Source: Candidatus Alloenteromonas pullistercoris (GTDB lineage Bacteria; Bacillota_I; Bacilli_A; RFN20; CAG-826). Taken from it: a stretch of 64,000 bases of DNA. The notes under the pieces are model-generated. The model did no database searches and was not told the DNA's origin. It saw only the letters and a program-made list of their open reading frames with translations. Positions within the stretch are counted from its first letter, which is position 1, and every line of letters starts with the position of its first letter. The position numbers and the translations under genes are program-made. Positions 1 through 64,000 of the stretch are shown here, in pieces. The stretch lies in contig JADINA010000039.1 in NCBI GenBank assembly GCA_017694295.1, positions 1 to 64,000 on the forward strand, read 5' to 3'.

Positions 1-1028
1 TCGGTGTACTCAAGCTCGGTGTTGTCCGAGCTCATCGAGGCGACGACGAAGGTGTCGGTGCTCTTGAGGCGGATGCGCTTATCCTCGTTTTGCCCGGAGG
101 CCAAAAGGGCCATCTTGCGGAAGATCTTCGCCCCAAAGCCGGTGAGGAGCACGACCAAATCCGTGTCCTTGTAACGGAGGATGTCGTCAAGCGAGGCGAA
201 GTTGTCGCGCGGGATGAGAAGCTCTCCGCACCCCTGCATGGCCTCAAGCGTCTCCTGGACGGAGGAATCGTAGCAGACGATGCGCTTCCTATTGGCGATG
301 GCGAGGCTTATGAGCTCGGAGACGTTGTATAGGTCGCTTGCGAAAATGGAGACGAACACGCGCCCCGGGGCGTTTTTGATGATGTCCTCGATCTTCGGGG
401 TGAGTTTGTATTGGGGGGCGGTGTAGCCAACGCGCTCGGCGTAGATGGATTCGCACATGAGAGCCAAAGTCGGGTGGTCGGCGATCTTCCCGAGGGCGTT
501 TAGGTCGCAAAGGTATGAGCCGTTGGCCGCGTTCTCGATGACGAAATCGCCGACGAAGACGACGTTGCCAAGGCTCGTCGAGATCGATATGCCTGAGCTC
601 CCGGCGATGTTATGGGCGGTTTGGAAGTAATTGATCGTCCGCCCGGCCACCTGGAAGGAGGAAGTCGGCTCGACGACGTGGAATTCGTACATCGAGGGGT
701 CCTTTTTGACGTGGCGGGTGAACATCTTGAGCATCTCGATGCTGACCTTGCTCCCGTAAATCGGGGCCGGGGCCGCTTGGTAGAGATAGGCGAGCCCGCC
801 CATCGCGTCGTCGTGGCCATGGGTTAGGAAATAGCCCTTTATCCGGCTTTTGTTGGCGACGAGGTAATCAAAACGCGGCATCACGTAATCGACGCCCGGC
901 ATCGTCTTGTCTGGCTCGCGGATGCCGCATTCGATGACGAAGAGGTCGCCGTCGACGTCGACGCAATAGCAGTCCTTCCCCTCCTCATCGAGTCCGCCCA
1001 AGGCGAATATCTTAACTTTGCTGTCCAT
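1..1028 (-). CDS. Ribonuclease J family protein (C-terminus beyond window), RNase J2-like
   Basis: My minus-strand translation MDSKVKIFALGGLDEEGKDCYCVDVDGDLFVIECG...FLTHGHDDAMGGLAYL...VFVGDFVIENA; metallo-beta-lactamase/beta-CASP RNase J layout. Confidence 0.85.
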   Translation of the reverse strand, partial: MDSKVKIFALGGLDEEGKDCYCVDVDGDLFVIECGIREPDKTMPGVDYVMPRFDYLVANKSRIKGYFLTHGHDDAMGGLAYLYQAAPAPIYGSKVSIEMLKMFTRHVKKDPSMYEFHVVEPTSSFQVAGRTINYFQTAHNIAGSSGISISTSLGNVVFVGDFVIENAANGSYLCDLNALGKIADHPTLALMCESIYAERVGYTAPQYKLTPKIEDIIKNAPGRVFVSIFASDLYNVSELISLAIANRKRIVCYDSSVQETLEAMQGCGELLIPRDNFASLDDILRYKDTDLVVLLTGFGAKIFRKMALLASGQNEDKRIRLKSTDTFVVASMSSDNTELEYT

Positions 1029-1119
1029 AATCAAGGCTCCGTAAAATCGCTTGTCACGCTGTTTAAACTTTGTTTACGCCCGAATTATACAAATGCCCCG
1101 GGGGTTTTGGAAGGGGCAA

Positions 1120-1659
1120 CTAGAAAGAAAGGGTCGAAATGGGCGAATAATCGGACAATCTGAGAATCGAGGCCTTCTTTGGGCTAAGCCAGGCGAAGCT
1201 CGGCTCCTGCCCCATCTTGGGGAAGGATATGGAGCCGGGGTTAAGCCAATAGGCCCCGGAGGCGGCTTTGAGCATATGGACGTGGGTATGCCCGAAAAGC
1301 AGCCACGATCCCTTGGAAAGGGAAATCGTCTTCTCGTTAATCAAATCGCCGTGGATGAGGTTGCATCGGCGCGAGTCGAGCTCGACGACCCGGCTATCCT
1401 CCAAGGGGAATTTAAGCAGCGACTCGTCGATGCGCGAATCGCAATTGCCCCGCACGCCGATGATTTTCTCGGCGTAAAGGTTAAGGATTTCGCAAACCGC
1501 CATCGGGTCGTAATCCTCAGGCACCCCGTTGCGGGGCCCGTTATAAAGGTAATCGCCCAAAAGGACGATTCGATCGGGCTTAAGGTCCTCAATGGCCTTT
1601 TGCAGACGCCTTGCCCTTTCTAGGCGGCCGTGGATATCGCTGGCGACGAGTATTTCCAT
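1120..1659 (-). CDS. yfcE: YfcE/MJ0936-type metallophosphodiesterase
   Basis: MEILVASDIHGRLERA...VLLGDYLYNGP...GVRGNCDS...HGDLINE...LFGHTHVH motifs. Confidence 0.85.
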   Translation of the reverse strand: MEILVASDIHGRLERARRLQKAIEDLKPDRIVLLGDYLYNGPRNGVPEDYDPMAVCEILNLYAEKIIGVRGNCDSRIDESLLKFPLEDSRVVELDSRRCNLIHGDLINEKTISLSKGSWLLFGHTHVHMLKAASGAYWLNPGSISFPKMGQEPSFAWLSPKKASILRLSDYSPISTLSF

Positions 1660-1677
1660 TGTTTTCTCCTGTATTGG

Positions 1678-2025
1678 CTAAATAAGTATATCGCAAGACG
1701 CGAGAAGGGGGATGCCGGTGTCGGCGAGGTCGGGGATGAGCACGTCCCCCTCGTGGATTGGGGCCTTTAGATGCAATAGGCGAATTTCCCCCAAGGCCTT
1801 TTCAATGCTCCCTTTCGGCAAGGGGGCGGTGGATTGGACGGGGATAACGTTGACGCAGCGCGAGTCGATGACCGCGGTCGAGGATAGGGCGCGGCGCGGG
1901 TCGGTGGCCTCTTGGATGGCATAGGCCTTCCCGCGGGGGCAGGAATGGCCCTCGACGTTAAGCGAATCGTCGATTCGCAAATGGCAGCCCCGGGGGCAGA
2001 TGATGCAGGTGAATTCGCGGGTCAT
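1678..2025 (-). CDS. DUF1667 domain-containing protein
   Basis: MTREFTCIICPRGCHLRID...CPRGKAYA Cys motifs; follows two FAD oxidoreductases. Confidence 0.8.
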   Translation of the reverse strand: MTREFTCIICPRGCHLRIDDSLNVEGHSCPRGKAYAIQEATDPRRALSSTAVIDSRCVNVIPVQSTAPLPKGSIEKALGEIRLLHLKAPIHEGDVLIPDLADTGIPLLASCDILI

Positions 2026-3281
2026 AGAATATCCTCTATTAGTATTTCGATAGATTTATGGTTGTTTGTTAGTATATTTCTAGCAATGTTTAAAATTTGA
2101 AGTTCGCTAGGAAAAATCGAATCTTTTTTGATGGTTTTAATAAGACAATCCCCATCTTTTATGACGATTTGGCATTTCGAATGCGGGCGCTTGGCCCTGA
2201 ACTTGATGGCGACCTTCTCATCGCCGTTTGGCCAAATATAGGACGGGATGGCGTAGCCAAGCGAACCCCCGGCGCGGACTTCGGTCGGCTCCCCCTCGTC
2301 AGAAAGCAGCCCAAGGGCGTGCTCGGCCGCCCTTTGCCCTGCTTCGAATCCCTCGAAATAGGCCTCATCGGCTAGGTCATGGACCTCGAGGGCGTTGCCG
2401 GCGCTATAAAGCCCCTTCACCGAGCTGCAAAGCCGATCGTCGACTTTGGCCCCGCGGCTAGGGCCGATCTTCGCCCCGCTGTTTTTCAGCAATCCGACGT
2501 TAGGCAATAAGCCGACGGAAAGAAGAAGCAAATCGCATTGTATCGTCTTTTCGCTGCCTGGTATCGGGCGCTTTTCCCCGTCGACCCGCGAGAGGACGAT
2601 CGATTCGAGCGAATCCGCCCCATTGACCTTGGTCACGGTGTGGCTTAGGTAAAGCGGAATCTGGAAATCGTCGAGGCATTGGGCCTTATTCCGGGCCAAC
2701 CCATTGCTATACGGCTCGATTTCGGCGACCCCAAGGACCTTTATCCCCTCCAAAGTAAGCCGCCTGGCCATGATGAGGCCGATATCCCCGGAGCCGAGGA
2801 TGAAGGCCCTACTGCCAAGCTTATAGCCGCCTTGGTTGATGTAAAGCTGGGCGAGCCCGGCGGGACAAACCCCGCTTGGGCGGGTCCCGGGAAGGCCGAT
2901 GGCCCCAGGACTTCTTTCCAAGCAGCCGGTCGCATAAACCACCGATTTGGCCTTAATGGCCTTAATCCCCTCGCGTGAGCTGGCGAGGGCGAGGAATCCG
3001 CCTTCGCTAGGCGAAAGCGAATAGACGAAAGTCGATAGATAGGCTGTTGCCGAGGTTTGGGATAGCTGCCTCTGCAAAGCCATGGCAAATCCCGGCCCGG
3101 TCAATTCGCTTCCAAACGCCTTGACCCCGAAGCCGGAATGGATGCACTGGTTGAGGATGCCGCCGATTCTTTCGAGACGGTCAAGCAAAATGACCTTCGC
3201 GCCCTTTTTTGAGGCGCTTACGGCCGCCCCGACCCCGGCAGCCCCGCCGCCGATGACAAGAACGTCGCAAACAAGGTTCAT
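2022..3281 (-). CDS. NAD(P)/FAD-dependent oxidoreductase
   Basis: Likely true start MNLVCDVLVIGGGAAGVGAA at 3281 (ORF track extends to 3512); GxGxxG Rossmann motif; overlaps both neighbours by 4 nt. Confidence 0.85.
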   Translation of the reverse strand: MNLVCDVLVIGGGAAGVGAAVSASKKGAKVILLDRLERIGGILNQCIHSGFGVKAFGSELTGPGFAMALQRQLSQTSATAYLSTFVYSLSPSEGGFLALASSREGIKAIKAKSVVYATGCLERSPGAIGLPGTRPSGVCPAGLAQLYINQGGYKLGSRAFILGSGDIGLIMARRLTLEGIKVLGVAEIEPYSNGLARNKAQCLDDFQIPLYLSHTVTKVNGADSLESIVLSRVDGEKRPIPGSEKTIQCDLLLLSVGLLPNVGLLKNSGAKIGPSRGAKVDDRLCSSVKGLYSAGNALEVHDLADEAYFEGFEAGQRAAEHALGLLSDEGEPTEVRAGGSLGYAIPSYIWPNGDEKVAIKFRAKRPHSKCQIVIKDGDCLIKTIKKDSIFPSELQILNIARNILTNNHKSIEILIEDIL

Positions 3282-4690
3282 CTTCTCTCCCCCTTGACGA
3301 TGAAGGAATCCCCGTCGCCATAGCGGACTTCCGTTACGCCGATTCCGTTGGCCTTTGCGATTTCCTGGAGCACCCGCATCTGGCAAAAGCCGCCTTGGCA
3401 TTTGCCAAACCCGGCCCTCGTCCTTTTCTTTAACCCCTTGACCGTGAGGCAGGGAAGGCTTCGATGCAAGGCGTCTTTTATCTCGCCGAGGCTTATTTTC
3501 TCGCAGCAGCAAACGATTTCCCCGTAATCGGGGTTTTCCCTTACCTTTTCTTCCCTTTCCCGCAAAGAAAGCGAGGAAAGGCGCAGGTAAGGCTTGACCT
3601 TCCCTTGCCAGCCCTCTTTCCTTTCCGCCTTCAAATAGGCGACTATCTCCTCGGATGCTTGGATGGCCAATGAAGGCGAGCTGGCAAGCCCTGGCGAATC
3701 GATGCCGTAAAACTCGTAATAGCCGGGCAAGGCCATCGAAAGGGAGAAATCCCCGCCTTTTGACTTGCTCCTTATCCCGGAGAAAACCCGGATCCTCTCG
3801 TTCATCGGGAGGGTTTTGACTAGCGTGGAGGCTTGGGTAGCAACGGAAGAGAGGGCTTCCGAATCGGTCGAAACATCGGGCTCATCGAGAGGCTCGGCGC
3901 TTGGGCCGACTAGGTAATTGCCGCTGGTGGTCGGGGTCACGAGGACCCCTTTGCCTTTTTGCGAAGGCAAGGGGAAAAGGACATGGTTGACGAAGCTCCC
4001 GAAATGGTCGAGGACATGGTATTGCCCCCTTGTTGGGAGCAGGTCGTCGCGCTTTAAACCAAGCAATCGGGAAATGCGGGCGCTATTGAGCCCGGAGGCG
4101 TTTACGAGGCAACGGCATTCGTATCTTTCGTTTCCGTCTTCCACCAAATAGCCAAAAGGCGTTTTCCCGATGTGTTTCGCCTCGATCCCGAATTTTATCC
4201 TCGCCCCGTTGTCGCAGGCGTTTTCCATCGCGTGGGCGACGAAAAGGAAGGGGTCGACGATGCCGGCTGACGGGCAAAACAAAGCCGCGAGGGCGTCATC
4301 TGATATGTTGGGCTCAATCTCGGCTAGCTCCTTTTTCAAGACGATGCTGGCCTCGACGCCGTTTTCCTTCGCCCTAAGGGCGAGGCTTCTAAGCGTTTCT
4401 ACGCCCTCTTCGTCGCAGGCGACGGTAAGTGAGCCGATTTGCCTAAAAGGGACGTCAAGATCGCGGCATAAGGCCGGGAAAAGGCGATTTCCGCGCACGT
4501 TATGGAAGGCTTTGTTGCTGCCCGGGAGGGGGTCATACCCGCTATGGACGATGCCGGAATTGGCCATCGAAGCCCCGTCTCCGACGTCATAGGCCTTTTC
4601 AAGGACAAGCAAAGAAAGGCCGTATTTCGACAGTTCGCGGGCCAAGCAGGCGCCAACCGCGCCCGCCCCGATTATGATGACGTCCCACAT
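3278..4690 (-). CDS. FAD-dependent glycerol-3-phosphate dehydrogenase-like oxidoreductase with BFD-like [2Fe-2S] domain
   Basis: MWDVIIIGAGAVGACLARELSKYGLSLLVLEK; C-terminal IVCCCEKIS...GFGKCQGGFC cluster. Confidence 0.85.
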   Translation of the reverse strand: MWDVIIIGAGAVGACLARELSKYGLSLLVLEKAYDVGDGASMANSGIVHSGYDPLPGSNKAFHNVRGNRLFPALCRDLDVPFRQIGSLTVACDEEGVETLRSLALRAKENGVEASIVLKKELAEIEPNISDDALAALFCPSAGIVDPFLFVAHAMENACDNGARIKFGIEAKHIGKTPFGYLVEDGNERYECRCLVNASGLNSARISRLLGLKRDDLLPTRGQYHVLDHFGSFVNHVLFPLPSQKGKGVLVTPTTSGNYLVGPSAEPLDEPDVSTDSEALSSVATQASTLVKTLPMNERIRVFSGIRSKSKGGDFSLSMALPGYYEFYGIDSPGLASSPSLAIQASEEIVAYLKAERKEGWQGKVKPYLRLSSLSLREREEKVRENPDYGEIVCCCEKISLGEIKDALHRSLPCLTVKGLKKRTRAGFGKCQGGFCQMRVLQEIAKANGIGVTEVRYGDGDSFIVKGERR

Positions 4691-4730
4691 ACAAGGCCAT
4701 TATACACGGCCAAGAGGGCTTTTATCCAAA

Positions 4731-5915
4731 CTAGAGGGAGAGGATGCTTCCAGCGAATATGGGCATTCCCCGATAGCTTGAAACGAAATAGAAGGGGCGG
4801 TTGACGTCGAATTCAATCGGCTCGGGTCCGATTACGTCCCCCGCTTCCGGGAAGGCGGCGGTCACCGTCACCGATTTCCCGCTGACCCCCTTGGGGGCAA
4901 ACTCGAACTCGGTTTTCTGAAGGCAAATGACGCCTGTAAGCGGCAAACTCGTGACAAAACGCCCAAATAGCGGCGTTCGGATCCCAAATTGGGCTAAATA
5001 GGGCGTGTAATCGACTTGGCTGGTCAGCTTGAAATAGGGGACGTAGCCCTCTAAAAGGGTTGCTTTGGCGTTATCTTCGAATTCGTTGGCGGCCTCGGAA
5101 AGGCTTATCTCCTCTAGGCTCACCCCCTCATCGGGCAAGACGATGGTCATATCGGTCGCCGATATGGCAAAGCGCATCGCCTGAAAGCCCTCGCCGTCAT
5201 AATAACGATAAAGCCCGTCGATGGGTTGGCAATCGACCTCGTCAATCGATTCTCCATAATAGGAGGCGAACTCCCTCTTCACTATTCCCTCCTCCGGGCG
5301 CGAATCGATGAGGCTTACACCCGAATAGCAGGCGGCGGCCGCGTCGTAATCGCTTGGGATCTCGAACTCGGGCATTGGCATTTCCCTTCCGGAAAGCTCA
5401 TCGAGCACCGCCTGGGCATCGTCTTTATACGTCTTAAAGGAAGAGGAGATGTTCGAAATGCCAAGCTCGGCGAGATGACTCGCCTCCTCTTCGTTTACGG
5501 AAACGTTTCCCCCGATGGCCTGGAGGAAAGCAAAGCAGCGAAGCGAGCTGTTGTGGCCTTGTTCCCCGGGGCCGGTGGGTTCGCGCTTGAAATCGAAGTT
5601 AAGCGAGCGGACAAGCGAAAGATAGCCTTCCTCGTCTATCCCAAGCTCGCTTAACGTCCTTTCCGACCCATTGCTTGCCAAGGCCGTCCCGGCCAAGGAA
5701 AGGGCGAGGCCAAGCGGCGAATAAACGTAATTGCCGTCGTAGTTCGCCCCCATTTGGGCGTAATGAAGCGAAGTGGAGGCCAAAAGGCGGTTTTGGTCTA
5801 CCTCCGGAAGCTCCTGCAGCGGCTCAATATCGGTTAAAAAGCCCTTTGGCGAAGAGGGCGCGCAGCCGCAGATGAGCAATGCAAGCGGCAACAAGGCGAA
5901 TCTTTTAGTTTTCAT
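4731..5915 (-). CDS. Serpin family lipoprotein
   Basis: Lipobox LLICGCAPS; NYVYSPLGLALSLAGTALAS; C-terminal FDVNRPFYFVSSYRGMPIFAGSILSL. Confidence 0.85.
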   Translation of the reverse strand: MKTKRFALLPLALLICGCAPSSPKGFLTDIEPLQELPEVDQNRLLASTSLHYAQMGANYDGNYVYSPLGLALSLAGTALASNGSERTLSELGIDEEGYLSLVRSLNFDFKREPTGPGEQGHNSSLRCFAFLQAIGGNVSVNEEEASHLAELGISNISSSFKTYKDDAQAVLDELSGREMPMPEFEIPSDYDAAAACYSGVSLIDSRPEEGIVKREFASYYGESIDEVDCQPIDGLYRYYDGEGFQAMRFAISATDMTIVLPDEGVSLEEISLSEAANEFEDNAKATLLEGYVPYFKLTSQVDYTPYLAQFGIRTPLFGRFVTSLPLTGVICLQKTEFEFAPKGVSGKSVTVTAAFPEAGDVIGPEPIEFDVNRPFYFVSSYRGMPIFAGSILSL

Positions 5916-5997
5916 GCGATCTCCTTTCGACTATTAGACGCGGCTAAGCCCCGGATTGTTGCAAAAAGGAGCCGGACAATCTATCTTTAGGCCGATG

Positions 5998-7029
5998 GAT
6001 TGCAAACTCGACCGCTCCGCGATTGATTGGCTTAAGCGGATAATAAAGGCCGATGGAAGGGCCGAGGACCGCGACGCGGCCCTAAGCCGCCTCTACCGCG
6101 AATCGGAGAAGGGCTATTCGAGCCTGGAGAAGGCAATCGCCAAACTAGACGGGCAAAGCCAACGCTCCCTCAGGGGCGCAAGCTTCGTCCCACTTGACCC
6201 CGAACCCCTCTTCCACAACCCCTATTACGCCTTTCTCAAAAGCAACGAAAAGGCCCTGCGCGCGACTCGCGGCTTCGGTTTTTCCCACTACGAGGCCTAC
6301 CAGGCCTTCCTCCTCGATGAGATAAGCCTAGGCGAGGACTTCGAATCCTTCTCCCCGTCCGGCTATTATCGGGTTCGCGTCGATTACCCCATCTACCGGC
6401 TAGGCGGGAGCAACTGGATGGAGGTCATCCCCCATGAGATCAACACCATGGAAAAGGCCATCGGGAAGGCCCATGGCGATGTCTTGGTGATCGGGCTTGG
6501 GATCGGCTATTGCCTTTTCATGATGGCGATCAAGGAGGAGGTAAGGTCAGTGACCGTCATCGAAAAGGACGCAAAGCTCGTCGAATCTTTTTCCCAAACC
6601 CTCCTCCCCCTTTTCCCAAATAGGGGAAAGATAAGGATTCTGTCCGAGGACGCCTTCTCCTATCTGCCGAATATCCCCGACGGGTCATTTGACTATTGCT
6701 TCGCCGACATCTGGCGCGACGAGGTCGACGGGCTGCCAATGTACGGGAGGCTGCTAAGCTATATGAACAAGGCGAAGGAAAACGATTACTGGATTGAGAA
6801 GAGCCTGCTCCATTATCTGCGCCGCTACGCCATCGCCTTGCTCGAGGAGCAGGCCCTATTGGGCTATGATGACGCCGATTATAGGGATGAAAAAGGCCAA
6901 GGCGGGGTTTTTAGACGCCTCCATTTGGCTTTAAAAGGCGAAAAGATACAAACCACAGGCGACATCAAAGCCCTCCTCTCCGATTCTTCCTTGCGGGAAG
7001 TGGCGAGGAAGATGTTTTCCCCTCAATAG
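5998..7029 (+). CDS. SAM-dependent methyltransferase/spermidine-synthase-like protein
   Basis: GDVLVIGLGIGYCLFMMAIKEEVRSVTVIEKD Rossmann-type motif; start MDCKLDR preferred over 5956. Confidence 0.55.
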   Translation, partial: DCKLDRSAIDWLKRIIKADGRAEDRDAALSRLYRESEKGYSSLEKAIAKLDGQSQRSLRGASFVPLDPEPLFHNPYYAFLKSNEKALRATRGFGFSHYEAYQAFLLDEISLGEDFESFSPSGYYRVRVDYPIYRLGGSNWMEVIPHEINTMEKAIGKAHGDVLVIGLGIGYCLFMMAIKEEVRSVTVIEKDAKLVESFSQTLLPLFPNRGKIRILSEDAFSYLPNIPDGSFDYCFADIWRDEVDGLPMYGRLLSYMNKAKENDYWIEKSLLHYLRRYAIALLEEQALLGYDDADYRDEKGQGGVFRRLHLALKGEKIQTTGDIKALLSDSSLREVARKMFSPQ

Positions 7030-7233
7030 AGAAAAGGCAAAAGAGGCCAAGAAACGGAATTTGCCTAAAAACAACAAACGTTTGCTTTTTTCTATTCTCC
7101 TTTGATAATGGAAATAGCCTTCCAGGGGAAGCGTTCCTTGACATTGGGCAAAGCCTAAACGCCGATAGGGCCGCTTTCCTTCCCCCGCTTATTTCAAGCG
7201 GAGCAAAAGGCAAAAAAGAAAGGAGGCACTTCC

Positions 7234-8028
7234 ATGAGAAAAGGCCTAAAGAACACCCTCATTCTCCTGCTCGCCCCGCTAATGGCGTCCTGCGCCATCT
7301 CCGGGCAAGGCTCCTCCTCCCCAGCCGGTTCGGAGAGCGAATCCTCCCTGACCGACGCCTCCTCGACGCCGCCCTCCCCCTCCAAGGAGGAGGCGATTGA
7401 GGAGCTGAAGGACTCCGCCGACCGCTTCATAGAGGGATATGGCTTCCTTTTGCTTGCCAGCGGCGAGGAGGCGACCGCCTACTCGACTTCCGGCGAGGAG
7501 CCGACGTGGCTATTCGACACACCGATGGGCGATTGGAGCGAGGACAAGTACAACATACTGACCCTCCACACGAGCCTGGAGGAGGTCATCGCCACCTTCG
7601 GCTTCCCCCGCTTCAACGGCCTCTCCGGGGTCGCCTCGGTCGATTACCTCGAGGACGGGGGCGATGTGTTCCGCCTCACCTTCAACTCCGACCTATTGCT
7701 CATCGAGAAGCAGCGGATCGACTATGCTGACGGCGAATGGCTTTGGGACCCCGATTCTCCGGCCACGATGAGCAGGGAGCAAAAACTGGAAATCCCCCTT
7801 TGGACGGAGATGACCGAGGTCGTCGAGGAATACGGGAAGCCGCTTTATCGCGAAATCGCCAACATCGACTACGCCGTCTATTCAAGCCCCGAGGAACCCA
7901 TCGGGAAGATATTGCTCCACCTCACCTTCACCCAAGGGCACATCTTCGCCTATGGGGGCTTCAACGAGGAGACCGACGACCCCGAGAGAGTGGAGATCCC
8001 GGATGTCCCGGATTGGCCGCTTGAATGA
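7234..8028 (+). CDS. Hypothetical lipoprotein
   Basis: N-terminal LLAPLMASCAISGQ lipobox followed by a Ser-rich linker. Confidence 0.6.
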   Translation: MRKGLKNTLILLLAPLMASCAISGQGSSSPAGSESESSLTDASSTPPSPSKEEAIEELKDSADRFIEGYGFLLLASGEEATAYSTSGEEPTWLFDTPMGDWSEDKYNILTLHTSLEEVIATFGFPRFNGLSGVASVDYLEDGGDVFRLTFNSDLLLIEKQRIDYADGEWLWDPDSPATMSREQKLEIPLWTEMTEVVEEYGKPLYREIANIDYAVYSSPEEPIGKILLHLTFTQGHIFAYGGFNEETDDPERVEIPDVPDWPLE

Positions 8029-8040
8029 GGGGACAGCAAA

Positions 8041-8062
8041 AACCGCCGAGCGATCGGCGGTT
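8041..8062. terminator. Bidirectional intrinsic terminator
   Basis: AACCGCCGA gcga TCGGCGGTT between convergent genes. Confidence 0.75.
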
Positions 8063-8072
8063 TCCCTTTTGG

Positions 8073-8711
8073 CTACTTGGATTTGGCCTTGGCCGTTTCC
8101 TTTTCTTCCTTTTGCCTTTCAAAGAGGTGGGCGATGAAGTCAACGACCCATTTGATGTCGGAGAAGGAGGTGTTGACGAGCAAATCGTAATTGGTCCAAT
8201 CGCCCCAATCCTTCCCGGTGACGAAGCGGTAATACTTCTTCCGCTGCTTGTCGATGCGCTTTATGGATTTGAGCAATTCCTTATCGCTTTTCCCGCTTTT
8301 CTCGCGCCCTTTGGTCCTGGCAAGGCGCGATTCCAAGGTCGCGAAGACGAAGATGCGGTATGGATGGAGGTCGCGAAGCAAATAATCGGCCGCCCGCCCG
8401 ATGATGATGCAATCGGATTTGAGCGCCAATTCGCGCATTATCTTGGCTTGCTCGCTTAAGACGTCGAGGGCCATCGACACCCCGGCATCCGGGGTCGGGT
8501 TGAGGGTCGAGCCGTAGCGGATCGGGAACAAAGGCACCGGGTCTTTCTCGCTCACCTCCTCCAAATACTCCTTTGAGTAATTGGTGTTGCGGATGAGCTC
8601 GTTGATTATCTCGTCGTCGTAATAGGCATAGCCGAGCCGCTCGGCGAGCCGCCTCCCGACTTCCCTTCCCCCAGAGCCGAATTCCCGTCCGATCGTGATG
8701 ATATGTGGCAT
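8073..8711 (-). CDS. Cytidylate kinase-like family protein
   Basis: MPHIITIGREFGSGGREVGRRLAERLGYAYYDDEII. Confidence 0.85.
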   Translation of the reverse strand: MPHIITIGREFGSGGREVGRRLAERLGYAYYDDEIINELIRNTNYSKEYLEEVSEKDPVPLFPIRYGSTLNPTPDAGVSMALDVLSEQAKIMRELALKSDCIIIGRAADYLLRDLHPYRIFVFATLESRLARTKGREKSGKSDKELLKSIKRIDKQRKKYYRFVTGKDWGDWTNYDLLVNTSFSDIKWVVDFIAHLFERQKEEKETAKAKSK

Positions 8712-8764
8712 AAGCGACCTCCTTTATTAATTTTGCCCTTAAATCGGCAAAAGGCAAGCGAAAA

Positions 8765-8782
8765 GGGCGGGGTTTCCCGCCC
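8765..8782 (-). terminator. Intrinsic terminator of pnp
   Basis: Minus strand GGGCGGG aaa CCCCGCCC followed by TTTT. Confidence 0.75.
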
Positions 8783-8793
8783 TATTTGTTGTT

Positions 8794-11007
8794 TTACCGG
8801 CGTCCGCCTTTTCCGCGGGGGCCGCCGTGGCCATGGTGGTCATGGTCGCCGCGGGGGCGCGAAGGCCTTTCGCTCCGCTCGACGTAGCCTTCCGGCTTCT
8901 CCTCGAACTCGCGGTGGCTCACCTTGACCTTGCCCTTCTCGTCGAGTCCGATGACGACGACCTTGAGGGTATCGCCGACCTTGACGGCCTTGGTGGCGTC
9001 CTCGACGTAATTCCAGCTTAGGCGCGAAACGTGGCAAAGCCCATCGGTGTCGCCGAAGAGGTTGACGAAGGCCCCGTATTCCTCGACCCGGGTCACCTTG
9101 CCCTCGAATATCTCGCCGACCTTGGCTTCCCTGACGATGTCGTCGATGATGGCCTTGGCCTTCTCGATCATCGCCTTGTCGCTATGGTAGATGGTGATGG
9201 TCCCATCCTCCTCGACGTCGATCTGGACGCCGCCGCAGTCGGCGATGATGGAGTTGATGACCTTCCCGCCTTGGCCGATGACGTCGCGGATCTTGTCGAC
9301 GTCGATCTTGAAGCTGACCATCTTGGGGGCGTATTTCGACACTTCCTTCCGCGGCTCGGGGATAACCTTGGCGATGGCCTCCCTGATCTCGGCCCGGGCT
9401 TTGTTGGCCTGGGCAAGGGCTTCGGAGAGGACTTCGCGGGTGACGCCGTGGATCTTGATGTCCATCTGGAGGGCGGTGAGGCCCTTGGCGGTGCCGGCGC
9501 ATTTGAAGTCCATGTCGCCGAAATGGTCCTCAAGCCCCTGGATGTCGGTGAGGATGGTGTAGGGGTGGGCTCCATCAAGCGGGCCCGAGGTGATGAGGCC
9601 CATGGCGATGCCGGAGACGATGCCCTTGATGGGGACGCCGGCAGCCATAAGCGACATGCAGTTGGCGCAGATGGAGGCTTGCGAGCTCGAGCCGTTGCTC
9701 TCGACGACGTCGGCGACGCAGCGGATGGTATAGGGGAATTCCTCTTCGCTAGGCAAAACGTAGCTTAAGGCCCTTTCGCCGAGCTTGCCATGGCCGATCT
9801 CCCGCCTTCCGGGGGCGCCCATCCTTCCGATCTCCCCGACCGAATAGGGCGGGAAGTTATAATGGTGCATGAAGCGGCGCTCGGTCTCGCCGGTCAGATC
9901 GTCGATGATCTGCTTATCCGATAGGGGGCCGAGGGTCGTGGTCCCGATGACCTGGGTTTGTCCGCGGGTGAACATGGCCGAGCCATGGGCCCTCGGAAGC
10001 AGGTCGACTTGGCAATCAAGCGGCCTGATCTCATCGACTTTCCGTCCATCGGGCCTGATCTTCTCCTCGGTGATGAGGCGGCGGACCTCGTCGGCCACCA
10101 TCTTCTCGAGGATGTCGTCGACCATGAGCATCGACATCTTGTGGTCGTGCTCATCCTCGTATTCGCGTGAATCGTAATCGTCCTTTATCTCTTTCTTCAA
10201 AGCGTCGATGGCGTCTTGCCTTTCGAGCTTGTCGAATATCGAGATGGCCTTGACCATCCTCTCCCCAATGCGGGAATGAATGTCCTCGACGATCTTCGCA
10301 TCGGGAGCGTAGAGATCGATGTGGCGCTTGGGCTTGCCGATCTCCTCGATGATTCTCTTCTGGAAGGCGCAAAGCTCCTTGATGGCCTCAAAGCCGAACA
10401 TGATGGCGTCGAGCATCTCCTCCTCGGGGACCTCAGCCGCCCCGGCCTCGACCATCATGATGGCGGACTCGGTGCCGGCAACCGCGAGGTTGATGTCGGA
10501 TTTGGCCATCTCCTCCTCGGTCGGATCGATGATGAGCTTGCCATCCACGCGGCCGACGTAAACCCCGGCCACCGGGCCGTCGAAGGGGATGTCGGAGGTG
10601 CATAGGGCCAAGGAGGCGCCGAGCATCCCGGTCATCTCCGGGGTGTTGTCGCGGTCGACGCTCATGACAGTGGCGACGATTTGGACCTCGTTGCGGAAGC
10701 CCTCGGCGAATAGGGGCCTTATCGGCCTATCGATGAGGCGGGCCGACAAGGTGGCGTGCTCGCTGGCGCGCCCTTCGCGGCGGAGGAAGCTGCCGGGGAT
10801 CTTGCCGGCGGCATATTGCTTTTCCTCGTAATTGACCGTCAGAGGGAAGAAATCCCCTTCCTTCGGCTCATCGGCGCAGCAGGCGGTCGCGAGGACGACC
10901 GTGTCGCCGAACCTAACCAAGACCGAGCCATCGGCCTGCTTGGCGATTTCGCCGGCTTCGACTTGCAGATGCCGTCCGGCGAATTCGGTTTCGAACACTT
11001 TCTTCAT
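8794..11007 (-). CDS. pnp: Polyribonucleotide nucleotidyltransferase
   Basis: 737 aa; two RNase PH domains, KH (IGQGGKVINSI) and S1 domains. Confidence 0.97.
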   Translation of the reverse strand: MKKVFETEFAGRHLQVEAGEIAKQADGSVLVRFGDTVVLATACCADEPKEGDFFPLTVNYEEKQYAAGKIPGSFLRREGRASEHATLSARLIDRPIRPLFAEGFRNEVQIVATVMSVDRDNTPEMTGMLGASLALCTSDIPFDGPVAGVYVGRVDGKLIIDPTEEEMAKSDINLAVAGTESAIMMVEAGAAEVPEEEMLDAIMFGFEAIKELCAFQKRIIEEIGKPKRHIDLYAPDAKIVEDIHSRIGERMVKAISIFDKLERQDAIDALKKEIKDDYDSREYEDEHDHKMSMLMVDDILEKMVADEVRRLITEEKIRPDGRKVDEIRPLDCQVDLLPRAHGSAMFTRGQTQVIGTTTLGPLSDKQIIDDLTGETERRFMHHYNFPPYSVGEIGRMGAPGRREIGHGKLGERALSYVLPSEEEFPYTIRCVADVVESNGSSSQASICANCMSLMAAGVPIKGIVSGIAMGLITSGPLDGAHPYTILTDIQGLEDHFGDMDFKCAGTAKGLTALQMDIKIHGVTREVLSEALAQANKARAEIREAIAKVIPEPRKEVSKYAPKMVSFKIDVDKIRDVIGQGGKVINSIIADCGGVQIDVEEDGTITIYHSDKAMIEKAKAIIDDIVREAKVGEIFEGKVTRVEEYGAFVNLFGDTDGLCHVSRLSWNYVEDATKAVKVGDTLKVVVIGLDEKGKVKVSHREFEEKPEGYVERSERPSRPRGDHDHHGHGGPRGKGGRR

Positions 11008-11352
11008 TGTGTTTCCTTTTTCTCTCTTTCTGTTTCTTTCTTAAGCAAACGCGAATATGTTACCACCGCCCCCACTCCCCTTCCACAAGGAAAGAGAAAG
11101 GAACTTCCCGCAAGCGTGCCCACCAAGAGCTTGAAGGAGAACTGGCATACAAGGCGAACTATGGGCAAAGCCCAACCGTCGGCGGTTCCTCTTTCCTTAT
11201 CGCCTCGGCCCCGCCGAGGGCCTTCCCGCTCCGCATTCAGGCTGACCGGAGGCCACGGCTTGGGACGCCCTTTTCGTTTAGGGCTTCGGTTTATGGGGTC
11301 CGGCATAAGGAAAGAGTCCTGGACATCAAAAATACCAATGTTTTCTCCTAAA

Positions 11353-11371
11353 AGTGTTGTAAAGTAACACT
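11353..11371. promoter_or_regulatory. Inverted repeat upstream of AbiEi-like gene
   Basis: AGTGTT gtaaagt AACACT, perfect 6-bp arms, 16 nt before ATG 11387. Confidence 0.55.
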
Positions 11372-11386
11372 AACTGGAGAAAATCA

Positions 11387-11974
11387 ATGGTAATCAGCAT
11401 CCAGCAACTGCTTGATAAGTACAAGGACTACGTCGATCCCAAGGGCAAGATCAGAAGAGACGTGGAATCCGGCAAGCTATTTCATATCGTCCGAGGCCTT
11501 TACGAGACGGATAGGAACGTCGATGGCTCCTATCTGGCCCAGTTCATATACGGCCCGTCCTATCTTTCCTTCGAATATGCCTTATCCAAATACGGCCTAA
11601 TACCCGAAGCCGTCTTTCGAACCTATACATGCGCGAGCTTCGGCAAAAGGCGGAGGAAGCATTACGCGAACGCGTTTGGCGATTACCTATATCGCGACGT
11701 CCCCAAGCGTGTCTACCCCTACGGGTTCAAGATCGTCGTCCAAGGCAACTACTGTTACCACATCGCCACGCCCGAAAAGGCCCTCTGCGACAAACTTTAC
11801 GCGGTTGAGCCGGTCGCCTCGATGAAGGCCTTCAAAGCCCTGCTTTTCGAAGACCTCCGGATCGACGAGGAGGAATTCGACAAGCTGGACAAGGTATTCA
11901 TCAGAAAGATCGCCCCGTTATACAAAAAGAGAAACCTCAACTGGCTAGCCAAGATGGTCGAAGAGGCATCCTAA
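11387..11974 (+). CDS. AbiEi-like type IV toxin-antitoxin antitoxin domain protein
   Basis: N-terminal small HTH-like region, YLSFEYALSKYGLIPE and YHIATPEKALCDKLY patterns typical of AbiEi-like antitoxins. Confidence 0.7.
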   Translation: MVISIQQLLDKYKDYVDPKGKIRRDVESGKLFHIVRGLYETDRNVDGSYLAQFIYGPSYLSFEYALSKYGLIPEAVFRTYTCASFGKRRRKHYANAFGDYLYRDVPKRVYPYGFKIVVQGNYCYHIATPEKALCDKLYAVEPVASMKAFKALLFEDLRIDEEEFDKLDKVFIRKIAPLYKKRNLNWLAKMVEEAS

Positions 11975-11997
11975 TTTGTCTTTAGTCAATTAAAAAA

Positions 11998-12014
11998 CCC
12001 GCCGCAAGGGCGGG
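11998..12014 (-). terminator. Intrinsic terminator of rpsO
   Basis: Minus strand CCCGCC cttgc GGCGGG followed by TTTTTT. Confidence 0.8.
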
Positions 12015-12030
12015 TGGAGGAAGCGTTATC

Positions 12031-12300
12031 TTACTTCCTGATTCCAAGCGAGGCGATGAGCTCGGCGTAGCGCTTCTCGTCGTTGCGGGCGAGATAATCG
12101 AGAAGGCTGCGGCGCTTGCCGACGAGGATGAGTAGGCTGCGGCGGCTCGCGGCGTCCCCGTGGTTGGCTTTCAGATGCTCGGTGAGGGCCTTGATGCGCG
12201 AGGTGAGCAAGGCGATCTGAACCTCGGCGGCGCCGGTGTCCTTCTCGTTCTTGCCGTACTTCTTGACGATGGCAAGGGTCTCTTCTTTGCTAAGGGCCAT
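12031..12300 (-). CDS. rpsO: 30S ribosomal protein S15
   Basis: MALSKEETLAIVKKYGKNEKDTGAAEVQIALLTSRI...RRSLLDYLARND; start at 12300. Confidence 0.97.
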   Translation of the reverse strand: MALSKEETLAIVKKYGKNEKDTGAAEVQIALLTSRIKALTEHLKANHGDAASRRSLLILVGKRRSLLDYLARNDEKRYAELIASLGIRK

Positions 12301-12386
12301 GGTGTTCTCCTTTCCTTTTAACTTGGCATTGCCCGCGCCGCAAGCGGAGAATCTCTTCATGCAGGCCCAGGCAAGCTGCAACGCGT

Positions 12387-12415
12387 ATATTAGGGGAAAC
12401 GGCGAAGAAGCGCAA
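12387..12415 (-). promoter_or_regulatory. Putative sigma-A promoter for rpsO
   Basis: Minus strand TTGCGC -17 nt- TAATAT. Confidence 0.55.
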
Positions 12416-12445
12416 CATTTATCTTGCGCCTTTCCCTCCTTTTTC

Positions 12446-12474
12446 TTGCCTACGCCCACGCGCAAGCATAATAT
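12446..12474 (+). promoter_or_regulatory. Putative sigma-A promoter for typA
   Basis: TTGCCT -17 nt- TAATAT. Confidence 0.55.
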
Positions 12475-12506
12475 AGCAACCGGTTTTTACCCGGAGGCTG
12501 TCATTT

Positions 12507-14342
12507 ATGGATATGCGCAACATCGCGATCATCGCCCACGTCGATCACGGCAAGACGACGCTGGTCAACGCCCTACTCGCCAATTCGGGAGCCTTCCGGG
12601 CCAACGAGGCGGTCCTCGACCGGGCCATGGACTCCAACCCCCAGGAAAGGGAAAGGGGCATCACGATTTTGGCCAAGACGACCTCAATCGTCTATAAAGG
12701 GACGAAGATCAACATCGTCGACACCCCGGGGCACGCCGACTTCGGCGGCGAGGTCGAGCGGATCATGCACATGGTCGACGGCTGCCTATTGCTCGTCGAC
12801 GCGTTCGAGGGGACCATGCCCCAAACCCGCTTCGTGCTGAAAAACGCCATCGAGAACCACATTAAGCCGGTCGTCGTCATCAACAAGGTCGACCGCCCCA
12901 ACGCCGACCCCAAGAAGGCGGTCGATGAGGTGCTCGACCTCTTCATCGAGCTGGGCGCGAGCGACGACATGCTCGATTTCCCCGTCGTCTACGCCTCCGC
13001 CCTCAACGGCACCTCCTCCTACGATCCCGACCCATCGACCCAGCAAAAGGGGATGGACCCGATATTCGAGACCATCATAAAGGAAATCCCCGAGCCCGAT
13101 TGCGACCCTTCCGGGCCATTTAGGATGCAGCCGGCTTTGCTTGACTATAACGAATTCGTCGGGCGCATCGGCATCGGCACCATCCGCGGCGGCTCGGTCA
13201 AAGTCGGCGACACGGTAGCCGACATCTCCCCAAACGGCGAAAGCAAAACCTTCAAGGTCATGAAGCTTTATTCGTTTGAGGGGCTAAAAAGGGTCGAAGT
13301 CAGCAAGGCCGAATGCGGCGACATATGCGCGATCGCCGGCAACCCCGAGCTCAACGTCGGCGACACCATCGGAGCCGATCCAAGCGTCGAGCCCTTGCCG
13401 CCGTTACGCATCGACGAGCCGACCCTGCAAATGGAATTCGGCACCAACTCGAGCCCGCTTAGGGGGCAAGATGGCAAGTTCGTCACCGCCCGCGTCATCG
13501 AGGAAAGGCTTTACGAGGAGGTCCAGCGCGACGTCTCGCTCCGCTACAAGAGGATCCCCAACACCGAGACGTGGACCGTCTCCGGGCGCGGGGAGCTCCA
13601 CCTCTCCGTCCTCATCGAGGCGATGCGCCGGGAAGGCTATGAGCTTGAGGTCAGCAAGCCCCACGTCATCATAAGGGAAATCGACGGGGTCAAATGCGAG
13701 CCCTATGAGGACTTGCAGATCGACGTCCCGAGCGAATTCGTCGGGGACATCATGGATACCCTCGGCCAGCGTGGCGGACTAATGAGCGACATGATCGAAT
13801 CCAACGGCCAAACCCGCCTGGTTTACGTGATCCCCTCCAGAGGCCTATTGGGCTTCGTCTCCAACTTTTTGACCCTCACGAAAGGCTATGGCATCATCAA
13901 CCACACCTTTAAGGAATACCGGCCCGTCTACGCCCACTCGGTCGGGGAAAGGCCGCTTGGGGTGCTCGTAAGCGTCGATAAGGGCCAAGCCACCCCCTAT
14001 TCGATCGAGAAGGTCGAGGAGCACGGCACCATGTTCATCGCCCCCGGGGCCGTTTGCTACGAGGGGATGATCGTCGGGGAGCACCGCTACCCGGTCGACC
14101 TTGCCGTCAACGTCACGGCCGCCAAGCCCCAAACCAACGTCAGAAGCTCGACCAAAGACCAGACCGTCGTCTTGAAGGCCCCGCGGAAGATGACCCTCGA
14201 GGCCTGCCTCGACTACATCAACTCCGACGAATTGGTCGAGATAACCCCGACCGCCTTCCGGATGAGGAAGAGGATCCTCTCCACCCCGGAAAGGAAGAAA
14301 TTCGACGCCAAAAGGAAAGCCCAAGCCGAAGAGAACAAATAG
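12507..14342 (+). CDS. typA: Translational GTPase TypA/BipA
   Basis: [24 protein letters not shown]...[15 protein letters not shown]; 611 aa. Confidence 0.97.
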
Positions 14343-14343
14343 G

Positions 14344-14372
14344 AAAAAGCCCCGTCCGAAGCGGGGTTTTTC
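14344..14372. terminator. Bidirectional terminator
   Basis: AAAAAGCCCCG tccgaag CGGGGTTTTT. Confidence 0.75.
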
Positions 14373-15267
14373 AGTTCTTAAGCAATTCCTCAACCGCTTT
14401 TTTGTCGCTACTAAGCTGCTGCTTCAATTCGCCTAAAGAGGTGAATTTCCTCTCGTCACGTATGCGGTAAAGGAAATCGACGTAAACCGTTTTGCCATAA
14501 TCGTCGGTCCCCGAATAGCCAAGCAGATGAACCTCGACGTGGTTTTCGTGGGGGCCGTCGACGCTTGGGTTGTCCCCGACGTTGATCATCGCCTTATAGG
14601 GCATGCCCCCAAGGTAGCATATCCCCGCATAAACCCCCTCTTTTGGGAGGATATAGGGGAAATTGAGAGAAAGGTTAAGGGTCGGGAAGCCGATCTTCCT
14701 CCCGTTTTGGAGGCCTTTGACCGTCTTGCCGCGTATTTCATAGAGATGACCCAATAGGCCCCAGGCCTCTTTGGCCTTGCCTTCTATTAAAAGCCCCTTG
14801 ATCCGGCTAGTCGATATTTTGCCCTTTGAATCGGAAAGCAGCTTGCAGACGTAGGTTTTGTATTTTCGCTTAAGCAAGCCTACGTCCCCTTTTGCCCCAG
14901 CCCCAAAACGGAAGTCCTCCCCAACCACCAATGATTCGGGGGCGATTTTGTCGATGACCTCGGCTAGGAAGGATTCGGGGGGCATGGAGATGAAATCCCT
15001 ATCTGTCTTGACGATAAAGCAATAGTCGATCCCCATCGAGGCGGCGAACCGCTCCTTATCGTCTAGCCCCATCAAGGCCGGGCCGGGGGAAAGAAAGGAA
15101 GAGGGCGGGGGGTCAAAAAGGAGGACCCCGGAATACAATCCATGGAATTTGGCTTCCAAAAGAAGCCGTTGATGGCCTTTGTGGAAGCCGTCGAAATTGC
15201 CAAGGGCGAGGCTTAAGCCCTTTATCGGGGCTATGGCCTTCCCGATTTCGAGTTCAACCGTTTCCAT
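14371..15267 (-). CDS. ribF: Bifunctional riboflavin kinase/FAD synthetase
   Basis: ALGNFDGFHKGHQRLL...VVGEDFRFG...KIGFPTLNL...GVYAGI. Confidence 0.92.
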   Translation of the reverse strand: METVELEIGKAIAPIKGLSLALGNFDGFHKGHQRLLLEAKFHGLYSGVLLFDPPPSSFLSPGPALMGLDDKERFAASMGIDYCFIVKTDRDFISMPPESFLAEVIDKIAPESLVVGEDFRFGAGAKGDVGLLKRKYKTYVCKLLSDSKGKISTSRIKGLLIEGKAKEAWGLLGHLYEIRGKTVKGLQNGRKIGFPTLNLSLNFPYILPKEGVYAGICYLGGMPYKAMINVGDNPSVDGPHENHVEVHLLGYSGTDDYGKTVYVDFLYRIRDERKFTSLGELKQQLSSDKKAVEELLKN

Positions 15268-16106
15268 CAGAACAGCCCCCTTTCCGAGCGGTAGCTCTCC
15301 CCTTCTTTCCTATAGACCGCGACCGCTTCCCCTTCCCTGACGATCAAATACCTTTCCGCCTCGCCAATAAGGTTAAGCCTCTTCCCCTGCTTGGCCGACA
15401 AAACCATCGCCTCATCGGCCTCGATACGAGGCAAATCGACATAGGGGGTCGGGTCGATTGGGTTAAGGAAATTAGGCTTGGAGAAGGAGCGCGCGTCTTT
15501 TAGGGAAAACGGCCCGACCGCGACGCGGCGAAGCTTTTCCAAATGCCCCACGGCTCCGAGCTTCATCGCGATGTCCTCGCCCAAAACCCGGATGTAGGTC
15601 CCCTCGCTCACCTCGCAGCTGAAGTCGATCCGGTTGCCTTTATGGAGCAATAGGCGGATCGAGTAAACCTCGATGTCGCGTTCCTTCCTTTTCACCTGCT
15701 TCCCAAGCCGCGCCATCTTATAGGCGGGGACGCCGTCGGTCTTAAGGGCCGAATAAGCCGGGGAAAGCTGCTTGGAGCGGCCCAAGAAGGAAAAAAGGGC
15801 GGACTCGATGGCTTCCTGGGTGAGCTTCGGGGCTTCCCTTTCCTCGACGACGCGACCGGTTTTGTCGCCGGTGTCGGTCTTGCTACCGAGGATGAGACTT
15901 GCGATGTAGGTTTTCCTTTTTCCTCCAAGATAAGGCAAAAACTTCGTCCCCTGCCCGATGGCGACCACCAAAACCCCGGTCGCGAAGGGGTCGAGGGTCC
16001 CAAGATGCCCCACCTTCCGCGTAAGCGCCGTTTTCATGACGGCGTTATCGACGTCGCGGCTGGTCAGCCCCTCCGGTTTGTCTAAAATCAGGATCCCGCC
16101 GTTCAT
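15267..16106 (-). CDS. truB: tRNA pseudouridine(55) synthase
   Basis: MNGGILILDKPEGLTSRDV...RKVGHLGTLDPFATGVLVVAIG; start 16106 preferred over 16166. Confidence 0.95.
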   Translation of the reverse strand: MNGGILILDKPEGLTSRDVDNAVMKTALTRKVGHLGTLDPFATGVLVVAIGQGTKFLPYLGGKRKTYIASLILGSKTDTGDKTGRVVEEREAPKLTQEAIESALFSFLGRSKQLSPAYSALKTDGVPAYKMARLGKQVKRKERDIEVYSIRLLLHKGNRIDFSCEVSEGTYIRVLGEDIAMKLGAVGHLEKLRRVAVGPFSLKDARSFSKPNFLNPIDPTPYVDLPRIEADEAMVLSAKQGKRLNLIGEAERYLIVREGEAVAVYRKEGESYRSERGLF

Positions 16107-16379
16107 AGCCGGACCATTATAAACCGGCGAAAAGATGTTGGTAAGGAAGATGAGGCGAAGGCTCAAATCAAAGAGACGATGGACGGATTGCTATAATCCA
16201 AATATGGCGTCGCGAAGGCCACCTTAACGGGTAAGCCATTCGCATATCCGATAGCCCCAAGCGAGACGACGCGGAAGGCAATCGCCCCATCGCCTTGGTC
16301 AAACACGGTCGCCGCGACGGAAAGTTCACTCGGCGCGAATGGTTGATACTTGCCCTTCCATTCCCCATAATAGCCCCGA

Positions 16380-17497
16380 TGAAATACCTGCGACGCGTCT
16401 TGGCTTATATCCGGAAAGCCGATGAGAAATACGATTTGATCCAAAAAGGCGACCGGATCGTCATAGGCGTCAGCGGCGGCAAAGACTCCCTTTGCCTGCT
16501 CAAATCGCTTGCGATCTACGGATTTTTCGCCAATAAGGAATTCACCCTTTTGCCCGTCACCCTCGACCTCGGCTTCCCCGGCTTCGACCCAGAGCCCCTA
16601 AACGATTACGCCGCCTCGCTTGGGCTAAGCCTAATCGTTGAGGACTGCCATGACGTCTACGAGATACTTAGGATACAAAGCAAGGGGAAAAGGCTTCCCT
16701 GCTCGATCTGCTCGCGGATGAAGAAGGCGGCCATCAACGAGGTGGCCAATAGGCTGCAGGCCAACAAAGTGGCCTTCGCCCACCACGTCGACGACGCCAT
16801 CGAGACGGCCTTCATGAACCTCGTCCACGGGGGACGGGTCGCGACCTTCGAGCCGAAGATGCGCCTAGAAAGGGCCAACATCACCTTCATCCGCCCCCTA
16901 TGCGAATGCTTCGAGTCGGATTTATCGGGGATGGCAAAGGAGGAAAATCTGCCAGTCGCGGCTAGGGTTTGCCCAAACGACGGGGAAACCGAAAGGCAAT
17001 GGGCCAAGGATTGGCTTGGCAAGCTTTACGCTTCCCGCCCCGACGCCCATCTAAACGCCGCCAACGCCTTGAGCAACCTAGACTCGTTCAACCTCCCTAT
17101 GTCCCACCTCCGCTTCGGCTTGGGGGACGGGCTTTCCGTCGCTCCGTTATCAACGCCCGAGCTAGCCAACGAATACGCCGCTTTGTCGATCAAGAAGGGA
17201 TTGAAGCCCCTTTCTAACGGCCTAGAGACCTACGTGTTCCTCGATAAAGGCAAGGTGTTCGGGGCGGTGAGCTTTCTAATGGGCAAACTCGAAGCCGAGA
17301 TCAGGCTTTGCGAGTTCGACCAAAAACGCGAGGAAAAGGCCATTTGCTGCCTAATCAAGGCGATGGCGGAGGCCGCGTATCGGCGCAACCCCTTTACCTT
17401 CGTCTATTCGGCGAGGAACAAGAAAACCGCCCGGAAGGCCGGCTTCGTTTTGTCAAAGCGGCCCGGCGGGCGGCAGCTCCTAATCAAATCCAACTAG
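16380..17497 (+). CDS. TtcA-like tRNA thiolase with C-terminal GNAT-like domain
   Basis: MKYLRRVLAYIRKADEKYDLI...IVIGVSGGKDSLCLLKSL (PP-loop), LPCSICSRMKKAAINEVA (CxxC); C-terminal about 120 aa resembles an acetyltransferase fold. Confidence 0.8.
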
Positions 17498-17500
17498 AGG

Positions 17501-17857
17501 CTATTTATTCAGCTTCCTGAGGTCGCTTTCCTCCTTTTGGAGCGCTTCCTCAAGCCGCTCGGCCTTTTTGAAGGAATCGTCGTAAAGGAAGGTGACCTTC
17601 GGGGCTTTGTATAGGTCAAGCCGGCTGGCGAGCCGCGACCTGACGAAGCCCTCGCTTTTCTTTAGCTCGGCTAGCGAGCTCCCCTCATGTCCAGAGGAGA
17701 AGAAGGTGACGTAGACCCGGGCCTCGGAGTAATCGGAGTTGACGACGACCTCGTTTATGGAGACGAGCCCGATCTTCGGGTTCTTTATCTCCTTCATGAC
17801 GATGTCGGCGATGTCTTTGGCGATGACGGCTTTTATCCGCCCGTTGCGGAGGGCCAT
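17501..17857 (-). CDS. rbfA: Ribosome-binding factor A
   Basis: Size, synteny with infB, EARVYVTFFSSG, VTFLYDDSFKKAERLEEAL. Confidence 0.9.
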   Translation of the reverse strand: MALRNGRIKAVIAKDIADIVMKEIKNPKIGLVSINEVVVNSDYSEARVYVTFFSSGHEGSSLAELKKSEGFVRSRLASRLDLYKAPKVTFLYDDSFKKAERLEEALQKEESDLRKLNK

Positions 17858-17863
17858 GATCCC

Positions 17864-19711
17864 CTACTCTCCCTTCTCGACCAGCTCGAAGGCCTCGACC
17901 CGGTCGCCTTCCTTGATGTCGTTATAGCCTTCGATGGTGAGCCCGCATTCGTAGCCTTCCTTTACTTCCTTCACGTCGTCTTTGAAGCGCTTAAGCGAGG
18001 CGAGCTTCCCGTTGTAGATGACGATCCCGGAGCGCAGCAATCTGATTCGCGACCCGGCTTTGATGTATCCGGAGGTCACATAGCTCCCGCCGACGGTGCC
18101 GACGTGGGTGATCTTGTAAATGTGGCGGATCTCGGCCTCCCCGGTCACCTCCTCGACCTTCTCGACCTCGACCATCCCCTTAAGGGCGGCCTCCATCTCG
18201 TCGAGGAGCTCGTAGATGATGTTGTGGAGGCGGATCTCGACGTGGTTTTCCTCGGCCATCTGGCGGATTTTCGCATCCGGCCTCACCCCGAAGCCGAAGA
18301 TTATGGCGTGGGAGGCGCTGGCGAGCATGACGTCGGAGCCACTGATGGCCCCGGCGGAGGCGAGGAGCACGTGGATCTTGACCTTGTCGGTGCTCATCTT
18401 CTCCAAATTGGCCTTCAAGGCCTCGGCGGTGCCGTTGCTGTCGGATTTGACGATGACGTTGAGGTCCTTGACCTTGCCGGCGTTGACGAGGTTGTTCAAA
18501 TCGGCGAGGGAGAAGGCCGAATTGGAGCCGCGGAGCTCATTTTGCTTGGCCAGAGCCCTAGCCGAGGCGATGTCGCGGGCTTGCTTCTCCTCGGGGAAGG
18601 CCATAAAGCGGTCCCCGGCCGAGGGGACGGAGGAAAGCCCGATGACGGAAACCGGGGTGCTCGGGGTGGCGCTTTTAAGCACCGCCCGATGCTCGTTGGT
18701 CATCCGCCTTATCTTCCCATACGTCTCGCCGACGACCACGTAGTCCCCGGCGTTTAAGGTCCCGTTTTGCACGAGCAAAGTGGCCTTTGGCCCCTCTCCC
18801 TTATCAAGCTCAGACTCCAAAACCGTCCCGATGGCGTAGCGGCTCGGGTTGGCCTTAAGCTCAAGCATCTCGGCCTTGAGGGCGATGGCCTCGAGCAATT
18901 CGTCGATGCCCTGCTTTTGCTTGGCCGAGATGTTGACGGTCATGACGTCCCCGCCATAGGACTCGGCGATGACCTCGTGGGCCAATAGCTCCTCAAGCAC
19001 TTTGCGCGGGTTGGCCCCGGCCTTGTCGATCTTGTTGACGGCGACGATGATCGGGACCCCGGCCGCCTTGGCGTGGTCGATGGCCTCGATGGTTTGGGGC
19101 ATGACCCCGTCATCGGCCGCGACGACCAAGACGACGATGTCGGTCACCGAGGCGCCGCGGGCCCGCATGGCGGTGAAGGCGGCGTGGCCCGGGGTGTCGA
19201 TGAAGGTGATGCGCTTCCCGTTTATCTCGACCTGGTAGGCGCCGATCTCCTGGGAGATGCCCCCGGCTTCGCCGGCGGCGACGTTGGAGTGCCTTATGGC
19301 GTCTATCAGGGTGGTTTTTCCATGGTCGACGTGGCCCATGACGGTCACGACCGGGGGGCGCTCGCAAAGGCTATTGGGGTCGTCAACGATCTCAAGGTCC
19401 TCGAAATGGACGGCGTCGGCCACCTTTTCCTTTTTGAAGTCGTATCCGAACTCAAGGCAGACCATCCCGATGGCCTCGTCGTCGAGGGTTTGGTTGATGG
19501 TCACCATCTTCCCCTGGAGGAAAAGGCATTTGATGATCTCCGGGCTCGGGACGTCGATGGCCTTGGAAAGCTCGGCGACCGAAAGTGGCTTGGAATAGAC
19601 GAAGACACCGCCGTTGACATTGGCCCGCTCCTCCTTCCGCCCTTTGTAGGGGGTGAAGTTGCTAAGCCTCGCCGGGCGGGCGGGCTTCTTTTGGAAGTTT
19701 TTGTTTTTCAT
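17864..19711 (-). CDS. infB: Translation initiation factor IF-2 (short N-terminus)
   Basis: [23 protein letters not shown]...[18 protein letters not shown]. Confidence 0.97.
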
Positions 19712-20013
19712 TGCGCTTTTTCTCCTTTCCGCAAAGCCAAGTAGAGGGCTTTGGCAGCCTTGGGGTCGACGATGCAGACCGCGCTAAGCCTCTCGCGGCC
19801 AAGGGCATAGCCAAGCTCGGCCTGGCTGGTTTCGCAAACCGGGCAGCCTTGCCTTTTGGCGTAGGATAGGGCCCGCTTGCGCGAATTCTCCGAGGCGTCG
19901 GAAGCCAATATGAGCAGCTTGGCAGGCGAAGCGAACATCGCCTCGCCAAACCGGAGCAGCCCGGCTTTGTTGTATAGCCCAAGGCGCTTAAGGGCGCTTT
20001 GGTCAAGGCGCAT
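19708..20013 (-). CDS. L7Ae/YlxQ-family ribosomal protein
   Basis: LGLYNKAGLLRFGEAMF..AKLLILASDASENSRKRAL; position in nusA-infB cluster. Confidence 0.8.
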   Translation of the reverse strand: MRLDQSALKRLGLYNKAGLLRFGEAMFASPAKLLILASDASENSRKRALSYAKRQGCPVCETSQAELGYALGRERLSAVCIVDPKAAKALYLALRKGEKAQ

Positions 20014-20257
20014 CGGGGCACCTCCTAAGCAATTCGGCGTATAGGGGCGAATCGGGCAAGACGCCAAGCCGCTTTAGGGCGCTTAGTCCCTTTGCCGAGG
20101 TGAGGGCAGAATAGCGCGGATAGACGTAGGCCCCGCGCCCCTTTTCTGTACCGCTATCGTCGATATGGGGGGTGGGCAGCAGGCAAAGCCGGAGCAGGCT
20201 TCCCTTCTCCATCCTTTGCCTGGTGAGTATATCGGTTCTTACGCTATTTACCCGCAC
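20003..20257 (-). CDS. rnpM: YlxR/RnpM (DUF448) protein
   Basis: RLCLLP...GRGAYVYP pattern; between nusA and ylxQ. Confidence 0.8.
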   Translation of the reverse strand: MRVNSVRTDILTRQRMEKGSLLRLCLLPTPHIDDSGTEKGRGAYVYPRYSALTSAKGLSALKRLGVLPDSPLYAELLRRCPDAP

Positions 20258-20260
20258 CGC

Positions 20261-22036
20261 TTATTTCCCGTCGTCATCGTAGTAGCGGTCGTATTCGGCG
20301 AATTCCTCCTCGATGTCCTCGTCGGAATCGTCGTAATCGTCGACGTGGCCCTCCTCTTCCTCGATTTCGGAAAGCTCCTCATCGGTGTAGACGGGCATGG
20401 TCGGGACGACCGGGCTCGACTTAGCCTCGCGCTTGACCTCGTCCTCGGTGATCTTCCGGGGCCGCTTGGCCTTGGCGACCGGCTTGGTCTTCTTTTCCTT
20501 GGCCGACTCAAGCTCCTTCTCGAGGTCGGAGAGGGTGGTCGTGGTCTTGACGTCTTTGGGCTCGTTGGCCTCTTCTTCCGCCTTCTTCCCCTCCTGCATC
20601 GCCTTTAAGGCGGCTTCGGCCGGGTTGATGGCCTCGCTTGGGAAGTCGCTTGGGGTAACGCTGGCCTTGGGGGCGGGTTTCGGGGTTTCGATCTTGACCG
20701 GGGCCGCTTCTTTAACCGGCTCGGCCTGTTTTGCCTGTTCCGCCTTCTCCTGCTCGGCTAGCGCCTTGGCTTTCTTCTCCTCGGCTTCCTTGGCGGCCTC
20801 GCGGCGCTTGGCCATATCCTCCTCCATCTTCTTGGTGAGCTCGGCCTGGGCCTTGGCCTTCTTCTCCTCCTCGGCCCGCTTCACCCATTCCTCGGTCGGA
20901 ACGTATTGGAGTTTCTTGGCGATGGCCTCGGATTCGCCGATGAGCTCGATCTTATAGCCGGTGAGCTTCTCGGCGAGCTGCTTGTTGGTGTCCTTGCCGT
21001 TTTTCTGCTTCCGTAGCGACTCGTCTTTGACGATGACCTCGGCGAAGGGCCCCTCGGCGTCATCGGGATAGACGTTGGCCCCCAAGACGACGTCGGGCCG
21101 GCAGGCCTCGATGACGAATAGCCCCGGGTTCTCCGAGTAGTTGATGATGTCGATCTTCTCTTTGTTGTGGCCGTTGCTGCCAAGCTGGGTGACGATCTTC
21201 TGGATGCGCGAGCCGCCCTGCCCGATGCAGGCCCCGGTGGCGTCGACGTCCTCGTTGTTGGAGCTGACGGCGACTTTGCTCCGATACCCGGCTTTCCGGG
21301 CGATGGCCTTGATGACGACGGTCCCATCGTATATCTCGTGGATCTCTTCCTCGAAAAGGCGCTTAAGGAAGCCTTCCGAGCTGCGGGTGGCCTCGATTTG
21401 GGGGGCGCGCATGGGCTTGCCGTCGATCGGCGCGGCCGGGCGGACTTCCTGGATGTAAACCTTTATCTGGTCGCCGATGCGGAAGTACTCGTCGCCGATG
21501 AGTTCCTTCCTGGTGAGCTCGATGGTCGTCCTCCCGATGGAGATGGTCGTGGTCTTGTCGTCGCTTTTCTCGACCGTCCCGACCATCATCTCGCCGATGT
21601 GGTCCTTGTAGATGCGGTAAAGGGCGACCCGCTCGGCCTCGGCGAGCCGGGAACGGAAATTGTTCTTGACCGCCTTGGCCATGACCTTCGAGGCGTTTTC
21701 GAAATCGCAGGGGATGGCGTAATCGTCCCCGACTTTGTATTTGGGCTCAGCTAAGCCCTCATTGACCTCGTCGACCCCGACCTCGAGGTAATCGTCCTCG
21801 ACCTCGGCGACGACTTTCTTTATCTGGGCGAGGTCGACTTTGCCGGTTATGGGATCGATATGGCAGCTTACGACGGCGTCATCGCCGCCGCCAAGCTCCT
21901 TGACGTAGGCCCTTTCGGTCGCCTCCTCAAGGGCGTGCAAGACGTCCTCGTCGGTGAGCCCTTTGGCCTCGCTTAGGGCCTTGAGGGCCTCGATGAACGA
22001 CGGGCGCTCATCGACTGTTTGCTTTTTCCTTGGCAT
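20261..22036 (-). CDS. nusA: Transcription termination/antitermination factor NusA with long C-terminal extension
   Basis: S1/KH region: RSKVAVSSNNEDVDATGACIGQGGSRIQKI; acidic K/E-rich extension. Confidence 0.95.
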   Translation of the reverse strand: MPRKKQTVDERPSFIEALKALSEAKGLTDEDVLHALEEATERAYVKELGGGDDAVVSCHIDPITGKVDLAQIKKVVAEVEDDYLEVGVDEVNEGLAEPKYKVGDDYAIPCDFENASKVMAKAVKNNFRSRLAEAERVALYRIYKDHIGEMMVGTVEKSDDKTTTISIGRTTIELTRKELIGDEYFRIGDQIKVYIQEVRPAAPIDGKPMRAPQIEATRSSEGFLKRLFEEEIHEIYDGTVVIKAIARKAGYRSKVAVSSNNEDVDATGACIGQGGSRIQKIVTQLGSNGHNKEKIDIINYSENPGLFVIEACRPDVVLGANVYPDDAEGPFAEVIVKDESLRKQKNGKDTNKQLAEKLTGYKIELIGESEAIAKKLQYVPTEEWVKRAEEEKKAKAQAELTKKMEEDMAKRREAAKEAEEKKAKALAEQEKAEQAKQAEPVKEAAPVKIETPKPAPKASVTPSDFPSEAINPAEAALKAMQEGKKAEEEANEPKDVKTTTTLSDLEKELESAKEKKTKPVAKAKRPRKITEDEVKREAKSSPVVPTMPVYTDEELSEIEEEEGHVDDYDDSDEDIEEEFAEYDRYYDDDGK

Positions 22037-22053
22037 GTTGTTTGCTCCTATTA

Positions 22054-22506
22054 TCAGAATTTGATGGCCAATCGGGCCTTATCGACGTCTTTTAGGGGGA
22101 TCGCGGCTTCCATTTTCCTCGCCTTATCCATGTAGGAGAGGAAGAGGGTTCCGTCTTCATAATGGGTTATCGTCCCCTCGAGGACGTTCTCCCCCTTATA
22201 TGGGGTGGACAGGTGGAGGTTCACATAGCTTCCCGCGTATTCGGGGAGGGCGGAAGGCTCAATCCGCTTCTCGGCCCCGGCGCTTGAGACGTCGAGGGTA
22301 TAGGGGCCGTCAATCGGGTCGGCTTTGTCCAAAAGGGCGGAAACCTCCTCCGACACCTTGACGATCTCCTCGAGCCCGATGGGCTGCTTATGGTCGACTT
22401 GGACGTAGAGGGTGCCTCCGCTTAGCCGAAGGGAATAAAGCGAATAGCCAAGCCCCTCAATGGACGGTCGCAGCAATTCGGCGATTTCCTTTTCCTTCTC
22501 TTCCAT
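22054..22506 (-). CDS. rimP: Ribosome maturation factor RimP
   Basis: EIAELLRPSIEGLGYSLYSL...YTLDVSSAGAEKRI; start MEEKEKEI. Confidence 0.9.
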   Translation of the reverse strand: MEEKEKEIAELLRPSIEGLGYSLYSLRLSGGTLYVQVDHKQPIGLEEIVKVSEEVSALLDKADPIDGPYTLDVSSAGAEKRIEPSALPEYAGSYVNLHLSTPYKGENVLEGTITHYEDGTLFLSYMDKARKMEAAIPLKDVDKARLAIKF

Positions 22507-22540
22507 CACACCGCCTCCTTTCGCCCCCAATCAATAGAAA

Positions 22541-22561
22541 GGAGTGGCCTTCCGCCACTCC
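22541..22561 (-). terminator. Intrinsic terminator between MATE gene and rimP operon
   Basis: GGAGTGGC cttcc GCCACTCC; minus strand followed by TTTCTATT. Confidence 0.6.
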
Positions 22562-22654
22562 TAAAGAATTTGGGGGAACGGAACCTCTATTGGGATTTCC
22601 GCATGGCTATTGTAGACGGAAAAAGGCCGTCTATCCATAGGCAATTTTTGACTT

Positions 22655-24067
22655 TCAGGATAGCCCCTCGGTGATGGAGCGCCTCTTCCACTTCCCCCTT
22701 TTCCAGCGGACGTAGAACATGATCGCCCTGATTATCTCGTCGAGCGCGGCCCCGATGAAGGCCCCGTAAACCCCGAGCTTGAAGACAAGGCAAAGCAAAG
22801 CCGAGACCCCGACGGTGCACACCCAGCTCGTCACCATCGAGCAGGAAACCGGGAAGAGGATGTCGCCGCTGGTCTCTAGCCCCTTGACGTAGACAAGGTT
22901 GGTGGCCCGCCCCTGGTCGAGGAAAACGTCGATGACCATGCAAAGAAGCGCCATTATCCCGATGGCGTGCAAACTTATGCCGGTTGGGTTGGATTCCGCG
23001 CTTGATTGGGCCGGAGCCAGAAGTGCCTGGAATATGGGGTAGGAAAGGCAAAGCAAAAGGATGGAGAGGAGGGCCGAGACGGTCCTGGCCATCGTGCCGA
23101 CGTCTTGGACGAGCCTTTCGGCCCCCTCCTTATCGCCTTTCCCGAGCAATTGCCCCTCGACCACCTGCATGGCCACCCCCGTCCCCTGGGCGAAAAGGTA
23201 GATGATGGAGGTGAAGGTAATTAAGTAGTTGCGGAGGTTTTGCTCAAGCACCCCGACCGAGAGGTTGATGATGACGGCGAGGACGAGCTGCGAGGCCTGA
23301 TAGGAAAGCGTTTCGCCCGCCGTCGGGAGGCCAATGCCAAGAAGCCGGCGAAGTATCGACCCGGGAAAGGGGCGGAGCAACTTAATGGAAAGCGAGGCCC
23401 CGACCGTCTTCTTATAGAAAACGTAGGAGGCGATTAAGGCCACTAGGCGCGATAAATCGGTGGAGATGGCGACGCCATAGAGCTTCTCCATCTCCGTAAG
23501 CCCGGGGATGCCGAAGATGAAGATGGCCCCGACGATGGCGTTGACCGCATTGCTTATGAAGGCGATGGCGGTCGGCGGGACCATCCGCTTATTGGCCCGC
23601 AGAAAGGAGGAGAATACGTTGGTGAGGGCTTGAAAGACGAAGCTTGGGGCGGTGAGGGCTAAGAAGGCCTTGGCGAAGGGGATGACGTTTTCCTTCACCC
23701 CCATCCAGGAGAACACGAAGAAGGAGAAGCCGAAGACGGCAAGGGCGACGATGACGCCTATTAAGAGGTTGAGGTAAAGCGAAAGGGGGTAGATTTTCTT
23801 GGCCGACTCATCGTCGCCTTTGCCAACGAGCTGACAAAGCAAAATAAGCGAGGAGGAGCTTAGGACCGAGAAAGAGACGAGGAAGATGTTGGCGATCTGG
23901 TTGGCCTGGCTCACCCCGTTGGAGGCTAAGGGGATCGGGGTAAGCAGGAACTGGGTGACATAGCCCATCGCCACCGAAAGGATGAGCTCGAGGAAGACGG
24001 GCACGGCCATTTTGACGATGGCTTTGTTGCGGGCGAAGGCGCCGATGATGGGAAGAGGCTTTTCCAT
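22655..24067 (-). CDS. MATE family efflux transporter
   Basis: 12-TM; KMAVPVFLELILSVAMGYVTQFLL...GIGLPTAGETLSYQASQLVLAV. Confidence 0.88.
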   Translation of the reverse strand: MEKPLPIIGAFARNKAIVKMAVPVFLELILSVAMGYVTQFLLTPIPLASNGVSQANQIANIFLVSFSVLSSSSLILLCQLVGKGDDESAKKIYPLSLYLNLLIGVIVALAVFGFSFFVFSWMGVKENVIPFAKAFLALTAPSFVFQALTNVFSSFLRANKRMVPPTAIAFISNAVNAIVGAIFIFGIPGLTEMEKLYGVAISTDLSRLVALIASYVFYKKTVGASLSIKLLRPFPGSILRRLLGIGLPTAGETLSYQASQLVLAVIINLSVGVLEQNLRNYLITFTSIIYLFAQGTGVAMQVVEGQLLGKGDKEGAERLVQDVGTMARTVSALLSILLLCLSYPIFQALLAPAQSSAESNPTGISLHAIGIMALLCMVIDVFLDQGRATNLVYVKGLETSGDILFPVSCSMVTSWVCTVGVSALLCLVFKLGVYGAFIGAALDEIIRAIMFYVRWKRGKWKRRSITEGLS

Positions 24068-24156
24068 ACCGTGGCAATGCTATGCTTATTCGTAGAATAA
24101 AACAAGATGGAAAAAGGCCGTTTTCGGGCCAAAAAGCAAAAAAGTCGGATAAAGGC

Positions 24157-24609
24157 CTAGGAAGCGGAAAAGTCGCCTAGATGAAGCGAGGAATAAACCT
24201 CCAACGCCTCATCGTCGCTTGGCGCCTCGAAGCGGTTTGACCAATACTCTGGCAAAGGCAACTCGACCATCTCGAAATAGGCGTAGCGGCGTTCCTCCTG
24301 CTCAAATAGGGAAAGGATCTTCGCTAGGTCATCAAAGGGTACCGGGTTAGCCTCGAAGGCCGAGTTGACCTCGCTTGCCTCCTTGAAGCGGTTGGTCCCA
24401 CCGAGGATGATGCCATCGTGGGTGCCCCGCTCGACGTAAACCTCGATGCCCTTCATGGAGCCGCGAAGGGCCAAATATTCGCCATAGTTTGACTCAAGCG
24501 ATTCGACCTGCCCAAGCCCTAGCGGCTCCTCAAAAGGGTCGCTCGCCCCGCCGCAGGCGCTTAATGGGACGGCAAGAAGCAACCCCAAGCAGGCAATCGC
24601 CCTATTCAT
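24157..24609 (-). CDS. Hypothetical lipoprotein
   Basis: Lipobox LLLAVPLSACGGAS; start at MNRAIACLG preferred. Confidence 0.55.
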   Translation of the reverse strand: MNRAIACLGLLLAVPLSACGGASDPFEEPLGLGQVESLESNYGEYLALRGSMKGIEVYVERGTHDGIILGGTNRFKEASEVNSAFEANPVPFDDLAKILSLFEQEERRYAYFEMVELPLPEYWSNRFEAPSDDEALEVYSSLHLGDFSAS

Positions 24610-25534
24610 CCTTCTTCCCATGGCCGTCCTCCTTTTTCTTCCTATAAATAGACGCGCCAAGGTCAAGCGAAGTCGCAAGTAGGCTGAAGGCAAGCAGCAA
24701 GCTTGGGCCCAAAAGGATGCTCCCCATGAAGTCGATGGGGAAGAAGGCGACCATCGAGAGGTTAAGCAAATAGGGGTTTGCGGAATAGGAAATGATGAAC
24801 CAAAGCGAAAAGAAGGCGGCTAAGCCAAGCAAGGCGGCATAGGCCAAAAGATGCTTTTTTAAGGGCAAGGGAGTTAGGTACATATAGACGACAAGCAAGG
24901 CGGAAAGAAGATAAATGGGCAAGACGTCGAAGGCATAGGGTGAGGAGGCCTCGAAGGAAAGGGAGGAAAGAAGAAGATCCCCAAGGAAATAAAGCGCGAT
25001 GAGGCACACAAAGCCCCGAAAAAGGCCATAAAGCAAGCCCCAAACCCCGACGAAATGGAATTTGACCTCACTTTTGCGCGATTTAAGCATCAAATAAGGG
25101 GAAAGCCCGCAATAAAGGAAGCCAAGCAAAAGGGCGTCAAGCGGGTAAACGGCCGTATATCGCCCATCCAATAGGGAATTGAGAGTCCCGTTTAAACAGA
25201 ATACGGCTATAAGCAAAACGGAAGCAAAGCCAAGGATGGCCATCGTTAGCCCAAAGGCGAAATAGAAACCCTTGGAGCGCGGCTTAACGTAAGCGAAATA
25301 GGAAAAGAAAAGGAGGGTCGGGAGGCCCAAAAGAAAGCAAACGTACCCGGGCGCGGCGGAGCCAAGATAGGCGAACCCGGAGCCGTAATCGTGGATGAGG
25401 AAGGTGAAGAAGAGGAAGAAATAGATGCTAGCGACCAAGGAAAGCAAAACGAGCCCCACCCCCTGGGCGAGGCGGATGCTATGGGAACGGCTGGCCTTTT
25501 GGGCCGCCATCTCCGCTTTGCTTAACCCGTCCAT
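24602..25534 (-). CDS. Hypothetical multi-pass membrane protein
   Basis: Multiple hydrophobic segments; contiguous with neighbours. Confidence 0.6.
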   Translation of the reverse strand: MDGLSKAEMAAQKASRSHSIRLAQGVGLVLLSLVASIYFFLFFTFLIHDYGSGFAYLGSAAPGYVCFLLGLPTLLFFSYFAYVKPRSKGFYFAFGLTMAILGFASVLLIAVFCLNGTLNSLLDGRYTAVYPLDALLLGFLYCGLSPYLMLKSRKSEVKFHFVGVWGLLYGLFRGFVCLIALYFLGDLLLSSLSFEASSPYAFDVLPIYLLSALLVVYMYLTPLPLKKHLLAYAALLGLAAFFSLWFIISYSANPYLLNLSMVAFFPIDFMGSILLGPSLLLAFSLLATSLDLGASIYRKKKEDGHGKKDE

Positions 25535-25537
25535 CCT

Positions 25538-26653
25538 CTATTCCCCCTCCGAAACCAGGCTTTGGAATATCGGCTCAAATCGATAGGAAGCCCCCGAGTA
25601 GTCGTTATCGTCCTCGTAATCGAGGTAAAGCCTATTTAAGCCTATTATCTCCCCGCGGCTATTTATGTCGATTATGTTGGCCCCAAGGTGGCCTTCTAGG
25701 TAGGTGCATCCCTCCCCCGATTTTAGCCCATAGCAAAGGGCGATCGCCTCATCGGGATCGCGAGAAGCCGAATAAAGGGCGCAGAAGTCGTTTTTGTGGT
25801 CATGTCCGACGAACATCGCCTTGGCCCCAAGCTCGCTGGCTTTATCGAAAAGCCCGGAATCCTCGTATCCGCAATAAACCCGGGTTTCCCCTAGCCCCGG
25901 CACCTCCCAGCTCTCCTCGCCCATGTCGCCGGAATAGTCGAATAGGGTCCCGGGGCAAGAGGGGTCATCCGAATATTCCCCAAGTTGGCCGCGGAGCCGA
26001 TAGGCGTATTCGTATTGCCATAGCCCGATGTGGAAGAAAAGCGATTGGGGGACGCGGTATCCGTCTTCCCTCTGTTGCTCTTCAACCATCTCTGCGTACC
26101 AGTCGATCTGGTCTTGGTGGATGACGTCGTAAGGGAGGGAGAGGCCGCTTGGGGAAAGCTTGTTGGAATCGAGGACGTAGAGGCTATGGACCCTTTTGCC
26201 GAGGTAAGTCAAATCGATGACGAAGTTCGATGCCCCGAAGACGTCGTCCCCGGGGTTATCTTTGTTGAGGCATTTGGGATAGCTTAACGCCAAGTCGGTC
26301 GGGTAGGAAAAGGGATAAAGCCCCTGCTCGTCGTGGTTGCCCCAGGCCAAGGCGAAATGGCTTAGATCGGATTCCTCGAGGGTATCGAGCAATTCGCGAT
26401 ACGTCTTCTTGTCGGCTAAAAGCACCTGATCCCCGGTGAGGATCACCATGTCGGCGTCGGAGAAATCGATTAGGGCGCTTAAATAGGCCTTCTCACGGCT
26501 TAAATCGCTATACATCCCCCAATGGCAGTCGGCCAGCTGGATGATGCGGATGCCGTCCTCGCCGATTTCCACAAAGCTTCGGTATTCGGGCGATTCGACT
26601 GCGCAGCCGGAAAGAAGGAAGGGCAAAAGCGATAAAGCGGCCTTCCCCTTCAT
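25538..26653 (-). CDS. Metallophosphoesterase family lipoprotein
   Basis: LLSGCAVE lipobox; IIQLADCHWGM, VILTGDQV, LAWGNHDEQG, FVGHDHKNDF. Confidence 0.85.
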   Translation of the reverse strand: MKGKAALSLLPFLLSGCAVESPEYRSFVEIGEDGIRIIQLADCHWGMYSDLSREKAYLSALIDFSDADMVILTGDQVLLADKKTYRELLDTLEESDLSHFALAWGNHDEQGLYPFSYPTDLALSYPKCLNKDNPGDDVFGASNFVIDLTYLGKRVHSLYVLDSNKLSPSGLSLPYDVIHQDQIDWYAEMVEEQQREDGYRVPQSLFFHIGLWQYEYAYRLRGQLGEYSDDPSCPGTLFDYSGDMGEESWEVPGLGETRVYCGYEDSGLFDKASELGAKAMFVGHDHKNDFCALYSASRDPDEAIALCYGLKSGEGCTYLEGHLGANIIDINSRGEIIGLNRLYLDYEDDNDYSGASYRFEPIFQSLVSEGE

Positions 26654-26654
26654 G

Positions 26655-27512
26655 CTATTCCAAGGGGTGCTCCCCGTCGTTGAAATAAAGTATCCCGAGG
26701 CAATGGGGGCCGCAATGGCAGGAGATGGTGGCCCCGGCGGTGGTCGCGTAGACGCGGCGGAAGCCGGCCTGCTTAACCCGCTCCACCACGGCTTCGACGA
26801 CGTCCTCGGGGGCGGTCGAATAGGTGACGAAGCAAATCTCGCGGTCGGGGTTGTTGTATTCGGAAAGGGTGTCCTCGACGTAATTGAGGACGACCTTCTT
26901 CATCGGGCCGCGGTATTTCTTCCCCGGGCCCATCTTCCCGTCTTTGACGTAGATCTCGGGCTTTAGGCCAAGCAGGTTGGCCCCAAGCATGGCGAGGGCC
27001 GAGCAGCGGCCGCCCTTATAAAGATAATTGACCGACTCAAGGGAGAAGGAGGCCTGGTCGAAGGGGACGCGGGCGTTTAGCGCCTCGACTATCTCCTCGG
27101 GAGAGGCGCCTTTCTCGCGGAGGCGGCAGGCGTATTCGGCTTGCAACGCGATGCCGGTGGAAAGCGATTTGGTGTCGATGACGTCGACTTTCCCCTCGAA
27201 TTTATCGGCGGCGATCTTGGCATGCTCGCAAGAGGAGGAGATGCCTGAGCTAAGCGAGAAATGGATGACGTGGTCGTAATCGGCAAGAAGCGAGGCGAAG
27301 TATTCGCCATATTCGATTTCGTTGATGGCGCTGGTCTTGGGGAGCTGGCCCGATTCCTTGACGTAGGCGTAAAGGTCATCGGGGGTTATCTCCCCGTCAA
27401 GCCCGGTTTTGTCGCCGAGAATCAGGGTGAAGGGGATGGTCTTGATGTCCCATTCCCTTAAAAGCTCCTTCGGGAGATCGATCGTCGTCTCGGCCGAGAT
27501 GCATATTCTCAT
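26655..27512 (-). CDS. DegV family fatty-acid-binding protein
   Basis: AETTIDLPKELLREWDIKTIPF...SSGISSSCEHAKIAAD...DTKSLSTGIAL. Confidence 0.9.
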   Translation of the reverse strand: MRICISAETTIDLPKELLREWDIKTIPFTLILGDKTGLDGEITPDDLYAYVKESGQLPKTSAINEIEYGEYFASLLADYDHVIHFSLSSGISSSCEHAKIAADKFEGKVDVIDTKSLSTGIALQAEYACRLREKGASPEEIVEALNARVPFDQASFSLESVNYLYKGGRCSALAMLGANLLGLKPEIYVKDGKMGPGKKYRGPMKKVVLNYVEDTLSEYNNPDREICFVTYSTAPEDVVEAVVERVKQAGFRRVYATTAGATISCHCGPHCLGILYFNDGEHPLE

Positions 27513-27593
27513 TTTTGCTTTCTCCTATTAGATTAATGGGCATTAGCCCCAAACAAACAAATTATAAAGGCAAAGGCGGTTTGGGTAAAACGC

Positions 27594-28646
27594 CTATTTA
27601 CGGCCCTTATGGGGATACTTTTCGTATACGCGATGGTAATATTCCTCCCAAAGAGCCCGCACCCGCTCCTTGGAATAGTATTGGCTTAGCGATTCCGCCT
27701 TTTTGGCTAAATCGGCGTAATAGGAAAAATCGGAGGAAAGGCGCTTGATCTTTTCGTCGAAGCCATCGACATCATGGGCGCAGTCATAGTCGCCTAGGAG
27801 GATCTCCTTATACAAATCGAGGTCGCGAAGCAAAAACGGGACGCCGCAGGAGGCGGCTTCGAGTATGGCCATCGGGAAAAGCTCGGCGAAGCTCGGCATG
27901 AATAGAAGCGAGGCGGCGTTATACACCTCGTTCATCCCCTCCCTTTTGACGATGCCGAGGAATTTGACGTTATCCGGCGGGTTGTCCATCACCTTCTTTA
28001 GCTCTGAATACCCATCGGTCATCCGCCCGAAGCTAAAGCCCCCGGCCCATAGAAAAGTCAGATTTGGGTTGCGCCTAGCGCATTCGACAAAGTCAAGCAC
28101 CCCTTTCCTAGTCTGCACTTGCCCCACGCCCAAGACAACGAAGGCGTCCTTACTGATCCCAAGCTTCCCCCTTATGGCTTCCTTCTCTTCGCTTGGCAAA
28201 GGGTGGAAGGAGGCGGGGTCGACGTAATTGGGGATATAGGTGATCTTATCCTCGGCTATTCCAAGCTCCATCAACGGCTTTTTGTAAATCGGGTTGACGA
28301 CCACGATTTCATCGGCTTTCCTGTAGAAGCGGCGCACATAGGACTTGAAGATGGCGAATATCGGCTTTGGCAGTTTTATCGAGCCATCGAGGGTGTCGGG
28401 GAGGAAATGGACGTAGCAGACGTTGACCGTCTTTTTGCCCATGCGCAGGTAAAAGGTCGGGTTGACGGTGTGGACGTGGTTGATGTCGGCTTTGCCCTTA
28501 TCCCCTTTGCAAAGGACCCTAAGCCCCTTTATCCCCTTAACCAGGGCGACCTGCTCCAAATAGGCGGAGCCGACCCCCTGCCCTTCCACCGAGGTGGCGG
28601 CGGAAAGCATCCTGACGGTCAAAGTTTTGCTAGATTCGTTTGCCAT
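27594..28646 (-). CDS. Glycosyltransferase family 4 protein
   Basis: GVGQVQTRKGVLDFV...PSFAELFPMAILEAASCGVPFLLRD. Confidence 0.88.
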   Translation of the reverse strand: MANESSKTLTVRMLSAATSVEGQGVGSAYLEQVALVKGIKGLRVLCKGDKGKADINHVHTVNPTFYLRMGKKTVNVCYVHFLPDTLDGSIKLPKPIFAIFKSYVRRFYRKADEIVVVNPIYKKPLMELGIAEDKITYIPNYVDPASFHPLPSEEKEAIRGKLGISKDAFVVLGVGQVQTRKGVLDFVECARRNPNLTFLWAGGFSFGRMTDGYSELKKVMDNPPDNVKFLGIVKREGMNEVYNAASLLFMPSFAELFPMAILEAASCGVPFLLRDLDLYKEILLGDYDCAHDVDGFDEKIKRLSSDFSYYADLAKKAESLSQYYSKERVRALWEEYYHRVYEKYPHKGRK

Positions 28647-28682
28647 ATGCGCTTAGTTTAGACCCCTTAAAGGCAAAGGAAA

Positions 28683-28700
28683 AGGCCGGTTTCCCGGCCT
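28683..28700 (-). terminator. Terminator downstream of tRNA-Thr
   Basis: Minus strand AGGCCGG gaaa CCGGCCTTTT. Confidence 0.7.
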
Positions 28701-28711
28701 AATGTCCTTGT

Positions 28712-28785
28712 TGGTGCCCTCACCCTTAGTCGAAAAGAGGTCTGATCCTTACCATGGATCCGTTCTACCGCTGAACTATGAGGGC
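28712..28785 (-). tRNA. tRNA-Thr(GGU)
   Basis: Hand-folded cloverleaf GCCCUCA-UA-GUUC..GAAC-G-GAUCC-AUGGUAA-GGAUC-AGAC-CUCUU-UUCGACU-AAGGG-UGAGGGC-A-CCA; anticodon GGU, encoded CCA. Confidence 0.93.
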
Positions 28786-28931
28786 GGTGCGGGGCTTTTG
28801 CCGCGCATTGCGTATTATAGGGAAGAGGGCAGGGGCAGGCAAGAGGGAGTTTTGCCTACTTTCGCTTTATCGATAAAAGGGGGAAAGCCGGCGCTAGGCA
28901 AAAGGCGAGGCCGCGTATAAACTACACGCGT

Positions 28932-29771
28932 ATGCGTTCACTTAATAGGCAAAGCGGAAAGGAAAGGCGCGCTAAGCGCATCCCGGAGATCGATTTCCTC
29001 CGCGGCCTGGCCATCTTCTTAATGGTCCTTGACCACCTTTGCTTCGATTTGACGATGCTGCCGGGGCTAGTGAAGCAATTCGCCTCGAACTTCTCGATCA
29101 TCGGCAGCCATCCGCTTGATGGGTTATATAATCTTGGGTTTGCCATCGAAACCTCCCCCTGGCGCGACGCCGGGCACATCGTCTTCGTCGGTGTCTTCTG
29201 CCTTCTTAGCGGCATCTGCTGCACCTTCTCGCGGAACAACTGGAAGCGGACCGGGCTGCTTTTCCTTTTCGCCTGGATCATCAAAATCGCCTTCTTCCTC
29301 TTCGGCTATTACTCTGACGACCCCTCGATGTATATATATTTCGGGATGCTCGATAGCCTTTTCATCGCCCATCTGCTTTACACGATAAAGGAGCATTTCC
29401 TTAAGGACAAAGCCTATGACTTGGCCATCGGGCTCGCTTTCGTCTTCTTCACCCTCATGCTGACCAGCCCCTCCCCCTACTATCCAGATGGGCCGATCGA
29501 CGCGCTTAAGAACCTTTGGATGATGTTCATCGGGCAAGCCGCCGTCGGGGGCGATTACATCCACCCCCTCCCGGTCATCGCCTTGCTTTTCATCGGGGCC
29601 TTCCTCGGGAAGTGGCTCTATAGGGAAAGGCGAAGCTATGCGCCCTTTCTTAAGAAAGCCGAGCCCTTCCCCTTCTTCGGCCGCCATAGCGCCCTCATCT
29701 ATTTGATCCATCAGCCTATATTGGCCGCCATATTGCTTTGCGTCTGCCTCGGGCTTGGATACCGCATTTAA
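28932..29771 (+). CDS. DUF1624/heparan-alpha-glucosaminide N-acetyltransferase-like membrane protein
   Basis: EIDFLRGLAIFLMVLDHLCFD; C-terminal GRHSALIYLIHQPIL. Confidence 0.8.
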   Translation: MRSLNRQSGKERRAKRIPEIDFLRGLAIFLMVLDHLCFDLTMLPGLVKQFASNFSIIGSHPLDGLYNLGFAIETSPWRDAGHIVFVGVFCLLSGICCTFSRNNWKRTGLLFLFAWIIKIAFFLFGYYSDDPSMYIYFGMLDSLFIAHLLYTIKEHFLKDKAYDLAIGLAFVFFTLMLTSPSPYYPDGPIDALKNLWMMFIGQAAVGGDYIHPLPVIALLFIGAFLGKWLYRERRSYAPFLKKAEPFPFFGRHSALIYLIHQPILAAILLCVCLGLGYRI

Positions 29772-29783
29772 GAGGTATTAGGT

Positions 29784-31355
29784 ATGAAGATATACGATTT
29801 GTTGGAGAAAACCGCCCTTAGCCAGAGTAAGGAGGTGGCCTTGGTGTTCGAAAGGGCGAGGATAAGCTATGGGTCGCTGCTAACTCGGATACAGAAGGAC
29901 GCCGAGCGGCTTGCCGGGCTTGGGTTAGGCGAGGATGACGTCATCGCCATCAACCTCCCAAACTGCGTCGAGGCCGTGAGTTTGCTTTACGCCTGCGATT
30001 ACCTTGGGGCCATCGCCTACTTCATCCACCCCCTCACCCCCGATGAGCAGCTGCTTGGCTATTTGGAAAAAGCCAAGGCCAAGGCCCTATTTTGCCTTAA
30101 CATCGACGCCAAACGGATCGCTAGCAAGGCCAAATCCAAGGTCATCGGGGTCAACCCCTATTCCGACGGCAATGCTTTGATGAAATTGCTTTCTTTCCTT
30201 AAATCCGGGGTCTTGGGGAAAAAGGCCCTGACTAGACTAAGGAGAAAGAAGGCGAACCGCTCGGATAAGCCCGACCTCGCCCCATCGGTCTACCTCAATT
30301 CCGGGGGGACCAACGGGGAGCCTAAGGTCATCATGCTTTCCTCTTCCGCCATCGCCGACCTCTCCTCCAGGGGCTTTGACATCATCCCCATCAAAGACGG
30401 GCGGATGGCCAAGATGTACACCGTCATCCCCTTGTTCCATGGCTTTGGCTTAGCCATGGGCGTCTGCACCCCGCTTAACGCCGGGGGGCAAGTAGTCTTA
30501 GACCTCAAATTCCACCCCGAGAAGGCCATAAGGCGGATGAAAAACGGCGAGGCGACCGTCATCATCGGGGTCCCGGCCCTTTATAACGCCTTGCTCAATA
30601 ACCCCGGTTTTGTTGGGCCGGCCGCCAAAAACCTCATCGCCGCCTTCGTCGGGGGCGATTCGGTGACCGGGTCGCTGCTAAATCGCTTCGACAAGGCCTG
30701 TGCGATAAGTGGCGGGCATTGCCGCCTATTTGAGGGCTATGGCCTCACCGAGACGGTGACCGTCACCAACGTCAACACCGCCTTCGCTTCCAAGCCCGGG
30801 ACGGTCGGAAAACCTTTAAAAGGAATTGAGGAATTGATCGTCGACCCGGAGACCTTAAAGCCGCTAGAGCCAAACCAAAAAGGGGAGATACTCATTTCCG
30901 GCCCCACCTTAATGAACGGCTATTTCGGCGACGAGGAACTCACAAACAAGACCTTCGTCGAAATAAAGGGGAAACGCTACGTCAGGACCCGCGACCTCGG
31001 GAGCCTTGACGAAGAGGGCTATTTGACCTTCTATAGCCGGCTGCGCCGCGTCGCCAAGGTCAAGGGGGTCATGGTCTGCCCCGCCGATTTGGAGAGGGTT
31101 TGCCTGGAGGATGAGGCGATTTACGAATGCTATTGCTACGCCAAAAAAGACGAGGAGCTCGGGGAGGCGCTGCATTTGGCCTTGGTGAAAAACCGGGCTT
31201 CATCCGATTCCGATGACACCATCTTGGAAAGGCTATTCGCCAAGATAGAAAAGCAATTGCCGATTTACTATAAACCTAGAGGCGCCGTCTTCCTCGATAA
31301 GCTTCCCCGGACCAACGTCGGCAAAGTCGACGATGCGGCCTTCAAGGATAAATAG
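29784..31355 (+). CDS. AMP-binding acyl-CoA synthetase-like enzyme
   Basis: YLNSGGTNGEPKVIMLSS; FEGYGLTETVTVTNVN; YVRTRDLGSLDEEGYL; RTNVGKVD. Confidence 0.88.
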   Translation: MKIYDLLEKTALSQSKEVALVFERARISYGSLLTRIQKDAERLAGLGLGEDDVIAINLPNCVEAVSLLYACDYLGAIAYFIHPLTPDEQLLGYLEKAKAKALFCLNIDAKRIASKAKSKVIGVNPYSDGNALMKLLSFLKSGVLGKKALTRLRRKKANRSDKPDLAPSVYLNSGGTNGEPKVIMLSSSAIADLSSRGFDIIPIKDGRMAKMYTVIPLFHGFGLAMGVCTPLNAGGQVVLDLKFHPEKAIRRMKNGEATVIIGVPALYNALLNNPGFVGPAAKNLIAAFVGGDSVTGSLLNRFDKACAISGGHCRLFEGYGLTETVTVTNVNTAFASKPGTVGKPLKGIEELIVDPETLKPLEPNQKGEILISGPTLMNGYFGDEELTNKTFVEIKGKRYVRTRDLGSLDEEGYLTFYSRLRRVAKVKGVMVCPADLERVCLEDEAIYECYCYAKKDEELGEALHLALVKNRASSDSDDTILERLFAKIEKQLPIYYKPRGAVFLDKLPRTNVGKVDDAAFKDK

Positions 31356-31376
31356 GAAAATATATAGGAAGCAAAG

Positions 31377-31412
31377 AAAAGGCGTGGTTTCGCTTGAAAT
31401 CCCGCCTTTTTG
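31377..31412. terminator. Bidirectional terminator
   Basis: AAAAGGCG(t)GGTTTC gctt GAAA(t)CCCGCCTTTTTT. Confidence 0.75.
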
Positions 31413-31429
31413 ATTTTAAAAGGGTTTAC

Positions 31430-32710
31430 TTAAACCTCCACGCCGAATAGGTCGTAGGGCCCGCGGGAGGATATCCTCACCTTGGCGATGTCGCCGATTT
31501 CATGCATCTTAGGGGAATCCATGTAAACTCCCCCGTCGATGTCGTCTGGGGCGTTGTAGGCGGTGGAAAGCAAATAGCCTTTATCCGATTTGCCGATCAC
31601 CATCCCCTCAAGCACCTGCCCGATCCGGGCTTTATTAAGCTGCTCGGAGATCTCGGCTTGGCATTCCATTAACCGGTCCCGGCGCCTTTCCTTTTCCCTT
31701 TCGTCGACCTGATTGGGGAGGGAATAGGCGGCGGTCCCCTCCTCGCGGGAATAGGCAAAGCAGCCCATGTGGTCGAAGCGCTGCTTTTTCAGGAAGTCGA
31801 TGGTCTCCTCGACGTCCTCTTCGCTTTCCCCGGGGAAGCCGGCGATGAGGGTGGTCCTGATGACGGCGTCAGGGCAACGATGCCTAATGTAGGCGAATAG
31901 GTCTTCCATCTCCTTTTTGCCCCCATGGCGGTTCATAAGGCGGAGGAGCTTGTCGGAGGCGCTTTGGATGGGGATGTCGAAATAGTGGCAAATCACCCGG
32001 CTATCGGCTATGAGGTCGATTAGTTCCTTGCTTATCTCGCTAGGGTAAAGGTAAAGGAGGCGAATCGAATAAAAGCCTAGGCCCTCAAGCGCCCTAAGAA
32101 GGTCGACGATATCGGGCTTTTTGTGAGGGAAATCGCTCCCGTAGACGGTCGTGTCCTGCGAGATGATCGATATTTCCCTAACATCGCGGCTAAGCAATGA
32201 CTTCGCCTCCTCAATAATTTCCTCAAAGGGCCTTGAGGCAAAGCGGCCCCTAATATAGGGGATGGCGCAGAATGAGCAGAAATTGTCGCATCCCTCCGAT
32301 ATCTTCAAATAGGCGGTATGGGGGATGGTGGTCAACACCCGGCTTTGCATCCTTATCGGGGAAAACGATTCCCCGGTGAGCTCGGTTAGGATCTTGGGCA
32401 GCTCGTTATAGTCTTTAATCGGGATGAGGCGATCGATCTCGGGGATCTCCTTTTTGATGTCCTCGAGGTAGCGGGTGGCGAGGCAGCCGCAGACGACGAG
32501 CTTGGCTTTCGGGTTAGAGGCGGCGCAATCGAGGATGACGCCGATCGACTCCTTCTTCGCCGAGAGGATGAAGGCACAGGTGTTGATGAGGATGAGGTCG
32601 GCCCCCTTGGCCGAATCGACGACCCTCGTCCCCTTAGGGAAGCAAGAGAGGATCATCTCGGTGTCGATGCGGTTTTTGGCGCAGCCAAGGGTAACGCAAT
32701 ATAGCTTCAT
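31430..32710 (-). CDS. rimO: Ribosomal protein S12 methylthiotransferase
   Basis: TLGCAKNRIDTEMIL; SEGCDNFCSFCAIPYIRGRFASR radical SAM motif. Confidence 0.95.
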   Translation of the reverse strand: MKLYCVTLGCAKNRIDTEMILSCFPKGTRVVDSAKGADLILINTCAFILSAKKESIGVILDCAASNPKAKLVVCGCLATRYLEDIKKEIPEIDRLIPIKDYNELPKILTELTGESFSPIRMQSRVLTTIPHTAYLKISEGCDNFCSFCAIPYIRGRFASRPFEEIIEEAKSLLSRDVREISIISQDTTVYGSDFPHKKPDIVDLLRALEGLGFYSIRLLYLYPSEISKELIDLIADSRVICHYFDIPIQSASDKLLRLMNRHGGKKEMEDLFAYIRHRCPDAVIRTTLIAGFPGESEEDVEETIDFLKKQRFDHMGCFAYSREEGTAAYSLPNQVDEREKERRRDRLMECQAEISEQLNKARIGQVLEGMVIGKSDKGYLLSTAYNAPDDIDGGVYMDSPKMHEIGDIAKVRISSRGPYDLFGVEV

Positions 32711-34197
32711 TTGGCGTCCCGCTTGGCTTTTTTTAGCTTCGGGAGCAATCCCTCAATCCTAGAGCAAAGCGCGGAGAGGGAATCAAGGCGCCAGGTCCAG
32801 TTGACGTCGTCGACGATGCCAGGCACGTTAAGCCTGGCCTCCGTCCCAAGGCCGAGGATGTCCTGGGCCGAGAGGATGGCAAAGCGCCCTTCTTTATTAA
32901 GGCAATAGGATATGAGGGCGTCGACGATGTCCAAATCGTGGCAGCCGTGCTCAGTCAAAGCCTTCCGCCAGCTTTCCTGCTGAGACGAGGGCAAGGAGGC
33001 GAAATAGCCGCGGGCGGTGTCGTTATCGTGGGTGCCGATGTAGCAAACCGAGTTGGCGGAGTCGTAGCCGGGCTTTTTCGCGATGGCGTCGTCATCGAAG
33101 GTGAACTCAATGACGTTCATCCCCGGGAAGTTGTAATGGTCGCGAAGCGTCAAAACCTCAGGGCGAAGATCGCCTAGATCCTCGGCGATGATCTTGATCT
33201 CTGGATGGTCTTTAAGCAGGCGATCGAACAAAGCATATCCGGGGGCCTCGATCCATTCCCCCTCGATGGCGGTTGGGCAGGAGGCGGGTATCTTCCAATA
33301 GGTGTCGAAGGCCCTAAAGTGGTCGAGGCGGATGTAATCGTAAATCTTGGAGTTGCGGACGATCCGGTTGATGATGAAGGCGAAATCGGTCGCCACCAGT
33401 TTATCCCAATCATAGATCGGGTTGCCCCAGCGCTGCCCGGTGGCGGAGAAATAATCGGGCGGAACGCCGGCGATGAAGGTCGGCTGCTTGCTGGAGGGAT
33501 CAAGCAGGAAGCTATCCTGGCTCGCCCAGACGTCGCAGGAATCGAAGCCGACGTAGAAGGGGATGTCGCCGATGATCTCGATGTTCTTAGAAAGCGCGTA
33601 GGCATGGAGCTTGCCCCATTGCCGATAAAGGGTCATCTGCAGCCAAACCTCGAAATCGTAGTCCTCTTTGTCCTTCCCCGCGAACGGCTTCCTTCCCTTT
33701 ATCCAATCGCGGTCGGCCCAGTTGTCCCAGCTGCGCTCGTCGCGGCGCTTGAACATCATGAAGGCGGCGAAGTCCTTTATCCAAGGCTCCTTTTCTTTGA
33801 ATTCCTCTAGGCAAGAAGGGTCTTTTTCCATCTGCGCCTCAAAGGCCTTATGAAGAAGCGGGAGCTTGTATTCCCGGCTCCTTTCGTAGCTCACCTTCCC
33901 CGGGGTCGGCTCAAACGGGGGGAGGTGGTCGAGGTAGCCTTCCTCGGCTAGGTCGAACAGATCGACGTAAAGCTCATCCATGGCGAAGCTCGAAAACGGC
34001 TGATAGGGGGAATGGCCGTAGCCAAGCGGGTTGAGCGGCAATATCTGCCAAAGGGTGAAGCCGCCTTTATGCAATGAATCGACGAAGTCGTAGGCGTCTT
34101 TTCCGAAGTCCCCGACCCCATGGGCGCCCGGAAGCGAGGCGACGGGGAGCAAGACGCCCGCCCTCCTTGCGGCGACACTGAATTTGATTTGGCTCAT
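32707..34197 (-). CDS. malQ: 4-alpha-glucanotransferase
   Basis: RRAGVLLPVASLPGAHGVGDFG...YIRLDHFRAFDTYW...IIAEDLGDL...YIGTHDNDT. Confidence 0.95.
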   Translation of the reverse strand: MSQIKFSVAARRAGVLLPVASLPGAHGVGDFGKDAYDFVDSLHKGGFTLWQILPLNPLGYGHSPYQPFSSFAMDELYVDLFDLAEEGYLDHLPPFEPTPGKVSYERSREYKLPLLHKAFEAQMEKDPSCLEEFKEKEPWIKDFAAFMMFKRRDERSWDNWADRDWIKGRKPFAGKDKEDYDFEVWLQMTLYRQWGKLHAYALSKNIEIIGDIPFYVGFDSCDVWASQDSFLLDPSSKQPTFIAGVPPDYFSATGQRWGNPIYDWDKLVATDFAFIINRIVRNSKIYDYIRLDHFRAFDTYWKIPASCPTAIEGEWIEAPGYALFDRLLKDHPEIKIIAEDLGDLRPEVLTLRDHYNFPGMNVIEFTFDDDAIAKKPGYDSANSVCYIGTHDNDTARGYFASLPSSQQESWRKALTEHGCHDLDIVDALISYCLNKEGRFAILSAQDILGLGTEARLNVPGIVDDVNWTWRLDSLSALCSRIEGLLPKLKKAKRDAK

Positions 34198-34274
34198 AGC
34201 TATTTGCTTTTCCTTTCTTTTTTCCAAAATTGAGGCCGAAGCCTTATAACCGATTTAAATGATAGCACCGTCTT

Positions 34275-35168
34275 CTATTTCCATAAATGCCCGCCGCTTG
34301 CTTTCCTTAGCCGCCTTTTTTGCTTAAGCAAGGCCCAATCGGATTTGAAGCGGAGGTAATCGAAGGGATAGGCGAAAGCCGGGCCCAATAAAGCCGTAAG
34401 CAGCGACACCGGGATGAAGAGGTAGACGACCGGGACGAAGCGGATCTCCCCGGCGTAGCGGTAAGTCATGAGAATCGGCGGCAAATAGGGATAAAGCCAG
34501 CCGAGGACGGGATCAAGGATATGCCCCGGGCCCATGGTGAAGGAGGAGTTGAAGTATTTGTTCTCAACGTCGATGAACTCCAGCCAGCTTTGGTGGTAGA
34601 GGGTTAGGTTGAGGAATAGGCCGTTAAAGAAGATGATGGCCTGCACGAAGCAAAACATGAGCGGCATCGCCCAAAGGCGGTGGTAGTTAAGCTTATGGAA
34701 GCCCTCGCGCACCATGACGATCGCGACTATAAGCAAAGGGGCGTGGCAGGAGTAGAAGCGGAAGCACTCAAGCACCCCATCGAGGCTATGGAGATCGATG
34801 CCGACTAGCGAAGTCGGGTAAATGAGGATCACCAAAGTCGAGATTATCCCCATGTAATACATGTAGTCTTTCGCGTATTTCCCGCCCCATTTCCAAAGAA
34901 ACGGCTCGGCGATGACCAAGACGGCGCATAGGTTCTCCCCCGTCGAGCGGGCCAACGCATAAGGCCATTCGGCGGCGTAGAAGGGGTTAAGCTGCTTAAG
35001 AAAATGGAGGGCGAAGTTGACCCAGAGGATGATGGAGACGAACTTCTCGGAGAAGGCCTTGCCGGCGAGGTGGCAGATCTGCACGCATATTATGACGAAA
35101 ACCGCCGTCGCCAAAAGGCAATAGACGAACGGGAAATTCGCGAATTCGACGCCGAGCGGGCCGGGCAT
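34275..35168 (-). CDS. YwaF/TIGR02206-family membrane protein
   Basis: Multi-TM; KQLNPFYAAEWPYALARSTGENLCAV-type pattern. Confidence 0.6.
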   Translation of the reverse strand: MPGPLGVEFANFPFVYCLLATAVFVIICVQICHLAGKAFSEKFVSIILWVNFALHFLKQLNPFYAAEWPYALARSTGENLCAVLVIAEPFLWKWGGKYAKDYMYYMGIISTLVILIYPTSLVGIDLHSLDGVLECFRFYSCHAPLLIVAIVMVREGFHKLNYHRLWAMPLMFCFVQAIIFFNGLFLNLTLYHQSWLEFIDVENKYFNSSFTMGPGHILDPVLGWLYPYLPPILMTYRYAGEIRFVPVVYLFIPVSLLTALLGPAFAYPFDYLRFKSDWALLKQKRRLRKASGGHLWK

Positions 35169-35169
35169 G

Positions 35170-36342
35170 CTATTTCACCCGCCTAGGCCCCCCGACGGCC
35201 ATCTCGGCCTCTTTGACGAGCTCGGCCCCATAGTAACTGCGGGCCGCCTTCAAGAACAAAGGCAGGTCGCGGGGGTAGAGGAAGGCGATGACGCTGCCGG
35301 CGAAGCCCCCGCCCATGATGCGGATCGCCCCTTGCCCGAGGAAGGGGCGGAGGCGGTCGATCGCCTCTTGGGGCGAATGAGGGTAATGGAGGGGGACCAT
35401 GGTGTTTTGTAACAGCTTCTCGCTGCTATACCCGGATTCGTTGATGAGGCGGAGGAAAGTGGCGACGTCTTTGCGCTTAACGGCCTGCCTCGCCTCCTCA
35501 ACCCGGCGGTTCTCTTGATAGAAATGGGTGGCGCGCAGCTTGGCGATCTCGCTTACGCCCTCAGTTGGCATAGAGACCGCGGAGAAGAACTCCTCGGGCG
35601 AGACGTCGCGGAGATAACGCTTCCCGAACATCTTTTCGGCGACGTCAAACATATCCTGGCTTATTGAGGCGTAATGGGGGGTGAGCCCGGCGTGGGAGCC
35701 ACCGGAATTGATCAAAACCGGATGCAATGGGAAGCCCCACTCCAGCGGCTCGACCGTTGGCTCGTTTGGGTCAAGGAAATCAACGTAGCAAAGCCCGCCA
35801 TAGCAGGCCCCGATCTGGTCTAGTAGCCCGCAAGGCTTCCCGAAATAGGCGTTTTCGGCGTATTGGCTTATCTTGGCCATATTAAGCGGATCGAGGGCGT
35901 TGCCGTTATAAAGGTCATCGACGATCTTGGCGATGAGCGATTCGAAGCAAGCCGAGCTCGAGACCCCGGCCCCGCGGAAGATGTCGGATTCGAGGTAGGC
36001 CTCAAATCCCCCGAGCTTATACCCAAGCTCCCTCATCTTCGCCATCACCCCCTTGGCGAGGGAAAGCGAACTATGGGATTCGGCGGGGTTGGGGCTAAGG
36101 TCGCCAAGCAAATCGAAGCTCGCCTCGCGATACCCTTTGGAGACGATCCTCACCCGGTCGTCATAGGTTTGCCTGACGGCGGCCACCGTCCCCATGTCGA
36201 CGCCGGAAAGAATGCAAAGCCCATGGTTGTGGTCGGTGTGGTTGCCGATTATCTCCATCCGGCCATGAGCCGAATAAAGGCGGTCGGGGTCAAGGAAAAA
36301 ATGGCGCTTGAACCCTTCCCAAACTTGCTTTTCGTCGATCAT
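35170..36342 (-). CDS. galK: Galactokinase
   Basis: YSAHGRMEIIGNHTDHNHGLCILSGVD; RGAGVSSSACFESLIA; IMGGGFAGSVIA. Confidence 0.93.
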   Translation of the reverse strand: MIDEKQVWEGFKRHFFLDPDRLYSAHGRMEIIGNHTDHNHGLCILSGVDMGTVAAVRQTYDDRVRIVSKGYREASFDLLGDLSPNPAESHSSLSLAKGVMAKMRELGYKLGGFEAYLESDIFRGAGVSSSACFESLIAKIVDDLYNGNALDPLNMAKISQYAENAYFGKPCGLLDQIGACYGGLCYVDFLDPNEPTVEPLEWGFPLHPVLINSGGSHAGLTPHYASISQDMFDVAEKMFGKRYLRDVSPEEFFSAVSMPTEGVSEIAKLRATHFYQENRRVEEARQAVKRKDVATFLRLINESGYSSEKLLQNTMVPLHYPHSPQEAIDRLRPFLGQGAIRIMGGGFAGSVIAFLYPRDLPLFLKAARSYYGAELVKEAEMAVGGPRRVK

Positions 36343-37844
36343 TGGCGATATCCCTCCAGCGCTTTGGCTATGAATGCGTCTAGGCCCTTTTGGCCTTTTT
36401 CGTTGTCCTTGAATACGGCGACGTCGGAAAGTATCCGGCGGCAGACTAATGCCAAATACGATTCGACGCTTTGCCCGTTTCGAAGGTGTTCCAACAATGG
36501 CTCAAACCCGGATAAATCGGGGTAAAGCGAGATGGCTTGGGCGTCGCCTAGCCCCTTGGCCACGGCATCCTTGGCCTCCTCGGTTTGCCTTTTTAGCCGG
36601 CCAGGCAAGACGAAATAGCCGGCCGCCTCGATGAGACCGATGCCCTCTTTCTTAACGTGGTGGCTTTCCGGGTGGGCGTGGAAGATGCCGTCGGGGTATT
36701 TATCGTCGCAGCGGTTGTTGCGCAAAATGAGGAAGAGGCGGTATTCGCCGTCGACTTGCCTCGCTATCGGGGTGACGGTGTTATGGCGTGTCTCCCCATC
36801 GAAGGGAATGATGAGGTTATCCTCATCCGCATAGTCGCGCCATGCCTCGAAAATGGCAGAGGCCAGCTTTGCGACTTTGTCTTTGCTTTTGCCCCTAAGT
36901 ATCAAGGCGGTGTCGTAGAAATCGGCCTGCTCGAGGGTGACTTCTCCTTCTAAATAGGCTTTCCTCGCCTTCGCTTTCAATAAGGGAAGAAGATGGGCCC
37001 CGCCTTGGAAATGCTCGTGGTCGAGTATCGAGCCCCCGACGATGGGGAGGTCGGCGTTGGAGCCGAGGAAGTAATGCGGGAAGAGGGTGACGAAATCAAG
37101 CAGGCAGCGGAATATGTGCTCCCCCATCCCCATCGGGTAATGGGAGGAGGCGAAGACGATGCAATGCTCCGGGTAATAGACGTAAGGGGAGTATTGGAGG
37201 AAATAGTCCTCCCCGTCAAGCGAAAGCGGGATGTAGCGGATATTCCCCCTCGCCGGATGCTTGGGATTCCCTTTGTAGCCGATGTTTTCCTTGCACAAAA
37301 GGCATTTGGGGTAGCCTTTCGACTTGAAGGTGAGCAATTTGGCGATCGCCTTGTTGTCCTTCTCCGGCTTGGAGAGGTTGATCGATATCTCTAGCGGCGA
37401 GCCTTTGGCAAAATCAAAGGGGAAGACGATGTTGCGGTCGACCCGGGTTTTGGCGATGTATTGGTTAGCGATGGAAAGGGAGTAGAGGAAATCCGTGGCC
37501 TGCTTGGGATGGCCTTTCTTTATCTTATCCAGGCAATAGGCGGCGACTTCGTTTGGGGAGGGGGAAAGTAGCCCTAGGCAATAGGCGGCGATGCGCTCCG
37601 CCTCGCCCTCCTCCTTCCCGGAGTCGACTAGCGCCTCGATAAGCGGATCGACTAGCGGATCGGGGACGGAAAGGCTTTTTATTTCCTTTTCGTCGATCTC
37701 CCCTTCATAGGGGGCATCAAGCCCAAGCTCGCGTAGCAGCAGGTTTTCCTTATAGATGGCATCAAGCCCAGATAGCCCCAAATGGGCCTTGGCATAGCAA
37801 AGCAACTTTCCGGCAGCAAGCGAAAGCCTCTCCTCGACGTTCAT
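36339..37844 (-). CDS. galT: UDP-glucose--hexose-1-phosphate uridylyltransferase (type 2)
   Basis: CLLCKENIGYKGNPKHPARGN; PIVGGSILDHEHFQGG; overlaps galK. Confidence 0.93.
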   Translation of the reverse strand: MNVEERLSLAAGKLLCYAKAHLGLSGLDAIYKENLLLRELGLDAPYEGEIDEKEIKSLSVPDPLVDPLIEALVDSGKEEGEAERIAAYCLGLLSPSPNEVAAYCLDKIKKGHPKQATDFLYSLSIANQYIAKTRVDRNIVFPFDFAKGSPLEISINLSKPEKDNKAIAKLLTFKSKGYPKCLLCKENIGYKGNPKHPARGNIRYIPLSLDGEDYFLQYSPYVYYPEHCIVFASSHYPMGMGEHIFRCLLDFVTLFPHYFLGSNADLPIVGGSILDHEHFQGGAHLLPLLKAKARKAYLEGEVTLEQADFYDTALILRGKSKDKVAKLASAIFEAWRDYADEDNLIIPFDGETRHNTVTPIARQVDGEYRLFLILRNNRCDDKYPDGIFHAHPESHHVKKEGIGLIEAAGYFVLPGRLKRQTEEAKDAVAKGLGDAQAISLYPDLSGFEPLLEHLRNGQSVESYLALVCRRILSDVAVFKDNEKGQKGLDAFIAKALEGYRQ

Positions 37845-38830
37845 TTTCCTTCCTCCGGAATCTCAAAGAAGCGGTAGCAATTGGTTTGGACGTCCTTTTC
37901 CCCGGCTTTGACGATAAACGAGTCGAAGCGGTCGCTCCGCTTGACCGGCTCGCAGGTGAAGGAGGCGTAGCGCCCATCCTTCCGTCCCGAGGCATAAGTA
38001 AGCGAGGATGGGGAATTGGAGGTGAAAACCTGGACGGCGGGGGCGCTCGTCAACATCTTCATCCCAAACCTCCGGCCCCTGGCCTCGAATTCCCCAATCG
38101 GCCCATCGAAGACGAAGGCGTGGTCATAGCCTTTTAGCCGCGGGTTAGCTTGCAATTCGGGGGCAAGGATATCGCGGGTGACGCGCTTAAAGCGTCGGAA
38201 ATCCAAAGCCGGGCTCACCGGCTTGACCCCCAAGGGAAGCAGCTCCCCGTCATAATAGGCGGCAAATGAGGCGTTTATCCGGAAAGAGATGTTTTCTAGC
38301 CCCGTCTCGCCCAAATCGAAGTAAAGGTGGTTGGTGAGGTTAAGCGGGGAGTCGCGTTTGGGAGTGGAGACGTAAACCAAGTCGAACCCGGGCACGCCGG
38401 AAGTCACGGTGTAGACGGCGTGAATGTCGACTTCCCCCGGATAGCTTTCCGCGTCGGGGGAAAAGGGGAAGGAGAAAATCACGCACACCTTCTTTTCGTC
38501 TTGCCGGATTTTATAATCCCACCTTTTGAAGGATAAGGCGATGGAGGAGGAATGGAGGCTATTGGCCCCTTCGTTGGCCTCAAGGCGATACTGCTTTCCG
38601 CCTAGCTCGTACCTCGCCCCCTTTATCCGCCCGGCCACCGGGGCGATGGTCCGCCCGAAATAGCCTTTGCATAGGCGATAGGAGAAGGCGTTGGCGGACA
38701 TCTCCTCGCCTTTAAACCGGATCGAATCAACCCCGGCCCCGACGTCGCTTAAGGTCAAACCAAAACAAGAGGATGGATCCTCGATCGCGATGCTAACGTG
38801 GCCAGATCCGCTTTCGACTTTCACTTCCAT
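37841..38830 (-). CDS. galM: Aldose 1-epimerase
   Basis: GRTIAPVAGRIKGARYELGGKQYRLEANEGANSLHS; LTNHLYFDLGE. Confidence 0.9.
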   Translation of the reverse strand: MEVKVESGSGHVSIAIEDPSSCFGLTLSDVGAGVDSIRFKGEEMSANAFSYRLCKGYFGRTIAPVAGRIKGARYELGGKQYRLEANEGANSLHSSSIALSFKRWDYKIRQDEKKVCVIFSFPFSPDAESYPGEVDIHAVYTVTSGVPGFDLVYVSTPKRDSPLNLTNHLYFDLGETGLENISFRINASFAAYYDGELLPLGVKPVSPALDFRRFKRVTRDILAPELQANPRLKGYDHAFVFDGPIGEFEARGRRFGMKMLTSAPAVQVFTSNSPSSLTYASGRKDGRYASFTCEPVKRSDRFDSFIVKAGEKDVQTNCYRFFEIPEEGK

Positions 38831-38867
38831 AACAACTAAACTCCCGGGCTAAGCCCTCGTCCATTGG

Positions 38868-38883
38868 CTAGATTATAATCTAG
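38868..38883. promoter_or_regulatory. 16-bp perfect palindrome containing TATAAT upstream of galM
   Basis: CTAGATTATAATCTAG. Confidence 0.6.
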
Positions 38884-38963
38884 AGGGCGAAGACAAGGGA
38901 AGATAAAGATGGCGGGGAGCTTGCTTTTTTTGCCCCTAGCGCCCTTTCATGGGGAAAAGGGGT

Positions 38964-40547
38964 TTAGAGGAAGGGGGCGATGATGCGCAATATCGCCCAA
39001 TAATACTTGTTCTTCCTTTCCAAGAAGGCGTAACGCTCCTTGGTTATGAGCTCGCTTTTCTCGATGCTTTGCAGGTAATCCTGCCTCATCTTGGCAATCG
39101 AGGGGTCGCCGAAAAGCAAGGTCCCGTTCTCGAAGTGGAGGTAAAGGCTCCTATAATCGAGGTTGATGGTGCCGACGCTGCCGACGGAGTCATCGACGAT
39201 GAACATCTTCTCGTGGACGAATCCCGGGGTGAACTCGTATATCCTCACCCCCGCCTCCATAAGCGGCCCGTAATAGCTTCTGGTCAAATTGAAGACCGCC
39301 TTCTTATCCGGGATATGGGGAAGGAGCAACCTGACGTCGACCCCGCTTTTGGCGGCTTGGCAGATGGCGTTTTGCATCTCCTCGTCTATCAATAAGTAGG
39401 GGGTGGCCATGTAAAGGCGATGCTTGGCCGAGTTTATAAGGGAAAGGTAAACCCTCTCCCCGACCGCCTCCCCGTCGAAAGGCATGTCGAAATAAGGCAA
39501 GACGAAGCCCTCGCCTTTGGGCAATCCGCCGATCTCATCGGCATAGACGGAAGAGGCATAAGGGGCCTTGTCGAAAGAAGAGAAGCCCCCCTCTTTCGCC
39601 CCAATCGCCCCATAGGTCGAAAGGAAGGCGTAGGTATAGGCCTCAACCGCCTCGCCCTTGACCATGATCCCGTTATCCTTCCAAACCCCGAATCGTTCCT
39701 TCCTGTTAATGTATTCGTCGGCCAGATTGAAGCCGCCGGTGAAGGCGGTGTGGCCGTCGATGATGAGCATCTTCCGGTGGTCGCGGTTGTTTTGGCGGAC
39801 GTCGAGGAAAGGACGGAAGCGGTTAAACGGCTTGGCCTTTATGCCATAGCGCGCCATCTCGGAGGCAAAATCGCTAGGAAGGGTCGTGAGGCACCCGACG
39901 TCGTCATAGACGATGCGGACGTCGACGCCTTGGCTTGCCTTCTCCTTCATAATCTCGAGCATCGAGGAGAAGAAGGCCCCCTCCCTCTCGATTATGAAAA
40001 ACTCAAGGAAGATGTAGTGTTTGGCCTTTTTAAGCTCTTCAAGCAAAGGCTCGAAAAGGTCGTCCCCAAGCGGGTAATAGGTAACCTGGCTATGGCCATG
40101 GGGGGCGAAGCCATGGACGTTATAAAGGTAATTGGCGATGCCTTGGTATTCCCCAAAGCGGGCAAGGAACTCGCCCCATTGTTCCTTCTCTATCGGGGTT
40201 TTGAGGGAGTCGCGGAGCTTATGGCTTTGCTCGAGGCGGAAGCGCTTGCTGTTTTGCTTGTTGCCGAAGATGAGGTAGAGGAAGCCCCCAATGCCCGGGA
40301 GAAGAAGGATGACGAGCACCCAGGAAAGGCGATAGGCCGAGGGGGAGGTGGAGTTATAGGCCAATAGGCCGAGCACCGCCCCGAAGGCGTAGACGGCGAC
40401 GATGGCGAAAAGGGAATAGGCCGGGGAGACGCCGCTCCAATCGCTTAGCCAAAGGAAGAAAAGGAAGAGCCCGGCGAATTGGCATAGGATCAAAAACCCG
40501 ATGATGGCCTTGGGCCAAAACCCTTTGCTAAGCAGTTTCTTGATCAT
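38964..40547 (-). CDS. cls: Cardiolipin synthase
   Basis: Two HKD motifs: NNRDHRKMLIIDGHTAFTGG and VHEKMFIVDDSVGSVGTINLD. Confidence 0.93.
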   Translation of the reverse strand: MIKKLLSKGFWPKAIIGFLILCQFAGLFLFFLWLSDWSGVSPAYSLFAIVAVYAFGAVLGLLAYNSTSPSAYRLSWVLVILLLPGIGGFLYLIFGNKQNSKRFRLEQSHKLRDSLKTPIEKEQWGEFLARFGEYQGIANYLYNVHGFAPHGHSQVTYYPLGDDLFEPLLEELKKAKHYIFLEFFIIEREGAFFSSMLEIMKEKASQGVDVRIVYDDVGCLTTLPSDFASEMARYGIKAKPFNRFRPFLDVRQNNRDHRKMLIIDGHTAFTGGFNLADEYINRKERFGVWKDNGIMVKGEAVEAYTYAFLSTYGAIGAKEGGFSSFDKAPYASSVYADEIGGLPKGEGFVLPYFDMPFDGEAVGERVYLSLINSAKHRLYMATPYLLIDEEMQNAICQAAKSGVDVRLLLPHIPDKKAVFNLTRSYYGPLMEAGVRIYEFTPGFVHEKMFIVDDSVGSVGTINLDYRSLYLHFENGTLLFGDPSIAKMRQDYLQSIEKSELITKERYAFLERKNKYYWAILRIIAPFL

Positions 40548-41022
40548 CGTCCCTTTCGCCTAGCATAGAGGCGGCCAAATATAGCCGGCGATAGCCGCAT
40601 TCATAACGGGAAAGCGCCTTGATGGCGCGGATGTTTTCCCGTCTTTCCCCTTGCTTGCTTAGCCTCTTGATGAGCCCGCGATATCCCTTTTCGTCGTCGG
40701 GGGAAAGGGGATGGACGCGGGTTTCCCCAAGCAATAACGGCTTGAAGGCAAGACAAAGGCGGAGCAAAACCCGGGAGGCGGGGTCAATAAGCAAGCTATC
40801 CGATTCGTCCTGATTGAAATAGTGAAGCCCCCCAAAAGGAAGGGGGAGGCGCTCAAAGGCCCCGGTAATCGTGACCTCCCCAAGGTCAGGGAGATTGACT
40901 GAGACGGAATTGGCGTAAAAAAGGGAGCCGCTCTCAAAATAGGGAAGCAAGGCAAACCCGCCTTTTCCCTTCTTAAGCAAAAAGCCCTTTCCGTCAGAAA
41001 TGGCTAAGACGCGCTTGCCCAT
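40528..41022 (-). CDS. Hypothetical protein
   Basis: ORF overlapping cls and the PLC-like gene; start MGKRVLAISDGKG preferred. Confidence 0.55.
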   Translation of the reverse strand: MGKRVLAISDGKGFLLKKGKGGFALLPYFESGSLFYANSVSVNLPDLGEVTITGAFERLPLPFGGLHYFNQDESDSLLIDPASRVLLRLCLAFKPLLLGETRVHPLSPDDEKGYRGLIKRLSKQGERRENIRAIKALSRYECGYRRLYLAASMLGERDDDQETA

Positions 41023-41936
41023 GGCTTTGACCTCTCTATCCCTTTGGGGATATTGCGGAAGCATATCGAATAGGCTTTTTTGGAGTGCCCTTTGGCGTCG
41101 CCGTCATGATCGAGGGCGAAGTAGGCAGAGGCGTCGAGCCCGTTTTTCAGCCGGGAAAAGATGGCCTCGAATTTGAATTTGGCCTCGCTAAGCAACTCAA
41201 GGTAGGACTTATCGTCCTCCCTCCCCGAGGAGGGATGGATCCATTTGGCCTTGGATTTGTTTAAGCAGTCGATTTCCTCATCGGCTTTGGAGGCGAAAAG
41301 AGGATAGGACATGGAATAGCCAAGCGAATTCTCCCCCATAAGCCGGAGAAGGGGCCGCTTTAAGGGCAAGCAAGAGGTCAAAAAGGTCTGAGTTGCGCAG
41401 AAATCGGCGTAGGAGGAGAGGAAGGCGCCTTCGCCGATGAGCCCGCTTTCGGCCCAAAGGCGGTCGATCTTCTTTAGCGCCCCGCTTCCGATCCTTAGCC
41501 CCCAAACCCGTCCCCGGGTTTTGTCTAGTTGCCTTAGCCTTCTATCCAGCAGCGCCTCAAAGCGGCCATGGCTGGCCTTGGTAAAGCCCTTTAGCCCCCC
41601 GCCTAGCTCAAACCCAGAACGGTAAAAGATATAGGGGTGAGCGGTCGAGTCGAGGCAATAATGGAGGATGAGGCCATAGACGTAGGAAGAAAGCTCGGTA
41701 TCGTCTTCGCACTCTGCAAGGAAGGAGGAATATAGGGCGTAGGAATCGGCGTGATGGAGGGCCTCCCCGCATTCGTTGGCCTCCTTGGCCCCTTGTTTTC
41801 CCTGCCAAGGCAAGGTGCCCCGGTATAGGAAGGGGTCTGGGCCTTGCGAGCCCAGGCGAAAACAAGGCAAATCGAGGTCGAGGTGGAGGGAAGCCACCTC
41901 GAGGGCAAGGCGGTCATGGGAATAGCAGGCCGGCAT
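41004..41936 (-). CDS. Zinc-dependent phospholipase C-like protein
   Basis: N-terminal RLGSQGPDPFLYRG; YVYGLILHYCLDSTAHPYI His-rich motif. Confidence 0.75.
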   Translation of the reverse strand: MPACYSHDRLALEVASLHLDLDLPCFRLGSQGPDPFLYRGTLPWQGKQGAKEANECGEALHHADSYALYSSFLAECEDDTELSSYVYGLILHYCLDSTAHPYIFYRSGFELGGGLKGFTKASHGRFEALLDRRLRQLDKTRGRVWGLRIGSGALKKIDRLWAESGLIGEGAFLSSYADFCATQTFLTSCLPLKRPLLRLMGENSLGYSMSYPLFASKADEEIDCLNKSKAKWIHPSSGREDDKSYLELLSEAKFKFEAIFSRLKNGLDASAYFALDHDGDAKGHSKKAYSICFRNIPKGIERSKPWASAS

Positions 41937-41941
41937 CTTGG

Positions 41942-43378
41942 TTAATCCTGATCGAGGGCCTCCAAGCCCTTCTTCACCTTGGTTTTGCGGTTATGGGCGT
42001 TTTTGACGAATAGGAAGGTGATGGCCGCCACCGCGACGGCGATGAGGGCGTATAGGGGCAAGAAGGAGAAGCTAAGCCCGGGGATGAGGATAAGCAACCC
42101 GAATAGGCATGGGGTGATGGTTTGGGCCGCCATCGAGGAGGCGTAGTAGTAGCCGGTGAAGGCCCCGACCTTCTTCGAGTTGCAAAGCTCGACGACCATC
42201 GGGTAGGAATTGACGTGGACGAGGCTGAAGCCGAAGCCTTTAAGCACCCAGACGATGTACATGTAGACGGGAAGGGGGTTGGTGGTCCCAGGTTCGGGGG
42301 TCGCCACCGGGATCGAATAGGAGCAGATGACCCAAAGCAATAGCCCGGCGACGACGATTAGCAAGCCAGACATCACCGTCCACTTCCTCCCGATCCAGGA
42401 GGCGAGATAGCCGCCGGCGAGGAAGCCAAGCACCGAGGCGACGCCGCCGACGATGGTGACGACGGAGGAAAGGTTGGTGCCGCATTGGAGCCAATAATAG
42501 GTGTAGTTGCTTAGGAAGGTGTTGATGCCATTATCGGCCATGAACCAGAGGAACTCGGCGACCAGGATTAGCCAAAGCATGATCTTGTTGCCTTTGGTCA
42601 TCGGGGCGTCGTCATCGACTTTGTCTTCAGTCTCCCCATCTCTTTCGCCCCAGGCCAGTTCCTCTGCGAGGTCGCGGGAGAGCTTATTCTCCTTGACCGT
42701 TAAGGCGAGGACGAGGCAGGAGACGATAAGAAGGGCCGAGGCCACCAAGAAGGGGGTCTCGATGACCCAGATGTTGTTGAAGGCGTTTTCGGCCCCCTTG
42801 ATGGGGAGGCCGCCTTTGCCTAGGTAATCGCTTAATACGAGGAACATGGCAAGGAAAGTCGCGCAGGCCCCGCCGAGGTAGCCCATAATGTTGATGATGC
42901 CGTTGGCTTTCGAGCGGAACGGCTTCGGGGTGAGGTCGGGCATGAGGGCGACGGCCGGGTTGCGGTACATCATGGCGAAGAAGACGACGATCGCCATGAC
43001 GCATATAAGGCCGGCTAGGCTATGGTAATGGAAGGCGACGGGGATGAAGGGGAAGGCGACGGCGCACACCAAAGTCCCAATCAATATATAGGGCATCCTT
43101 TTGCCGATTTTGGTGTGGGTTTTGTCGCTTAGCCGCCCGAAGATGGGAAGCAGCACCAAGGCCGCCAGATTGTCGAGGGCCATGACCATGCCGACAAGGT
43201 ATTGGACCTCCTCGGCCTCATCGGCCCCAAGGGCCTCCTGGAGCAATTCGGTGAGCATCGGCGAGCAATACGAATCGTATACCTGCCAAAGAAGCAAGAT
43301 GCCGAAGAAGGCGAAGCCGATGAGGAAAGTCCGTTTGTAGTTTAGCTTATACGGGGGTTTGCTTTGGGTGTTTTCCAT
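41942..43378 (-). CDS. MFS/SLC45-like sugar transporter
   Basis: 12-TM; FGRLSDKTHTKIGKRMPYILIGT motif. Confidence 0.85.
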   Translation of the reverse strand: MENTQSKPPYKLNYKRTFLIGFAFFGILLLWQVYDSYCSPMLTELLQEALGADEAEEVQYLVGMVMALDNLAALVLLPIFGRLSDKTHTKIGKRMPYILIGTLVCAVAFPFIPVAFHYHSLAGLICVMAIVVFFAMMYRNPAVALMPDLTPKPFRSKANGIINIMGYLGGACATFLAMFLVLSDYLGKGGLPIKGAENAFNNIWVIETPFLVASALLIVSCLVLALTVKENKLSRDLAEELAWGERDGETEDKVDDDAPMTKGNKIMLWLILVAEFLWFMADNGINTFLSNYTYYWLQCGTNLSSVVTIVGGVASVLGFLAGGYLASWIGRKWTVMSGLLIVVAGLLLWVICSYSIPVATPEPGTTNPLPVYMYIVWVLKGFGFSLVHVNSYPMVVELCNSKKVGAFTGYYYASSMAAQTITPCLFGLLILIPGLSFSFLPLYALIAVAVAAITFLFVKNAHNRKTKVKKGLEALDQD

Positions 43379-43390
43379 TGGTTATTTTCC

Positions 43391-43404
43391 CTTGACGCGT
43401 CAAG
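43391..43404. promoter_or_regulatory. 14-bp perfect palindrome in 5' region of MFS gene
   Basis: CTTGACGCGTCAAG, 12 nt upstream of ATG 43378. Confidence 0.5.
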
Positions 43405-43456
43405 CGAATTCTAAACCCTCGCTAGGCGTTTGGGAAGGCGGGATGTGGTCTTTTGC

Positions 43457-45544
43457 CTAATTCGCGGCTTTGCGCATCGCCTTCCTTTGCCTCCTTTTGC
43501 CTTCGTTCCTTTCCCTTGCCAAATCCAGCCTATCCCCAATATAGGAGAGAAGGCGGTCGGCAAGGCAAAGATAAAAGGAGCCGGGGGAAAGAAACTCGGG
43601 GAAGAGGAAAAAGGAAAGGAAAAGCAAGAAAAGAAGGAGAAAGCAAAGGTGGGCGAAGCCACTATAAGAGGAGACAAGGCAAAATCCAAGGGGGAGGCAG
43701 AGCAGGAAAAGGAAGGCAAAGGAGCCAGTCGCCTTAAGAAAGGCAAAAAGGAGCATTTTCCAATCGGGTTTAGCGAAGAAAATGGCAAAAAGGGCGAATG
43801 AAAGCATGAAGGCAAAAGAGCAAATGGCCACCCAAAGCGAGGGGAAGAAGGCACTAAGCAGCCCAAAAAGGGCGTATCCAAGAAGCGGGACAAAGACCAA
43901 ATAGCCCCACTTGCCCGCCTTCCCCTGAATCGAAAGGGCAAATAAAAGCAAAAGCAAGGAAAGGGTATTGCCCAAAAGAGGGTAAACAAAGCCCTTATCC
44001 GAAAAGGCGAATAGCCCGATGGGCAAGGCGATGGCGAATATCGCCGCAAGGGCGAGGGAAAATCCATAAGTCCAGCCGCCGCGTAGAAGCGGGATGCGCT
44101 CGGCAGGCGAATACCCCTTTGCCTTCGCCCCGCCTTTTAGCAAGCTCAAAACCGGAAGGAAGATGAAAAGAAGGGAGAGGTAGCCTTTAACGTCGGGGAT
44201 CAAAAAGGAGGTCGATTCGTTGATGCCGTGGACGGAGATGGCGAGGAAGGAAAGAAGGGAACAATAGGCGATATTGCGATCAGCCTTGAAGGCCTTAATG
44301 AGCCAAATCACGTAGCAAACGATAAAGAAAAGATAGATGAGGCAGCGTAACGCCCCGCCCGAGCAAAGCAGATGGATCGGGCCGTTATGGACGAAGAACA
44401 TGTTGTTTAGCGAGGTGGCCCCGGTGTCGAACATGGCGCTTAAAAGGTGGCCGAGGTTATATTCCCCGACGCCAAAAAGGAAGCGGATGGGGTCGTCTTT
44501 AAGCATGTTGACCGCCCCAAAGTATATGTCGCGGCGCGACAAAATGGTCGGGCCGGAGGAGAACTGTAGCGAATCGAGGAAGTTGCGGGCGAACCGGCTT
44601 AAGACGTCCTCCCCGCCGAAAACCTCGAAATAGCCAAGCAAAAAAAGCGTAACCGGCAAAAGGATGGAAAGCGATAAGGCCAGGCAATCGCGAAGCGGAT
44701 GCCGCTTTAATGTCAAGGCGAAGCGAAAAACCCCAAAGGCGGCGATGACGGCGATCGCGATGAGGATCGAGGTCTTCGAGACGACAAAGAATAGCTCGAC
44801 CAAAAAGAAACAAAGCAATACGTAGTTTAGGAAGAAGGGGCGCTTGGAATGGAGGTAGCAAAGGGCGAGGCAGCCAAACACCAGGCACGTCCCGAAGGTG
44901 TTGCGGTTGTAGAAGAAGCTTTCGGGCACGAGGTCGGAGTCCAGCGCCTTCTCGCTATGGAAATACTGGGCATAGGCCTCCGGCTCCTTGAAGAAGGAAT
45001 AAAGGCAGGCGAAGAAGGCGACGAAAACGACCCCAAAGAAAAAGAAATTGAGGGAATAGCCGCCTTTTAGGCAGGAAGGCAAGACGGCGAAAAGCAAATA
45101 GAAATAGGCGCAGCCAAGGAGGTAACTCAGGATGTAGCGGACCCTATCCGAAAGAGCAAGGGCGTAGGAATACTGGGTGGCGGTCCCGTCTAGATGGACG
45201 GTGAAGCCGCTGACTTCCGAGGGGAAGACGAGCAAGGCCACTAGGTTGCCAAGGAACAAAAGCGAAACGGCGAGTAAAACCGGCCAATTGAGCTTCGGCC
45301 TCGCGTATTTGTAGGCGGCTAGGCAAAAAAGGGCGATCGAAAGGACTGAGGCGGCATAGCAAAGCCCATACTCAATTGGGTCCATGCTCAAGTGGTTTGG
45401 CTCGTTGAAGAAGGCGATGGCCTCCGAGCAATACGCCCCTAGGCAAATAGAGAGCAGAAACAGCCCGGCAAGCAGGAAAGGCGGCGCATTCCGTGACCTT
45501 CCCAAGCCGAATATCGAAGCGAGTTTTGCGGGCATATTGCGCAT
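43457..45544 (-). CDS. O-antigen ligase/polymerase-like membrane protein
   Basis: Multi-TM 695 aa; FFYNRNTFGTCLVFG, GVGEYNLGHLL..NNMFFVHNGPIHLLCSGG pattern. Confidence 0.7.
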   Translation of the reverse strand: MRNMPAKLASIFGLGRSRNAPPFLLAGLFLLSICLGAYCSEAIAFFNEPNHLSMDPIEYGLCYAASVLSIALFCLAAYKYARPKLNWPVLLAVSLLFLGNLVALLVFPSEVSGFTVHLDGTATQYSYALALSDRVRYILSYLLGCAYFYLLFAVLPSCLKGGYSLNFFFFGVVFVAFFACLYSFFKEPEAYAQYFHSEKALDSDLVPESFFYNRNTFGTCLVFGCLALCYLHSKRPFFLNYVLLCFFLVELFFVVSKTSILIAIAVIAAFGVFRFALTLKRHPLRDCLALSLSILLPVTLFLLGYFEVFGGEDVLSRFARNFLDSLQFSSGPTILSRRDIYFGAVNMLKDDPIRFLFGVGEYNLGHLLSAMFDTGATSLNNMFFVHNGPIHLLCSGGALRCLIYLFFIVCYVIWLIKAFKADRNIAYCSLLSFLAISVHGINESTSFLIPDVKGYLSLLFIFLPVLSLLKGGAKAKGYSPAERIPLLRGGWTYGFSLALAAIFAIALPIGLFAFSDKGFVYPLLGNTLSLLLLLFALSIQGKAGKWGYLVFVPLLGYALFGLLSAFFPSLWVAICSFAFMLSFALFAIFFAKPDWKMLLFAFLKATGSFAFLFLLCLPLGFCLVSSYSGFAHLCFLLLFLLFLSFFLFPEFLSPGSFYLCLADRLLSYIGDRLDLARERNEGKRRQRKAMRKAAN

Positions 45545-45585
45545 TATATACGCCTAACGCGATAAAGGGTAGGAAGCATAAAAAA

Positions 45586-45607
45586 GCCGCCCTCTTGCGG
45601 GGGCGGC
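45586..45607 (-). terminator. Intrinsic terminator of TasA-like gene
   Basis: Minus strand GCCGCCC/GGGCGGC stem followed by TTTTTT. Confidence 0.75.
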
Positions 45608-45633
45608 CATTTGCCGAAAGGCGAAGTCGGATA

Positions 45634-46545
45634 TTAGGCGCCGACGTAGGTGTCGAGGCCGGTGAAGCCTAGGACGACGTTGACGAGCCCGCCGTTGGCG
45701 GCGTCGGAGATGGCACAGGTACCTTCGAGCCAGATGGCGCAGGTGAGGTAGATGCTCTCGCCGCCTTTGATGGTCCCAACATAGGTCGAGACGTCGGTGG
45801 TGTTAGCCTCAACTCCTTTGCCGTCTTGATCCTCGATTGAGGGGATGGTGGCGATGGTCGAGTAGAAGTTCTCGGCGTCCGGTTCGGAATAGGTGGCAAG
45901 GGTTCCAGCGTCATCGACATACTTGTCATCGACGTCGCTGAGGTTGTCGTTGTTCATGAAGACGAGGTTCCCGGCCGAGGTGAGGTCGGTCATGGCGTGG
46001 GTGCCGGTCGCGGAAGCCTGCTTGGCGATGGCGACCCGAATCCAATCGGCCATGGCCTTGTCTTCGCTGTCATCGCTTTGGACCGGGTTGATCCGGGTGT
46101 TTTCCGGATCGAGGTAGACGTCAAGCGAGCCGATGCCTGATTCGGCGGTGTTGGTGATGGTCAGCGAGAACTGGACGAACCCGGTGTCGCCATTGTATGC
46201 GACATAGCCATCCGGGGTGTTGTCATCGCTGAAGGAGGAATTGCCGGAGGAGACGTAATCGGAATAGAAATAGGTCCCGTCTTTCGAGGAGAGGTCGATG
46301 AGGGGAGCGGACCCGAAGTTGGCGGTGGCCGAGGCGGTCCCGTTGCCGGTGGCCTCGTTTATCCCTTTGGGGTTGCCGATTGAGATCGCGAGGCTGCCGT
46401 TGGGGTTTTTGGCGGTGATGTTGCTGATGGAGGCGCTCGCGCTGCGGGAGGTGGTGAACCAGGCGTAGGTGGCGGTGGCCCCAGCGGCGACGGTGCCGAC
46501 GGTCAAGGCGCTGAGGGCGACGAGAAGTTTGCTTTTGGTTTTCAT
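45634..46545 (-). CDS. SipW-dependent-type signal peptide surface protein (TasA/camelysin-like)
   Basis: MKTKSKLLVALSALTVGTVAAGATATYAWFTTSRSASASI; start at 46545. Confidence 0.75.
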   Translation of the reverse strand: MKTKSKLLVALSALTVGTVAAGATATYAWFTTSRSASASISNITAKNPNGSLAISIGNPKGINEATGNGTASATANFGSAPLIDLSSKDGTYFYSDYVSSGNSSFSDDNTPDGYVAYNGDTGFVQFSLTITNTAESGIGSLDVYLDPENTRINPVQSDDSEDKAMADWIRVAIAKQASATGTHAMTDLTSAGNLVFMNNDNLSDVDDKYVDDAGTLATYSEPDAENFYSTIATIPSIEDQDGKGVEANTTDVSTYVGTIKGGESIYLTCAIWLEGTCAISDAANGGLVNVVLGFTGLDTYVGA

Positions 46546-46855
46546 GAAAAAGAAATCCTTTCGTTTTCGGCTCAAAATAGCCGGTGCGTCGGGATTCCAA
46601 TGGCTTTAACGTAACAACGCTAAATATGTTTGGGCAATGCTCCGCAAGTCCGGCTTTGGGCGAGCCGCTTCCTTGTTCGGCGAGGCTATGATACTAGGGG
46701 GAGGGAGGTTAATCAAGAGGGCAGTCAACAAAAATCGGCCTTCGCGCGGGCAAAGAACAAAGAAATGCCAAGCGTCGGCGAAACAATCTTTTTCTATTTA
46801 TCAGTTCGCCCCTTTGCTATAATTCGACCGAAACAAATGCTTTGAGGCCGGGAAG

Positions 46856-47242
46856 ATGGATAGGAAAAAGAAAATAACGCTGGCGGCGATCGGGGCGGTT
46901 AAGGCCGCGATCATCGTCTTCGGGCTCGTGGTGTCGATAATCGTCATCGCCACCTACATTTCCCCCGAGGAAAGCGGGGACTACCTGACGCAGAACGTCG
47001 CCGAGAACGGCCCGTTCATCGGCTGGCTGCAAAATAACCCCACCCCATTCTTCCTGCTCATAGTATTGCCACTATTGATAATCTTGGCCGCCGACATCGT
47101 CTATTTGGTCTATTTCGCCCTCAAGCGCGAATCCAAGCTAAGTGAGAAAGAACGCGACGCGATCGCCGAGAAAGCCAAAGAAGAGGCGAGGGCCGAATTG
47201 CTTAAGGAACTAGGCGAGGAGGAAAAAGGGCAAGGCAAGTAA
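46856..47242 (+). CDS. Small two-TM membrane protein with charged C-terminus
   Basis: ATG preceded by TATAAT-like box at 46817; two hydrophobic segments. Confidence 0.6.
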   Translation: MDRKKKITLAAIGAVKAAIIVFGLVVSIIVIATYISPEESGDYLTQNVAENGPFIGWLQNNPTPFFLLIVLPLLIILAADIVYLVYFALKRESKLSEKERDAIAEKAKEEARAELLKELGEEEKGQGK

Positions 47243-47264
47243 GCCCCACCCCAGCTAACCTTTA

Positions 47265-47296
47265 GGCGCCTCCCCTATGGGGAAGACGCTTTTTTC
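47265..47296 (+). terminator. Intrinsic terminator upstream of riboswitch 1
   Basis: GCGcCTCCCC tat GGGGAaGaCGC TTTTTT. Confidence 0.65.
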
Positions 47297-47326
47297 TTGA
47301 CATGCCCGCCTCCTCGCCTACAAAAT
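47297..47326 (+). promoter_or_regulatory. Putative promoter of riboswitch-1 operon
   Basis: TTGACA then TACAAAAT at 16-18 nt spacing. Confidence 0.55.
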
Positions 47327-47330
47327 AGCC

Positions 47331-47412
47331 GCGTGAAAAGCAAAGCCAGGGAAACCTGGCGGCGCAAAACTAAAGGGCCTACCCCGAATCGGAACGGCAG
47401 CCAGTTACCCCG
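47331..47412 (+). ncRNA. Cyclic di-GMP-I (GEMM) riboswitch aptamer 1
   Basis: AAAAGCAAAGCCAGGgaaaCCTGGCGGCGCAAAACTAAAGGGCCTA..GGCAGCCAGTTACC; P2 GCCAGG/CCTGGC with GAAA loop. Confidence 0.88.
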
Positions 47413-47570
47413 GAAGGAAGCGAAGCCGAGCTTCGTGGGCAACTGAGCGCGGTCTAGCCTCTTTCCCGATAAGGGCTGAAGGCCTTTTTCCCCGGAAAAG
47501 CGATTCCAATGGTATGTCCGGGGAGGATGCCGAGCGCGGATAATGTCCGCGGCCTGGAGGTTTTTTCGCT

Positions 47571-48548
47571 TTGGCCAAGGAAGACAAAATCAAAAAGCCG
47601 AAGGAGAAGAAGCCACGCAAGCAAGGCAAAGGCGAGAGCCTGCCGAAGATCGACGCCCCGGGGATGCTTGGTCAAAGCACGCCGGAGAAAGTCGCCAAAA
47701 GGCATAGGCGCCGCACCATCGCCGCTTTCGTGGCCTCGATAAGCTCCGCGGTTTTGATCGCATTATCGATCATCGCCTTTTTGGGCCGGGTTTCCGGCAA
47801 TTTCACCGTGACCATCGACCCCCGGGACTACACCAACCGCCTGACCCTGAGTCAAGGGATAGACGGATCGCGCACGCCGACGTTATTAGGCTCTGGCATC
47901 GAAAACGCCAAGCCGATCGCCGCAAGCGAGGTGTTCCGCTACCTCGAAAACGAGGTCTACCCGCTTCCGAAACAAGAGGCGGAGGGCTCGCATAACTACG
48001 AGGTCGGCGAGGGCGAGGAGCGAAGCGCCTACGCCATGGTCTACACCTTCTACCTCCACAACCAAACCGACGAAGAGCTGCCCTACCGGCATAGCTTCTT
48101 CATCGAGAGTTACAGCTCCCCGACCAACGACGCGCTTGAGCCATATGAGTATCTGCGCATCGCCCTTTACGTAAACGAGCCCGCCTCCTTCCCCGGGGAC
48201 GAGGAAACGCACGAAAAGGAAATATATGGGCTGGAATCGAATTACCCGGGCACGGGCGAGGGGGAAAACGACACGCGTGAATGCGTCTCCTCCTTCACTG
48301 GCCCAGTCGATGAAGACGGCAACCCGATAACCCGCTACCCCCGCACCGATTCGGGGGAGGAGAGTAGCGGCTATTGCACCCCCTTCATCGACTCCACCGG
48401 CCACATAATCGACGAAACCAGGACCATCCTCCCGCTGCAGACGCTCCGCTACACGGTCGTCGCCTGGCTTGAGGGCTTCGACCCCGAATGCCGGGGAAAG
48501 GCCCCCGAGGGGGCTTCCATGACTTTCCGGATGGAGTTCGACGCCTGA
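47571..48548 (+). CDS. Membrane-anchored surface protein of unknown function (TTG start)
   Basis: GGAGG SD at 47556-47560, TTG at 47571; TM RTIAAFVASISSAVLIALSIIAFLG followed by extracytoplasmic domain. Confidence 0.75.
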   Translation: MAKEDKIKKPKEKKPRKQGKGESLPKIDAPGMLGQSTPEKVAKRHRRRTIAAFVASISSAVLIALSIIAFLGRVSGNFTVTIDPRDYTNRLTLSQGIDGSRTPTLLGSGIENAKPIAASEVFRYLENEVYPLPKQEAEGSHNYEVGEGEERSAYAMVYTFYLHNQTDEELPYRHSFFIESYSSPTNDALEPYEYLRIALYVNEPASFPGDEETHEKEIYGLESNYPGTGEGENDTRECVSSFTGPVDEDGNPITRYPRTDSGEESSGYCTPFIDSTGHIIDETRTILPLQTLRYTVVAWLEGFDPECRGKAPEGASMTFRMEFDA

Positions 48549-49600
48549 TGGATAGTGACCTCAAGACGATAAAGAGCCTCCTTCTTTTAGGGGCCTCCGC
48601 CTTCATTTTCGCCCTAACCGGGGCCGGGGTCGCGACCTATGCCTTCTTCGACATATCGGAGGGGGCGAAGGTCAGCCACCTCGAATTCGGCGTCGATGGG
48701 GGCGGGTCGTTGCTGCTTGGGTTAAAGGAAAACCTAAGCGGCGATATAACCTATTACCAAGAAGTCGACGACGAAACGCTCTCCCGCCATTACCCGAGCT
48801 ACTCCCCGGGTGCCTCCTTGTCCCCGGTGTCCTCGATGATGCGGGACAGCTGGCTTCTCCCCTCCTTCGACCTAAATACCGGCTTCCCGGTGTTTTACGG
48901 GGATTATGGGGAATACGACGACCCAACCTCGCCCCGCGTCGCCAGGCAAGGCTATATCCAGTTCGAGGCCTATTTCCTTTCTGACGAAGACGGCTACCTC
49001 TACCTAGGTCAAGACACGGGGATAACCCCGCTAGAGGAGGAAAACCGGGCAAAAGAAGAGGAGAAAGAGCTCCCCGATGGGACGCTAGACAAGGTTGTCG
49101 AGGGGGTGAGAGTCTCCTTCCTCTCCTGCCTTGGCTATCAGATCCTCGATTGCCGCGGCGGGGAGAAGGCGACCTACGCCGGGCCGCTTGACATAAACGG
49201 GGACGGTTATCGGGAAATAGATTCCTCCGGGAGGGAAATACTCTATGGAGAATATGAGGGTGAGCCGGTATTCGGCGAACCGCTATCCGAAGAGGCCATA
49301 AACCCGGACGGAACCAAAAGCGCTAAGGGGAGCCGACCGCTACTTGAAGAGGAATCGGCGCAAAACGGATTGACGTTTGCCAAGGAAGAGAGCAAGACGC
49401 TTGAAGAGCTTACCAACCCAGGCACCACATCGACCGTCTCCGCCGCCCCGATAGCCAAGCTAAGCGCCAACGTCCCGGAAAGGACGGTCATCACCATCTA
49501 CCTCGAGGGATGGGATAAGGAGGTCAACGACCTCGTCGAGGACGGATCGTTCTCGCTTAAGCTCGAGTTCAACGCATTGCTAATGCCTTTATCGGCATAA
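48548..49600 (+). CDS. SipW-type signal surface protein
   Basis: LLLLGASAFIFALTGAGVATYAFFDISEGAKVSHLEFGV; ATG overlaps TGA of previous gene. Confidence 0.75.
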   Translation: MDSDLKTIKSLLLLGASAFIFALTGAGVATYAFFDISEGAKVSHLEFGVDGGGSLLLGLKENLSGDITYYQEVDDETLSRHYPSYSPGASLSPVSSMMRDSWLLPSFDLNTGFPVFYGDYGEYDDPTSPRVARQGYIQFEAYFLSDEDGYLYLGQDTGITPLEEENRAKEEEKELPDGTLDKVVEGVRVSFLSCLGYQILDCRGGEKATYAGPLDINGDGYREIDSSGREILYGEYEGEPVFGEPLSEEAINPDGTKSAKGSRPLLEEESAQNGLTFAKEESKTLEELTNPGTTSTVSAAPIAKLSANVPERTVITIYLEGWDKEVNDLVEDGSFSLKLEFNALLMPLSA

Positions 49601-49618
49601 AGGAAAGGGAGGAAGGAC

Positions 49619-51166
49619 ATGACCGCTTACTTCGATTACCTGAAGCACATGATAATTGAGTTTTTCACCAACTTTGGGCTGTTTTTCTACGACGTCTTTG
49701 CCGGGCCTTGGAAAAGGGTGCCCGCCGAGATCGACTACTACAACTCCCTTTATGCCAACTACTCCCCCGACTTCGGGGCGGGCGGATGGTTCTTCTTCGT
49801 CCTTTTCCTCCTTCTTTTGCTAGCCGCGCTGGCCGCTTTCGGATACCTTATATACTACCTTATCACCAAATACGTACATTTTAGGGCCAAAACCGAGGAC
49901 GTAGGCAAATACCGGAGCGAGATTGAGCGGCTCAACCTCGAGCTTTACCACGCGATATCCGAAAAGGACCGGGTCCTCGGGCTTCAGGTCGCCTCCTTAT
50001 CCGGTATCGCGCCCGTCTCTGAGGCAGGGAGCGCCAAAACCGAGAAAAAGGAAGAGGAAGGCGAAAAAGACGAAAGGCGCTTCCCCAAGCTTGCCAACGT
50101 CGACGCCGAATACCTCACCCCGATGCCGGCCACCAGGTTGCCAGATGACGCCGAGGGCATCGGCTTAAAGGGCATTTGCGAGCGCTTCCGCCTTTTCTGC
50201 GCCTCCCAGCTCGGCCTTTATTACACCATCGACACGATGCGCGAGTTCATCGCCTCGATCGGGACGAGCAAGATCATCATCCTCGAGGGCATCTCCGGCA
50301 CCGGCAAAACCTCCTTGCCCTACGCGTTTGGCCGCTTTTTGAAGCATAACGCCACCATCTGCTCGGTCCAGCCAAGCTGGCATGACCGCTCCGAGCTACT
50401 CGGCTATTACAACGACTTCACCCACCGCTTCACCGAGACCGAGTTCCTGCGGGCCGTATACGAGGCGACTTACCGCGACGACCTTTCCGTCATCGTCCTC
50501 GACGAGATGAACCTCGCCCGCATCGAATACTATTTCGCCGAGTTCCTCTCAATCATGGAAATGCCTAACGTCAGCGAGTGGAACATCTCGCTTGTCGCGG
50601 CCCCAAGGGAGGATGACCCGCGCCACCTTAACGAGGGGAGGCTCCTAATCCCGCAAAACATCGTCTTCGTCGGCACAGCCAATAACGACGACTCGACCTT
50701 CACCATCACCGACAAGGTCTACGACCGCTCGATGTCGCTTTTCTTCGACAACAAGGGCATCGCCTTCGAATCGGAATTCACCGAGGCCTGCCCCCTCCCC
50801 TACGACTATCTTTCCTCCCTTTTCGCCAAAGCCAAGGTCGATTACCCGCTTTCGGCGAAGACCCGGGAGAGGTTTGAGCAGCTAGACAGCTTCGTCATCG
50901 CCAAGTTCAAGCTGGCCTTCGGCAACCGCATACTCCGCCAGCTTGAATCCTTCGTCCCCTGCTATTGCGCCTGCGGCGGGACCGAGCTAGAGGCCGTCGA
51001 CTACATGTTTGAGTCGAAGATACTCAAGAAGTTCGAGGTTTTGAACGTCTCCTTCCTCCGCGATGAGCTGCTTGAGCTCGATACCGAGCTAAGCAAGCTT
51101 TTCGGCAAAGGGGAGTTCAAGCGGAGCAAAGCCAAGATAAGGGGGTTCCTCAAGCAGGTGTCCTGA
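49619..51166 (+). CDS. Membrane-anchored McrB-like AAA+ ATPase
   Basis: N-terminal TM; Walker A EGISGTGKTS; Walker B VIVLDEMNLARIEYYFAEFL; GTANNDDSTFTITDKVYDRS. Confidence 0.85.
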   Translation: MTAYFDYLKHMIIEFFTNFGLFFYDVFAGPWKRVPAEIDYYNSLYANYSPDFGAGGWFFFVLFLLLLLAALAAFGYLIYYLITKYVHFRAKTEDVGKYRSEIERLNLELYHAISEKDRVLGLQVASLSGIAPVSEAGSAKTEKKEEEGEKDERRFPKLANVDAEYLTPMPATRLPDDAEGIGLKGICERFRLFCASQLGLYYTIDTMREFIASIGTSKIIILEGISGTGKTSLPYAFGRFLKHNATICSVQPSWHDRSELLGYYNDFTHRFTETEFLRAVYEATYRDDLSVIVLDEMNLARIEYYFAEFLSIMEMPNVSEWNISLVAAPREDDPRHLNEGRLLIPQNIVFVGTANNDDSTFTITDKVYDRSMSLFFDNKGIAFESEFTEACPLPYDYLSSLFAKAKVDYPLSAKTRERFEQLDSFVIAKFKLAFGNRILRQLESFVPCYCACGGTELEAVDYMFESKILKKFEVLNVSFLRDELLELDTELSKLFGKGEFKRSKAKIRGFLKQVS

Positions 51167-51175
51167 TAGAAAACC

Positions 51176-53329
51176 ATGGCTGGGCGTCATTCGTTGCAAT
51201 TGGCCGGGAGGGCCTACTTCAAGAAGCTGGAGTCGCTACTAAAGACTTCAAAGTCTTTCGAAGCGCTCAAAAACACCCTCCAAGGCGAGAAAAGCACCTA
51301 CATCGCCCAGAAGAGCCGCCTTGAGGAGAAGACGCTGGACGACACCTTCATCATCGAGCTCGAGAAGGGGGTGGCCGCCATCGAGAAGATCACCCGCAAC
51401 CCCCGCAGCTTCATAAAAGACGAAGACGTCGTGGTTGAGGCGGGAAGGGCGAAGCGGATATCCTCAAGGACGGTTAGCCACTTGGCCTCCCACACCCAAT
51501 TCGTCCATTCCGTCGACGAGAAGGGCAACGTCACCCCCGAGAAGCTGCTCGTCCCCGAATCCGACATCGACTATTGGATTTACGAGAACAGGTTTTTGAT
51601 GACCCTCATCAACAAAGCCTCAGTGTTCGTCGAGAAGCGCTTCCTCTTCGTCAAAGACCATGGCGAGACCCGCGATTCCGAGGTGTTGCTCCTGCATACC
51701 CTTTCCGAGGTTGCCGGGGTGAGGTTTGAAGTCGACACCCGGGTCAAGGTTAGCGCCTTAAGCAAAGACGGCGGGCAGGCGGAGAAAAACGACAGGCTAT
51801 TGCTGCGCTTAGCCAAGCTGCGCGAGCGGCTCGCCTTCCTTTCCTCCTCGCCCTTCATGCAGCTGATGAGGGGCGCCAAAAGCGTCGCCAACCCAATCCA
51901 CCCGACCAACCTCCTCGTCAAGCACCCCGACTACAAAAAGGCCCTTCGCCTTTGGAAGTTCATCGATTCGTATAAAGAGCTTGGCATCTCCTATTCGGTT
52001 AGCGAATCGAACAAGAAGTTCAAAGAGGATTACGTAACGAAGCTCATGGCCTTGCTTTCGGAGTCGATATTGACCCTAGAGGCCAACCTTATCGAGAAAG
52101 ACGAGATCAAGCCCAAGAAAAAGAAAAAGAAGATCGTCCCGAAGGTCATCTTCTCCCTTGAGGACGAGACTTTCTACGACGGCCGTTTCCTCTATGACCA
52201 ATTCCCGATGGAAGAAAGGGAAAGGACCACCCCGATGTCCCCGACCGAGGAGGAGGCGAGGCAATACCGCGAGCAGTTCGAAAGGAAGATCAAATCCGAT
52301 CGGGCCAAGCGGGCCATCGTCGAGGCCGAGATCGAAAGGGCCAAGGAAAAAGACGTCGAGGAGGAGGCCAAAGCGAGAAGAAGGGAGCAGGAAAAGCGGA
52401 GGCAAGAAGAGGAACGCCAAGCCGCGGTAAGAAGGCTTGAGCTCGAAAGAGCCAAGCTCGAGGCCGAGAAGAAGAGCCTTGAGGACATAAGAAACCGGGA
52501 AAAGGAGGAGCTTGAGAAGCTCCGCCTCACCAGGATCGAGGTATTCCGCCTCGGACGAAGCGACAGAGGGCCTTTGGACATGCCCTCGGCCGACAGCACC
52601 CCCTACCCCGACCAAAAGCCCTATGAGCGGCCCGGCGGACTCATCATGGCCGATGACTCCGGATTGCCCGAAGGCATTGTTGAGGAAGAGGATAAGCCAA
52701 GCATCGTCGAGGGCATCGACATCGAAGAGCAAGGCGAGGCCATCCCCACTTTCGAGGTGGGCATTGAAAAGGCAAGCGAAACCCCCAATATAGAGGAAAA
52801 TAAACAAGGGGCCATAAAAGAGCCAAAAACCGAAGAAAAGGAAAGCAAGCTCAAGGCAAAACAAAAGAAGGCGGCGCCCAAGGCGAAAAAAGCCCCAAGC
52901 AAGGACAAGGAAAAGCCGGAAAAGAGCGAAAAGAAGCGGAAACCCACCAAAAAGGCGGTAAAGAAGGAAATAGATAAGGAAAAGGAAAATGAGGTTACCA
53001 AGCCCGTTCCTTTGCCTATTGAATCCGATAATGAACAAAAGAGGATAGAGGCGGAAAAGAAAGAAGAGAAGCCTATAGAGCCAGCTGAGCCAAGCCCCGC
53101 GCCCAAGGAAGAGGAAAAGGCAGCGGAGTCTAGCAAAGAGGAAAGCAAAGCCGTGCCGCCTAAGCGGAAAAAAGGCAAAGCCGCCAGGAAAGCCAAGAAG
53201 GATGAGGAGAGGGCGAAGAAGGAAGAGGAAGAGAGGCAAACGCCCCACTTCACCACCCTCAAAACCCGTTCCAAACGCGGCGGGCGGAGCTTTGTCAAGG
53301 ACTACGCGAAAAACCGGAGGAAGGGATAG
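51176..53329 (+). CDS. DUF2357-like protein with long K/E-rich C-terminus
   Basis: SDIDYWIYENRFLMTLINKASVFV; HPTNLLVKHPDYKKALRLWKFIDSY; adjacent to McrB-like ATPase; coiled-coil and KE-rich tail. Confidence 0.65.
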   Translation: MAGRHSLQLAGRAYFKKLESLLKTSKSFEALKNTLQGEKSTYIAQKSRLEEKTLDDTFIIELEKGVAAIEKITRNPRSFIKDEDVVVEAGRAKRISSRTVSHLASHTQFVHSVDEKGNVTPEKLLVPESDIDYWIYENRFLMTLINKASVFVEKRFLFVKDHGETRDSEVLLLHTLSEVAGVRFEVDTRVKVSALSKDGGQAEKNDRLLLRLAKLRERLAFLSSSPFMQLMRGAKSVANPIHPTNLLVKHPDYKKALRLWKFIDSYKELGISYSVSESNKKFKEDYVTKLMALLSESILTLEANLIEKDEIKPKKKKKKIVPKVIFSLEDETFYDGRFLYDQFPMEERERTTPMSPTEEEARQYREQFERKIKSDRAKRAIVEAEIERAKEKDVEEEAKARRREQEKRRQEEERQAAVRRLELERAKLEAEKKSLEDIRNREKEELEKLRLTRIEVFRLGRSDRGPLDMPSADSTPYPDQKPYERPGGLIMADDSGLPEGIVEEEDKPSIVEGIDIEEQGEAIPTFEVGIEKASETPNIEENKQGAIKEPKTEEKESKLKAKQKKAAPKAKKAPSKDKEKPEKSEKKRKPTKKAVKKEIDKEKENEVTKPVPLPIESDNEQKRIEAEKKEEKPIEPAEPSPAPKEEEKAAESSKEESKAVPPKRKKGKAARKAKKDEERAKKEEEERQTPHFTTLKTRSKRGGRSFVKDYAKNRRKG

Positions 53330-53332
53330 CAG

Positions 53333-54160
53333 ATGGTTAGGAAATGGGCCTCGCGCCTAGTCACCCTCTTCCTCCTCCTTTTGGTGGGCTTTGTCGGCTA
53401 TTGCCAGGTGTCGATGGTCGTGACGATGAACAAAAACTATGGGGTCCCGAGCGTCTTCGGCTACTCCTTCCTCTACGTCGCCACCGACTCGATGGAGGGC
53501 GACCTCCCCGACTCCCTCCCCGTCGGCACCGGCATCGTCATCCAAGACGTCGACCCCCATTCGATCGCCCCCGGGGACGTCATCACCTTCTATTATCCGG
53601 CCATCAAGGCCCCCGACACCCACCGAGTCCATGAGATAACCGAGGACGAAGACGGACATTTAACCTTCTACACCCGCGGCGACAACCTTAACGCCCAGCT
53701 GTCCAACGGGCAATGGGACGAAAACTATAGGGAAATCGTCCCCCAGGAGCATTACATCGGCAAGGTCGTTAGCCACTCCAAGGCCTTCGGCATCTTCCTC
53801 ACCTACGTCTCCCCCCAAGTGCCAAGCGACCACAACCACGCCAGGTGGCTTTTCCCCCTGCTCGTCATCTTGCCACTCGCCATCTGCGCCGCCATCACCA
53901 TCGCCTCGACGGTGAGGCAGCTTCGCAAGGAGAAAAAAGAGGAAAAGGCTGCTTTGCTTAAGGCGATGGAGGAAGAGGGCATCGACCAAACCGACGAGTC
54001 GCAGGTTTTCTCCTTTGAAGAGAAGTGGCGCTTCAAAAAGGAACTCCGCGAGCAATATGCGGAAGAAAAGGAAAAAGAGAGGAAGAGGCTGCTTAAAGAC
54101 ATGAAAAGGAAAAGGAAAAGCGAGGCCGAGGGGCCTATAATCAGGGAGGAAAAGCAATGA
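53333..54160 (+). CDS. sipW: Signal peptidase I, ER/SipW type
   Basis: YVATDSMEGDLPDSLPVGTGIVIQDV...GDVITFYYP...DTHRVHEI (Ser-His type); C-terminal TM. Confidence 0.85.
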   Translation: MVRKWASRLVTLFLLLLVGFVGYCQVSMVVTMNKNYGVPSVFGYSFLYVATDSMEGDLPDSLPVGTGIVIQDVDPHSIAPGDVITFYYPAIKAPDTHRVHEITEDEDGHLTFYTRGDNLNAQLSNGQWDENYREIVPQEHYIGKVVSHSKAFGIFLTYVSPQVPSDHNHARWLFPLLVILPLAICAAITIASTVRQLRKEKKEEKAALLKAMEEEGIDQTDESQVFSFEEKWRFKKELREQYAEEKEKERKRLLKDMKRKRKSEAEGPIIREEKQ

Positions 54161-55734
54161 GGAAAAGCATCATGGCCTATAGCGGCCTACTAGTCGCCTC
54201 CCTCTTCCTTTTGGGGCTAAACATCGGCTTCCTCCTTTTCATCCTCCTCATCCCCCTTTCCAGGGGCGAGGCGGTTGAAGGCGATAGGCTCGCCGCCTGC
54301 CTTTCCCTTTCCCTTACCGAGGTCGTCTTCGTCTTCCTTTCGGCCTTCTTCCTCCACCGCCGCCTAGTCTTGGGGCGGAAAAGGGAATTCCTGCTTGGAA
54401 GGTTTGGGGAAGCTAACGACATCTTGCTGGAATCGGAGATGGCCAAAGCCTTCGATCGCCTTAAGGGGGAAGGCAAGCAAAAACGCTTCGCCGTCGCCCT
54501 CAACATCCTCGGGCCCGATAGCCAAATGCTTTCCTCCTTCCAAGACGAGGTCAGGAGGAAAACCCTCCGTTTCGTCTATAACTGCCTTAAAGTCAATTTC
54601 CCCCTCGACCCAATCGGGATAAACGAGTCAAACGAGTTCCTCCTCGCCCACCTAGACGAGGACATGGAGGGCTTTTCCGCCGAGCTTCGCCGCTTCGCCT
54701 CCGGGCTAAGCGACTACTTCTCCCATAGCGGAGCCATCCCCTTTGCCACCATCCTCTTCGGCTTAAGCCAAAAGGGGGCGGAGGAAGGCAAGGCGGGGGT
54801 CGCCGCCTTCGAGGAGGCCGAATACGCCCTCCGCCACAACTCCAAAGCCCGCCTTAGCGGCGACGTCCTCCCCTTTAGCCACGACCTCATCGACCAAGAC
54901 GCCTCGATCCATTGGCTCGATCAAGACTTGGCGGGCGCGATAAACCGAGGCGAGTTCATCGTCTATTACCAAGGCAAAGTCGATTTGAAGACCGGCTCCT
55001 TCTACGGGGCCGAGGCCCTCATCAGGTGGAAGCACCCCCACCGCGGCATCCTCCCCCCAAGCGTCTTCGTCCCCTATTGCGAATCTAGCGGCAAAATCGT
55101 CGAGATCGACCATTTCGTCTTCAAATCGGTTTGCAAGACGCTTTCGAAATGGAAGGAAGACCCCGCCCTATGCCGCCTCATCGTCTCAGTCAACCTCTCC
55201 CGCCGCACCGTCTACGACCCCGATCTTCTTCCCTTTTTGGCCAAGACGACCGCTGAATACGGGGTCGACCCAAGCCAAATGGAAATCGAGCTGACCGAAT
55301 CGCTCGCGGCCGAGAACCTCGTCTTCATCTCCTCGGTCATCAGGAAGATAAAGGCGATGGGCTTCAAGACAAGCATCGACGACTTCGGCATCGGCTATTC
55401 CTCCCTTTCGGCGTTAAAGTCGATCCCCTATGACGTCTTGAAGATCGACAAGACCTTCATCGACGACATCGAGATCGGCGGCAAGTCGAAGGCGATGGTG
55501 AGCTCGATCGTGAGCTTGGTGCACGCCCTGGGGATGAAAGTCATCGCCGAGAGGGCCGAGTCGATGAGCCAGGTCGCCATCCTCTCCACCCTCGGGGTCG
55601 ACGCCGTCCAGGGCTATTACTTCTCCCGCCCCGTCGACCGGGCCCGCTTCGAGGTGCTCATAAACGAGGACAACAGGCGGAAGAAAGAGGAAAAAGCGAA
55701 GAAGAAGGAAAGCGCGAAGGAGGCAAAGGCATGA
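54157..55734 (+). CDS. EAL-domain c-di-GMP phosphodiesterase with degenerate GGDEF and N-terminal TMs
   Basis: GAEALIRWKHP, VSVNLSRRT, IELTES, SIDDFGIGYSSLSALKSIPYDVLKIDKTFI, QGYYFSRP; GGDEF position reads NESNEF. Confidence 0.92.
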   Translation: MRKSIMAYSGLLVASLFLLGLNIGFLLFILLIPLSRGEAVEGDRLAACLSLSLTEVVFVFLSAFFLHRRLVLGRKREFLLGRFGEANDILLESEMAKAFDRLKGEGKQKRFAVALNILGPDSQMLSSFQDEVRRKTLRFVYNCLKVNFPLDPIGINESNEFLLAHLDEDMEGFSAELRRFASGLSDYFSHSGAIPFATILFGLSQKGAEEGKAGVAAFEEAEYALRHNSKARLSGDVLPFSHDLIDQDASIHWLDQDLAGAINRGEFIVYYQGKVDLKTGSFYGAEALIRWKHPHRGILPPSVFVPYCESSGKIVEIDHFVFKSVCKTLSKWKEDPALCRLIVSVNLSRRTVYDPDLLPFLAKTTAEYGVDPSQMEIELTESLAAENLVFISSVIRKIKAMGFKTSIDDFGIGYSSLSALKSIPYDVLKIDKTFIDDIEIGGKSKAMVSSIVSLVHALGMKVIAERAESMSQVAILSTLGVDAVQGYYFSRPVDRARFEVLINEDNRRKKEEKAKKKESAKEAKA

Positions 55735-56450
55735 TTCTCATCATCGGCGAAAACGAAGACGCCATCCTCTATCTGCGTTCCCGCCTTGTCGACGAGCGTA
55801 AGGAAGTCGTCTTCCCCTCGCTCCAGGTATATCGGGGAAGGATGGGCAACGAGGAGGCGGCCATCGCCTCAATCGGCATCGGGCTCCCATTAGTCGCCAT
55901 AAACGTCGATAACCTGCTTCGGAAATACGAGCCCTACTTGGTTTTCAACGTCGGCTCCGTCGGGGCGATTAAGCCCTCCCTCCACCAAGGGGACGTCTTG
56001 ATCGCGGAACGTTATTACGCCCATGGCATCGACTATTCCGGGGACGGGAAAAACGTATACGGGCAGCTAAACGGCCTTCCGCCCTTCTTCGTCGCCGACA
56101 TGGGGCTATGCGCAAGCGCCGAGAAGGCGGCCTACGAGATCGGGGGACATTACGTCGAGAGGGGGTCGCTTCTTTCCTCCGACATCAGGATCTACGACGA
56201 TAAGCCGGTTTTTGACGATCTGCAAAGGCGCTTTGCCGGCAATTCGCGCCTCACCTGCCTCGATAACTGCTCCTACGCCATCGCGCTTTCTTGCTACTTG
56301 CATAACGCCTCCTTGCTAACCGTCAAATCCGTCAACTACGAATCGGGGGAGGAGTCGCAGCGGCTCAACTTCCGCCGCAAGGGGCTTGAGCTCATGCCCT
56401 TCGTCGGCAAAGTCGTCTCGGCGGTGTTGCTCCGCAACTCCAAAATCTAG
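55731..56450 (+). CDS. Nucleoside phosphorylase/MTA-SAH nucleosidase superfamily protein
   Basis: VVFPSLQVYRGRMGNEEAAIASIGIGLPLVAINVDNLL; LVFNVGSVGAIKPSLHQGDVLIAERYYAHGID. Confidence 0.8.
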   Translation: MILIIGENEDAILYLRSRLVDERKEVVFPSLQVYRGRMGNEEAAIASIGIGLPLVAINVDNLLRKYEPYLVFNVGSVGAIKPSLHQGDVLIAERYYAHGIDYSGDGKNVYGQLNGLPPFFVADMGLCASAEKAAYEIGGHYVERGSLLSSDIRIYDDKPVFDDLQRRFAGNSRLTCLDNCSYAIALSCYLHNASLLTVKSVNYESGEESQRLNFRRKGLELMPFVGKVVSAVLLRNSKI

Positions 56451-56469
56451 CCTCCCCGAGGTCTTGCCC

Positions 56470-56486
56470 TTTATATGAAATATAAA
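56470..56486. promoter_or_regulatory. 17-bp inverted repeat upstream of riboswitch-2 promoter
   Basis: TTTATAT gaa ATATAAA. Confidence 0.45.
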
Positions 56487-56490
56487 AGTG

Positions 56491-56518
56491 TTGCCAAGCG
56501 CCGGCAAACTTGTAAAAT
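56491..56518 (+). promoter_or_regulatory. Putative promoter of riboswitch-2 operon
   Basis: TTGCCA -16 nt- TAAAAT. Confidence 0.6.
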
Positions 56519-56523
56519 AGACC

Positions 56524-56604
56524 TTGTCAAAGGCAAACTTAGGGCGACCTAGGGGCGCAAAACTAAAGGGCCTCACGCAGGCAGCCAGCTACCGCAAATG
56601 ACAA
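56524..56604 (+). ncRNA. Cyclic di-GMP-I (GEMM) riboswitch aptamer 2
   Basis: TTGTCA AAGGCAAACTTAGGgcgaCCTAGGGGCGCAAAACTAAAGGGCCTCACGCAGGCAGCCAGCTACC..TGACAA; P1 TTGTCA/TGACAA, P2 with GCGA loop. Confidence 0.92.
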
Positions 56605-56605
56605 C

Positions 56606-59581
56606 ATGGACAGCCGGCAGAAAGCGCATAAAAGCCCAAAGGGGGCGAAAACCGCCCTCTTTTTCGCCTGCCTTGCCTCCTTCTTCTCCCTTACCCTTGG
56701 GCTAGGCGGAGTTACCTTAGCCGCCTATTTAAACGCCGTCGAGGCCAAGGAAAACGCCATCCTCGACTTCAATGACCTTAGCTCCTACTTCGCCAGGGTC
56801 GAGGAAAACGATGGCGAAAGGGTTTTCCACCTTAATGACGAAACCCATCTTCAAAACCTGCAAAGGCTCGTTTCCATCGGTTTGTTTGGCCCTAGCGACA
56901 CCTTCGTCCTCGATAACGACATCTCCTGCACCGGCACACTTTACCCAATCGGGACCGACGACATGCCCTTCGACTCCACCTTCAACGGCAACGGCCACGT
57001 CATCTCCAATTTGCACGTCATATGCGCGGATGGGCGCGACGCCGGGCTTTTCGGCTACACCTCGATCAACTCCAGCGTCAAAAATCTCATCCTAAGCGCC
57101 CCAAAAATCGAGGTGACCGCAAATTCCAACGATTTCAACGACGACGGGAAAGGCATATCGGGCTCCCCCATAGAGAAGACCTATGGCCCGTTGGCGTCCC
57201 TTATGCCGGAAATCAACTTCGTTAGCCAGGATAACATGGCCGTCGACGGCAGGATAAACGTCAAAAATGGGACCCAACCCGGGCAGACCGCCGTCATCAC
57301 GGGTTTCCCCGATAGCCTAAGCTCCGGGGAAGCCGAGGTCGAAATACTTTACGAATCCAGCGACGAAAACCTATTAACGCTTACCCAAACCACCGACGGC
57401 TACCAGGCCGAGTGCAAACCCAACCCCGAATCCAACGCCCCGAACTTCGACCTTTACCCGGTAACGGTCGACGCCAAGGCGCAATACGAGGTTAACGGGG
57501 TGTTCGGCTATTACGTGCTTGAGCGTTACCAGTTCAACATCCTCGGCAACGGCAACGTCTCGACCGCCGTGACCGAGATAGACGACCCCGACGACGAAAG
57601 CGACAATCCGGTCCAGATAACCGTCCATTCCGGGGCGTTTAAGACCATCCACCCCGATTACGATGAGCATAACCTCAACGTCGGCTTCTTCATCGGCCAT
57701 TGCGACGGCTCGGCCAACCACCTCGGCCTTTACGGGGGCAACACCAACTCAACCGGCCAAAACGGGACCATCGTCATCAACTCCGACTCCCGCGTAAGCG
57801 CCTATTCGGCCAGGACGCTAATCGGCAAGACCAGGAAAGACAACCCGGTCGACGCCTCCGCCGGGGACACGATGAACATCATCTACGATTACCGTGGGGC
57901 CATCAACGGCACCCCCGACCAAAACGGGCTCATCCACGATTTCGAGCTGAAGGTTAAAGACTACGAATACGGGCATGCAAACTTTGGATCGGGCTATGGC
58001 TTTGGCTCATCGATTAGCGACTACTCCAATAACGGCAGCCCCGATCAGCCGGTGACCGATTCCGATTCCCTCAAGCAGCAGCAAAACGCCGAAACCATGA
58101 CCGAAAACGTCGTGACCAACCCATCGATGAGGGAATACTCCTCCTTCTACCCGGGTACCAACCAAACGCTTGCCGACTCCACCACCGAGGCCTATAAGCC
58201 ATCCTCAAGCAACTGGGAGGTCGGGGAATACTCCGATAACGCCGACACCGCCGAAAGCGATCCCGGCAGCTTCAACGCCCAGGTCATAGACGGCGGCCTT
58301 GGTGCCGGGACGTGGACGAAGCTAAACGAATTCATCAAGCAATATTGGTTCCTGGGGACTTATACTTACCATCATCAGCTTCGCCTAACTCGGGGATACA
58401 ACATCAACAACGGCTTCAAGATCTGGTCGACCAAAAACCTTTCGCCGATCTTCACCGAGAACCTCTTCTACATTAATTTCCATGTCTCCTACGTCGCGAC
58501 CCGCAAAAAGGGGACGGCCGAGAACCAAAATAGCTTTCAGATACTGTTCAATTCCTACAACCCAGAGGTCCGGGGCTATGACAAATGGTCGTTGGGAGAT
58601 TTAGTCGGCTACAATCCCTACCCCGATGAATGGACGTCCTCTTATTTGCAATACCTTTTCTGGCAGGACCTATCCAACCCCCAAAACGTCGACTTCACCG
58701 ACGGCGGCCAGCTCAATGCGCTATATAACCCTGCCGACCATCCGATCATCGACGACGGCAAGCTCCATAGCGACGTCATCACCTTGACCATCGACCAGCA
58801 AAACGGCACTTGGTGGAGCAACGCGTTCCAGTCGATCCGTAATTGGTGGAAAGATCTTTGGAACGGGGGAAGCGAGGAGCAAACCGAAAACCGCGAGGCC
58901 CGTTACCCGATGTTCGCCTTCGGCATGGGATCCAACGTCCGCCCCAATGGCGGAATCTATGCCTCCGAGGACCATCAATCAACCGCGAATTACTACGCCG
59001 ACTTGATTTATGATGAAAACCAGCAGACATATCAAAATTCGCGCTTCGTCAACTCCGCGGTTCCCGGAAGCACGATCGCCGACTTAAGGGGAACCCGCCT
59101 ATTTGACTCCGATAACGGCGCCTACCAAACCTATGCCCCGTCGGGAAGCAGCGAGGAAGGCTGGGTCGGGACAGCTTTTGGCAGCGGCAACCACTATAAC
59201 GACAGCGTGCGAGGATATTACAACAATCAGGAACGCGGCTATTTCAATTCCTACTTCAAGGTCGAAAACGGCACCAAGCTTTACATCCGCGACTTCCAGA
59301 TCACCTTCACCAACCGGCTTGGCAACACCGAGGACATCATCTACAAAGTCGACTTCGTCCCAAACACCGACCTAGGCTTCGACGAGAACTCGCAAACCTG
59401 GAACGCCTGGCCGGACGATAGCAACGTCCAGATCGGCTTTAACATGGAAAAAACCGACGGCGGGGTCAATTTCCGCTTCTACAGGGACAATAGCAACAAC
59501 GTCTACGGTTATTACAGCAACGCCGCCTATTCGCTTACCAACAACTCCGGATACGACGACGCGATTTTGGCGCAGGGGTAA
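56606..59581 (+). CDS. Large secreted/membrane surface protein with GLUG-like segment
   Basis: TM ALFFACLASFFSLTLGLGGVTLAAYLNAVEAKENAI; DSTFNGNGHVISNLHV..AGLFGYT..SVKNLIL. Confidence 0.75.
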   Translation: MDSRQKAHKSPKGAKTALFFACLASFFSLTLGLGGVTLAAYLNAVEAKENAILDFNDLSSYFARVEENDGERVFHLNDETHLQNLQRLVSIGLFGPSDTFVLDNDISCTGTLYPIGTDDMPFDSTFNGNGHVISNLHVICADGRDAGLFGYTSINSSVKNLILSAPKIEVTANSNDFNDDGKGISGSPIEKTYGPLASLMPEINFVSQDNMAVDGRINVKNGTQPGQTAVITGFPDSLSSGEAEVEILYESSDENLLTLTQTTDGYQAECKPNPESNAPNFDLYPVTVDAKAQYEVNGVFGYYVLERYQFNILGNGNVSTAVTEIDDPDDESDNPVQITVHSGAFKTIHPDYDEHNLNVGFFIGHCDGSANHLGLYGGNTNSTGQNGTIVINSDSRVSAYSARTLIGKTRKDNPVDASAGDTMNIIYDYRGAINGTPDQNGLIHDFELKVKDYEYGHANFGSGYGFGSSISDYSNNGSPDQPVTDSDSLKQQQNAETMTENVVTNPSMREYSSFYPGTNQTLADSTTEAYKPSSSNWEVGEYSDNADTAESDPGSFNAQVIDGGLGAGTWTKLNEFIKQYWFLGTYTYHHQLRLTRGYNINNGFKIWSTKNLSPIFTENLFYINFHVSYVATRKKGTAENQNSFQILFNSYNPEVRGYDKWSLGDLVGYNPYPDEWTSSYLQYLFWQDLSNPQNVDFTDGGQLNALYNPADHPIIDDGKLHSDVITLTIDQQNGTWWSNAFQSIRNWWKDLWNGGSEEQTENREARYPMFAFGMGSNVRPNGGIYASEDHQSTANYYADLIYDENQQTYQNSRFVNSAVPGSTIADLRGTRLFDSDNGAYQTYAPSGSSEEGWVGTAFGSGNHYNDSVRGYYNNQERGYFNSYFKVENGTKLYIRDFQITFTNRLGNTEDIIYKVDFVPNTDLGFDENSQTWNAWPDDSNVQIGFNMEKTDGGVNFRFYRDNSNNVYGYYSNAAYSLTNNSGYDDAILAQG

Positions 59582-59586
59582 AGGCG

Positions 59587-60537
59587 ATGGGCAAAGGCAA
59601 AAGGAACCTCATAATCTCAATCGCGGCCTCATTGCTCGCGACCTTTTCCCTTTCTGTTGCGACCTACGCCTGGTTTTTGACAAGCCTCAAGGCCAACCCC
59701 GAGCAGCTCATCCTCAATAGCGGAGTCTCCTCCGTCTACGTCGACATGATGGGCTATGCCTGCTCGCTTCGCGGCAACCCCTCTTCCTCCACCTCTGGGC
59801 AAATAAGCGAGCCCAACGGCCTTTCGATCGACCGAAGCGGGGACATCGAAGTCTACGGCGGCACCCAATCGACCTCGACCGCCACCGTCCACGCCTCCTT
59901 CCTCACCCAGATAGACACCTACGACTACCTAAGCCTTTCCCAAGGCGAAGTCGGGCTGAGCCGGGACTATCTGCCCCGGGTTTACCTCGCCCTTCAATAC
60001 TCCCAGGATAACGTGGGAGGGTATGTAAGAGCCTATCTAGGCGAACTAAACGAGGCGGGAGACGGCTTGACGGGGAGCTTAAGCATAACGATGGGCGACC
60101 AAGCGCTTTCTGGCTACCTTCGGGTCGCCAATAAGCTCGAAAGCGCCCAATCCATCGCCGCTTCCGGACAAAGCGACATGATCGACTATTACGATACCGG
60201 ATCCCTCTCCTTCCCCGCTTCATGGGAAGGCGTCCTCGCCTCAGAGGCCTCTCCGCTTTATTCCTCCTCTAGCGAGCCGGCCCAGCTTTATGTGCCGGCG
60301 CTACAAACCCAGCTTGGCGGGGAGCTTTGCTATTCGGTGGGGTCGCTACTGGAGATCTCGGTCGACCCGTTCCAGTTCTATTCCGCCCTCCTTTCCATTT
60401 CCGCCTCCAACCCATTGGAGGTTTCTAAGATCGCGATATCCTTCTCCTTCTCGCTCTACCTTACCTATTCCAACGCCCCCTTTGAGTCGTCCCCGGGGGT
60501 CGAATACCCGATAATCAGCTTGGAGGAAGGGGCATGA
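59587..60537 (+). CDS. SipW-type signal surface protein
   Basis: LIISIAASLLATFSLSVATYAWFLTSLKANPEQLIL. Confidence 0.75.
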   Translation: MGKGKRNLIISIAASLLATFSLSVATYAWFLTSLKANPEQLILNSGVSSVYVDMMGYACSLRGNPSSSTSGQISEPNGLSIDRSGDIEVYGGTQSTSTATVHASFLTQIDTYDYLSLSQGEVGLSRDYLPRVYLALQYSQDNVGGYVRAYLGELNEAGDGLTGSLSITMGDQALSGYLRVANKLESAQSIAASGQSDMIDYYDTGSLSFPASWEGVLASEASPLYSSSSEPAQLYVPALQTQLGGELCYSVGSLLEISVDPFQFYSALLSISASNPLEVSKIAISFSFSLYLTYSNAPFESSPGVEYPIISLEEGA

Positions 60538-61484
60538 AAGGCAAGTTCTCCAAGTCGCTCATATTGCTTTGCCTGCCCCCGCTAAGCTGCCTTGGGGCTT
60601 TAGGCGTCGCGACCTACGCCTGGTTTTCCTCCTTCAGGTCGGCCGAGGCCAACGTCAACAGCATCCGCGTGGAGGCCCCCGGATTCGACGAATACGGCCT
60701 TTATTGCCTATCCATCAACAAACCCGCGGGAGCCGAGGTTTATTCCGGATACCCCGATTACGCCTCCTTAGACGACGGCTCAAAGGCGAGCCGGATCTCG
60801 GGAAACGGCGACTTCATCGAGATAACCGATGGGTCGGAGGCCGCCTTGATGGAGGATATGTTCCCCCTATCGTGCTTCACCTTCGCCTTGTTCTTAGGCG
60901 AATCCGACTTCACCTCGTTCCAAATCGGCATCGAAACCTCCTCCTCGCCTTCCGCCTCCAATTACGTTGAGGTCATAAGGGGCGGGCAAGCGACCTACGA
61001 AAGGGTCGTCCTCGCCGGGGCCATCGACGTCTATTCGAAAACCATCCCCCTAGCGGAGGGGGAATACGCCCCCGGGGCCTTGAATCTAAGCGAGTCGACC
61101 ATCGCGAAGGTCAATTCCTTCATCACGACCGAGATGGGGGCGCTTGGAAGCTACCCCAACGTCACTAGGGAGGACCGCTTCGCCTTTAGCCAAAGCGAGG
61201 AGCAGGAGCCGGTTTCCTCTTCCCCCTACCGCCTTAATCGCGCCCTCACTGACGACGTCATAACCCAAGGGGCCGATTATCTAGTCCTATTCACCGTCGA
61301 GTTCTCCGACCTGCCCTCGACCCACATGTCGCCTTTATCTAACGTCGAAGGCGGGATCGAGGGAGCGTCTTATTGGCGTTATGACGAGTCCAGCAACCTT
61401 TCCACCGCCTATCAGGGGCTAAGCTTCGTTATTGATTCAGTTTCCGTCGTCGGCGGGTTTTTAAACGAAGGAGGCAGCATATGA
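60534..61484 (+). CDS. SipW-type signal surface protein
   Basis: LILLCLPPLSCLGALGVATYAWFSSFRSAEANVNSIRV; ATGA overlap with previous gene. Confidence 0.75.
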   Translation: MKGKFSKSLILLCLPPLSCLGALGVATYAWFSSFRSAEANVNSIRVEAPGFDEYGLYCLSINKPAGAEVYSGYPDYASLDDGSKASRISGNGDFIEITDGSEAALMEDMFPLSCFTFALFLGESDFTSFQIGIETSSSPSASNYVEVIRGGQATYERVVLAGAIDVYSKTIPLAEGEYAPGALNLSESTIAKVNSFITTEMGALGSYPNVTREDRFAFSQSEEQEPVSSSPYRLNRALTDDVITQGADYLVLFTVEFSDLPSTHMSPLSNVEGGIEGASYWRYDESSNLSTAYQGLSFVIDSVSVVGGFLNEGGSI

Positions 61485-64000
61485 AAAGCAAAGATTGGCG
61501 CTTAAAAGCCATTTACATCGGGTTCGTCTCGCTTGGGATCGCCTATTTGGCCTCATTGATCGGCTCTGGGGCGACCGGCATGGGATTGGCCCTTGCCATT
61601 TCCTCCTCCATCGCCCTTTTCCTCTTCCTTTCCCTTTGCGGGCTGCTTCTTCTTTATAACGCGAAGAAAAGGGACGCCGAGGGGCGGATGAGGAAGGAGG
61701 TCATGGGCCAGCTCGACGATCTAAAGAAAGGGACGGCCAAGGTTTCGCCGCGCCGCTATGGCTTTTATGAGCTCGATTCCTTCCAAGAGGACATCAACTC
61801 CTTCATCGCCGCCTATTTAAGCTCCTCCCCCGATTCCGACGCCCCCTTGTATAAGGGCAAGCGCTACCTTTGCCCAAAAAGCGAATTCGAGGAGGCGATG
61901 CTCGAGGAGATAAAGCGAAACCGCAATTACCGCCAAGCCGTGCTCGCCATCGACATACTCGGCCCGGTAAACGAGCAGGCCAATGAAAAAGCCAAGGAAA
62001 CCATCTTCGCCGCCTTCCCATACGCCATGCTCTCCTTAAGGGAGCCAAGGGGCTATTACGCCTATATATACGACGCCGGCAGCGAATCCGAGTTCACCTC
62101 GCGGTGCCACCGCCTCCTTTCCGATTACGCCTACCAAAGCCAAGGGGGCGAGGAGGTTTCCTCCCTTCGCCTTGGCGGGGCCGTCTTCCCCCTTGTCCCG
62201 GCGGTCTCCCTCATCGATAGGGCCGAGAAAAGCCTGCAGGCGGAAGGGGATCTAAGCATCGATTCCGGGGACGGGGAGGCCTTTTTGCCCTCGCCGCGCT
62301 CCAACGAGGCGAGCCGGCGCAACATCAACCTCGCCAACTTCGAGAAGCTTTACCGCCAAACCCTGCTTTCCGATACAAGGGCGCGGCGCGAGCAGTCGAT
62401 CTCCAAATCCCTCGCCTATTTCCTTGAAAGCGAGGGTTTCGACATCGGGGGGGCGCTTGAGTATTCCCGGCTTGACGAGAGCTATCGCGTCTATTGCGAG
62501 CAAAAGGCGAAAGGGTGCGCCTGCGCCTCGTTTTCCTCCTTTGGCAAATCGATTCCGGCCAGTTGGCTCGATCCGGCCTTTGAATGCGCCAAAGCCGACT
62601 TCCCCCTTTACATCCGCTACCTCAAAGACGCCCCCAAGCCGGTGATGGCCTTGATGCAGTCGCTTGGGGCCGAATCGGCTTTGCTCGCCCCGATTATCTG
62701 GGAAGGGCGCAAATACGGCTTCCTTTATCTCCTAAGCTCCCATTCGAAGGATTTGACGCTCGAAGGCTTCGATAAGGCCCATAACCTCTATTCGATACTC
62801 TCCTCCTCCCTCATAGTCTCCCGCAACGTCGAGGAAGCGGGCGGGATGAGCAATCTGCTCGACCAGCTGGCCAAACGAAGCGACAAATACGTCTACTCCA
62901 TCGACGAGAAGACGTTCCAGATAAAGGAATGCACCGCCAACCTCGAGAAGCGTTTAGGGGGGAAGGCGAAGGGCAGGCTATGCCACGAGGCCTTCTTCAA
63001 TAGCCCCACCCCCTGCCTCAACTGCCCCATCCATTCCGGGACCAATAGCTGCATCATCTCCTCCATCTCGCCCAAGGAATCGACGGTTTCCCTGGTCAGC
63101 AAAAGCAAATCGGGGCTGGCGACCCTCATCATCGAGCCGGCCCAGAAAGCCCCCTCGGGGTCCTCGCTCGTCGACAAGGCCCTCATCATCCCCTCGCCCA
63201 AGGGCTTCCGGGCCATGCTTTCGCGCGAGCTTATCGAGAAGGAGGGCTTCATCCTCGCCTTCCGGCTCCTCGATTCTGGGCAGAAGCTGCTTGACAACCC
63301 CGCCGAATCCAACTCGACCATCCTCCTGCAGGTGCTTGAGAACCTCCAGATCACCCCATATTACGCCGACGCCTACCGCCTTGACGACGTGACCATCGCC
63401 ATTCGGCTTAGCGGGCTTACGACCAGAAGCGGCCTTTACAAGGCGGTGGAGACGATCCAATCCGCCATAAGCGAGCCGATATCACTTGGCGGAGAGCCCT
63501 ATACCCCCCATTACGCCTATTGCTCCGTCTCCTACCCAACCGAGGCCGGAAGCGGCGCCGACATGCTTTCCCTATTGAAGACCGAGCTTTCCCGCAGCGC
63601 TGAGTTCGGGGAAGGCTATTTGGCCGAGGTCGGGCGCAATAGCCTCCGCAAAGCTGGCAGAAGCGAGTATTTGATGGAGCTGCTTGAGGCGAGTTTGGAA
63701 AAAGACGCCGCAAGCTTCGGGCTCACCCCGATCGCCGAGACCTCGACCGGGAAGCCACGTTATTATGAGGCATTCTTGACCCTACTTGACGAAAACCGGC
63801 TTATAAGCTCCTCGGAGCTGAATAGCCTTCTAAAAGACGAGAAGATGAGGCGTGACCTCGATTTCTCCGTCCTCCGCGGGCTTGGGGCCCTTTATCGCGA
63901 TTACGGCAAAGGCCTAATGAAGGCCAGCGGGGTCCATTGCTTCTATTACCGGATGAAAGCGTCAAGCTTCCTTGACCCCTCCTTTGGGGAATTGCTTGAA
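61481..64000 (+). CDS. Membrane PAS/degenerate GGDEF/EAL-like protein (3' end beyond window)
   Basis: Open to window edge; two N-terminal TMs; PAS-like YVYSIDEKTFQIKECTANLEKRLGGKAKGRLCHEAFFNSPTPCLNCPIHSG; AYRLDDVTIAIRL at GGDEF position; TPIAETSTGKPRYYEAFLTL at EAL position. Confidence 0.7.
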   Translation, partial: MKSKDWRLKAIYIGFVSLGIAYLASLIGSGATGMGLALAISSSIALFLFLSLCGLLLLYNAKKRDAEGRMRKEVMGQLDDLKKGTAKVSPRRYGFYELDSFQEDINSFIAAYLSSSPDSDAPLYKGKRYLCPKSEFEEAMLEEIKRNRNYRQAVLAIDILGPVNEQANEKAKETIFAAFPYAMLSLREPRGYYAYIYDAGSESEFTSRCHRLLSDYAYQSQGGEEVSSLRLGGAVFPLVPAVSLIDRAEKSLQAEGDLSIDSGDGEAFLPSPRSNEASRRNINLANFEKLYRQTLLSDTRARREQSISKSLAYFLESEGFDIGGALEYSRLDESYRVYCEQKAKGCACASFSSFGKSIPASWLDPAFECAKADFPLYIRYLKDAPKPVMALMQSLGAESALLAPIIWEGRKYGFLYLLSSHSKDLTLEGFDKAHNLYSILSSSLIVSRNVEEAGGMSNLLDQLAKRSDKYVYSIDEKTFQIKECTANLEKRLGGKAKGRLCHEAFFNSPTPCLNCPIHSGTNSCIISSISPKESTVSLVSKSKSGLATLIIEPAQKAPSGSSLVDKALIIPSPKGFRAMLSRELIEKEGFILAFRLLDSGQKLLDNPAESNSTILLQVLENLQITPYYADAYRLDDVTIAIRLSGLTTRSGLYKAVETIQSAISEPISLGGEPYTPHYAYCSVSYPTEAGSGADMLSLLKTELSRSAEFGEGYLAEVGRNSLRKAGRSEYLMELLEASLEKDAASFGLTPIAETSTGKPRYYEAFLTLLDENRLISSSELNSLLKDEKMRRDLDFSVLRGLGALYRDYGKGLMKASGVHCFYYRMKASSFLDPSFGELLE

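Follow-up and report, generated by a model that had tools for sequence, protein, structure and literature searches.

What does a pair of genes related to the McrBC restriction system do inside an operon of exported proteins? The question is raised by positions 49619–53329 of the stretch of DNA analysed here (64,000 nucleotides from Candidatus Alloenteromonas pullistercoris, henceforth the window), where a reading of the letters alone (henceforth the sequence-only reading) had placed an AAA+ ATPase and a DUF2357-like partner. These coordinates proved exact, the region consisting of two tightly spaced open reading frames on the forward strand (49619–51166 and 51176–53329).

The first of them (+ strand) encodes a protein of 515 aa that Pfam, PDB relatives and motif conservation identify as a membrane-anchored McrB-type AAA+ NTPase, in which a hydrophobic segment (residues ~58–79) is followed by a charged linker and then by the McrB-type NTPase domain. 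The AAA_5 match exceeds the Pfam cut-off and the best PDB relatives are McrB structures (6hz4, 6ut6, 7vsr). Walker A (GISGTGKTS, residues 224–232, 50288–50314), which is invariant in the homologue alignment, Walker B (LDEMNLA, residues 294–300, 50498–50518), a GTPase-type NxD motif (GTANNDDST, residues 352–360, 50672–50698) and DKVYDRS, a putative arginine finger in the sequence-only reading, are near-invariant across 16 homologues with 42–82% identity; the Walker motifs are therefore intact, as had been read from the sequence, and such conservation implies that NTP cycling matters. The NxD form, which defines one McrB branch in Bell et al. 2024 (PMC11090510), recurs as a GTANxDDST-type motif in 120 of 121 related ATPases. 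Hydropathy yielded one strong hydrophobic segment, the predicted transmembrane helix (residues 58–79, 49790–49855, mean up to 2.65), and a comparable segment in 119 of 121 related ATPases, in agreement with the N-terminal membrane segment proposed earlier. Only this helix and the charged linker precede the AAA domain, and Pfam detected no DNA-binding domain in the protein.

The second gene (51176–53329, + strand; 717 aa) was characterized by Pfam, alignment and an AlphaFold model as a McrC N-terminal-like protein without a nuclease. DUF2357, the N-terminal domain of McrC, is matched above the Pfam cut-off (E=3e-8), and the ENRF and HPTNLL motifs from which a DUF2357-like protein had been suspected fall inside the matched region. 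In the model of residues 1–480 (pLDDT 89), a mixed fold up to residue 306 (the DUF2357 fold, 51176–52093) leads through a weak linker to a single helix (coiled coil) of ~105 residues (358–463, 52247–52564); the best PDB match is McrC (6hz4_M, probability 0.94, E=0.04), with all other listed matches below 0.25. The final 254 residues (464–717, 52565–53326) form a charged, K/E/P-rich tail that is variable in the alignment, and the homologues range in length from ~400 to more than 2300 residues. Model and alignment thus bear out the coiled coil and K/E-rich tail described for this part of the protein. A nuclease hidden in the partner was rejected on three counts. Among 20 partner homologues, 13 of which have DUF2357 by Pfam, the same scan found no nuclease domain; an alignment of 82 sequences contained no conserved acidic/ExK set C-terminal to DUF2357, the conserved acidic and lysine positions lying mostly inside that domain; and no nuclease, intact or otherwise, was seen in the model of residues 1–480. 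The lack of a PD-(D/E)XK domain, noted earlier by eye, is confirmed by all three. PvuII matches to the DUF2357 profile (E=6e-5) covered a short helix motif only (profile positions 250–281) and were taken as chance, and the remaining profile matches in that search were coiled-coil artefacts.

The operon holding the pair lies entirely on the + strand, its genes abutting or overlapping by a few bases. It is headed by a c-di-GMP-I riboswitch, after which come S1 (47571–48548, a membrane or exported protein conserved in relatives and the first gene of the operon), S2 (48548–49600, with a SipW-type signal peptide, GVATYAFF, and adjoining the ATPase in Erysipelotrichaceae-type loci), the ATPase and DUF2357 genes, a SipW/archaeal-type signal peptidase I (53333–54160; SipW 1.8e-14, TIGR02228 above its cut-off), a membrane EAL-domain c-di-GMP phosphodiesterase (54157–55734; E=4.8e-66, EAL motif present) and an MTA/SAH nucleosidase-like protein (55731–56450; TIGR01704 above cut-off). 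A second riboswitch precedes a large exported surface protein of 991 aa (56606–59581) and two proteins with SipW-type signal peptides (59587–60537 and 60534–61484, both VATYAWF). Upstream of the operon are a small membrane protein (46856–47242, + strand), conserved directly upstream of the riboswitch in relatives, and a divergent gene (45634–46575, − strand) whose product carries a SipW-type signal peptide (ATYAWF) and which is kept beside the operon in relatives.

A genome scan recovered at least 545 relatives of the ATPase, the best 80 of which come from Bacilli, Clostridia, Lachnospiraceae, Christensenellaceae, Anaeroplasma and Acholeplasma, including the cultured Acholeplasma granularum ATCC 19168. 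In 79 named loci, most gaps being due to short or cut contigs, the neighbours of the ATPase include SipW-type signal peptides or related surface genes (74), a DUF2357 gene (72), a signal peptidase (69) and an EAL gene (41); in five Acholeplasma-type loci no DUF2357 gene adjoins the ATPase. Of 136 proteins encoded near the ATPase in 11 loci, 20 were matched by SipW models and 14 by EAL phosphodiesterase models. The operon, with its SipW-type peptidases, SipW-type-signal proteins and EAL/GGDEF enzymes, is thus conserved across Bacilli, Clostridia and Acholeplasmatales. Phylogeny placed the operon-linked ATPases on one side of a branch with SH-aLRT 88, i.e. moderate support for a single clade, and set them apart from an ABC-transporter-linked class (SH-aLRT 100), of which the genome of the window also holds one paralogue (L043), as well as from an ATPase-DUF2357-ATPase class and from defence-type relatives. 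The ATPase class (E<=1e-70) was present in 17 of 149 genomes sampled from the phylum, a few of these being paralogue or partial matches.

The aptamer heading the operon (47329–47412, + strand) scored 63 bits with Rfam (E=5.9e-10) and 80 bits with our own covariance model, and the second one (56522–56596, + strand) 52.9 bits with Rfam (E=1.7e-7), both above the gathering score of 35 bits, so that the sequence-only reading was right in placing the pair in a riboswitch operon next to SipW. Promoter-like sites, recognized by consensus match only, precede both aptamers on the + strand: TTGACA-18-CAAAAT (47297–47326), 3 bases 5' of the first and of a kind whose regional count is not above that in shuffles, and TTGCCA-16-TAAAAT (56491–56518) before the second. 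The genome of the window contains exactly two c-di-GMP-I riboswitches, both in the operon of the pair, and the same is true of at least four relatives. The covariance model, derived from 16 aptamers, detected 82 sites in 85 sources. For 78 of the 80 aptamers outside the window, a same-strand S1, SipW-substrate-like, signal-peptidase or large surface gene begins within 700 bases downstream, as labelled with S1, S2 and TasA-like profiles that are broad; around the relatives the next gene belongs to the S1 family for 50 of 80 aptamers. Across 61 genomes, operon-type ATPase and riboswitch were both present in 29, both absent in 22 and found singly in 5 and 5 (Fisher p=2.7e-7, with kinship ignored). 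In these fragmented assemblies 32 of 71 aptamers are no more than 16 kb away from the ATPase gene; for the less fragmented relative genomes the figure is 23 of 27.

The direction of the switch was approached with a strict test, in which a stem of at least 8 pairs followed by a T run had to use the aptamer's own 3' strand as its 5' arm. This layout occurred in 46 of 78 leaders against 6.7% of mononucleotide-shuffled leaders, and as ligand binding would block a terminator that uses the aptamer's 3' strand, leaders of this type are predicted ON switches. The two leaders of the window fail the strict test; the first shows a CAGTTACC/GGGCAACTG pairing with a T run further downstream, and folding of the entire leader was uninformative (z=-0.9). 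We infer ON logic at these two leaders as well. In the open-licence literature we found no paper that connects c-di-GMP riboswitches with SipW operons (a subscription paper could exist); those mentioning both 'c-di-GMP riboswitch' and 'signal peptidase' seem, from title and abstract, to deal with other matters.

The exported proteins are plausibly fibre-forming, to judge by their type of signal peptide and by weak fold matches, and no family model matched any of them. The best PDB match of the S2 model (pLDDT 88.7) is the Sulfolobus 0406 filament 7pnb, a weak one (E=0.056, probability 0.35), and the TasA fibre 8aur ranks 26 among the fold matches. Membership of S2 in the TasA family by profile was rejected, there being no PDB sequence match and only the weak fold match. 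The tapA-sipW-tasA operon of Bacillus shares with this locus a SipW-type signal peptidase and fibre-type substrates with a similar signal peptide, but it lacks a McrBC-like pair and is SinR-regulated, with no c-di-GMP riboswitch (PMC13082335). The TasA/SipW systems of Bacillus work without such an ATPase, and that paper describes none.

The pair itself is not a first sighting, as it fits the CoCoPALM class, named by Bell et al. 2024 (PMC11090510) in a few sentences that give no functional study and defer the class to a later paper. In the open-licence literature the name has this sense nowhere but in that paper and its preprint (subscription journals could hold others). Shared with the class are an NxD-group McrB-type NTPase with an N-terminal membrane segment, a linked signal peptidase (here at 53333–54160, and in the 69 loci counted above) and a coiled coil in the McrC homologue, here the ~105-residue helix. 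The N-terminal part of CoCoPALM GTPases, a transmembrane plus coiled-coil segment, has been likened to the divisome protein FtsB (PMC11090510), and the window ATPase has at this place a predicted transmembrane helix with a charged stretch after it. What is added here to CoCoPALM is the control by c-di-GMP riboswitches, the SipW-type substrates and the test for nuclease loss; the terms c-di-GMP, TasA and SipW do not occur in PMC11090510.

Taken together, we think it probable, with some room for doubt, that the pair belongs to the CoCoPALM class as a McrBC derivative devoid of a nuclease and serves a c-di-GMP-induced surface-protein module, and its most likely role is that of a c-di-GMP-induced, membrane-bound NTPase for surface-fibre export or assembly. 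At high concentrations c-di-GMP would bind the aptamer and block formation of the terminator, turning the operon on, and the EAL protein would feed back by destroying the messenger. The NTPase would assemble into a hexamer on the inner side of the membrane, with the DUF2357 protein in its pore as in McrBC, where the McrB hexamer is contacted and stimulated by the DUF2357 domain of McrC (PMC11090510), and would likewise have its hydrolysis stimulated. NTP-driven motion might be transmitted via the membrane helix, the long helix of the DUF2357 protein or both, and could drive or organize the export, maturation or polymerization of fibre-like proteins. That the pair is a motor, and which step it would drive, we infer from the mechanics of McrBC. 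Of the earlier proposal of a secretion, assembly or remodelling motor rather than a restriction system, the second half stands, as does a membrane AAA+ protein beside SipW in a riboswitch operon, while the motor keeps the status of a proposal. No paper tying the pair to export was found in the open-licence literature.

The main rival to this export or assembly role, which we regard as unlikely though worth keeping in mind, is a membrane-bound positioning or scaffold complex that directs the machinery for export and fibres to particular sites of the cell. Such a use of the fold is documented in PcdA of Staphylococcus aureus, a McrB NTPase co-opted for cell division that binds FtsZ and DivIVA (PMC10602043), and the reported resemblance of the CoCoPALM N-terminal part to FtsB, together with the long helix and variable charged tails of the DUF2357 protein, would suit a scaffold. 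Against it, all the NTPase motifs are invariant. PcdA, too, is related to McrB and has been recruited to a task in the cell envelope, but it has EVE domains and acts in the choice of division plane, and its abstract and outline mention neither a membrane helix nor a DUF2357 partner, so that on this evidence it is no close analogue of the pair.

Still less probable is that the pair remains a defence system, i.e. a membrane-tethered Type IV-like complex sensing phage nucleic acid, with an unseen effector, that sits in a surface operon by chance or as a guard. Its descent from McrBC, the treatment of CoCoPALM alongside restriction systems in the naming paper (PMC11090510) and a match of the PADLOC candidate model PDC-M26A to the AAA core (E=2.6e-39) speak in favour. 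This last match was rejected as proof of a defence role, being limited to the AAA core; its best stretch covers 121 of 724 model positions, it is stronger in the defence-type relative L041 than in the window ATPase, no match to a PDC-M26 partner was obtained and nothing on PDC-M26 was found in the open-licence literature. The pair shares with Type IV McrBC of E. coli the AAA+ McrB core and the DUF2357 activator fold, but differs in having a membrane anchor and a place in a surface operon instead of a defence island, and in lacking a modified-DNA-binding domain and the PD-(D/E)XK nuclease. CoCoNuT systems (Bell et al. 2024) likewise have an NxD-type McrB and coiled coils, but their HEPN, CSD and nuclease accessory domains are absent from the pair in Pfam scans and their neighbourhood is another one. 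Neither Pfam nor the model revealed a nuclease or other toxic domain, and near the homologues there were no recurrent defence genes, the PADLOC matches there being single or double and generic (of the FtsH, helicase or TldD kind). Far from being confined to defence islands, the homologues sit in surface-protein operons, and synteny with SipW, exported proteins and EAL genes in several lineages, together with c-di-GMP control, is unlike defence. Absence of a nuclease and surface-operon synteny thus support well the earlier view that the pair does not serve DNA restriction. Least probable of all is a quality-control or translocon-remodelling AAA+ protein that builds no fibres and instead extracts jammed or misfolded SipW precursors from the membrane. 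An AAA+ protein on the cytosolic side of the membrane, with signal peptidases and numerous secreted substrates as neighbours, would suit such a role, but no substrate-binding or protease domain was seen by Pfam, among PDB relatives or in the model, and McrB-type AAA+ proteins are not known as protein unfoldases.

Having lost its cutter, gained a membrane anchor in one of its proteins and come to reside in c-di-GMP-switched surface operons of many gut and wall-less bacteria, the pair probably helps to build the cell surface and probably is not antiviral. A named but unexplained offshoot of McrBC thereby gains a concrete and testable job, in a c-di-GMP-controlled surface module and not in immunity, and catalogues of defence systems in which such AAA cores are called (PDC-M26A) may include genes that are not for defence. 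More tentatively, and as a possibility that falls short of being probable, CoCoPALM as a whole could be a distinct NTP-driven machine for surface export or fibre assembly, derived from a disarmed restriction system, switched on by c-di-GMP via RNA and common to gut Bacilli, Clostridia and the wall-less Acholeplasmatales. Should the surface role of the pair prove right, it would be a clear example of defence machinery recruited to construct the cell surface, and would provide a directly assayable output of c-di-GMP for wall-less bacteria of the Acholeplasma type and for uncultured Bacilli of the rumen and gut.

A second class of membrane McrB-type proteins, of about 600 aa, was found in the organism's own genome (L043; G000:C33, 4000-13000) and at the compared loci L035-L039 and L042, and in the tree of ATPases it formed a separate clade with full support. 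These ATPases are accompanied by a DUF2357 partner, which at L035 ends in a zinc-ribbon-like C-terminus. The genes linked to them encode exported proteins, a large membrane protein and two ABC components (an ATPase and a permease), a set that we take to recall gliding-type ABC systems. A third gene order, with a single DUF2357 gene flanked on both sides by related membrane ATPases, was seen at two further loci (L032, 6393-10774; L033, 8099-12704), in both cases adjoining large exported or lipoprotein-like genes.

Among close relatives, the tail that follows the DUF2357 domain differed in length, being nearly absent in some proteins and reaching about 2000 residues in others; the proteins of loci L072 (2331 aa) and L047 (1596 aa) are examples. 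One homologue matched POLO_box.

Most Erysipelotrichaceae-type operons retain an MTA/SAH nucleosidase-like gene between the EAL and surface-protein genes (55731-56450 in the window). At loci from Acholeplasma and Clostridia (L127, 2373-6154, and similar loci), the single EAL gene within the operon gives way to a pair of GGDEF/EAL proteins encoded upstream of the riboswitches. Paired c-di-GMP-I aptamers, spaced by about 115-165 bases, precede one gene at L127 (6184-6422) and likewise at L095, L103, L109, L116, L118, L124, L126 and L128.

At five Acholeplasma-type loci (L112, L123, L128, L131 and L139) the ATPase is present and no DUF2357 gene is adjacent. Because the assemblies that contain L131 and L123 also carry DUF2357-containing loci (L124 and L126), a single activator may serve two ATPases there.

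Follow-up and report, generated by a model that had tools for sequence, protein, structure and literature searches.

A c-di-GMP-I aptamer as the putative whole leader of a Shine-Dalgarno-less surface-protein gene: a candidate switch of translation initiation

A c-di-GMP-I riboswitch aptamer appears to fill the leader of a gene for a 991-aa secreted or surface-type protein in the window, the 64,000-nt stretch of Candidatus Alloenteromonas pullistercoris DNA analysed here. The explanation that best accounts for this layout, which is held tentatively and with somewhat less than even confidence, is an aptamer-only riboswitch that gates the initiation of translation, with c-di-GMP turning the gene ON. 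The occurrence of the ultra-compact layout in several related genomes suggests that the sensor itself gates the ribosome. If it works, the leader would rank with the smallest c-di-GMP-I leaders in nature, with about 80 nt that are all aptamer, and it would couple ligand sensing to a start codon lacking a Shine-Dalgarno (SD) sequence without a separate platform, which bears on the c-di-GMP control of surface-protein genes in a little-studied lineage.

Identity and conservation of the aptamer

RF01051 (c-di-GMP-I) was matched by cmscan at 56522-56596 of the forward strand over the full model (1-87), at 52.9 bits (E 1.7e-7), well above the gathering score of 35, and the element is thus a c-di-GMP-I aptamer, as the first-pass annotation had recognised in the leader from the letters alone. 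The sequences on which that annotation relied, namely TTGTCA (56524-56529), TGACAA (56599-56604), TAAAAT (56513-56518) and ATG (56606), all stand where it had placed them. Its picture of a compact leader also stood, but its extension of the aptamer to 1 nt before the ATG did not, the Rfam match ending at 56596, 9 nt before the start codon.

Within the aptamer, P2 is a hairpin of 56538-56543 with 56548-56553 closed by a GCGA loop, whose pairs are kept across five genomes, and P3, delineated by cmscan and pair conservation, joins 56561-56564 and 56568-56572 to 56580-56590. The bases expected to contact the ligand, G56533, A56560 and C56592, were located by hand alignment and correspond, in what we take to be the Vc2 numbering, to G20, A47 and C92, all three of which therefore have their equivalents in the window aptamer. 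These ligand-contact positions are named in PMC11218506. Binding of c-di-GMP by the window aptamer is predicted.

Orthologs of the regulated gene were found in three genomes of the same genus (G032, G025 and G031), whose proteins are 53, 44 and 41% identical to that of the window and whose ATG follows the Rfam end of the aptamer by 9, 9 and 8 nt, respectively, compared with 9 nt in the window; the start in these three orthologs is likewise not preceded by an SD, and a diverged gene copy in G003 has its likely ATG 16 nt from the aptamer. Promoter and aptamer can be aligned in all five genomes. Over 73 columns, the aptamer shows a mean column identity of 94%, all 16 core pairs are paired in 100% of the cells, and two P2 pairs are changed on both sides, in a compensated manner, among the four distinct sequences. 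Set against a protein identity of only 41-53%, this retention of the aptamer and its pairs is read by us as pointing to selection on the aptamer. The orthologous ORFs also show raised synonymous conservation at their 5' end (about 80% vs 50% overall), which was set aside as an RNA signal, because it is spread over 45 codons in which amino-acid identity is equally high, and it may therefore reflect the exchange of a 5' module.

Promoter and transcription start

A promoter was placed by scanning at 56491-56518 of the forward strand, with a -35 element TTGCCA (56491-56496), a 16-nt spacer and a -10 element TAAAAT (56513-56518), and it is kept in the four other genomes. Transcription would start 7 nt after the -10, at 56525 ± 1 (56524-56526), which is the edge of the aptamer and agrees with the phase-locking seen in the family. 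The family set comprised 137 c-di-GMP-I aptamer loci, 134 of which were used for the -10 phase, and these loci share descent and are not independent events. Under a strict rule, which asks for a TATAAT-like hexamer (≥5/6) ending 12-14 nt ahead of the [AG]GCA aptamer core, 89/134 family aptamers are in phase against a three-position background of 0.052. With a laxer cut, the -10 lies 11-15 nt before the core in 122/134, and 69 of these 122 loci carry a -35 match of 5/6 or 6/6, compared with 3 in shuffles. The window -10 ends 13 nt before the core, which is the modal distance of the family, so the early proposal of TAAAAT as the -10, with a start near 56525, is borne out by the -10/-35 phase-locking at the family level.

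A further 42 loci, mostly from one other genus of the family, include 19 that are phase-locked under the strict rule. In contrast, the phase was observed in only 3/27 aptamers from other families of the class (Fisher p 1.3e-7 vs the family), and we therefore consider promoter-aptamer fusion a trait of this family; in these 27 aptamers the bases at the P1 position are often AATG/CATT and an SD often lies downstream. Since the -10 is phase-locked to the core, transcripts are expected to begin at the aptamer edge, which would leave the window with a leader of about 80 nt, all aptamer.

The family aptamers with a phase-locked -10 include L002, L046, L047 and L049. As a separate observation, a TATAAT-like hexamer ends 5-11 nt before the ATG in 8/64 ORFs of the window genome (G000), e.g., tgTATAATggccttgtATG, which suggests leaderless mRNAs for several of its genes; the excess is small there (8 vs 5 at a control offset) and is clearer in some relatives.

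Start codon and its distance from the aptamer

The regulated ORF (56606-59581, forward strand) encodes a protein, P0001, that carries a hydrophobic segment at the N-terminus and matches no family in Pfam or NCBIfam. Its start at 56606 fits the conservation of residues H8, K9 and K12 in the orthologs, and an in-frame ATG, GTG or TTG start further upstream is excluded by a TAA at 56564-56566, inside the aptamer. The 13-nt spacer from the ligand-contacting C to the AUG (56593-56605) is free of an SD, as had been noticed at first reading, and no SD-like tetramer occurs 4-20 nt before the ATG. Such a start is normal for the riboswitch genes of the family rather than peculiar to the window, since an SD was found in 11/68 of those with an ATG within 60 nt, compared with 111/230 control ORFs (p 1.3e-6). 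About half of the ORFs of the window genome have an SD, and the 16S of both G025 and G031 has an intact anti-SD, CCTCC.

Nineteen SD-less loci from four genera have their ATG 2-14 nt after the aptamer and no strong aptamer-linked terminator; except in the orthologs, the start codon was chosen by eye on the basis of the N-terminal sequence. One of the nineteen, G189b, shows only a weak 6-pair terminator match. The gap between the ligand-contacting C and the AUG is 12 or 13 nt in 12/19, and a smaller gap is found only at G093, where another in-frame ATG follows downstream. The near absence of gaps below 12 nt suggests that the ribosome needs space next to the folded aptamer, and the recurrence of the 12-13-nt gap in several genera makes it testable how close a folded aptamer can sit to an SD-less start codon.

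Anti-aptamer sequence is present in the first codons of G093, G118, G187/G188 and G190e (ATG at 16 nt), with p ≤0.04 against codon shuffles. In L272 (G190e), a nearly perfect anti-aptamer to GGATAGCCAGTTGCC, namely GGCAAACTGCTATCC, occupies codons ~3-8 (duplex -25 kcal/mol, p 0.007-0.012); it would be an expression platform that apparently lies within a signal-peptide coding region. In G118 (G118:C61:13585-13661), which is counted in addition to the nineteen loci, an anti-aptamer strand GTAGCTGGC and the ATTTCTTTT that follows it fall in codons ~12-15 and may form a terminator within the ORF. The corresponding pairing of the aptamer 3' strand with the coding sequence, common in relatives, was tried for the window gene and rejected, its p being 0.65 against codon shuffles.

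P1 register and a competing helix

The best-paired register in the family joins the base 5 before the core to the base after the ligand-contacting C, which presumably matches G13-C93 of Vc2. Among 132 family aptamers, pairs 1 and 2 of this canonical P1 covary above shuffles (z 6.2 and 3.3), and pairs 3 and 4 are not above them (z 1.5 and 0.9). Judged by this covariation, the P1 of the family is about 2 bp long, as expected with transcription starting there. In the window, canonical P1 (56525-56594) has two pairs only, U56525.G56594 and G56526-C56593.

The first-pass annotation had assigned P1 to TTGTCA paired with TGACAA (56524-56604). The six-base complementarity was upheld: it exceeds that of control ORF starts with p 0.016 for those of the same genome and 0.013 for all controls together, modest values that come after trying a few pairing hypotheses; its identity as canonical P1 was rejected, since it lies outside the covarying register. 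Because both use the same 5' bases, this helix competes with canonical P1 and excludes it, and a start at 56525/56526 would cost it one or two of its six pairs. Its counterparts vary: a 6-bp helix in G031 covers the AUG and includes a U-A to C-G change (p 0.03-0.04), G032 and G025 retain UGAC only, 4 bp with the start codon included (p ~0.2), and G019, of the same genus, has a 6-bp helix of the 5' end with ACGGCA, which includes the A of AUG. No counterpart was found in G003, and the TGACAA half is not conserved in place among the orthologs.

From this helix, the view follows that c-di-GMP stabilises TTGTCA/TGACAA 1 nt before the AUG, or a version containing the AUG in relatives, and so blocks the 30S subunit, which would make the gene OFF with ligand. 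We regard this direct occlusion, first put forward as P1 formation over the ribosome entry region, as less likely than the ON model favoured below, but as a serious rival to it. The six Watson-Crick pairs (p 0.013-0.016), which are compatible with P2 and P3 in a forced fold, the AUG-covering version in G031 and the lack of any other platform visible in the leader would suit it; however, the helix is off the register that covaries across 132 aptamers while drawing on the same 5' bases, falls to 4 pairs in G032, is convincing in none of G003, G116, G089 and G190:C26, and would be trimmed by the proposed transcription start. Occlusion would also give no reason for a minimum gap of 12 nt, and the sign that it implies is opposite to that of most paralogs, which carry terminators.

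In the free fold of the window leader, the AUG pairs with the aptamer with a probability of 0.86, for which p is 0.03 against natural ORF starts and 0.11 against codon shuffles. When the aptamer is forced, the AUG opens in the window genome, is unchanged in G032 and closes in G031; the thermodynamic prediction of the switch sign was dropped because of this disagreement among orthologs.

Terminators and transcriptional control

In 84/133 family loci, compared with 5-13 in shuffles, the aptamer 3' strand also serves as the 5' arm of an intrinsic terminator. Since the two structures share this strand, ligand-stabilised folding should, by the established logic of strand exchange, prevent termination, and these 84/133 loci are predicted ON switches. 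No terminator using the aptamer strand was found at the window locus or in its orthologs, in keeping with the first impression that the leader lacks a separate expression platform.

Inside the window ORF, a stem scan revealed a terminator-like hairpin at 56641-56664 of the forward strand (GGGGGCG-AAAAC-CGCCCTC-TTTTT). Control of transcription, either by this hairpin or by Rho-dependent termination of the untranslated message, is quite improbable as an account of the window: the 7-bp GC stem followed by TTTTT, and the clear anti-aptamer terminator-like stem in codons ~12-15 of G118, lend it some substance, but the window stem involves no aptamer strand and has no counterpart at that place in the orthologs, for which reason it was rejected as an expression platform, and terminator-like stems are common by chance, with 32 found in the window sequence vs 22.8 expected.

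Two further features were noted among the terminators. In many long-leader loci, GGATGATAGGC recurs right before the anti-aptamer strand of the terminator, for example at G175:C8:42710, G173:C13:9513 and G072:C19:4954. In a second aptamer subclass (G020:C117, G021:C4, G030:C9, G167:C43 and similar), the terminators share a loop GCUUUGC that complements the conserved GCAAA motif in the aptamer.

Proposed mechanism

According to the preferred reading, an aptamer-only switch of translation initiation that is ON with ligand, transcription would start at about 56525 and yield an RNA with almost no P1 and an SD-less AUG 13 nt after C56592. In the absence of c-di-GMP, the spacer and the start-codon region would be paired with the loose 5' end, the aptamer 3' strand or both, which would hinder the entry of the ribosome, the competing pairing being UUGUCA with UGACAA in the window and with the AUG itself in relatives. 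With c-di-GMP, the canonical core (G56526-C56593, P2 and P3) would take these strands, and the 12-13-nt spacer and the AUG would be left free, so that the surface-protein gene would be turned ON.

Both the level of control, translation, and the sign, ON, are what we infer for the window. Three points favour ON: the shifted helix and the canonical register are mutually exclusive; gaps below 12 nt are nearly absent, a limit that occlusion would not need; and the paralogs seem to be wired ON (84/133), an analogy drawn from paralogs with another output, namely terminators. The spacing between aptamer and ATG, kept in orthologs that are otherwise diverged, also speaks for the ON model; against it, the strands that pair with the start region differ between orthologs, the pairing of the 3' strand (p 0.65) and, by codon shuffles, of the AUG (p 0.11) is not significant in the window, and forcing the aptamer fails to open the AUG in G032 and G031. 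A broader version, by which a lineage-wide design fuses promoter, P1-less aptamer and SD-less start at fixed spacing, the aptamer and the first codons make up the entire riboswitch, and a ligand-controlled register shift of the 5' end determines whether the start codon is free, with no dedicated platform, is conceivable but doubtful.

Comparison with known riboswitches

The window element agrees with the c-di-GMP-I (GEMM-I) class, RF01051, in its score above gathering, P2, P3, the GNRA-type loop and the G20/A47/C92 equivalents, and departs from it in a P1 of about 2 bp, attributed to transcription starting there, and in having no platform between aptamer and AUG. Vc1 and Vc2 of Vibrio cholerae belong to the same aptamer class, but their aptamer-to-start-codon regions measure 200 and 224 nt (PMC11218506), whereas the entire window leader would measure about 80 nt; for Bc1 of B. 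thuringiensis, about 220 nt with two terminators are given (PMC11218506). The title of Inuzuka 2018, as cited in PMC11218506, speaks of translational repression of a c-di-GMP riboswitch by masking of a distant ribosome-binding site.

Direct-occlusion riboswitches (group 1, PMC10907184) resemble the window in combining aptamer and output in one short leader with a probable translational output, but they embed the ribosome-binding site or SD in the aptamer, whereas the window leader has no SD and ligand occlusion here is putative. Strand-exchange riboswitches (group 3, PMC10907184), among which the terminator paralogs of the family are counted, are alike in that an aptamer strand has an alternative downstream partner. 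In the window, this partner would be the spacer and start-codon region rather than a terminator arm of the kind found in 84/133 relatives, and its support is modest, with p 0.013-0.016 for pairing of the 5' strand, 0.03-0.11 for the AUG and 0.65 for the 3' strand.

Genomic neighbourhood

Downstream of the regulated gene, two proteins with an N-terminal ...ATYAWF motif are encoded (59587 and 60534), and the locus presumably resembles the TasA/camelysin type of surface-fibre locus. In other genera, the aptamer is followed by an AWF-type gene of ~260-300 aa and then by a P0001 homolog, usually with a terminator between, and in the window P0001 comes first and the AWF genes after. The missing terminator would be accounted for if a rearrangement had moved the second gene up to the aptamer. 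That the aptamer is a relic, left behind without regulatory function when P0001 came to lie directly after it, matches this gene order but is highly improbable given the 94% column identity and complete retention of pairs beside a protein 41-53% identical.

Only two c-di-GMP-I aptamers were detected in the assembly of the window genome (87% complete), both inside the window. The second (47329-47412, 63 bits) has a leader of ~160 nt that leads to a TTG start (47571) with GGAGG before it. The anti-aptamer strand of this locus (47329-47573), GGGCAACTG, also occurs in G003, G025, G031 and G032 and has no T-run right after it. Between the two aptamers lie genes for an archaeal/SipW-type signal peptidase (from 53333), an EAL-domain c-di-GMP phosphodiesterase (from 54157) and an MTA/SAH-nucleosidase-like protein (from 55731), and the placement of these genes (53333-56450) between two c-di-GMP riboswitches suggests feedback on the signal.
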